Of a DNA stretch of 33,269 bases, positions 1-33,269 are shown piece after piece; the stretch's first letter is position 1, and each line of letters starts with the position of its first letter. The position numbers and the translations under genes were made by a program. The DNA is from Campylobacteraceae bacterium. Its GTDB lineage: Bacteria; Campylobacterota; Campylobacteria; Campylobacterales; Arcobacteraceae. The notes under the pieces were generated by a model, which saw only the letters and a program-made list of their open reading frames with translations, was not told the DNA's origin and did not search any database. Location of the stretch: assembly GCA_013215915.1 (NCBI GenBank), contig JABSON010000008.1:1-33269 (forward strand). Direction: 5' to 3'.

Positions 1-24
1 AAGAATAAGTAATATTTTTCCCAT
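1..24 (-). CDS. Possible start of a gene downstream of putA (8 codons)
   Basis: On the minus strand an ATG at 24-22 opens a frame of eight codons (MGKILLIL) that runs off the window edge. It starts a short distance after the putA stop and its hairpin. The hydrophobic start would suit a membrane protein or signal peptide. Only a weak AAGAAA lies upstream as a ribosome site, so this may be chance. Confidence 0.2.
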
Positions 25-34
25 TGTTTTCTTA

Positions 35-58
35 TTAAGTAGCCTTAAGGCTACTTAA
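35..58 (-). terminator. Perfect palindromic hairpin overlapping the putA stop
   Basis: A 24-bp perfect palindrome (arms TTAAGTAGCCTT and AAGGCTACTTAA) contains the putA TAG stop at 53-51. It would form a stable RNA hairpin at the end of the putA message. No run of U follows on the minus strand, so it is not a classical intrinsic terminator. It may protect the 3' end or act with another factor. Confidence 0.45.
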
Positions 59-3000
59 CTAACTCCCTTGCTCCGATATTTCCATATCTATGGAATGAGT
101 GAGAAATACTTTGCTCTCCTAGGTAATTAAGAAGTTCTAGTCTTCCTTCCATCATTGGTCCTTGTCTTACAATAAATACTAAAGTTTTAGATGATTCTTT
201 AAATACATCAGCTGAAACTTTTGACATATCTGAATAAATAATTCTAGAATAATTTTTAATTGTTTTAATAAATGATTTTTCATCTTCAATAATAATTTTA
301 TCTTTTGAAGAAAATAATTCTTTAGAGTTTTCTAAGAATTCTTGAATATTTACATTTTTTTCTAAAGAAAGTGTAAAAGGTACTTTACAAACTCTTGCTG
401 CTAAAACTCTAGAAACAATATCAAATATAGAATCATTTTTTGTAACTCTAATTACAACTTTATCTAAAGGTAAGTATCTGAAGTGATTATCTTCTCCTCT
501 AACTTTTGCGTAATCTTTTTCTTTTGAGAATTCATTATCCCAGTTTTCTAAATAAGACTGTAAAGCTAATTCTAATTTAGAGAAATCTTCTGAATGCTCA
601 GAAATAGCAGAACATCTTTTAATGAAAGATGTAAGATCTGTTTTATATTCTTTTTTAGTTATTGGATTAGCTGTTTCGTTGATATCAACGAATTGAGTAA
701 TATAATTATAGAAACCAGCTTTTCTTCCAGCTCCAATTGCAGATTTACCCATTCCACCAAATGGTTGTCTTAATACGATTGCTCCTGTAGTTCCTCTATT
801 AATATAAAGGTTACCAGCTTTAAGGTTTTCTCTCCAATAAGATACTTCTCTTTCATCTAAAGATTCAATTCCTGAAGTTAATCCATAACCAGTTGCATTT
901 ACAATTCTTACAGCGTGCTCTAAAGAAGATGCTTTAACAACTGCTAAAACAGGTCCGAATAATTCATTCATATGAATAAAACTACCTTCGTGAACTCCCC
1001 ATTTAATAGATGGTTTTAGCATATAAGGATTATTATCTACATATGATGGTGCTAGTGCCCATGATTCATCACCTTCAAGTGAATCTAATGCTTTTTCTAA
1101 GTTTCCGCTTACCTTATTAGCTAAAGTACCAATAGAGTTCTCAAAATTCCAAATAGAACCTACATTCATAGAATTAGCTGTATCAACTAAAGCTTTTTTG
1201 AATCCTTCATCATTATAAACTTCATCTTCTAATACTAAAAGTGAAGTTGCTGAACATTTTTGACCTGAGTTTCTAAATGCTGATAAACAAACATTTTTAA
1301 CAGCTTGTTCTCTATCTGCCATATTAGTAACAATAGTTGCATCTTTTCCACCTGTTTCAGCTGATAAGAATAATTCATTTCTAGTTTCTAACATAGAAGC
1401 AGCTGTATCTTCACCACCTGTTAAGATTAAAAAGTCAATATCTTTATTAGGAATTAAATGCTCACCTGCTAGTGCTCCAGGACAAGGTAAAAATTGTAAT
1501 ACATTTTTAGAAATACCTGCATCCCAGAAACATTTGCACATTTCGTAAGAACATAAAGCAGCAACAGAAGCAGGTTTAATAATAACTGTATTACCAGCTG
1601 CAAGTGCAGCAGCAACTCCACCCATAGGAATAGCAATAGGGAAATTCCAAGGAGGAACAACAACACCTACACCTTTACCTTTTAATTCTAAGTTTTTGAA
1701 ATTATCAAAGTGTCTTACAGCATGAGTATAGAATTCAATAAAGTCAATTGCTTCAGAAACTTCTACATCAGTTTCTGTAAATACTTTACCAACTTCAGCA
1801 GCTGCAACACCAATTAAATCATCACGTCGTTCTCTTACTTTAATAGCAACTGCTTTTAAAGCTTTATGTCTAGCTTCATGAGATAAGTCTCTCCAACCAT
1901 CAACATCAGCACGTGCTACTGCAACAGCTTTTTTAATATCAGCTTCATTTGCAAGTGCAAATCTACCAGCTAAAACACCCTCTTCAACTTGTGATTTATC
2001 AATAGCATCATAAATTTTACGATCACCTACTAAATCTTCACCACCTACAACTACAGGCGCAATTACATGTTCTGTATCTTTTGAGTTTTTCCATTTTTTA
2101 ACAATAGTTTTTGCCCACTCATGGTTTTTTGATAAAATAAAGTCTGTATCTGCTTCTGCATGATAAGAGTTTGTATCATAAGATGAGTTTGAGAATTTAT
2201 CCCATTTTTCATCTAATCTATTTTGAGTACGTTTAGCTCCAACAAAAGAAGTTTTTTCAACATCAAAAGATTCTACAAATAGTTTTTCTTGGTTATTCCA
2301 ATCATCTGAACCTACTTTTAGACCAAATGAGTATCTAATAAAGTTATTAGGACCTGTATTTTCATCAAGTCTTCGCACTAAATATGCAATAGCATTAGTA
2401 AACTGTTCTTTAGATGCTGTAGGAGCATAAAGAATTACTTCTTTAGAAATTTCTTTAATAGCTAGTCTTGCAGATTCACTCATACCTTCAAGCATTTCTA
2501 AAGTATGGAATTCACTTGTTCCATTCTTTTCAGCCATAACAGTAGCATAAGCTAATTCAAACAAGTTATGAGAAGCAGTTCCAATATGCATATATTTAGC
2601 ATTATCTTTATCTAAAGCATATCTAACCATTCTTTTATAATTTGAATCAGTATCTGCTTTTTCTACGTAAGTTACCATTTCCCAGTGCTTTTGAGAGGCT
2701 TCAGTTTCTTCCATCTCCATATTAGCACCTTTAACAAGTCTAAACTTAATAGCAGCTCCACCATTATCTACTCTAGTTCTAGACCAATCACATAAATCTT
2801 TTTGCCAAATGAATGAATCTGGTAAATAAGCTTGTAATACAATACCTGCATAAAAGTTTTTAAATTCTGGAAGTTCTAAAGTTTTTTTGAAAACTGCAAC
2901 AGTAATTGCTAAGTCTCTATATTCTTCCATATCAAGGTTAATAAATTTATTTGATTTTGTACCATCTGGCGCAATATATGGATGCTTTTGAGCTTGATTA

Positions 3001-3620
3001 TAAACTTTACTTAATTTTTTAACTAAAATCTCAACTGTATTATCAAAGTCTAAAGGATTAATTTGTGAGAAAATTGTCGAAATTTTAATAGATAAATAAT
3101 CAACATTAGGATTAGCTATTGCTTTAAGATATTTTTCCATTCTTTCATCTGCTTCTTGTTCACCTAAAACAACTTCACCAATAAGGTTGATATTAACTCT
3201 AGTTCCTTCTGCTTTTCTTTTTTGTAAGTGTGCATTTAAGATGTTTTCTTCACCTTTAATTACTACAGTTTTTGTATCTTCTCTAATTTGCGATACAAAT
3301 AATGGAACAGAAATAAATGGTACATATTTTCCAATGTTTTGGAAAAGATATAATAAAGTCTTATCTTTTGTTGTGAAAAAATGTGCCATTCCATGTTTTT
3401 CTAATAAAAAACAGATTTGATCAGCTATTCTTGCATTTGATTCAGCTCTAAAACACTGATCCATAAGTTCAATTAATAATGCTTTATCTTTTGGATGTTC
3501 TAACATTTTATTCATTTTTATATAAAATACTCTATCAAAATCGCTAACAAGTTCAGTAGCTCTATTTTGCCATTGCTCTGCAAGTTTGATAGCTTGGTTT
3601 ACTAAATTTTCATTTTTCAA
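51..3620 (-). CDS. putA: Bifunctional proline dehydrogenase / P5C dehydrogenase PutA
   Basis: PutA oxidises L-proline to glutamate in two steps: FAD-dependent proline dehydrogenase, then NAD-dependent pyrroline-5-carboxylate dehydrogenase. The 1189-residue product has a proline dehydrogenase barrel over about residues 130-440 (RLVKGANMEMEE near 292; LVRRLDENTGPNNF near 410). An aldehyde dehydrogenase domain follows at about 540-990, with the general base in ETGGKD near Glu754 and the catalytic cysteine in NSGQKCSATS near Cys789. About 190 further residues end in FHRYGNIGARELVK. The N-terminus has no ribbon-helix-helix DNA-binding domain, so it should not be the trifunctional repressor type. 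The start is TTG at 3620-3618: AAGGA lies 8 nt upstream, and the only nearby upstream ATG runs into a stop after three codons. It is separated from the Liv operon by a terminator. It would also finish trans-3-hydroxyproline breakdown, which ends at proline. Confidence 0.95.
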   Translation of the reverse strand: MKNENLVNQAIKLAEQWQNRATELVSDFDRVFYIKMNKMLEHPKDKALLIELMDQCFRAESNARIADQICFLLEKHGMAHFFTTKDKTLLYLFQNIGKYVPFISVPLFVSQIREDTKTVVIKGEENILNAHLQKRKAEGTRVNINLIGEVVLGEQEADERMEKYLKAIANPNVDYLSIKISTIFSQINPLDFDNTVEILVKKLSKVYNQAQKHPYIAPDGTKSNKFINLDMEEYRDLAITVAVFKKTLELPEFKNFYAGIVLQAYLPDSFIWQKDLCDWSRTRVDNGGAAIKFRLVKGANMEMEETEASQKHWEMVTYVEKADTDSNYKRMVRYALDKDNAKYMHIGTASHNLFELAYATVMAEKNGTSEFHTLEMLEGMSESARLAIKEISKEVILYAPTASKEQFTNAIAYLVRRLDENTGPNNFIRYSFGLKVGSDDWNNQEKLFVESFDVEKTSFVGAKRTQNRLDEKWDKFSNSSYDTNSYHAEADTDFILSKNHEWAKTIVKKWKNSKDTEHVIAPVVVGGEDLVGDRKIYDAIDKSQVEEGVLAGRFALANEADIKKAVAVARADVDGWRDLSHEARHKALKAVAIKVRERRDDLIGVAAAEVGKVFTETDVEVSEAIDFIEFYTHAVRHFDNFKNLELKGKGVGVVVPPWNFPIAIPMGGVAAALAAGNTVIIKPASVAALCSYEMCKCFWDAGISKNVLQFLPCPGALAGEHLIPNKDIDFLILTGGEDTAASMLETRNELFLSAETGGKDATIVTNMADREQAVKNVCLSAFRNSGQKCSATSLLVLEDEVYNDEGFKKALVDTANSMNVGSIWNFENSIGTLANKVSGNLEKALDSLEGDESWALAPSYVDNNPYMLKPSIKWGVHEGSFIHMNELFGPVLAVVKASSLEHAVRIVNATGYGLTSGIESLDEREVSYWRENLKAGNLYINRGTTGAIVLRQPFGGMGKSAIGAGRKAGFYNYITQFVDINETANPITKKEYKTDLTSFIKRCSAISEHSEDFSKLELALQSYLENWDNEFSKEKDYAKVRGEDNHFRYLPLDKVVIRVTKNDSIFDIVSRVLAARVCKVPFTLSLEKNVNIQEFLENSKELFSSKDKIIIEDEKSFIKTIKNYSRIIYSDMSKVSADVFKESSKTLVFIVRQGPMMEGRLELLNYLGEQSISHSFHRYGNIGARELVK

Positions 3621-3670
3621 TTTGTCATTCCTTAAATATTAATATGAACACTTTTGGTGTTTTTTTACGC

Positions 3671-3701
3671 AAAAAAGGTTTGAGCTAGAGACTCAAACCT
3701 T
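3671..3701 (-). terminator. Intrinsic terminator after livF
   Basis: A perfect 10-bp stem (AAGGTTTGAG / CTCAAACCTT) with a 7-nt loop is followed on the minus strand by a run of T at 3676-3671. On the plus strand a T run also follows, so the structure is symmetric. It lies between the livF stop and putA, so putA probably has its own promoter within 3621-3670. Confidence 0.85.
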
Positions 3702-3730
3702 ATGTTTTTTTAATATTTTGTGAATATTAT

Positions 3731-4456
3731 TTAGTGTTTCTTTTTACCTAAATAAGCTTCTTGAATGGTACTAGAATTTAATAACTCTTCTGATGTACCT
3801 TCATGAGTAATTTTTCCAACTTCTAAAACATAAGCACGATCAGCTAGTTTTAAAGCAGCTTTTGCATTTTGTTCAACTAATAAAACAGTTACACCACTTT
3901 GGGCTATCTCTTTTACAGCTTTAAAAATTGTTTTAATTAAAATAGGTGCAAGACCTAAAGATGGTTCATCTAATATTAATAATTTAGGTTTGCTCATAAT
4001 AGCTCGCCCTATTGCTAACATTTGTTGCTCACCACCTGATAAAGTACCAGCTAATTGAGTTCGTCTCTCTCTAAGCCGTGGTAAAATATCATAAATCCAC
4101 TCTAAAGTTTCTGCATCATGACTTTTTAAAGTAAAAGCACCCATCATTAAGTTTTCTTCCACTGAAAGTGTTCCAAAAACTCTTCTTCCCTCAGGTGAAT
4201 GAGCTATTCCTAAACAAACAATATCATGAGCTTCAGTTTTAGTAATATCATTTTTATCAAAAATAATATGACCAGATTTTGCTTTTAATAATCCAGAAAT
4301 TGTTCTTAATGTAGTAGTTTTACCAGCACCATTAGCACCTAAAATAGTAACTACTTCACCTTTATAGATTTTAATATCAATACCTTTAATAGCAGTAATA
4401 GCTCCATAAGATACATGTAAATCTCTAAGTTCTAATAAAATTTCTTTATTTTTCAT
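3731..4456 (-). CDS. livF: Branched-chain amino acid ABC transporter ATPase LivF
   Basis: One of the two cytoplasmic ATPases of the Liv (HAAT) importer for branched-chain or other hydrophobic amino acids. The 241-residue sequence has Walker A GANGAGKTT, signature LSGGEQQMLAIGRA, Walker B LLILDEPSLGLAP and an H-loop region VLLVEQN, the usual LivF pattern. It is the last gene of livKHMGF. Its start shares one base with the livG stop, so the two are translationally coupled. The substrate cannot be read from the sequence. Because putA and a hydroxyproline locus flank the operon, proline is possible as well as Leu/Ile/Val. Confidence 0.9.
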   Translation of the reverse strand: MKNKEILLELRDLHVSYGAITAIKGIDIKIYKGEVVTILGANGAGKTTTLRTISGLLKAKSGHIIFDKNDITKTEAHDIVCLGIAHSPEGRRVFGTLSVEENLMMGAFTLKSHDAETLEWIYDILPRLRERRTQLAGTLSGGEQQMLAIGRAIMSKPKLLILDEPSLGLAPILIKTIFKAVKEIAQSGVTVLLVEQNAKAALKLADRAYVLEVGKITHEGTSEELLNSSTIQEAYLGKKKH

Positions 4457-5235
4457 TATTCATCCTCATCTTCATCGTCACTTCCAATATAAGCTTCGAT
4501 AACTCGAGGATCATCTTGGACAAATGAAGGTTTACCTTGAGAAATTTCTTTTCCAAAGTTAATTACAGTAATATAATCAGTTAAAGACATAACCATGTCC
4601 ATGTCATGCTCAATCATCATAATACCAATTCCCATTTCAGAGATTTTTCTAATCATTCCTGTAAGCTCAATAGTTTCATTTTCATTTAAACCAGCAGCGG
4701 GTTCATCTAAAATTAATAATTCTGGTTCTGCAGCTAAGGCTCTTGCCATTTCTACTTTTCTTTGAGCTCCATAAGGAAGATCTTTTGTAGGAGTTTCTGC
4801 AAATTTACTTAAATTAAAGAATTTCATTAATTCTTCAACTTTTTTCCATTGTTTTAACTCATCTCTTTTTTGAAAAGGTGTATGTATAATTGAGTGATAC
4901 CATTTTTGCTGTGATTTAGTATGACAACCAGCAACAATATTTTCAGCAACGCTCATTTCATGGAATAATCTAATATTTTGAAAAGTTCTTAAAACTCCTC
5001 TTTGTGCGATTTTATCAGCACTCATGCCAGTAATATCTTCACCTTTATATTTAATACTTCCTTTTTCAGGAGTATAAATACCCGTTACACAGTTAAAAAG
5101 TGTAGTTTTACCAGCACCATTAGGTCCAATAATTCCATAAATTTGTCCTGGTTTAACTCTAATAGTTAAATCATCAATAGCAACTAAACCATTAAAGAAT
5201 TTAGATACATTTTCTATTTCTAATACATACTTCAT
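4456..5235 (-). CDS. livG: Branched-chain amino acid ABC transporter ATPase LivG
   Basis: Second cytoplasmic ATPase of the Liv importer. The 259 residues show Walker A GPNGAGKTT, the LivG-type signature variant LPYGAQRKVEMARAL, Walker B LLILDEPAAGLN and a switch histidine in MMIEHDMDMV. The extreme C-terminus is a short acidic tail (SDDEDEDE). The gene overlaps livM and livF by one base at each end, as expected for equal production of complex subunits. Confidence 0.9.
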   Translation of the reverse strand: MKYVLEIENVSKFFNGLVAIDDLTIRVKPGQIYGIIGPNGAGKTTLFNCVTGIYTPEKGSIKYKGEDITGMSADKIAQRGVLRTFQNIRLFHEMSVAENIVAGCHTKSQQKWYHSIIHTPFQKRDELKQWKKVEELMKFFNLSKFAETPTKDLPYGAQRKVEMARALAAEPELLILDEPAAGLNENETIELTGMIRKISEMGIGIMMIEHDMDMVMSLTDYITVINFGKEISQGKPSFVQDDPRVIEAYIGSDDEDEDE

Positions 5236-6188
5236 TATTTAGCTCCTTTTTTAAATTTTAAGAATGTTGGAATATTCCCAAACTTAGCAGGCCAAACACC
5301 ATTTGGTCTCATAATCATTGTAAGAACCATAGCAGCACCAAAGATTAAATATCTTGATTCTTGGAACTCTGTAAATAACTCTGGTAATACAAACATAACA
5401 AATGTTCCAATAATAACACCAGGAAGTGAAGCAGATCCACCTACAAGTACAATTGCAAAGAACATAACTGATTGCATAAAGTTAAATGACTCAGGAGATA
5501 CAGCTGAATATTGAATTGCAAATAAAGAACCTGCAGCTCCTGCAATAGCAGCTCCAAGGGCATAAGCAAACAATTTATAATAAGAAATATTAATTCCCAT
5601 TGATCTTGCTGCTATTTCATCTTTATTAATATAATATAAAGCTCGTCCATATTTTGAATTATCTAGATTTCTAATAATTAATAAAGTTACAATTAAAAGA
5701 GCAAATGCCATATAATAAATATGAGTATCGCTATATAGTTCGTAACCAAAAATTCTAACTACATCAATTCCAAATATACCATTTGGACCACCCGTTAAAC
5801 CAAATACATCATTTTTAAGTATTTGTTCAAAGATAATTGTAAATCCAATGGTTGCAACTAAAAAGTAATCACCTTTTAAATGAATAATAGGAATAGTGAT
5901 TAAAATAGCAACTATCATAGGGAATATAATTGCAAAAGGAACTGTAAAAATAATATCAATTCCAAATTGAACATTCATAATAGCTGTTGTATAAGCTCCA
6001 ATTCCAAAGAATATTGCGTGACCCATATTAAAAATACCAGCACGACCTAAAATAATATCTTGTGAAAATGCAACTACTGCAAATACTAAGAATGTAATTC
6101 CAATACTTAACCACGCAGAATCTACTAAAGCTGGGAAAACCGCCATTACACATAAAAATATAATAGCACTTATTGTTGTTTTATTCAT
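5235..6188 (-). CDS. livM: Branched-chain amino acid ABC transporter permease LivM
   Basis: Inner-membrane permease of the Liv importer, 317 residues with many hydrophobic segments starting at residue 5. The stretch LGRAGIFNMGHAIFFGIGAY near residue 50 and GGSASLPGVIIGTFV near 250 are the conserved LivM blocks. It pairs with LivH to form the channel. Its ends overlap livH and livG by one base each. The length is normal for the family. Confidence 0.9.
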   Translation of the reverse strand: MNKTTISAIIFLCVMAVFPALVDSAWLSIGITFLVFAVVAFSQDIILGRAGIFNMGHAIFFGIGAYTTAIMNVQFGIDIIFTVPFAIIFPMIVAILITIPIIHLKGDYFLVATIGFTIIFEQILKNDVFGLTGGPNGIFGIDVVRIFGYELYSDTHIYYMAFALLIVTLLIIRNLDNSKYGRALYYINKDEIAARSMGINISYYKLFAYALGAAIAGAAGSLFAIQYSAVSPESFNFMQSVMFFAIVLVGGSASLPGVIIGTFVMFVLPELFTEFQESRYLIFGAAMVLTMIMRPNGVWPAKFGNIPTFLKFKKGAK

Positions 6189-7090
6189 TATACTTTATCC
6201 GCCGTTTTTTCGCCTAAGATTCCAGTAGGTCGTACTATTAAAATACCAATTAATAAAAGGAATGTAAACGTCTCAGCCCATTCAGCAGAAACATATCCCG
6301 TAATCATGGCATTAAATAAACCTAATAAAAGTCCACCAAGCATTGCTCCTGGAATTGAACCAATTCCACCAATAATTGCTGCAATAAATGCATTTAATCC
6401 GTATAACCAACCCATATCAAAAGTTAGTCCTCTATAATAAATACCTATAAATAATCCACCAATTGCACCTAACATTGACCCCACTACAAATATAATAATA
6501 ATAATTCTATTTACGTTAATACCCATTAGTTTTGCTGCATCTTGATCAATTGCAGTAGCTCTAATAGCTGTTCCAATTTTTGTTTTATTAATAAAAGTAT
6601 ATAAAGCTACCATTAATACAGCAGATAATCCTAAAATTAACATTTGAGTAAAAGTAATTATAACACCACCAAAATCCCATTGAGTTGATGGTAATAAATC
6701 AGCTGGAAAAATTTTCATATTTGGACCCCAAATAAGCATGATTCCATTTTGAATTACTAAAGACGCACCTAAAGCCGAAACAACAACTGATAATCTAGGA
6801 GCTGATCTTAAAGGTCTATATGCAAGTCTTTCTAATAATACACCTGCAAAAGCTACAATAATTGAAGTTACAAGAAATATTATGATTATATTTATAAACG
6901 AAGTCGCGCCCGCACCAAAAAACTGAGTAAATACTGTAAGTCCTACATAAGCAGAAAAGGCTACTAAATCACCATGGGCGAAGTTAATTAAACGCATAAC
7001 TCCGTATACCATCGTGTAACCTAAAGCTACTAATGCATATAAACTTCCAATAGTTAAACCATTTATTAACTGTTGAAGAAAAATATCCAT
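6188..7090 (-). CDS. livH: Branched-chain amino acid ABC transporter permease LivH
   Basis: Second permease of the Liv importer, 300 residues and strongly hydrophobic. It begins MDIFLQQLINGLTIGSLYAL, followed by YTMVYGVMRLINFAHGD, the LivH family hallmark. GGIGSIPGAMLGGLLLG occurs near residue 240. The start has AAAAGGT just upstream and sits 10 nt after livK. It should form the membrane channel together with LivM. Confidence 0.9.
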   Translation of the reverse strand: MDIFLQQLINGLTIGSLYALVALGYTMVYGVMRLINFAHGDLVAFSAYVGLTVFTQFFGAGATSFINIIIIFLVTSIIVAFAGVLLERLAYRPLRSAPRLSVVVSALGASLVIQNGIMLIWGPNMKIFPADLLPSTQWDFGGVIITFTQMLILGLSAVLMVALYTFINKTKIGTAIRATAIDQDAAKLMGINVNRIIIIIFVVGSMLGAIGGLFIGIYYRGLTFDMGWLYGLNAFIAAIIGGIGSIPGAMLGGLLLGLFNAMITGYVSAEWAETFTFLLLIGILIVRPTGILGEKTADKV

Positions 7091-7100
7091 TATTTACCTT

Positions 7101-8219
7101 TTATTGAATTACTTTATATGAACCATTTTTTTGGATTTGATAAACCATAAATTTAGCTCCAATTCTTTCACCATCTTCTCTAAAAGTAACAGGACCTGTA
7201 ATTCCCTCGAAATCTTTTAACGTATGTAAAAAGTCAGAAATCTTTTTAGTATCAAAAGATTTAGTTTGTTCAACACCATGAATAATAGCTCTTAGTCCAT
7301 CAGCATTTACAACAGCCCAAATTGAAGGCGGTTTCATTTTAAATGTTTTTTCATAATCAGCTAAATATTTTTTTGCAACTGGGTATGGTAATAAATCAGG
7401 AGTTGGGAAGTTAATTAAAACTGTACCTTCAGCCGCTTTACCTGCAAGTTTTAAGAAGTCAGGATTATCATTAGAATCTCCACCAACAAAATCAGCTTTA
7501 ATAGCTAATTGTGATTGTTGTGCTCTTAATAGTCCACCATCAGTATAATAACCTGAGTAATAAATTACATCTGGTTTCATAGCTTTAATTTTTGTTAAAA
7601 TTGCTGTAAAGTTTTGAGTACCAGATTTAATCTTTCCTCTGTAAATTACATTTCCACCTAAAGCTTTAATTGAAGCTTCTGTAGCATCTCCTAATCCTTT
7701 AGCATAAGAAGAATAATCAGATAAAACTACAATTTTTTTATACTTTTTAGTTTCTACCATATATTTAGCAGTAAAATCACTTTGTGCTGAATTTGGGAAA
7801 GAGTTTCTAAAAAAAGTCCAGTATTTTCTTTTAATTAAATCATCAGATGTACCATCAGATGTTTGTAATACTTTATTTCTGTAATAAGTAGATTGAGCAG
7901 CTTGAGTTGCTCCTGAAGTATAAGAACCAATAACAGCAAAAGCACCAGCATTAACTAGTTTTTTAGCACAAACAGCTGCTTTTTGAGGTTTAGCTTCATC
8001 ATCACAAATTACAATTTTAATTTGTTTACCTAATAAACCACCATTTGCATTTTTTTCATCAACAATTAATTTAACAAATTGACTAATTCCTTGACCTTCA
8101 TTTGCATATTTACCAGTAATTGGTACTTGAACACCAATAACTACCTCGCTTGATGCAAATAATGATGAAGTTACTACGCTTCCTAGAGCAATAGCTCCTA
8201 AAATATTTTTTAATTTCAT
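7101..8219 (-). CDS. livK: Periplasmic amino acid-binding protein of the Liv system
   Basis: Substrate-binding protein of the Liv importer, 372 residues. Residues 1-23 are a signal peptide (basic start MKLKN, a hydrophobic core, probable cleavage after SLFA-S). The mature part begins EVVIGVQVPITGKYANEGQG, the type I periplasmic binding fold of the Leu/Ile/Val-binding group, and CDDEAKPQKA and GSYTSGATQA are typical. It is the first gene of livKHMGF and has a strong AAGGAAG ribosome site. Only 31 nt separate it from the upstream 225-residue gene, so either the promoter lies inside that gene or both are on one transcript. Its substrate is not fixed by the sequence. Confidence 0.88.
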   Translation of the reverse strand: MKLKNILGAIALGSVVTSSLFASSEVVIGVQVPITGKYANEGQGISQFVKLIVDEKNANGGLLGKQIKIVICDDEAKPQKAAVCAKKLVNAGAFAVIGSYTSGATQAAQSTYYRNKVLQTSDGTSDDLIKRKYWTFFRNSFPNSAQSDFTAKYMVETKKYKKIVVLSDYSSYAKGLGDATEASIKALGGNVIYRGKIKSGTQNFTAILTKIKAMKPDVIYYSGYYTDGGLLRAQQSQLAIKADFVGGDSNDNPDFLKLAGKAAEGTVLINFPTPDLLPYPVAKKYLADYEKTFKMKPPSIWAVVNADGLRAIIHGVEQTKSFDTKKISDFLHTLKDFEGITGPVTFREDGERIGAKFMVYQIQKNGSYKVIQ

Positions 8220-8250
8220 ATATATCTTCCTTTCTATATGTTTACATAAT

Positions 8251-8928
8251 CTAATCTAAAGTTGGCTCAATAATATAACAAGCGACACACCACTCACCGA
8301 TGTTCTCAATAATATTAATTTCCCCTCCTTTAAAATTAGATTTAAGGTTTGGATATTTATCCACAACCTTATTAAACGACTTAATTATTTCATTAAGTCT
8401 TATTTTCGCTTTTTTTCTAGCTGAGACAGAAATATCTAAATAAAATGCAAATATTCCGTAATCTAAAGTAGATTCATCTTTATTTGATTTATTTAAAAGA
8501 ATACATATTTTCTCAATTTCTTTTAAATTTATTTCATTTACATTTCTAACACCATTTCTTAAAGCCATGATTACTCTAGAAATTGAATCATTATCACTTT
8601 TATGTTCAAATCTCTCATCTAGAGTTAAACATATTTTTTCATCTGATAATGAATTCTTTTTCATATACTCTCTAAAATCTTCTCTATTTTCTAAAGAACA
8701 TCTTAAAATATCTGCAACACTAGCATCCATAAATAATTCAGGAGAATTTTCTAATTTTCCAATTTCTTGTGATACATGAATTGTTAAAAACTTAGCAGGT
8801 GCATAAGATAAATATAATTCATCTGCTGTCCAATGAGTAAAGTTCTCTTTAGCTGTTTTTATTCCTGCAATTACAGAATCAACAATCTCTTTTTGAGATG
8901 GAAATTTTTTAGTCAACATAATTTTCAT
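8251..8928 (-). CDS. Unrecognised 225-residue protein paired with an RHH protein
   Basis: I do not recognise this family. The product looks soluble: there is no signal peptide or membrane segment. It is rich in charged helices (for example SRVIMALRNGVRNVNEINLKEIEKICILL near 117-145) and ends in a more beta-like part (EINIIENIGEWCVACYIIEPTLD). It contains cysteines, but no motif I can tie to catalysis. The gene overlaps the upstream ribbon-helix-helix gene by 20 nt, so the two are coupled. It stops 31 nt before livK and may be on the Liv transcript. A second in-frame ATG lies three codons in (8919), and neither start has a strong ribosome site. A toxin partner or a regulator cofactor are both possible. 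Confidence 0.7.
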   Translation of the reverse strand: MKIMLTKKFPSQKEIVDSVIAGIKTAKENFTHWTADELYLSYAPAKFLTIHVSQEIGKLENSPELFMDASVADILRCSLENREDFREYMKKNSLSDEKICLTLDERFEHKSDNDSISRVIMALRNGVRNVNEINLKEIEKICILLNKSNKDESTLDYGIFAFYLDISVSARKKAKIRLNEIIKSFNKVVDKYPNLKSNFKGGEINIIENIGEWCVACYIIEPTLD

Positions 8929-9136
8929 CTACTTCTTCTAAAATTCCACTTTCAAATAATATATCTTCTATAAGTCTATTTTTAGAAACTGAAATTTGTG
9001 TTGATAATATTACTAAAGCATTATCAAGTCTTTTATCAATTTTAATAGTCAGTTGAGATATCTCTTTCTTATTTACACTTGAATGTTTTTTGATAACATT
9101 CTTAATAATTGATCTTGAACTTCTATGTTTTGCCAT
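8909..9136 (-). CDS. Small ribbon-helix-helix DNA-binding protein
   Basis: A 75-residue protein with a basic N-terminal arm (MAKHRSSRSIIKNVIKKH). It continues SQLTIKIDKRLDNALVILSTQISVSKNRLIEDILFESG over about residues 27-64, which fits the strand-helix-helix pattern of Arc/CopG-type repressors. Such proteins are often antitoxins or autoregulators. It is followed, with a 20-nt overlap, by the unrecognised 225-residue gene, and a candidate operator lies 18 nt upstream of its start. The ribosome site is TTAGGAT. Its DNA target and any link to the Liv genes downstream are inference. Confidence 0.7.
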   Translation of the reverse strand: MAKHRSSRSIIKNVIKKHSSVNKKEISQLTIKIDKRLDNALVILSTQISVSKNRLIEDILFESGILEEVDENYVD

Positions 9137-9153
9137 AATAATCCTAAGTTAAT

Positions 9154-9180
9154 TTTAGTAATACTTTTTGTAGTACTAAA
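9154..9180. promoter_or_regulatory. Candidate operator upstream of the RHH gene
   Basis: Inverted arms TTTAGTA (9154-9160) and TACTAAA (9174-9180) flank the spacer. Inside are two short near-palindromes on the same face, AGTAATACT (9157-9165) and TAGTACTA (9171-9178). Tandem short palindromes are the usual target of ribbon-helix-helix dimers. The site lies just upstream of the RHH start, as for an autoregulator. Confidence 0.4.
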
Positions 9181-9310
9181 TTTTCTTATTGATTATTTCA
9201 CAGTTAATATTAATTAAAACTGAAATTTTATTACAATTATTTGATATATAAGTAAATTTTAACAATATATAATAAAATGCTATTCTAATGCTATTTTTTA
9301 GCACAAGCAT

Positions 9311-9340
9311 AAAAAAAACTCATTCAAAAACGAACAAGTT
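9311..9340 (-). terminator. Intrinsic terminator closing the hydroxyproline locus
   Basis: On the minus strand AACTTGTTC, a 6-nt loop and GAATGAGTT form a mostly paired stem (7 of 9), followed by a run of eight T. It lies shortly after the GntR gene stop and marks the 3' end of the hydroxyproline gene set. The rest of the 9181-9310 spacer shows no other gene. Confidence 0.7.
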
Positions 9341-9360
9341 TCATAATTATATTTATAATT

Positions 9361-9999
9361 TTATATGTTAATATATTTTTTTACAACTGTCACCAGATTA
9401 TTAATAATTTCATTTGATACAGATAAAGCTAATTCTTCATTAGAATCAATAATTGCATCAATTAACTGTGTATGTACTAAAGCAGAGTCTGCTAAATCAT
9501 CTAAACCTTTATAATAATACCAAAAACGTCTCGATCTTACATGTAAAGGTGCAGTTGCATTTGTTGCAAATTCATTTCTTGCAGCTGCGAATATAGTATT
9601 ATCTAATTCTTTATCTATTCGTAAAAATTCTTCAACATTTTTATTCTTAACTGCATTTAAAATTAAAATTTTAAATTCTAGTATTTTATTTTTTTCAGTT
9701 TTTGTAGCATACATACATGCTCTTTTAATTAAAAGACTATCTAATACTCTTCTTGTTTCTAAAATAGCTAATTGATTAGTCATATTAATATCAGATATTT
9801 CAATTCCACGTCTTGGAATTATATTTATAAGATTCTGGTGAGAAAGTTTTAATAATGCTTCTCGTAGAGGAGTTCTTGAAACATCAGCTTTTGCCATTAA
9901 TTCTTTTTCGGAATAAGTTTTACCTGGTTCTAGTTTTAATGTTACTAAAAGTTCTTCTAATATTTTATAAGCTTTGCTCGAAAGATTATTTTCTGGCAT
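9361..9999 (-). CDS. GntR-family (FCD) transcriptional regulator of the hydroxyproline locus
   Basis: A 212-residue DNA-binding regulator. The winged HTH spans about residues 8-72 (LEPGKTYSEKELMAKADVSRTPLREALLKLSHQNLINIIPRRG), a classic GntR N-terminus. The C-terminal all-helical part (about 80-205) fits the FCD ligand-binding domain of the FadR/VanR branch, which usually senses small organic acids or amino acid derivatives. The ribosome site is AAAGGAT. It lies 9 nt after the trans-3-hydroxyproline dehydratase gene and is the last gene before a terminator. The likely job is control of this locus, probably through the palindromes at 20159-20192, with hydroxyproline or a pathway intermediate as effector. 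That link is inference. Confidence 0.85.
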   Translation of the reverse strand: MPENNLSSKAYKILEELLVTLKLEPGKTYSEKELMAKADVSRTPLREALLKLSHQNLINIIPRRGIEISDINMTNQLAILETRRVLDSLLIKRACMYATKTEKNKILEFKILILNAVKNKNVEEFLRIDKELDNTIFAAARNEFATNATAPLHVRSRRFWYYYKGLDDLADSALVHTQLIDAIIDSNEELALSVSNEIINNLVTVVKKYINI

Positions 10000-10008
10000 T
10001 TGTATCCT

Positions 10009-11055
10009 TTACTTTAATAAAAAACCATATTTTAATTCATCTTTTTCATCAAGATAAAAAGTATGTTCTCCTGTTATATATGCATTTCCACAGACTTCTG
10101 GTATAACTGCATCTAAATGTGCGTATTTTAATTCTTTAATGACTTTTACATCAAAACAAGTATTTAAAATACTTTCAATTCTAATAATTTCATCTTTTTT
10201 AATTTCTTTTTTTTTATAATGAATTGCCACACGTCCTGAAACTCCAGAACCAGTTGGACTACGATCAAGTTCACCATTTGCAAATACACAAACATTTTGT
10301 GAGTGATATTTTGAATTTTGGCTTATAAAAATAACTCCATATAAAAAACTTAAATCTTTTTCAAAAGGATGAATAATATTATTTTTTTGTTTTATGATAT
10401 TTTTTTTAATTTCTTTTCCATAAAATATAATTTTATCATAATTTTCCTTATTCAAGTTTAGACCTATTTTATCAGCATCAACATAAGCATAAAATGCGCC
10501 TCCATAAGCTAAGTCATATCTTATATCACCTATATTATTTATTGATATATTTTCATTCATTGCAAGGACAAAAGAAGCTACGCAATGAAAACTAACCTGC
10601 TCTACTTCCTTATCTTCATTTACATGTACAAATACATCTAAAAGCCCACAAGGTGCTTCTATTTTAATCTTTGTAATAGGTTTTACTAATTCTACCCAGC
10701 CAAGTTCTACAGCTAGTTTTCCTAAAGCTATAGTTGCATGTCCACACATTGTGCTATAACCTTCATTGTGCATAAATATTGCCGCGAAATCAGCTTCTGA
10801 ATTAGAAGCTTCACAAACTAATGCACCATACATATCAGCATGACCACGAGGTTCAAACATTAGAGCTTTTCTTAAATAATCTAAGTTATCTTTTACGTAA
10901 GTTCTTTTTTCTAAAATACTAGAGCCTTTAATTTCTGGGTATCCAGAGATTATAACTCTTAAAGGTTCTCCTGCTGTATGCATATCAATTGTTTTAATAC
11001 ATAAATTATTTTTTGTATCTAATTTAGTACTTTTAATTCTATTCATAATATCCAT
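10009..11055 (-). CDS. Probable trans-3-hydroxy-L-proline dehydratase (proline racemase family)
   Basis: Proline racemase-fold enzyme, 348 residues from the start chosen here. The first catalytic position is Cys104 (STMCGHATIA). The second is threonine (Thr268 in DRSPTGSGVSGR) instead of cysteine. In this family a Cys/Thr pair marks trans-3-hydroxy-L-proline dehydratases, including human L3HYPDH, which make delta-1-pyrroline-2-carboxylate. Racemases and 4-hydroxyproline epimerases have Cys/Cys, as does the paralogue at 15583-16587. The reductase at 16639-17577 would turn the product into L-proline for PutA. The start at 11055 is preferred over an upstream in-frame ATG at 11091, because AGAAGGA sits 5 nt before it. 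It is separated from the ATPase gene by about 208 nt, so it may have its own promoter. Confidence 0.85.
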   Translation of the reverse strand: MDIMNRIKSTKLDTKNNLCIKTIDMHTAGEPLRVIISGYPEIKGSSILEKRTYVKDNLDYLRKALMFEPRGHADMYGALVCEASNSEADFAAIFMHNEGYSTMCGHATIALGKLAVELGWVELVKPITKIKIEAPCGLLDVFVHVNEDKEVEQVSFHCVASFVLAMNENISINNIGDIRYDLAYGGAFYAYVDADKIGLNLNKENYDKIIFYGKEIKKNIIKQKNNIIHPFEKDLSFLYGVIFISQNSKYHSQNVCVFANGELDRSPTGSGVSGRVAIHYKKKEIKKDEIIRIESILNTCFDVKVIKELKYAHLDAVIPEVCGNAYITGEHTFYLDEKDELKYGFLLK

Positions 11056-11263
11056 ATTTTTCCTTCTATAAGAATTTAAAAAAGAGAGCATAAATATTAA
11101 ATATACTTTGGGAAGTCCTTTAAAGGATGTATATAATAAGTGTTTTCTCTTTTTATTTAATATTCTAGATAAAAGTAAATAAAACTATTTATACTTTTTA
11201 ATTTATATATGAGGTGAGTTCAAATATAAATAAATTTTTAAATAATAATACCTAGATATAAAT
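11056..11263. promoter_or_regulatory. Intergenic region with a 12-bp palindrome, possible internal promoter
   Basis: This 208-nt gap is by far the longest inside the hydroxyproline gene set. It holds a perfect palindrome TCCTTTAAAGGA (11116-11127). On the minus strand a -10-like TTATTATATA lies just upstream, near 11128-11137, so the palindrome could overlap the transcription start of the dehydratase-GntR pair. A weak imperfect stem (arms near 11174-11196) could be a leaky terminator for the ABC transporter genes. No coding sequence is visible. Confidence 0.35.
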
Positions 11264-11989
11264 TTACTGTAAAACTTTTGATAAAAACTGTTTTGTTTTT
11301 TCACTTATTGGATTCGAAATCACTTGTGATGGTGGTCCAAATTCTTCTATTATTCCTTTATGAAAAAATGCTACATTATCTGATACTTCTCTTGCAAATG
11401 CAATTTCATGTGTAACACAAATCATTGTCATTCCTTCTTTTCGTAAAAGTCTTAAAGTATCTAAAACTTCACCTACAAGTTCAGGATCTAATGCTGATGT
11501 GATTTCATCAAATAACATATACTCAGGCTCCATAGAAAGTGCCCTTGCAATTGCAAGTCTTTGTTGCTGCCCACCAGATAGTTTTCCAGGGTATACATTA
11601 AACTTATCAGCTAAACCTACATGATCTAATTGTTCTTTTGCTATTTTTTCTGCTTGATCTTTGCTTTTTCCTAATACTATTTGTGGAGAAAGTGCAGCAT
11701 TTTCAAGTACAGTTAGATGAGGAAAAGAGTTCCATTGTTGAAATACCATTCCAATTTTTTGTCTTAAAGTATTAATATTAGTACTTTTGTCATGAACAGA
11801 AATGCCATCAACTAATACTTCACCTTTTTGAATTCTCTCAATTGCATTAATACAATAAAGCATAGTAGACTTTCCAGAACCACTTCCTCCAATTACTGAA
11901 AGAACTTCACCTTTATTAACTGTTAAATCAATACCTTTTAAAACTTCTAAGTCTCCAAAAGATTTATGAACTTTTTTTAATTCAATCAT
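11264..11989 (-). CDS. Polar amino acid ABC transporter ATPase
   Basis: Cytoplasmic ATPase of a PAAT-type (GlnQ-like) importer, 241 residues. Motifs: Walker A GGSGSGKST, Q-loop MVFQQWNSFPHLTV, signature LSGGQQQRLAIARAL, Walker B YMLFDEITSALDPE and H-loop ICVTHE. It overlaps the upstream permease gene by 4 nt (ATGA). From its place between hydroxyproline enzymes it most likely powers uptake of hydroxyproline or a stereoisomer. The family alone would only say polar or basic amino acid. Confidence 0.9.
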   Translation of the reverse strand: MIELKKVHKSFGDLEVLKGIDLTVNKGEVLSVIGGSGSGKSTMLYCINAIERIQKGEVLVDGISVHDKSTNINTLRQKIGMVFQQWNSFPHLTVLENAALSPQIVLGKSKDQAEKIAKEQLDHVGLADKFNVYPGKLSGGQQQRLAIARALSMEPEYMLFDEITSALDPELVGEVLDTLRLLRKEGMTMICVTHEIAFAREVSDNVAFFHKGIIEEFGPPSQVISNPISEKTKQFLSKVLQ

Positions 11990-12708
11990 ATTTTTAATTT
12001 CCTCTCTAAATATACTGCATATAATGAAATTGGATAAGAAATAATAAAATAAAATAAACCAATTCCCAATAATAATAAAAGTGCTTCTTGTGTTTTAGAT
12101 ATAAGTTCTTCTGTTGTTTTTAATAACTCTAAGTATCCAATTACAGAAACTAAGGCTGAATCTTTTATAACTGACAAAACAATAGATATCCAAGCTGGAA
12201 AAACTGCTCTTAAACCTAAAGGAAAAACAATATATCTATAATCTTGCCAATAAGTCATACCTAAAGATCTTGCAGCTCTTCTTGTAGTTTGAGGCACAGA
12301 TTCTATTCCAGCACGTACAACTTCAGTTACAAAAGCTGCTGTATAAGCTGATAATATAATGGCACCAACCCAAAATACAGAAATATCAATTTCTAAAATT
12401 CCCATAAACGAATAAAATAGAATTAATTGAATAATTAAAGGAACTGATCTTAAAATATCTAAGAATCCACTTAATATTAAGTTTCCAAATGTTCCTAAAG
12501 AAACTTTCATCCAACCAAAAAGCACTCCAAATATTGTTCCAAAAAATATAGAAACAGCTGAAATATAAATAGTTCGCTCTAAACCTTCAAGTAAAAATAC
12601 TAAATCATAATATGTTAAAGAAGATGCACGTACAGAAACTATTGCCTGATAAACAATATATGCAAATATTAAGGCATATATAGAATATTTAATCATTTTA
12701 TTAGACAT
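11986..12708 (-). CDS. Polar amino acid ABC transporter permease (second)
   Basis: Inner-membrane permease, 240 residues, with a hydrophobic N-terminal segment and about five membrane helices. The cytoplasmic EAA loop is present (VTEVVRAGIESVPQTTRRAARSLGM near 128-152), typical of HisM/GlnP-type permeases. AAAGGAG precedes the ATG, which follows the stop of the first permease directly. It should pair with the product of 12709-13380 to form the channel. Confidence 0.88.
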   Translation of the reverse strand: MSNKMIKYSIYALIFAYIVYQAIVSVRASSLTYYDLVFLLEGLERTIYISAVSIFFGTIFGVLFGWMKVSLGTFGNLILSGFLDILRSVPLIIQLILFYSFMGILEIDISVFWVGAIILSAYTAAFVTEVVRAGIESVPQTTRRAARSLGMTYWQDYRYIVFPLGLRAVFPAWISIVLSVIKDSALVSVIGYLELLKTTEELISKTQEALLLLLGIGLFYFIISYPISLYAVYLERKLKI

Positions 12709-13380
12709 CTAATCTCCTTTAAATATTTTATAAGCTAAAAGTTTTGATAATAACAAAGTACCTTTTGCAATAACAAAATACATAACAGCTGCAACTAAAT
12801 AGAACTCAAATGTTCTAAAAGACAAAGATTGTAACTGATCTGTTTTACCAGTTAATTCCAACATTCCAACCAACGTTCCAAGAGATGTCATTAAAATAGA
12901 CCAAATCATTTGATTAGTCATAGGATGATAAACAACTTTAAAAACTTGTGGCAAGATAATATATCTATAAGATTGAAAACTAGTCATTCCTAAAGATCTA
13001 GAAGATGCCATTTGAGTATGTGGTATTGATGCAAATCCTCCTCTTAGTGTTTCAGCTAGATATCCTGCATTATTAAAAATTAATGCAAGCATCACTGCTA
13101 AATAAGGACTTAAATGAATACCAAATGCACCCAAACCGAAATAAGCCATGTATATTTGAAATAAAGCTGGAGTGTTTCTAGCTATTTCAATCCATACAAT
13201 ACTTGAAGTTCTAAATAATTCATTTTCACTATCTTTTCCTAAAGATAAAAATATAGCAATAAATAAACCAACAATCATGGAAATTAGAGCTACTTCAATA
13301 GTTACTAAAGCGGCACTTAACATTTCAGGAAAAACATTCCAGACAGTAATCCAGTGAAATGTATAATCGAAGTCAAACAT
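12709..13380 (-). CDS. Polar amino acid ABC transporter permease (first)
   Basis: Inner-membrane permease of the same importer, 223 residues. It has about five hydrophobic segments and an EAA loop, LAETLRGGFASIPHTQMASSRSLGM near 108-132. The IARNTPALFQIY stretch is typical of the HisQ/HisM/GlnP group. It has a good AAGGA site. It follows the binding protein gene across a 45-nt gap that holds a hairpin with T run, so it is probably made at a lower level than the binding protein. Confidence 0.88.
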   Translation of the reverse strand: MFDFDYTFHWITVWNVFPEMLSAALVTIEVALISMIVGLFIAIFLSLGKDSENELFRTSSIVWIEIARNTPALFQIYMAYFGLGAFGIHLSPYLAVMLALIFNNAGYLAETLRGGFASIPHTQMASSRSLGMTSFQSYRYIILPQVFKVVYHPMTNQMIWSILMTSLGTLVGMLELTGKTDQLQSLSFRTFEFYLVAAVMYFVIAKGTLLLSKLLAYKIFKGD

Positions 13381-13401
13381 TATTAATCCTTCTCTTCTTA
13401 A

Positions 13402-13427
13402 AAAAAAAGAGCCTAAGCTCTTTTTTT
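13402..13427 (-). terminator. Intercistronic hairpin between binding protein and permease genes
   Basis: Arms AAAAAAAGAGC (13402-13412) and GCTCTTTTTTT (13417-13427) enclose a 4-nt loop. On the minus strand the hairpin starts inside the binding protein stop codon and ends in a T run. It looks like an intrinsic terminator in the middle of an operon. Partial read-through would give more binding protein than permease. Confidence 0.65.
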
Positions 13428-14247
13428 AATAATAAATACCATCAATTGTTAATTTTCTTACAGGACCAGGTCCATAAAACATTTCATTTAATTCTTTATA
13501 TCTACCAGTTCTTACTTGTTGGTGAATAAATAAGTTCATAAAATTAATCATTCCATATTCAGTTCTTTTTACAATTATAGAAACATAATCAGAAAAACCT
13601 GGTACAAAAGGACCTGCTACAAAATCTTTATATTTAGGAGATTTTAACATTTCAACAGCTGTTGTATCTGTTGTAATAATTGCATCAGCTTTACCTTGTA
13701 ATAAAGCTAAGTGAGCATCATTTTCAGACTTAGAAGAGAAATAATTACTTTTATTCCAATTATTGTTTTTAACATTCTTTAAAAATTCAATTTCATTTGT
13801 TGAACTTAAAGGTGCAGTAACTTTTTTACCTTTTAAATCAGCAAAAGTTTTAATACCAGAATCTTTTCTAGATACTACTTGAAATTTAAATACAAAATAA
13901 GGCATAGTAAAACCTGCTGATTTTGCTCTTTGAAGCGTATCTGAAGTAGATCCAATTACTACATCCACTTTTCCTGCATTTAGGGCTGGTAATCTTTGTG
14001 CAAATGACATAGATTTGATTTCTAATTTAACACCTAATACTTTTGCTAAATCTTTACAATATTCAACATCAAATCCTGCTGGTTTATTTCTTGCATCTCT
14101 ATATCCCATTGGTGGGAAATCTAATACAACACCACATCTAATTTTGCCTTTTGATAAAATCTTATCTAATTTGTCTGCACTTGCATTTGAAGCCCCAAAT
14201 GCTAAGACTGATACTGCTAAAAACGCCAATTTTTTTACTAGTTTCAT
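13426..14247 (-). CDS. Periplasmic polar amino acid-binding protein
   Basis: Substrate-binding protein of the PAAT importer, 273 residues. Residues 1-24 are a signal peptide (MKLVKKLAFLAVSVLAFGASNASA, cleavage before DKLDKI). The mature start, LDKILSKGKIRCGVVLDFPPMGYRDARNKPAGFDVEYCKDLAKVL, is the family-typical SBP_bac_3 fold. The start at 14247 is preferred to the ATG at 14253, because AAAGGA directly abuts the latter and lies 6 nt before the former. It follows the FAD dehydrogenase gene after about 80 nt. The context points to hydroxyproline as ligand, which the sequence alone cannot prove. Confidence 0.88.
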   Translation of the reverse strand: MKLVKKLAFLAVSVLAFGASNASADKLDKILSKGKIRCGVVLDFPPMGYRDARNKPAGFDVEYCKDLAKVLGVKLEIKSMSFAQRLPALNAGKVDVVIGSTSDTLQRAKSAGFTMPYFVFKFQVVSRKDSGIKTFADLKGKKVTAPLSSTNEIEFLKNVKNNNWNKSNYFSSKSENDAHLALLQGKADAIITTDTTAVEMLKSPKYKDFVAGPFVPGFSDYVSIIVKRTEYGMINFMNLFIHQQVRTGRYKELNEMFYGPGPVRKLTIDGIYY

Positions 14248-14327
14248 AATCATTCCTTTAATTTTGTGTTAAGTTAATTTATTTCAAATTTACCGCCATT
14301 TTAAGTTTATTACTCCTTTTGTTAGAT

Positions 14328-15581
14328 TTATGTAAATCTATGAATATCCATAAATGAAATATCAATATCATTTTCATTTCCATTTATTAAATTATCTACA
14401 ATTTTACCTGTCGCTGGTCCTAAAGATACACCCATCATGGCATGACCCGTTGCAACTGTTAAATTTTTATACTTTTTAGATTTGCCAATATAAGGTAAAC
14501 CATCAGGTGAACAAGGACGTAGCCCTGCCCACATATCATAAGTTTGATTCTTTTGTAAATTAAGATCTTTAATATAAGAATTAGCCGCTTTTCTTATATT
14601 ATTAACCCTGTTTTCATCGATACTTAAATCATTTCCACAAATCATCATAGTCCCACCAAATCTTACATATTCATCATAAGGTGAAACTGCTACTTTTTGC
14701 TCTGCTAAAATTAATGGAGTTGAAAAGTTCATAAAAGTATTCTTTTGTGCTCTAAAAGAAAAACCTTTTCCTGCTTGCATAGTTAGATTTAAATCAAGTT
14801 TTTTAGCAAAATCAAAAGCTAAAATTCCAGAGCTTAAAACAAACTCATCTGCCGAAAACTTTTCATTTAAAGAATTTGTTAAAGAGTAAATTTTTCCATC
14901 TTTAATATCAAAATCTGTAATTTCACAGTTTTCATAAATCTGTACATTTGATTCTTTTAAATATTTAATTATACTTTGCATAAAATCATAAGGTTGGATT
15001 TTTGAGTCACTTTTATAATAAGAAGCACCAATGCAGTCAAAATTTACATTTGGCTCTAATTTATTAAGTTCTTCTTTATTTAACATTGAAGCATCAAGTC
15101 CTAATTCCCAAGCTTCATTAATTAAAGATTGTTCTTCTATTAGTGTTTTTTCTTCTTTACATAAAATTAATAAACCTGAATGTTTTAATTCAAAATCTAA
15201 ATCATCACTTTTATATAAATCATTATAAAGTCCATGAGAATATAAATTTATATCTCTTAAAAAGTATTTATTATTTTCTACATGTTTTTTTGTACAGAAT
15301 AAATTAAATCTTACTAACCATTTTAATAAGTCCATATCACATCTAGGTTTTAAGTAAAAAGGAGAATTTGAATTTAACATCCATTTAATTCCTTTTTTTA
15401 GTATTCCTGGATTTGCTAAAGTCTCAAAGTGACTTGGCACAATTAATCCAGCATTTCCATAAGAACACTCTTTTCCTATTTCGCCTGAATCATAAATACT
15501 TACGTCATGCCCACTCTTGCTTAAATAATAAGCAGAACAAAGTCCTGTAATTCCAGCTCCTATAATTGCTATTTTTGCCAT
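14328..15581 (-). CDS. Probable FAD-dependent cis-4-hydroxy-D-proline dehydrogenase (DadA-like)
   Basis: DAO-fold flavoprotein, 417 residues, resembling the small subunit of D-amino acid dehydrogenase. The FAD-binding motif IAIIGAGITGLCSAYYLSKSG is at the N-terminus, followed by ECSYGNAGLIVPSH. Near the C-terminus are DMWAGLRPCSPDGLPYIG and ATGHAMMGVSLGPATGKIV, which close the flavin site. Next to a 4-hydroxyproline epimerase and a pyrroline deaminase, it should oxidise cis-4-hydroxy-D-proline to delta-1-pyrroline-4-hydroxy-2-carboxylate and pass electrons to the membrane chain. It starts 1 nt after the epimerase stop, so the two are tightly coupled. A general D-amino acid dehydrogenase is the alternative. 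A paralogue lies at 29183-30421. Confidence 0.85.
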   Translation of the reverse strand: MAKIAIIGAGITGLCSAYYLSKSGHDVSIYDSGEIGKECSYGNAGLIVPSHFETLANPGILKKGIKWMLNSNSPFYLKPRCDMDLLKWLVRFNLFCTKKHVENNKYFLRDINLYSHGLYNDLYKSDDLDFELKHSGLLILCKEEKTLIEEQSLINEAWELGLDASMLNKEELNKLEPNVNFDCIGASYYKSDSKIQPYDFMQSIIKYLKESNVQIYENCEITDFDIKDGKIYSLTNSLNEKFSADEFVLSSGILAFDFAKKLDLNLTMQAGKGFSFRAQKNTFMNFSTPLILAEQKVAVSPYDEYVRFGGTMMICGNDLSIDENRVNNIRKAANSYIKDLNLQKNQTYDMWAGLRPCSPDGLPYIGKSKKYKNLTVATGHAMMGVSLGPATGKIVDNLINGNENDIDISFMDIHRFT

Positions 15582-15582
15582 A

Positions 15583-16587
15583 CTAAATTACCACAAAACC
15601 ATGTGCATAAGGATCGTCATCATCAATAGTAATAGTATTTAATCCAGTGATTTTAGCCCATCCTTCAATTGAAGGAATGATTCCGTTAAAGTTCCCTACT
15701 TTAACTTCTTTTTCAATTCGTCCAGTAAACTTAGATCCAATATAACTCTCATGAATAAAATCTTGACCTTGTTTTAAAAAATCTCGCGAATATAATTGTG
15801 CCATTCTTGCAGACGTTCCAGTTCCACAAGGTGATCTATCAATTGCTTTATCTCCATAAAATACTGCATTCCTAGCAGATGAAGTTTTGTCTTTTACTTC
15901 TCCTGTCCATTCAATATGAGATAAACCATTAATTGTTTCATTTAAAGGATGTACAAAATCATACTTTTTATTAATTTCATCTCTTAGTTTTTTACTCATA
16001 ATAATTAATTGTGATGCTGTAAAGTTTTCAATTCCAGAGAAGTTTTTTTGAGGATCTATAATTGCATAAAAATTACCACCATAAGCTACATCAAATGTAA
16101 GAGAACCTAATTCTTCACATTCTATTGTTAGATCTTTTGAATGTAAAAAAGATGCTACATTAATAATTTTCACAGATTTAACCCTGTTCATTTCATCTTT
16201 TATATATGTTGCTAGAACTAAACCAGCAGGTGTTTCTATTCTTAATACTCCAGGAGTTTTTGGAGTAATAATTTCTTTTTCAATTAAAACTGTAACAGTT
16301 CCAATAGTTCCATGACCACACATAGGTAAACAGCCACTTGTTTCTATAAATAAAATTGATACATCAAATTCATCACTTGAAGGCTCAAATATTATTGTTC
16401 CACTCATCATATCATGGCCCCGAGGCTCAAACATAAGACCTGTTCTAATCCAATCAAATTCTTTTAAAAAATGCTGTCTTTTTTCACTCATATTAGCACC
16501 CTTTAATAAAGGGGCTCCACCTAAAATAACTCTAACAGGGTTTCCACAAGTATGAGCATCTACACAAAAAAATGTTTTACAAGACAT
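15583..16587 (-). CDS. 4-hydroxyproline 2-epimerase (proline racemase family)
   Basis: Converts trans-4-hydroxy-L-proline to cis-4-hydroxy-D-proline, the first step of bacterial hydroxyproline breakdown. The 334-residue protein has both catalytic cysteines, Cys90 (LPMCGHGTIG) and Cys254 (DRSPCGTGTSARMA), as in characterised hydroxyproline epimerases. The early DAHTCGNPVRV block is also typical. The start has TAGGAG 6 nt upstream. It lies between the pyrroline-2-carboxylate reductase (51-nt gap) and the FAD dehydrogenase (1-nt gap). Proline racemase activity cannot be excluded from the motifs alone, but the neighbours make hydroxyproline the clear substrate. Confidence 0.9.
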   Translation of the reverse strand: MSCKTFFCVDAHTCGNPVRVILGGAPLLKGANMSEKRQHFLKEFDWIRTGLMFEPRGHDMMSGTIIFEPSSDEFDVSILFIETSGCLPMCGHGTIGTVTVLIEKEIITPKTPGVLRIETPAGLVLATYIKDEMNRVKSVKIINVASFLHSKDLTIECEELGSLTFDVAYGGNFYAIIDPQKNFSGIENFTASQLIIMSKKLRDEINKKYDFVHPLNETINGLSHIEWTGEVKDKTSSARNAVFYGDKAIDRSPCGTGTSARMAQLYSRDFLKQGQDFIHESYIGSKFTGRIEKEVKVGNFNGIIPSIEGWAKITGLNTITIDDDDPYAHGFVVI

Positions 16588-16638
16588 ATTTTTCTCCTAA
16601 TATAATTTGTATAATTTTATTCTTTTATATTCTTATAT

Positions 16639-17577
16639 TTAATCTATTAGTTTCTCTTTAACTAAAGCAGCTGCTGCTAAATCTTCTAAAGCATGCCCTA
16701 CTGATTTAAATAAAGTAATTTGATCTTTATTTTCCCTACCAATATGCTCATTCCTGCATAAAGCAAATAAATCAGCTTTTATATCTTCTTTTGTAATAAG
16801 TTTAGAATCTAATGGAATTTTCAAATCACCAGTTTCTTTTAAAGCCATAGGAGTATCAATAAAAATATCTACAGTTTTTATTAATTCATCATCAGCTTCT
16901 CTCATGTCAGATTTATATGCACCTACTAAATCTACATGCTGTCCTTTTCTCAAGTATTTCCCAAATACAAGTGCTTCTTTACTTAAAGTTGCACAAGAAA
17001 TAATATCTACGTTTGAGATAGTCTCATTTATATTTTTAATAGCTTTTATATTAAAATCACTTTTTAATTCATTTTGAATTTTTAAGGCTTTATTAAAATC
17101 TCTACCCCAAACAAAAACATCTTTTATAGGTCTAACACTAGCGTGTGCTCTGATAAGTTCAATACTTAAAGCACCAGTTCCTATCATTAATAGTGATGAT
17201 GAATCTTTTTTTGACAAAAAAGATGAAGCTAAAGCAGATGATGCTGCTGTTCTTTTTGCAGTTAATGCTTTTCCATCTAAAAGTGCAGATAGTTCACCAT
17301 TTTGAGCATTAAATAAAAGATAAATACCTTGAATTGAAGGTTTGTTATATTTTGCATTATTAGGGCTAACAGTTACAATTTTTACTCCTAATACCTCACT
17401 TTCCTTCCACGCTGGCATTAATAATAAAGTTGAGTCTATATTTTCTTTTGGATTTTTAAAATCGTGATGATGTCTTGGAGGAACTGTAATATTAGAAATA
17501 AAAGCATTTTTCAATGCTTTTATTAAAGAAGGGTACGTTAGTACACCATCTATTTCTTCTTTTGTATAATATCTCAT
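16639..17577 (-). CDS. Delta-1-pyrroline-2-carboxylate reductase (ornithine cyclodeaminase family)
   Basis: NAD(P)H-dependent member of the ornithine cyclodeaminase / mu-crystallin family, 312 residues. Visible blocks: VPPRHHHDF near 32-40, the substrate-side lysine in GVKIVTVSPNN, LTAKRTAASSALAS near 107-120, and the Rossmann loop MIGTGALSIELIRAH near 130-145. In hydroxyproline loci this family reduces delta-1-pyrroline-2-carboxylate to L-proline, the second step of trans-3-hydroxyproline use. The dehydratase at 10009-11055 would supply the substrate. The gene overlaps the upstream aldehyde dehydrogenase gene by 4 nt (ATGA). True ornithine cyclodeaminase activity is possible but less likely here. 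Confidence 0.85.
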   Translation of the reverse strand: MRYYTKEEIDGVLTYPSLIKALKNAFISNITVPPRHHHDFKNPKENIDSTLLLMPAWKESEVLGVKIVTVSPNNAKYNKPSIQGIYLLFNAQNGELSALLDGKALTAKRTAASSALASSFLSKKDSSSLLMIGTGALSIELIRAHASVRPIKDVFVWGRDFNKALKIQNELKSDFNIKAIKNINETISNVDIISCATLSKEALVFGKYLRKGQHVDLVGAYKSDMREADDELIKTVDIFIDTPMALKETGDLKIPLDSKLITKEDIKADLFALCRNEHIGRENKDQITLFKSVGHALEDLAAAALVKEKLID

Positions 17578-19157
17578 AATGAGTCTCTAGTATTAGAGTC
17601 ATTAACAATTCTCATAATATTTAATTCGTTTTTATCTTGAAGTTCAAGAGGTAATAATGATTTAGGACAATCTTGAAAACAAACAGGTCTTACAAATCTT
17701 TTAATAGCTCCAGTTCCTACAGATGTGAATCTTGAATCTGTTGCAGCAGGGAAAGGACCACCGTGTTGCATTGAAGCACAAACTTCTACACCTGTTGGAA
17801 CACCATTAAATAAAATTCTTCCTACTTTATTTTCTAAAGCATAAATATGATCTGAATATTCATTCATTTCTTCATCTTCACCCATAACAGTAGCTGTTAA
17901 TTGTCCAGATAAAGAAGAAATAACTTCTAAAATCTCATTTTTGTTTTCACATTCAACAATTAAAGAATATGGTCCAAAAACTTCTTCTTGGAAATTAGGA
18001 TTTTTAATAAATACACTTGCATCTACGCAAGCAATAGTTGCTTTTCCTTGAGATTTAAGATTATCTTCTGCTGCACTTGATAAAAGTGATATACCTTTAA
18101 GTTTTAAAGCTTCATTTTTATTATCATCATAAGCTTTAGCTATTGAAGAAGATAACATAGTTGAAGGTTTAACTTTTTCAATTTCTAAGGCTAAATCTTT
18201 TTTAAACTCGTTTAATTCAGGGCTTTTTAAAGCAATAATTAATCCAGGATTAGTACAAAATTGCCCTACACCTAAAGTAATTGAGAATGAATAAAGAGCT
18301 GCTAGTTTTTTACTATCTTTTAAAGAAGATGGTAAAAATAGACAAGGGTTAATACTCCCCATTTCAGCAAAAACTGGAATTGGTTCTTTTCTTGTATTAG
18401 CTAATTTAAATAATTCCATTCCTGCATAAGTAGAACCTGTAAAACCAACAGCTTTAACAACATCATGCATTACTATATCTTGTCCAACTGTTCTTCCTGA
18501 ACCATGTAAAAGAGAGAAAGTCCCTGTTGGCATATTACATTTTTTAACAGCTGCAATAATAGCAGATGCAATTAATTCAGATGTTCCTGAATGTGATGAA
18601 TGTGCTTTTACAATTACTGGGCAGCCAGCAGCTAATGCAGAAGCTGTATCTCCACCTGCGCAAGCAAATGCTAAAGGAAAGTTACTTGCTTCAAAAATTG
18701 AAACAACACCTAAAGGTCTAAGCATTTTTCTTAAATCATTTCTTGGAAGTGGAGTTCGCTCAGGCATTGCAGTATCAATACTAGCTTCTACCCAAGAGCC
18801 CTCTCGTAATAAATTAGCAAACATTTTAAGCTGACCAATAGTTCTTCCCCTCTCACCTTCAAGTCTAGGTCTTGGAAGATTAGATTCACTCATAACTCTT
18901 AAAATTAATTCATCACCTAAATTCATGATTTCTTCAATAATTGTTTCTAAAAACTCGGCTCTTTGGATTTGAGACTTTTGTTTATACACAACAAATGCAT
19001 CAGATGCTAATTTTAAAGCTTTTTCAACTTCTTCTTTATTAGCATGAAAAAAATCACCTTCTAATGCTTCATTACTATTAATGTCATATATTTTATTACT
19101 TTTATCACCAAGTGCAGATAATTCATTTCCAATAAAGTTTTTGCCATGTATACTCAA
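17574..19157 (-). CDS. Alpha-ketoglutarate semialdehyde dehydrogenase
   Basis: Last step of trans-4-hydroxyproline breakdown: oxidises 2,5-dioxopentanoate (alpha-ketoglutarate semialdehyde) to alpha-ketoglutarate with NAD(P). The 527-residue aldehyde dehydrogenase has the base Glu265 (PVFAEMGSINP) and the nucleophile Cys301 (GVGQFCTNPGL). Its length and the GQFCTNPG and QHGGPFPAATDSRFTSVGTGAIKRFVRP blocks fit the long type III group found in hydroxyproline loci. The start is TTG at 19157-19155, supported by AAAAGGA 6 nt upstream; the next in-frame ATG lies far inside. It overlaps the reductase gene by 4 nt and follows the deaminase gene after 36 nt. Confidence 0.92.
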   Translation of the reverse strand: MSIHGKNFIGNELSALGDKSNKIYDINSNEALEGDFFHANKEEVEKALKLASDAFVVYKQKSQIQRAEFLETIIEEIMNLGDELILRVMSESNLPRPRLEGERGRTIGQLKMFANLLREGSWVEASIDTAMPERTPLPRNDLRKMLRPLGVVSIFEASNFPLAFACAGGDTASALAAGCPVIVKAHSSHSGTSELIASAIIAAVKKCNMPTGTFSLLHGSGRTVGQDIVMHDVVKAVGFTGSTYAGMELFKLANTRKEPIPVFAEMGSINPCLFLPSSLKDSKKLAALYSFSITLGVGQFCTNPGLIIALKSPELNEFKKDLALEIEKVKPSTMLSSSIAKAYDDNKNEALKLKGISLLSSAAEDNLKSQGKATIACVDASVFIKNPNFQEEVFGPYSLIVECENKNEILEVISSLSGQLTATVMGEDEEMNEYSDHIYALENKVGRILFNGVPTGVEVCASMQHGGPFPAATDSRFTSVGTGAIKRFVRPVCFQDCPKSLLPLELQDKNELNIMRIVNDSNTRDSL

Positions 19158-19193
19158 ATTAAATCCTTTTATTTTTTCTAGTTTTTATAATTT

Positions 19194-20099
19194 CTATAGT
19201 GCTGGTAAAGTTGGTCTATTTTGAATTCCATGATCAATAATAGCTTGAACATTAGTTCTTTCAAGTCCTGATAATGGAAGTCTAGGTTCTCTTACAAATT
19301 CATTTCCTAAACCGACTGCAGTTTCTGCAAGTTTAATATTTTGAACTAGTTTTGTATTAATGTCAAGTTCTAATAATGGAATAAACCATCTATAAATTTC
19401 TAAAGCTTCTTTCCGTCTATCTTGTTTAATTAATTCATAAATTGCAACTGTTTCTTTTGGAAATGCACAAACTAAACCAGCAACCCATCCGTGAGCTCCC
19501 ATTAATAATGCTTCACAACCTAAAGTATCAAGTCCACACATAATTTTGAATCTATCACCAAATCTAGAAATCATTTTAGAAACATTAGTAATTTTTCTAG
19601 TAGTTTCTTTTACTGCTTTAATTGTAGGACAAGATTGTAATTCATCAAACATATCTAAAGTAACTTCGATTTTATAATCAACTGGATTATTATAAATCAT
19701 AATTGGCAAATCAGTAGCTCCGGCAATTGATTTGAAGTATTGAAGTGTTTCATTATCATCACTTGCATATCTCATAGGAGGTAATAACATAAGTCCAGAT
19801 GCACCAGAAGCTTTAGCTTCTCTTGCTACATTCATGGCTTCTTTTGTAGTTTGCTCTGCAATATTCATTACAACAGGAACTTTTCCATTTACATATTTGA
19901 CAGTATTTTCAAGTAAAGCTGTTTTTTCTTCTTTACTTAAAGTACTAGCTTCACCTAAAGTTCCACCTAAAATAATTCCATGAACACCTGCGTCAAGTTG
20001 TGCTTGCACACCTTTCATACAAGCGTCAAAATCAATCTCATCTTTTTCATTAAATTTTGTTGTTACTGCTGGATATACTCCAATAAAATCACAAGTCAT
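19194..20099 (-). CDS. Delta-1-pyrroline-4-hydroxy-2-carboxylate deaminase (DapA family)
   Basis: Class I aldolase-fold enzyme of the dihydrodipicolinate synthase family, 301 residues. The Schiff-base lysine is Lys164 (IKAVKETTR). The tyrosine is Tyr136 (IMIYNNP), and GGTLGEASTLS (residues 45-55) forms the carboxylate-binding loop. In hydroxyproline loci this branch converts delta-1-pyrroline-4-hydroxy-2-carboxylate to alpha-ketoglutarate semialdehyde and ammonia, feeding the next gene. It is the first gene of the set, with AAAAGGA before its ATG, behind the operator region shared with a divergent transporter. True DapA is less likely, because every neighbour belongs to hydroxyproline breakdown. 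Confidence 0.88.
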   Translation of the reverse strand: MTCDFIGVYPAVTTKFNEKDEIDFDACMKGVQAQLDAGVHGIILGGTLGEASTLSKEEKTALLENTVKYVNGKVPVVMNIAEQTTKEAMNVAREAKASGASGLMLLPPMRYASDDNETLQYFKSIAGATDLPIMIYNNPVDYKIEVTLDMFDELQSCPTIKAVKETTRKITNVSKMISRFGDRFKIMCGLDTLGCEALLMGAHGWVAGLVCAFPKETVAIYELIKQDRRKEALEIYRWFIPLLELDINTKLVQNIKLAETAVGLGNEFVREPRLPLSGLERTNVQAIIDHGIQNRPTLPAL

Positions 20100-20122
20100 T
20101 TTAGTCCTTTTATTTATATTTA

Positions 20123-20128
20123 ATTATA
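20123..20128 (-). promoter_or_regulatory. Probable -10 box of the hydroxyproline operon
   Basis: A perfect TATAAT is read on the minus strand at 20128-20123, 23 nt before the first ATG. No clear -35 is seen, which is common in AT-rich Campylobacterota promoters. The palindromes at 20159-20192 lie about 30 nt upstream of it. Confidence 0.45.
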
Positions 20129-20158
20129 TTCCTACTAATATATCTCATAATATATATG

Positions 20159-20192
20159 TGATATATCAACTGATATATCAACAGTATATCAC
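20159..20192. promoter_or_regulatory. Operator array between divergent hydroxyproline and DMT genes
   Basis: The perfect palindrome TGATATATCA occurs at 20159-20168 and again at 20171-20180, 12 bp apart. A degenerate third copy (CAGTATATCA) lies at 20182-20191. The arms GTGATATA and TATATCAC also make a larger inverted repeat over the whole array. It sits in the 139-nt divergent region between the deaminase gene and the DMT transporter gene. The most likely binder is the GntR protein at 9361-9999, by inference. Confidence 0.6.
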
Positions 20193-20238
20193 AAGATATT
20201 TGCCTTTAACTTAAAATTAAATTAAATTAGGAGAAAAT

Positions 20239-21153
20239 ATGAAGAATCAAAAGTTAGCTTATATTTATGCTTTAATAGCTGTTTTTTTCTGGTCTACTGT
20301 TGCAAGCGCTTTTAAACTATCATTAGAATACTTGTCTGTAAAAGAATTAGTATTGTATGCAGTTCTTACTTCTATTATTACTTTATTCTTAATACTTATT
20401 TATAAAAAGAAAGTAAAAGAGATTTATCCTCATTTTAAAAAGAACTTTATATATATACTTTTTTTAGGAATATTAAATCCTTTACTTATGTATATGGTTT
20501 TATTAAAAGCTTATGATTTATTACCAGTTCAAGAAGCACAAACTATAAACTATACATGGGCTTTAACACTTACTTATTTATCAATTCCACTTTTAAAACA
20601 AAAACTTCATTTAAATGACTTTTTAGCAGGACTTATTTGTTATTTTGGAGTTTTAATAATTGCTACTAAAGGAGATCCTTTATCTTTAGACTTCACAAAT
20701 ACTTATGGAGTGTTTTTAGCTTTATTATCAACAATATTCTGGTCTTTATATTGGATTTTTAATACAAAACTTAAAGTAGATCCAGTTGTAGGCCTATTTT
20801 GTAACTTTTTTGTAGCCTTACCATTGATTTTATTAGTTATTTATTTTACTGAAGGTTTTTCTATTCCAGATATAAGAGGTATTATAGGAGCTGTTTATGT
20901 TGGTTTATTTGAAATGAGTATTACTTTTCTTTTTTGGTTAAAAGCTATGAGTGAGACAAATTCAACAAGTAAAATTGCTAATTTAATTTTTATAGCTCCA
21001 TTTTTATCTTTAATAATAATTTATTTTATTTTAAAAGAAGAAATATTATTTTCAACAATATTAGGTTTAGTATTAATAATTTTAGGGCTTTTTGTTCAAC
21101 AAATAAAATCTTTTTCAAAAAAGCTAAAAGTTAAGAGCTTAGATATTTTATAG
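20239..21153 (+). CDS. DMT-superfamily (EamA) transporter, divergent from the hydroxyproline operon
   Basis: Inner-membrane transporter of 304 residues with ten hydrophobic segments and the internal duplication typical of two EamA domains (about 8-140 and 150-285). The first segment, LAYIYALIAVFFWSTVASAFKLSL, is the family hallmark. Such proteins usually export amino acids or metabolites, but the substrate is unknown. It is divergent from the hydroxyproline operon across a palindromic operator, so it may be co-regulated and export or import a pathway compound. The start has AGGAG 7 nt upstream. Its last codons and stop lie in a hairpin shared with the convergent ATPase gene. Confidence 0.85.
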   Translation: MKNQKLAYIYALIAVFFWSTVASAFKLSLEYLSVKELVLYAVLTSIITLFLILIYKKKVKEIYPHFKKNFIYILFLGILNPLLMYMVLLKAYDLLPVQEAQTINYTWALTLTYLSIPLLKQKLHLNDFLAGLICYFGVLIIATKGDPLSLDFTNTYGVFLALLSTIFWSLYWIFNTKLKVDPVVGLFCNFFVALPLILLVIYFTEGFSIPDIRGIIGAVYVGLFEMSITFLFWLKAMSETNSTSKIANLIFIAPFLSLIIIYFILKEEILFSTILGLVLIILGLFVQQIKSFSKKLKVKSLDIL

Positions 21154-21173
21154 AATCTCTTCTATAAAATATC
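21142..21173. terminator. Bidirectional hairpin within two convergent gene ends
   Basis: A perfect 14-bp stem (GATATTTTATAGAA and its complement) with loop TCTC spans the ends of both convergent genes. It encodes the last residues of both proteins and contains both stop codons. The genes overlap tail to tail by 6 nt. T-rich tracts follow in both directions, so it may stop transcription of both. Confidence 0.6.
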
Positions 21174-21939
21174 TATTATTTGTTTTTTTAAGTTTGATAT
21201 TAATATCAAATGTTTTCGAGATATTTTCATTACTAAGAATCTCTTCTTTTTTACCTTGTTTATAAATACCATTATCACAGATTAAAGCTACATGAGTTAT
21301 TTCTTCAAAAACTTCTTCTAAATGGTGAGTAATTATAATAATGCTAAGTTTTGAAGATATTTTTCGTAACAAAGAGATAAAATCATTTTGAGCTTTCATA
21401 TCAAGTCCAGCACTAGGTTCATCTAAAAGTAAAGCTTTTGGTTTATGTATTAAAGCCCTTGCAATTAAACACTTTCTTAGCTGTCCAGTTGACATCTCTT
21501 TTGCTTTTTTATCTTTTAAAGTGCAAATATTTAATTCATTCATAATTTCATTACATTTTATAATTTCTTCTTCTGAATAAGTATGATGCATCATTTTTCC
21601 TAAAGAAGAATAAAAACCTGAAATTATAATTTCAAAAGCACTAGAGTTTTGTGCATTATAAACAAAATCATTATGTAAATCATTTGTTACTATTCCTAAT
21701 TTCTTTTTTAATTCACTTATATCCCATACTTGTTTTCCAAAAATTTCTTTTTTGAACTTATAATAAGTATTTGCATATAAGTCATTAGACATTAATTTCA
21801 GTAAAGTGCTCTTTCCTGAACCATTAGCACCTAAGATAACCCAATTCTCACCCTCTTTAATTTTTAGATTAATATTTTTCAATACTAAATATCTATAATC
21901 ATATCCTATATTTACATTTTCAAAATTAATAATATACAT
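21148..21939 (-). CDS. Orphan ABC transporter-type ATPase
   Basis: Single ATP-binding cassette of 263 residues. Motifs: Walker A GANGSGKST, signature MSTGQLRKCLIARAL, Walker B ALLLDEPSAGLD and H-loop IIIITHHLEEV. No permease or binding protein gene is adjacent. The layout resembles YlmA or ModF-half type ATPases of unsettled function. The start at 21939 (MYIINFENVN) is preferred over the ATG at 21963, because AAAGG lies about 6 nt upstream of it. The two candidate starts share a similar INFE-coding stretch. It converges on the DMT gene with a 6-nt overlap. The role is unknown, and a link to the nearby moeA would be speculation. Confidence 0.8.
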   Translation of the reverse strand: MYIINFENVNIGYDYRYLVLKNINLKIKEGENWVILGANGSGKSTLLKLMSNDLYANTYYKFKKEIFGKQVWDISELKKKLGIVTNDLHNDFVYNAQNSSAFEIIISGFYSSLGKMMHHTYSEEEIIKCNEIMNELNICTLKDKKAKEMSTGQLRKCLIARALIHKPKALLLDEPSAGLDMKAQNDFISLLRKISSKLSIIIITHHLEEVFEEITHVALICDNGIYKQGKKEEILSNENISKTFDINIKLKKTNNRYFIEEIL

Positions 21940-22005
21940 CTTTAACCTTTCAAAATTAATCATAACATAATTGATTTTTACACTTGTAAATATTTATTAT
22001 TTTGT

Positions 22006-22034
22006 TTGTTAATTAAAATATTTTCTGATACAAT
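22006..22034 (+). promoter_or_regulatory. Probable promoter of the universal stress protein gene
   Basis: TTGTTA at 22006-22011 and an extended -10 TGATACAAT (TACAAT at 22029-22034) are spaced 17 nt apart. The gene start at 22069 leaves a leader of about 28 nt. Confidence 0.5.
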
Positions 22035-22068
22035 CTGATATATTAGAAATATATTATAAGGAATGACA

Positions 22069-22917
22069 ATGATTTATAAAAAACTATTTTTCCCAATTGG
22101 CGGCGGAGATGAACTTAAAGAAAGAATTCATGGTGCTTTATTAATAGGTAAACACTTCAAAGCTCATGTAGAAATCTTTCAATCGTTAGCACAACCTAGT
22201 CAAATTATGCAAATTGATGATAATTTACCGGCTACAATTTTAAAAGAGTTAAATGCAGTTGCATATGCTAGACAAGAAGAAAACATGTATATTCATCAAA
22301 GTATTTTTGAAGATGAAATTAAAAAAGTAGGTAATACTATCTCAAAAACTCCAAGAGATGAAGAATCTACTGCTGCTATTGTTGTAGGTAATGGATATAG
22401 AAGTAAATTAATTGAAGAAGAATCAAAGTTTTGTGATTTAGTAATTGTAGCTTCTCCTCCAAAAGGAAGAATTACAGCAACATTTGAAACAACTATTACA
22501 AAAAGTGGAAAACCTGCTTTAATGTTTCCAAGAGTTATGACAAAGTTTTCAAGTGATAAAATAATTATTGGTTGGAATAATTCTCCTGAAGTTTCTAGAG
22601 CTGTATCTCAAGCAATTCCGATTCTGAAAAATGCAAAAAAAGTACATATTGTAACTTCTATAGAATATATGAAAGATATTAATCAAATTGTAAAATTACA
22701 AGGTTATTTGTCTTGCCATGGAATTAAGAGTTCATATGAAATAGTTAAAACTACAAGAACTCCAGGTCAGGCTTTATTAAACAATGCCAATGATGGTGAT
22801 TTTGATTTAATAATTGCTGGTGCATTTGGACATAAAGGTTTAAGAGAATTAATGTTTGGTGGAACTACAAAATATATACTTGAGAATACAAAAATACCAA
22901 TTTTCATGTCTCACTAA
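22069..22917 (+). CDS. Tandem universal stress protein (UspA family)
   Basis: Cytoplasmic protein of 282 residues with two UspA-type halves. The first starts at MIYKKLFFPIGGGDEL, the second near residue 165 (KIIIGWNNSPEVSRAVSQAI). The second half ends with GAFGHKGLRELMFGGTTKYIL, which matches the G-x2-G-x9-G nucleotide-binding pattern of ATP-binding Usp proteins, so it may bind ATP or AMP. The exact signal is unknown. The start at 22069 is preferred to the in-frame ATG at 22063, because AAGGA ends only 1 nt before the latter. It is a single gene with its own promoter and a hairpin after the stop. Confidence 0.88.
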   Translation: MIYKKLFFPIGGGDELKERIHGALLIGKHFKAHVEIFQSLAQPSQIMQIDDNLPATILKELNAVAYARQEENMYIHQSIFEDEIKKVGNTISKTPRDEESTAAIVVGNGYRSKLIEEESKFCDLVIVASPPKGRITATFETTITKSGKPALMFPRVMTKFSSDKIIIGWNNSPEVSRAVSQAIPILKNAKKVHIVTSIEYMKDINQIVKLQGYLSCHGIKSSYEIVKTTRTPGQALLNNANDGDFDLIIAGAFGHKGLRELMFGGTTKYILENTKIPIFMSH

Positions 22918-22918
22918 T

Positions 22919-22940
22919 AAAATCTCTTTTAAGAGATTTT
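22919..22940 (+). terminator. Intrinsic terminator after the universal stress protein gene
   Basis: The stem AAAATCTC / GAGATTTT with loop TTTTAA directly follows the stop and runs into a T-rich tract. The convergent gene ends at 22977, so the structure may serve both strands. Confidence 0.7.
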
Positions 22941-22976
22941 ATTATATTTTAATACTTAATTTTTTGTTATCATATT

Positions 22977-23867
22977 TTATCTTTTATACATTGACTCAAT
23001 TAACAAACTTAAAGAGTCAAATACAGTTTCATTTCTAAAACAATCAGGGTAATCTTTTCTAATTGAATATAACTCATAGGATAAATTATCCCAAGTTTTT
23101 TTGAAATAAGATTTTTTTATTTCTTTATCAAGTGATGAATCTAATTGAGCTAAAGATATTTTAAGACCATGTAAATACCCTAATAAATATGAAGATGTTT
23201 TTATTAAAACATTTATATGTAAAGATATTTTTTCAATTTCCTCTTTTCCTAAATTTTTATCAACACTTCCAATTATTTCTTTTATGATTTTTTCTTTACT
23301 TTTAATCTGAGATAATAATCTTTTTGCCATAACTAATGGGTAAATAGATTTTTTAGCGCTTGATGAAGAAATAAAGTTTGCTATATACTCACTCCAAGTT
23401 AATTCACATATAGGATAAAACGTTTGAATTAAAAAAGATCTTTTTGTTAATAATAAATTCACCCTTGAATCTATTTTTTTATTATTATCGTGAATATGAG
23501 CTAATTCGTGATGAATAATATGAATAGCATCTCTATATCTCATAACATTTGATTCATTTTTAAGTAAATTAATTGCAAATGATGATTTTAAAATTAATAT
23601 TGTTTCAAAATCATTGTCTTTTTTTATTGTTAATACTAGTGCATGAGTATTGTTTTTTTCTGTAAATTTGTTTTTCATAATCACTTGATTATCTAGAGAT
23701 ATTTGTTTAACATCTTTGTCAAATTTATCGCTTACAATCAAGGAAGAGAATCTTCGAAGATCTAAAGAATTAAATATATTAAAAATATATAAAAATGAAT
23801 TAATTACTTGGTTAGCTTGTTCTTTTTCTAAACCATTAATACTAATTTTTACATCTTGAGTAAACAT
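22977..23867 (-). CDS. Unrecognised protein with an HExxH zinc-peptidase motif
   Basis: I do not recognise the family. The 296-residue product has HELAH (His120-His124) in the context AIHIIHHELAHIHD, the zinc-binding motif of many metallopeptidases. A glutamate about 30-40 residues later (Glu155 in ICELTWSE or Glu160 in SEYIANF) could be the third ligand, as in ImmA/IrrE-like proteins. No signal peptide or membrane segment is seen, so it is probably cytoplasmic. The rest is mostly charged helices. It stands alone, with GAAAGG before its ATG, and converges on the Usp gene. There is no HTH partner next to it on the same strand; the small HTH gene at 24060 is divergent. Peptidase activity is inference from the motif. 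Confidence 0.7.
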   Translation of the reverse strand: MFTQDVKISINGLEKEQANQVINSFLYIFNIFNSLDLRRFSSLIVSDKFDKDVKQISLDNQVIMKNKFTEKNNTHALVLTIKKDNDFETILILKSSFAINLLKNESNVMRYRDAIHIIHHELAHIHDNNKKIDSRVNLLLTKRSFLIQTFYPICELTWSEYIANFISSSSAKKSIYPLVMAKRLLSQIKSKEKIIKEIIGSVDKNLGKEEIEKISLHINVLIKTSSYLLGYLHGLKISLAQLDSSLDKEIKKSYFKKTWDNLSYELYSIRKDYPDCFRNETVFDSLSLLIESMYKR

Positions 23868-24027
23868 GATAAAACCTTTCTCTAATATTGTTAATTAATA
23901 ATATAATTTATTAAATTATATTATAATTACTATTTATAACTAAAATAATAATTTAATAATTTTATTAGGTATATAAGAGCTTTATTTATAAATTAGATAT
24001 AATTTTTATAAAATATTAAATCTTTAT

Positions 24028-24036
24028 TGTTATAAT
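24028..24036 (+). promoter_or_regulatory. Extended -10 promoter of the small HTH gene
   Basis: TGTTATAAT, an extended -10 element with perfect TATAAT at 24031-24036, lies 23 nt upstream of the GTG start at 24060. No -35 is evident. Confidence 0.5.
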
Positions 24037-24059
24037 GCAAATCTGATTTTAAAGGATAA

Positions 24060-24383
24060 GTGATTAGAATAACAATAAGCCTAAAAGAGCTAAAAATATT
24101 ACAAGAATTATGTAAAGAACAAGGTCAAGGTGATTTATACAAGAAATTGCATGTAGAAGAAGAAAAAGCATATAAAAGTAAAACAGTTAAAAAAACAAAA
24201 GCTACTAAAAAAGCTACAAAAACTAGACAAGATGCGGCAAAAAAGAAAATAGAAAACAGTATTAATATGATGAGATTAATGAATGATAAAATTACTGTAT
24301 ATTCTGTGGCAAAAGATGCTGGTGTTTCTTATAATACTGCAAGTAAATATAAAGAGTATATACTTAAAAATAGTAATTCTTAA
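24060..24383 (+). CDS. Small lysine-rich protein with a C-terminal HTH
   Basis: A 107-residue protein of no family I can name. Residues 1-35 are helical and charged. Residues 38-66 form a lysine/threonine/alanine-rich basic stretch (KSKTVKKTKATKKATKTRQ). Residues 78-102 (KITVYSVAKDAGVSYNTASKYKEYI) look like a helix-turn-helix, similar to the TetR/resolvase-type pattern for new strains of repeats. DNA binding is therefore likely, perhaps nucleoid-like given the basic linker. The start is GTG, supported by AAAGGATA directly upstream and an extended -10. It lies between the HExxH gene (divergent) and moeA. Confidence 0.65.
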   Translation: MIRITISLKELKILQELCKEQGQGDLYKKLHVEEEKAYKSKTVKKTKATKKATKTRQDAAKKKIENSINMMRLMNDKITVYSVAKDAGVSYNTASKYKEYILKNSNS

Positions 24384-24437
24384 TAAATCTAACAATAATA
24401 ATGTGTTAATATCTTCATTAATTAAATGGAGAGATTA

Positions 24438-25658
24438 ATGAGAAATTTTATAACTTACGAAGAGTCTATAAAAATCATGAATGATTTAGACTTAAACAAT
24501 AATACAAACGAAAAACTTTTTATATCTAATGCTCTAAACAGAGTGTTAGCTCACGATATTACAGCTGACCATAATAGTCCAGAATTACCTACTTCTGCTA
24601 TGGATGGTTACGCTATTAGATTTACTGACCAAGAAAAAACTTTTTTAAAAATAATTGATAAAAACCCAGCTGGTGAAGTTACTTCATCTAAAGTAGAAGA
24701 AGGCCTATGTATTAAAACTTTTACAGGTTCACTTATGCCTGAAGGTTCAGATACACTAATTCCAATTGAAAATGTTGAAGTAATAAATGATGAAATTAAA
24801 ATTATTTCAAAAGTTCCTTTAAACTTTGCAAAAAGAGATATTGGTGAAAACTACAAAAAAGACGAAGTTTTAATAAAAAAAGGTTCAATTATTGGATTTG
24901 CTGAAATTGGAGTTTTAGCTTCTTTAAATATCTCACAAGTTATGGTTTATTCACTTCCTATAGTAGCAATTGCCTGTACAGGAAGTGAAATCTTAGATTT
25001 AGGTGAGAAACAAACAAATGCTTCTCAAATTAGATCATCAAATCATTTAACTATAGAAGCTTTATGTAAAAAAGCTGGTGCGCAAACACTTCAAATGGGA
25101 ATAGTAAAAGATGACATAAACTCTATTACAAAACTAATGACTGAAGGTTTGCAAAAAGCTGATATTTTAGTAACTACAGGTGGAGTATCTGTTGGTGATT
25201 ACGATTTTGTGCAAGATGTAATAAAAGATAAACTACAAGCTGAAGTATTATTCCACGGTGTTACTGTTAAACCAGGAATGCATATTTTAGTAGCTAAAAA
25301 GAATAATAAACTTATTATAGCCCTACCTGGATTTGCTTACTCTTCAACTGTATGTGCAATTTTATATGTTTTACCTTTAATTTACAAACTTTCTGGATCA
25401 CAAAAAACTTTACCTTTTGTAAAAGCTAGAATAAATCAAGATTACAAAATGAAAATGAAAAAAACAATATTTACAGCATGTAATGTAAAATATGAAGATG
25501 CTGAATATAAAATTGATTTTGAAGGTAAAAAAGCTGGAACATCTGCTATTTTAACAAATCTATTACAAAGCCCTGCTTTATTAATGCAAGATGAAAACTC
25601 TAGTGATATTAAAAAAGATGATTTAGTAGATATTTTATTAATTAACGATATTAAATAA
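24438..25658 (+). CDS. moeA: Molybdopterin molybdenumtransferase MoeA
   Basis: Inserts molybdenum into adenylylated molybdopterin, the last step of molybdenum cofactor synthesis, in the cytoplasm. The protein is 406 residues from this start. Conserved blocks: LPTSAMDGYAI near 46-56, TGSLMPEGSDTLIPIE near 92-107, VTTGGVSVGDYDFV near 242-255, VKPGMHI and LPGFAYSSTV. The start at 24438 (MRNFITYEES) is preferred to the in-frame ATG at 24426, because GGAGAG lies 4 nt before it. The downstream DMT gene begins at the base after the stop, so the two are probably co-transcribed. Confidence 0.93.
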   Translation: MRNFITYEESIKIMNDLDLNNNTNEKLFISNALNRVLAHDITADHNSPELPTSAMDGYAIRFTDQEKTFLKIIDKNPAGEVTSSKVEEGLCIKTFTGSLMPEGSDTLIPIENVEVINDEIKIISKVPLNFAKRDIGENYKKDEVLIKKGSIIGFAEIGVLASLNISQVMVYSLPIVAIACTGSEILDLGEKQTNASQIRSSNHLTIEALCKKAGAQTLQMGIVKDDINSITKLMTEGLQKADILVTTGGVSVGDYDFVQDVIKDKLQAEVLFHGVTVKPGMHILVAKKNNKLIIALPGFAYSSTVCAILYVLPLIYKLSGSQKTLPFVKARINQDYKMKMKKTIFTACNVKYEDAEYKIDFEGKKAGTSAILTNLLQSPALLMQDENSSDIKKDDLVDILLINDIK

Positions 25659-26549
25659 ATGTCTTTAAAAAAAGTATACATATCTTTAGTTTTATGTGTA
25701 CTTTTTTGGTCTGGTAATTTTATTATTGGAAAATACTTAAATACAAATGTTGAAGCTGTTGAATTAGCTTTTTTCAGATGGTTTTTTGTATTATTATTTA
25801 TATTCCCCACACTATTTTTTGTAAATGTAAAAAAAATTATAAGAGTAACAAAAGAAAATATCTTTATTATGTCAGCGTTAGCACTATTAGGAATAACTTT
25901 ATTTAATACTATTGTCTATTCTGCTTTAAAAAGCACATCTGCTACGAATGCTTTATTAATTAATTCAACTACACCTTTAATGATTTTATTTTTCTCTTAT
26001 GTTTTTTATAAAACAAAAATACTTAAAATACAAGTTCTTGGAATTATAATATCTACTTTTGGTGTGGCTTTTTTAATTTTAAAAGGAAATATTTTAAATA
26101 TTTTAGATTTAGAATCACATTCAGGGGATTTATATATTTTATTATCTTCTTTGTGTTGGACCTTTTATTCTCTTTTACTAAAATTTAAACCAAAAGAGTT
26201 TAGGTTTTATGAGTTTTTTGTATCACTAGTAATTTTAGGTTTTATCTTTTTGCTACCTATATATTTATACCAAGGTTATTCTTTACAAGAAGAATTAAAA
26301 CAAATTCAAAACTACTGGTATTTTTTTCTTTATATTTCATTTTTCACTTCAATTCTTTCATACTTTTTTTGGAATATAGGAATAGATGAAATAGGAGCTG
26401 CTAAAACAGGTCAATTTACTCATTTAATGCCTTTATTTGGATCTTTTTTAGCTTATATATTCTTAGGTGAGAGTTTAAGTTTTTATCATATTATAGGTGC
26501 TTTACTAATTGCCGCTGGAATTTATCTTTCTTTGTTCGTTAAAAAATGA
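25659..26549 (+). CDS. DMT-superfamily (EamA) transporter
   Basis: Inner-membrane protein of 296 residues with ten hydrophobic segments and two EamA repeats (about 5-138 and 150-290). It begins VYISLVLCVLFWSGNFIIGKYL; the family-typical STSATNALLINSTTPLMILFFSY lies near 88-110. Its ATG follows the moeA stop with no gap, so it is probably translated from the moeA message. The substrate is unknown. It is a distant paralogue of the transporter at 20239-21153. Confidence 0.85.
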   Translation: MSLKKVYISLVLCVLFWSGNFIIGKYLNTNVEAVELAFFRWFFVLLFIFPTLFFVNVKKIIRVTKENIFIMSALALLGITLFNTIVYSALKSTSATNALLINSTTPLMILFFSYVFYKTKILKIQVLGIIISTFGVAFLILKGNILNILDLESHSGDLYILLSSLCWTFYSLLLKFKPKEFRFYEFFVSLVILGFIFLLPIYLYQGYSLQEELKQIQNYWYFFLYISFFTSILSYFFWNIGIDEIGAAKTGQFTHLMPLFGSFLAYIFLGESLSFYHIIGALLIAAGIYLSLFVKK

Positions 26550-26612
26550 TTTTACATTAAAAGTTTTGTGTTAAATTATATAAAAATAATATTACACACA
26601 TAATATGTTACT

Positions 26613-27023
26613 TTAGTAGTTTATTTTTCCTATTTTAAAGAAATGAGAACAATCATTTCTATTTTCTTTTGCGGCTTTTTCATAATCATATTTCACTCTT
26701 ATTAGTAATATCTAATATTAATAAGAAACATTAGAAGTAAAGTTTTTTACAGCTTATTTAGGTTCATCATAAATATAGGCTTATAGGCCAACAGAACCTT
26801 CTTTTATATATCTTCTGATTAATATATTAAATCACTTCTAGGGCTTCTGAGACACAAGTAAATATCAATAATAAGTTCTTCCCCTGCATGGCATCTTTGA
26901 TTAAGTAATTTAAAATATCCCAAGATTAACTTTCATATCAATACTTTTATTCTATAAATCTTTAAGAACAACTTCTAAGGCAAATACATTAAAATGAATA
27001 TCTGATAAAATTGCTATTCGTAT
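26613..27023 (-). pseudogene. Decayed metallophosphoesterase (YfcE/MPP-type) gene
   Basis: This gene-free stretch translates on the minus strand to recognisable pieces of a calcineurin-like phosphoesterase. The N-terminus reads RIAILSDIHFNVFALEVVLK, with the metal-binding DxH of LSDIHGN. After a stop it continues NKSIDMKVNLG. Near the end come GSVGL and AYIYDEPK, then VKNFTSN, then RVKYDYEKAA and SHFFKIGKINY, and a stop at 26615-26613. At least five stops interrupt it, a frame shift follows VNLG, the start codon is ATA (27023-27021) and the middle of the protein is missing: about 137 codons remain where the family has some 240. The start overlaps the end of the GNAT gene, so it was once the last gene of that operon. 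Confidence 0.85.
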
Positions 27024-27505
27024 ATCTTTTCTTTATTTAAAATCATTTTATATAAATAGTGTTTTATATCACTTTGTTTCTCTTTACTATTTTCATAGAA
27101 TTCATATTCACTAGTTATTTGAAAACCTAGTTTTTTATAACAAGATATTGCTACTACATTATCTTTATATACATTTAATTCAAAAGAAAATATACTTAAA
27201 TCTTTAATACTTTTATTAATTGCCAAATCAATTATTATTTCTCCAAAAGATCTTTTTCTAAACTCTTGTTTAACAAGAATTCTACAAAGTCTAAATCTTT
27301 TATTCTTAATACTTACTAATTCAATATAAGCTATTTTTTCTTTATCATATTCTAAAAAGTATTTTTTACTTGAGGTATCAGTAATTTCTTCTTTTTTTAA
27401 AGGCCAAGACATATCTGGACCTGCCCATATTAAACACTCACTCTTACTTTTAATCCAAGATTCAAGTATTTCAAAATCATCTTCTTTAAATTCAATTATA
27501 TTCAT
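27014..27505 (-). CDS. GNAT-family N-acetyltransferase
   Basis: A 163-residue protein with the GNAT fold. RLCRILVKQEFRKRSFGEIIIDLAINKS (about 81-108) resembles the acetyl-CoA-binding motif A; its Q/RxxGxG/A signature is changed to RKRSFGE. LNVYKDNVVAISCYKKLGFQ (about 114-133) is the typical motif B. It would move an acetyl group from acetyl-CoA to an unknown amine. It starts at the last base of the DUF711 gene, and its 3' end overlaps the metallophosphoesterase pseudogene. Confidence 0.78.
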   Translation of the reverse strand: MNIIEFKEDDFEILESWIKSKSECLIWAGPDMSWPLKKEEITDTSSKKYFLEYDKEKIAYIELVSIKNKRFRLCRILVKQEFRKRSFGEIIIDLAINKSIKDLSIFSFELNVYKDNVVAISCYKKLGFQITSEYEFYENSKEKQSDIKHYLYKMILNKEKIYE

Positions 27506-28725
27506 TATAGAACTCTCAAGATTTTACAGTTACATAAGTCATCTGACTCATAAGCAGTTTTTTGCCCTGCTTTTAAACCAGGATAAGGAAATAGTCTTAC
27601 AGTTAAGGGTTTATTTAATCTGTTTGCATAAGTTCCAGTATCTCTCATTAAAGCAGATATTTTTTTAATTGAAGTATTACCTGGAATTGGAACAGTATCT
27701 AATCCAATTCCACAAACAGCAGAATTACTTAATAAAGTTCTTATATCACATTTGTTTTTATTTACATCTTTTGCTAAACCTTTATCTTCAATAACAGCTA
27801 ACATTAAACCAGAAAAGCCTACAAGAGGAATATTTTTAATACTTTTAAATACTTTAGTTAATAAAGATGAAACTTCTATAGTTCCAGAGTTCCCAAAATG
27901 TTTTACACCTAAAAGTTTATATACTTTAACCATAGATGAGCAGTTTTTTGAAGGAGCTGCTGATGAATCAAGTCCTACAAAAGAAAAATTTTCATTTTTA
28001 AAGTCTTTTATAATTAAATTTATATCATCAATAAAAGACTGTAAAGATGTACTCATATTTACATAAGCATTTTTAAAAAATTCATTATGGTTTGAATTTG
28101 AATATTTTCCAAGATCTTTTAATACAGATACTAATAAATCTGGTGTTTCTAATCCTATTACATAAGAGTTTTTAGATGTTGAATTAAAATATGATGCAGG
28201 GAAATATGGAATAAATTCTTTACAGTTAAAATTAACAGTAAAATTAAAATTACCCTCACCTCTTGGAGTTATTTTTGAAATTCTATTTACACAAATAGCA
28301 CAGTGTTTAATCATTTCATTATCTAAAATTCCAAACTCATTTACTTTTACATTAACACAAGCATTACAAAGGTCTCCAAAATCTCTTATAAGCTCAGGTA
28401 ATAAAGATATTTCTTCATAAGTTTTAGCTTCACCAATAGCAAATCTAATTCTTAGTTTATTAAAAGATATAGAGTCAATAATATTTTTAATAAAAGTTAG
28501 GTCTTCTTTTGCAGTTTCTAAAGATGAAGTATTTAAGTACTCACCAAAAGCATTTGTTACAATTCTAATTGATTGAACAGTATAATCTTTACGCTCAAAG
28601 TCATGGGCTAATTCTTTACAAAAGTCACAGGCTTTTATAATCTCTTCTGCCCAAGTTCTTTTGTCTTCTTTTAAAGATAAAAATGTTGTAATTGTTCTAA
28701 TCTTACATAATTCTTTATTTAACAT
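27505..28725 (-). CDS. DUF711 (UPF0210) family protein
   Basis: A 406-residue protein I assign to the DUF711/UPF0210 family. The C-terminal block NSAVCGIGLDTVPIPGNTSIKKISALMRDTGTYANRLNKPLTVRLFPYPGLKAGQKT is the family signature, and FSFVGLDSSAAPS and GEGNFNFTVNFN also fit. Family members are usually about 450 residues, so this is a short version. Known structures show a fold like glycyl radical enzymes, but the function is not established. It overlaps the YjbR gene by 7 nt and the GNAT gene by 1 nt, so the three form one operon. AAAAGGA precedes the ATG. Confidence 0.8.
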   Translation of the reverse strand: MLNKELCKIRTITTFLSLKEDKRTWAEEIIKACDFCKELAHDFERKDYTVQSIRIVTNAFGEYLNTSSLETAKEDLTFIKNIIDSISFNKLRIRFAIGEAKTYEEISLLPELIRDFGDLCNACVNVKVNEFGILDNEMIKHCAICVNRISKITPRGEGNFNFTVNFNCKEFIPYFPASYFNSTSKNSYVIGLETPDLLVSVLKDLGKYSNSNHNEFFKNAYVNMSTSLQSFIDDINLIIKDFKNENFSFVGLDSSAAPSKNCSSMVKVYKLLGVKHFGNSGTIEVSSLLTKVFKSIKNIPLVGFSGLMLAVIEDKGLAKDVNKNKCDIRTLLSNSAVCGIGLDTVPIPGNTSIKKISALMRDTGTYANRLNKPLTVRLFPYPGLKAGQKTAYESDDLCNCKILRVL

Positions 28726-29081
28726 TTATTTCCTTTTAATTCTTTTTGTTTTATTTTACTTAAGTTATTTACTACTAAATTATATGAATCAGTTATCATC
28801 CCAAATACTATTTCATCTTCAATTGAATTATCTAAATATATAGAAATCCAATGTTTTTTATTTAAATGATATCCATCTTTAATACAAGCATAAATTTCTT
28901 TATATATATTAGATTCAAAAGGATCACACTTTAAAGATATTCTTATTAAGTTTTCATGGTAACAAAGTAAAGCAAACATTTTATCTTTTACTTTAAAAAC
29001 CATAGTCTCTTCTCCAAAAGGAAAAGTTTTTTTAGATTCTATTTTATTAAGTAAAAACTCTTCTAAGATTTTAAATTTCAT
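28719..29081 (-). CDS. MmcQ/YjbR family protein
   Basis: A 120-residue protein of the MmcQ/YjbR (DUF419) family. TFPFGEETMVFKVKDKMFALL (about 19-39), ISLKCDPFESN (48-58) and GYHLNKKHWISIYLD (70-84) are the conserved blocks. Members have a double-wing fold related to DNA-binding proteins; their cellular role is unclear. It is the first gene of the operon with DUF711 and GNAT and is divergent from the FAD oxidoreductase gene. The ribosome site is weak (AAAGAATAAAG before the ATG). Confidence 0.85.
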   Translation of the reverse strand: MKFKILEEFLLNKIESKKTFPFGEETMVFKVKDKMFALLCYHENLIRISLKCDPFESNIYKEIYACIKDGYHLNKKHWISIYLDNSIEDEIVFGMITDSYNLVVNNLSKIKQKELKGNKC

Positions 29082-29150
29082 CTTTATTCTTTATAGTATT
29101 TTTTAAGTATTCATAATAACAAAATTATTATAAAAATTATCATTCTGTGA

Positions 29151-29163
29151 TATACTTTATAAT
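29151..29163 (+). promoter_or_regulatory. Probable -10 region of the second DadA-like gene
   Basis: TATACT (29151-29156), preceded by TGTGA, and TATAAT (29158-29163) overlap in the 101-nt divergent spacer. Either could be the -10 box for the gene starting at 29183. On the opposite strand TACTATAAAG near 29101-29092 could serve the YjbR operon. No clear -35 is visible for either. Confidence 0.4.
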
Positions 29164-29182
29164 AATTTTATAGGAGATTTTT

Positions 29183-30421
29183 ATGAAAAAAGATATTGTA
29201 ATTATTGGTGGAGGCATAGTTGGGCTTATGTCTGCTTATTTTTTATTAAAAGAAAATCAAGATATTCTTTTAATTGATAAAAATGAAATAACAAGTGGTG
29301 CATCGTTTGGAAATGCTGGTTTATTATCTGCATTTTCTAAAAATCCTTTATCATCTCCTGGTGTAGTTGTAAGTACTTTTAAACTTATGTTAAAAGGCGA
29401 ATCACCTGTAACTCTCCACCCTAGTCTAGATATAAAATTATATTATTGGTTATACGCTTTTATGAAAAATGCTAATTATAAAAGACTTAATAAAACTTTA
29501 GCTTTATTTGAGAAATATGGAGAAAAAGCTATTAATTCATATAAAAAAATGAAAAAAGAAGATGATATGGATTTTTATTTTAAAGAAGATGGTTTACTAA
29601 TGGTATATACTCAAGAAAAATCATTTCAGGATAAAATAAAAATATCTTCAAATAAAGACTTATATACAATATTAAATAAAAGTGAAACAAAAAAATACTT
29701 ACCTTTTGTAAATGATAAAATCATAGGATCTGTATTATTAAAACAAAATGCTCATTTAGACCCATCATTGTTAATGAGTGAGTTAAAGTCTTATTTACTT
29801 AAAAAAGGTGTAGAGTTTGTTTTAAATGAAGAAGTTCTAGACTTTAAATTTAAAAAGAATAAAATTACAAAAGTTTATACAGAAAAAAACTTTTATGAAG
29901 CAAATACTTTTATTTTAGCATCGGGGGCTAATGATTCTTTATTTAAAAAAACAAACAATTCTTTTTTAATGACTAAAGCTAAAGGATATAGTCTTACGTT
30001 TGAGATGAAAGAGCAATTAAAACCAAAAACTGCTGCTTTATTTGCCGATTTATTTATAGCCTTAACTCCAAGAGATAAAACGGTAAGAATTACTTCAAAA
30101 CTAGAACTTGGATCTAATGATGAAAAAATTGTAAAAAAACAAATAGATAGTATTAAAAACAATCTATTTTTATATACAAAAGATTTTGAAATGAAGAATA
30201 TTGTTGAATGGTCTGGATTTAGACCTCTTTGTCCTGATGATATGCCAATACTAGGATTTGATAAAACATATGTAAACTTAGTACACGCAAATGGTTTAGG
30301 ATGGTTAGGTATAACTTTTGGTCCGGCTATTGGAGAGATTATATCTGATTTAGTATGCATACATAAAGAGAATAAAAAGTCTGATGACATACTTTTATTC
30401 TCTCAGTTTTATCAGGTTTAA
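29183..30421 (+). CDS. FAD-dependent D-amino acid dehydrogenase-like oxidoreductase
   Basis: DAO-fold flavoprotein of 412 residues. The dinucleotide motif IVIIGGGIVGLMSAYFLLKE is at the N-terminus, followed by TSGASFGNAGLLSAFSKNPLSSPG. The C-terminal flavin block is VEWSGFRPLCPDDMPILG and VHANGLGWLGITFGPAIGEI. It is a clear paralogue of the hydroxyproline-locus enzyme at 14328-15581 and resembles DadA. It probably oxidises a D-amino or imino acid, with electrons passed to the respiratory chain; the substrate is unknown. AGGAG precedes the ATG. It is divergent from the YjbR / DUF711 / GNAT operon, which may or may not share its function. Confidence 0.85.
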   Translation: MKKDIVIIGGGIVGLMSAYFLLKENQDILLIDKNEITSGASFGNAGLLSAFSKNPLSSPGVVVSTFKLMLKGESPVTLHPSLDIKLYYWLYAFMKNANYKRLNKTLALFEKYGEKAINSYKKMKKEDDMDFYFKEDGLLMVYTQEKSFQDKIKISSNKDLYTILNKSETKKYLPFVNDKIIGSVLLKQNAHLDPSLLMSELKSYLLKKGVEFVLNEEVLDFKFKKNKITKVYTEKNFYEANTFILASGANDSLFKKTNNSFLMTKAKGYSLTFEMKEQLKPKTAALFADLFIALTPRDKTVRITSKLELGSNDEKIVKKQIDSIKNNLFLYTKDFEMKNIVEWSGFRPLCPDDMPILGFDKTYVNLVHANGLGWLGITFGPAIGEIISDLVCIHKENKKSDDILLFSQFYQV

Positions 30422-30433
30422 ATATTCGATAAA

Positions 30434-31924
30434 TTAATAAACTAAATTATTACGACCATTTTGTTTAGCTTTATATAATAAATCATCAGTTTCTTTATAT
30501 ATGCTCTCTATCTCATTATTAAAAGTAGGATCAATTAAAGTAAGGCCCATTGATACTGTCACAAAAGAAGATACAGAACTATTTTTATGTGCTATTTTTA
30601 AATCTTCTATTTTTATTCTACAATCTTCAGCAATAGAAATAGCATCTTCTTTATTTTTAACCTTGAATAACATAACAAACTCTTCTCCACCTATTCTAAA
30701 AGTAAAATCATCAGGTCTATTTAGAATTAATTTAAGTACTTCTGATACTTTTTTTAATGCAATATCACCATCTTGGTGGCCATAAGTATCATTATATTGT
30801 TTAAAATGATCAATATCTAACATTAAATAAGCTAAAAATATATTATTCCTTTTTGCTATTTTAAGCTCTTTTGGAAAAATACTATCAAAATATCGTCTAT
30901 TATGTAAAGATGTTAAAGAATCTATATTTGAAATTTCTTCTATTCTTTTTTTACTAGAAATATCATGAAAGATACAAGTATATGCAATAACTTCATAGTT
31001 ATCATTAAAGACTGGATGAATATTATATTCTAACCATTTAATTTCATTTTCAAAATCTAGTTTTTTGACTTCACCTTTCCAATCTTTTCCACTTCTTGAT
31101 ATTCTAATAATCTCATTTTTTGTGCTTTTATCACAGTCATCAAAAATGAAATGATCTGAAGTATTAAGTAAATCTTTTTTTGAATAAAATAAATATCTAG
31201 CAAAAGCATTACTTAGATCAATAATTTTAAAATTTTCATTTAAAGTAGCACTCATTATGTTTTGATCAATCAAATGAAAATGTTTTTTTATTTCACTATC
31301 TGTTTTTTTAAGATTCTTAACTAATAAAAGTAAAATTATTATTGTAATAGTAATAATAATTAAAAGAATAAAAGCAATTAATGTAATTGAAGATCTTTTT
31401 GTTTCAATTGCATTTTTATTAAAAAATAAAGCTTTAGCTTTTGCAAAATTAATTAATTTATTAACTTGTAAATTAAGTTTTTCAACATGAAGTGCACCCT
31501 TGTTTTTAGTAATTAAAGCAGCCTCATCTTTTTTATATGAATACATTAAGAGTATAACTTCATCTCTTATTGGTTTCCAATTTACGAAAGCATCAAAACT
31601 TGCTTGAATGTCTTTTTTATCACCTAAATAACAATCAAATATAATCTCAAATTCTCGATATATTATAATTTCACTTTTATTAACTTCGTCAATTGCTAAC
31701 TGAAGTTCATGTTCATTAGTGGATAAAGCAACATCTTTCATATATCTATGCATAGAAATTAAATTTGATTCTATTGTTTTTGTAGCAACGGTAACAGTAT
31801 AAGGATGATCATAAAGTTTTTGGGAAAGATCGGCTAATTGAGCCATCTTAAAAATAGATGTAAGTCCTAGAATAATTAATAAAATAATTGTAATAAGAAA
31901 ATTAAAAATAATATTATTATACAT
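30434..31924 (-). CDS. Membrane-bound PAS-GGDEF diguanylate cyclase
   Basis: A 496-residue signalling protein that should make cyclic di-GMP. Membrane segment 1 is at about 6-26. A helical periplasmic sensor domain spans about 30-178, membrane segment 2 about 180-203 and a PAS domain about 218-330 (WLEYNIHPVFNDNYEVIAYTCIFHDIS). The GGDEF domain, about 338-496, begins with DSLTSLHNRRYFD. The active-site motif is GGEEF at 412-416, a functional variant, and RPDD at 403-406 matches the inhibitory RxxD site five residues upstream. It should therefore be active and feedback-inhibited. GAGGAG precedes the ATG. It follows the truncated EAL gene on the same strand and converges on the FAD oxidoreductase gene with a 12-nt gap. 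Confidence 0.9.
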   Translation of the reverse strand: MYNNIIFNFLITIILLIILGLTSIFKMAQLADLSQKLYDHPYTVTVATKTIESNLISMHRYMKDVALSTNEHELQLAIDEVNKSEIIIYREFEIIFDCYLGDKKDIQASFDAFVNWKPIRDEVILLMYSYKKDEAALITKNKGALHVEKLNLQVNKLINFAKAKALFFNKNAIETKRSSITLIAFILLIIITITIIILLLLVKNLKKTDSEIKKHFHLIDQNIMSATLNENFKIIDLSNAFARYLFYSKKDLLNTSDHFIFDDCDKSTKNEIIRISRSGKDWKGEVKKLDFENEIKWLEYNIHPVFNDNYEVIAYTCIFHDISSKKRIEEISNIDSLTSLHNRRYFDSIFPKELKIAKRNNIFLAYLMLDIDHFKQYNDTYGHQDGDIALKKVSEVLKLILNRPDDFTFRIGGEEFVMLFKVKNKEDAISIAEDCRIKIEDLKIAHKNSSVSSFVTVSMGLTLIDPTFNNEIESIYKETDDLLYKAKQNGRNNLVY

Positions 31925-31950
31925 AATATCTCCTCATTTCTTATATGATA

Positions 31951-31980
31951 TTAGAATAAGGCTTAAAAGCCTTACTCTAA
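31951..31980 (-). terminator. Long hairpin at the stop codon of the EAL gene
   Basis: The arms around TAAGGCTT / AAGCCTTA extend to TTAGA / TCTAA, giving a 14-bp stem with one G-T pair. It contains the stop codon of the EAL gene. No T run follows on the minus strand. It resembles the stop-codon palindrome after putA, and may be a partial terminator or an RNA stabiliser between the EAL and GGDEF genes. Confidence 0.4.
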
Positions 31981-33012
31981 TAAATCTTTTTGAGGTTTTC
32001 CTATATGATAACCTTGAACATAATCAACTTTAAGTTCATATAATAAGTCTTCTATTTCTTTACAATGTACTTTTTCAGCTATCGTTTGAAGACCCATATC
32101 ATGAGCAAATGAGTTTAGATTTTTAACAACTTTATATGAAGATTTATTTATATGAATATCTTCTACTAAAGAACCATCTATTTTTAGAAAATCAATATTT
32201 AGTTTAGAGATATAAGTAAAGTTAGAGAAACCAGAACCAAAATCATCAATTGCCACTTTTACATCATATTTTTTAAGTTCTTTTACAAAATCATTAACAA
32301 TATTAAAGTCTTCAATTTCTTCTGTTTCTAAGATTTCAACTATAAATCTATGTCCAATATCATATTTTTCTATTTGCTCAAATAAGTATGAAGTAACATT
32401 ATCATCTATCATATCTTCAATTGAAAAGTTAATAGAAAAAGAAATACCTTCTTTTTTAGAGAAAAACTCAAAAGAGTTTTTAATCATCATAATAGTAAAT
32501 TTACTATATTGTCTTGATCTTCTAGCTACATTTAAAAACTTATCAGGTGTATAAATTACATCATCTTTTTCAAGTCTTGCTAGTACTTCATATTTATCAA
32601 TTTTTGAAGTGTTAACATCTTTAATTGCTTGAAAGAATGGAATAATCTTATTATTAGATAAAGCATCTTCTAAATTCTTTGTCCATTCTATATGTTTTGA
32701 GAATTGATCATCATCATAAAATGATTCTTTATAAACTTTGAAACTTTTAGCTTCAGCTATTGCTAATCTAACAGTTGCACTTGTTTTCTCAATTATTAGT
32801 TTATCTATATTATAAGCAATAGCTAAAGTAATATTTATTTTAACTTTTATATCTTCATATCTAAAATCATAATTATCAACAAAAGAAACTAATTCTTCGC
32901 AAAACTTATTATCTATCTCTTTATCTTTATTTATCAAAATACCAAATTCATTATTTCTTAATTTATATAAAAAACAGATCTGTCTCAAGCATGTAGTCTT
33001 ATATGCGGCCAT
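31972..33012 (-). CDS. GGDEF-EAL protein, truncated at the N-terminus
   Basis: Cyclic di-GMP phosphodiesterase-type protein missing its start. Residues about 14-95 match the second half of a degenerate GGDEF domain (LYKLRNNEFGILI, with RNNEF where GGDEF would be). Residues about 110-346 are an EAL domain: YEVLARL (EVL for EAL), FSINFS, VEILETEE, AIDDFGSG, FLKIDGSLV, TIAEKV and YVQGYHIGKP. Most metal and catalytic positions are kept, so activity is plausible. The first dozen or so residues, from the ATG at 33012 to about 32975, are not GGDEF-like. They are the antisense of a membrane-protein reading frame, and that ATG has no convincing ribosome site. The real gene extended further and is cut at a junction near 32975. 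Confidence 0.75.
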   Translation of the reverse strand: MAAYKTTCLRQICFLYKLRNNEFGILINKDKEIDNKFCEELVSFVDNYDFRYEDIKVKINITLAIAYNIDKLIIEKTSATVRLAIAEAKSFKVYKESFYDDDQFSKHIEWTKNLEDALSNNKIIPFFQAIKDVNTSKIDKYEVLARLEKDDVIYTPDKFLNVARRSRQYSKFTIMMIKNSFEFFSKKEGISFSINFSIEDMIDDNVTSYLFEQIEKYDIGHRFIVEILETEEIEDFNIVNDFVKELKKYDVKVAIDDFGSGFSNFTYISKLNIDFLKIDGSLVEDIHINKSSYKVVKNLNSFAHDMGLQTIAEKVHCKEIEDLLYELKVDYVQGYHIGKPQKDLLE

Positions 33013-33269
33013 ATCCCTTATCTGTGTCTTACCATACTACATCTATCTTTTATTGAACGGTTCGTTAGAGCAATATTTTGTGATGAACTGGCTGGTCAAT
33101 TTTCACATAACGCAGTATCTTTGGAGACTGGGAAGTTTGCTCCAGATTATCCGTGAAAATATTATAACGATCGTATTTTATTTTATAGGAGTATTAACAT
33201 TAATGAGATCGGGCATGGATAAAAGGTTTGCCATACTATCACTTTCTCTTCTAATCCTGCCGATAGTAA
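32981..33269 (+). CDS. Fragment of a membrane protein beyond the sequence junction
   Basis: An open frame without a start runs from about 32981 off the window end. It reads HVVLYAAISLICVLPYYIYL, then LLNGSLEQYFVMNWLVNF, and has more hydrophobic stretches near the edge (IITIVFYFIGVLTL and FAILSLSLLILPIV). It looks like part of a polytopic membrane protein; the PYYIYLLLNGSLEQYF stretch recalls GT-C type (ArnT-like) glycosyltransferases, a weak impression. The composition is less AT-rich and the codon use differs from the rest of the window. It lacks both ends, so it is either chimeric assembly or a piece left by recombination. Confidence 0.4.

Follow-up and report, generated by a model that had tools for sequence, protein, structure and literature searches.

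What lies between the convergent genes for an EamA transporter and a GNAT acetyltransferase in the 33,269-nucleotide stretch of Campylobacteraceae DNA analysed here (the window)? The EamA gene (PF00892; 25659–26549, plus strand), preceded by a gene that we take from its sequence to be moeA-like (24426–25658, plus strand), ends at 26549. On the other side stand three intact minus-strand genes, GNAT (PF00583; 27014–27505), DUF711 (PF05167; 27505–28725) and YjbR (PF04237; 28719–29081). The ORF list contains no ORF of at least 40 amino acids inside the spacer, and no Rfam match was found in 26400–27200 at E-values up to 1, which ruled out an overlooked ORF and an RNA gene, respectively. A sequence-only reading had proposed that the minus strand of this spacer preserves, in order, both ends of a fairly recently inactivated, YfcE-like metallophosphoesterase gene, once the fourth member of a YjbR/DUF711/GNAT operon. 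We compared the genome under study (G000) with relatives, including the three others examined in its genus (G001–G003).

A decayed phosphoesterase gene in the spacer

The minus strand of 26622–27023 is almost certainly a decayed phosphoesterase gene, a relic of what we call the A-type 249-amino-acid family, as indicated by ordered tblastn and profile matches and by the intact gene that G001 and G002 have at this position. Its pieces occur in gene order along the minus strand. The N-terminal piece (27023–26919) reads IRIAILSDIHFNVFALEVVLKDL*NKSIDMKVNLG and shares 63% identity with the intact protein of G002 (tblastn, E 5e-12); it keeps the motif SDIH, contains one TAG (26952–26954) and overlaps with its first bases the 3' end of the GNAT gene. 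Its start position (27023–27021) is ATA, where the intact genes have ATG. It is followed by a first middle piece (26916–26878, ILNYLIKDAMQGK), weak alone and identified solely by alignment to the G003 remnant (FILSYLSKKVIQWMK), and by a second one (26866–26810, DIYLCLRSPRSDLIY*SED), recognised against intact proteins (tblastn, E 1e-4), in whose motif the ligand histidine has become leucine. The C-terminal piece (26807–26622), found by alignment and by tblastn against the G002 gene (G002A; E 3.5e-7), carries four in-frame stops and small internal deletions. The outer two pieces share a common frame and the two middle pieces lie in the other two. The disabling lesions thus comprise six stops in the matched pieces, all in-frame, several frame shifts and two large deletions. 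The lost ATG, the stops and the frame shift were read correctly from the sequence alone; the "deleted core" is right as to the large deletions, but the middle of the gene is kept between them.

These tblastn E-values come from a search space of two short sequences, and a shuffle control is the fairer test. We built a profile from 23 intact relatives, leaving out of the 24 family genes the one from G076, which has one internal stop. The best and second-best stretches of the remnant scored 28.5 and 27.5 bits and correspond to the two ends; none of 2000 dinucleotide shuffles reached 28.5 bits (top shuffle, 8.7), which bears out the claim of a decayed metallophosphoesterase with its ends in order. 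With the same profile, the only two other long spacers in the window gave -1.5 and -1.0 bits. The middle pieces alone scored 1.7 and -1.1 bits, not above the shuffles, and they therefore rest on tblastn (E 1e-4) and on the alignment with G003. Ordered homology to the intact metallophosphoesterase family is recognisable by both tblastn and profile, and the translated comparison did find similarity to phosphoesterases, at the three E-values given above. When the spacer DNA itself was searched against 60 relatives, 38 matched at E 0.01, mostly through A+T-rich matches of 20–60 bases; the informative matches were those to G003 (3.5e-42) and to the intact genes of G002, G001 and G017.

An intact counterpart at the same site

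Of the four genomes of the genus, G001 and G002 have a whole gene for a 249-amino-acid phosphoesterase. It comes directly after DUF711, beside and facing moeA, and YjbR flanks DUF711 on its far side. The two proteins (G001A and G002A) are 98% identical, and their dN of 0.010 against a dS of 0.156 indicates purifying selection. The intact protein keeps all seven metal-ligand positions inspected, which were chosen after the general pattern of the superfamily. It matches the YfcE family (PF12850, 73.6 bits; TIGR00040), as calcineurin-like phosphoesterases do, with only a marginal pass for TIGR00040 (56.7 bits; cut-off 56.25), a model of 158 positions that is shorter than this protein. Its score with the YfcE equivalog NF006988 (PRK09453), 52.5 bits, is far under the cut-off of 117. 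"YfcE-like" fits the A-type protein at the subfamily level only. The solved relatives 3qfm (270 amino acids; E 7e-14) and 3rqz (246 amino acids; E 2e-10) are both matched as well. The former is presumably SapH; a literature search for SapH with Ap4A or metallophosphoesterase found, in the portions of the sources that were accessible, no work on this protein. In contrast to these PF12850/TIGR00040 relatives, the gene in the window is broken.

A second, differently broken copy

In G003, moeA and EamA are followed by a broken copy of the gene, longer than that of G000 and broken differently, and YjbR, DUF711 and GNAT are found on a separate one. Since each of the two contigs stops in the remnant or at its edge, we infer the join between remnant and GNAT across the gap. 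The C-terminal half of the G003 relic is open, with a 131-amino-acid frame without any stop. Compared with G002A, this relic has changed at 116 of 209 third codon positions and at 81 of 209 and 74 of 209 first and second positions, respectively, a third-position excess indicating that it was once coding. Two oddities were seen by eye at contig ends of this assembly. About 100 bases inside the remnant at the end of G003:C147 (L005:2243-2339) are G+C-rich and unlike the rest, probably an assembly chimera, and the last bases of G003:C73 (L015:1977-1990) resemble the reverse complement of the remnant start, probably a contig-end artefact.

Age and mode of decay

The two relics were compared over three blocks (342 sites), omitting a stretch that aligned ambiguously. 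They differ at 61 of the 342 sites (JC 0.204), distributed over codon positions 1, 2 and 3 as 21/114, 17/115 and 23/113 (positions 1+2 versus 3, p 0.45). Purifying selection is thus not visible on the coding positions of the relic, although with only 342 sites weak or short-lived selection would escape. The JC value falls inside the dS range (0.09–0.29) that six neighbouring genes and the type-B paralogue show between the same two genomes. At positions 1+2 the relics have changed at 38 of 229 sites and these seven genes at 115 of 4098 (p 1e-16; the count of 115 was re-derived from rounded fractions). The relics have diverged more (61/342) than the third positions of the seven genes (204/2049, p 5e-5), and the rate match is therefore only approximate; in the small N-terminal block the third position has changed more than the other two (2, 2 and 6 of 23). 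Since the codon positions do not differ significantly and the rate lies within the synonymous range of the neighbours, the gene probably became free of selection before, or soon after, the split of the G000 and G003 species, and for the greater part of the time since then the remnant has probably shown no visible coding constraint. The "fairly recent" inactivation of the sequence-only reading has to be qualified in this sense.

The individual lesions give a complementary view. Inspecting the alignments by eye, we saw no lesion common to the two relics in the pieces that both genomes keep. The stop in the N-terminal piece of G000 and its first two C-terminal stops are sense codons in G003 (by eye), and at the other three stops the G003 sequence is missing or the alignment uncertain. 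The large deletions differ between the two, and the part that is broken in G003 is largely deleted in G000. The proline of an NPG motif, kept in 23 of 23 intact rows, is leucine in the open half of the G003 relic and glutamate in G000, which shows relaxation and not a shared event.

In trees of 23 of the 24 family genes, again without that of G076, the relics join the type-A genes G001A, G002A, G019 and G036a (support 100/99) on a long shared stem of 0.92 changes per column, without being specifically sister to G001A/G002A; their rows are partial (that of G000 is 44% filled), and the tree program issued a warning about long branches coming together at this join, which may be false. The gene left out (L052; G076:C9:46647-47381) has one in-frame TAA after 52 codons and is a possible pseudogene or a sequencing error.

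Origin of the remnant

These observations suggest that a functional 249-amino-acid calcineurin-like metallophosphoesterase gene, presumably already present in the ancestor of the genus, once lay between moeA and DUF711. Selective support for it would have ceased in the G000/G003 lineage, where it would have decayed as free DNA. Point mutations would then have produced the stops and the ATA at the start position in G000, indels would have broken the frame, and two large deletions would have shortened some 750 bp to about 400 bp, with a longer wreck staying in G003. The loss may have been tolerated because a type-B paralogue remains, along with two other PF12850 proteins. We lean towards selection having been lost a single time, before or near the G000/G003 split. 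Two separate losses, one in each lineage shortly after the split, would agree with the lack of a common lesion in the pieces that both keep, with the different large deletions and with the G003 C-terminal half being without stops. We regard them as rather unlikely, given that the codon positions show no significant difference since the split, that the relics share a long stem in the tree and that the NPG proline has changed in both of them, if to different residues, as expected of relaxation rather than of a shared event.

It is quite improbable that the remnant descends from a different A-type gene that was acquired, perhaps along with GNAT and EamA, instead of being the vertical counterpart of the G001 and G002 genes. 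The relics are indeed not sister to G001A/G002A, and GNAT and EamA occur at the site in G000 and G003 only, but neutral change alone could lengthen the stem, and the strand and the anchors moeA and DUF711 are the same as in G001 and G002. Both of these alternatives dispute only the history of the remnant, not its identity as a decayed gene. As for a working gene that only looks broken through errors of sequencing or assembly, the assembly is a fragmented draft of 435 contigs and the G003 contigs end oddly at the remnant; nevertheless, the genes on either side are intact, the matched pieces carry six in-frame stops along with several shifts and two large deletions, and a second assembly is broken there too, which leaves such an error a negligible probability.

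The remnant, for which we favour a single loss of selection, is an ordinary bacterial pseudogene resulting from ordinary gene decay. The pseudogenes of bacteria such as Salmonella likewise come from genes intact in relatives and disabled by stops, shifts and deletions, and in Salmonella the youngest ones reportedly tend towards quick removal (Kuo and Ochman 2010, PMC2916853). Our case does not differ from these in kind; the remnant is found in two species and differs between them. A literature search found no work on Arcobacter metallophosphoesterase pseudogenes.

The neighbourhood of DUF711

Had the YjbR/DUF711/GNAT operon once included a fourth member, as the sequence-only reading claimed? 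That G001 and G002 have the gene intact in the corresponding place implies that the gene cluster did include another member. However, GNAT, which is 97% identical in G003, has no match in G001 or G002 at E 0.001 and is absent from their moeA–DUF711 site, so that an old operon of all four genes need not be assumed. EamA is likewise present in G003 (94%) and absent from this site in G001 and G002; among the four genomes of the genus, GNAT and EamA accompany the site in G000 and G003 only, and moeA is an anchor common to all.

DUF711 is present in 20 of 100 genomes, and close relatives of the G000 protein in named records are 96% (isolate DT_7) and 77% identical (Arcobacter sp. NORP36), both from metagenome assemblies. 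A phosphoesterase adjoins it intact in two of the 20 (G001 and G002) and as a remnant in G000, to which the G003 remnant can be added across the contig gap. By coordinates, the other 16 genomes have no adjacent phosphoesterase match at E 1e-15, and none was seen in the seven of these 16 whose DUF711 neighbourhood was read (G006, G015, G017, G021, G024, G025 and G034) using open frames of at least 60 codons, which remnants would escape. As far as searched, among 100 relatives, the DUF711–phosphoesterase neighbourhood is restricted to this genus, which ruled out a widespread operon of the two. No work on DUF711 together with a metallophosphoesterase was found in a literature search.

Remaining paralogues

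Searching G000 with the intact G002 protein at E 0.01 returned only a paralogue on contig C120 (47%), the remnant and a weak match on C390, which ruled out an intact A-type copy elsewhere in this assembly; being about 93% complete, the assembly could lack a further copy. PF12850 has three matches in G000, on C390 (a 172-amino-acid frame), C120 and C135 (a 371-amino-acid frame). The C120 gene (L085:2825-3748) is the type-B phosphoesterase, with paralogues at L086, L035:4823-5659 and L038:4149-4943. Its dN of 0.035 and dS of 0.246 between G000 and G003 indicate that it is kept under purifying selection. In G000, the metal site of type B has lysine for His10, aspartate for Asn62, and asparagine and leucine for the two histidines of GHxH (DIK, GDED, GNSL). 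At least one of four ligand positions is changed in 15 of the 23 intact family rows, 13 of them with lysine at His10, and parsimony requires at least three changes between complete and incomplete ligand sets (on a tree from which those columns were left out and in which five forks are weak). From these residues we raise the tentative possibility that the lineage has given up the one catalytically complete member of the subfamily that it had, type A, and kept the eroded-site type B, which may be non-catalytic or differently acting, the enzyme itself being dispensable. A literature search on metallophosphoesterase pseudoenzymes with metal-binding found nothing.

By itself, the remnant is of little importance, one more bacterial pseudogene. 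It serves as a control showing that what looks like an empty spacer is the remnant of a gene, and it offers a roughly neutral yardstick for comparing two uncultured species of Arcobacteraceae. If the type-B reading is true, the retention of a paralogue with an eroded metal site would hold some interest for pseudoenzyme research.
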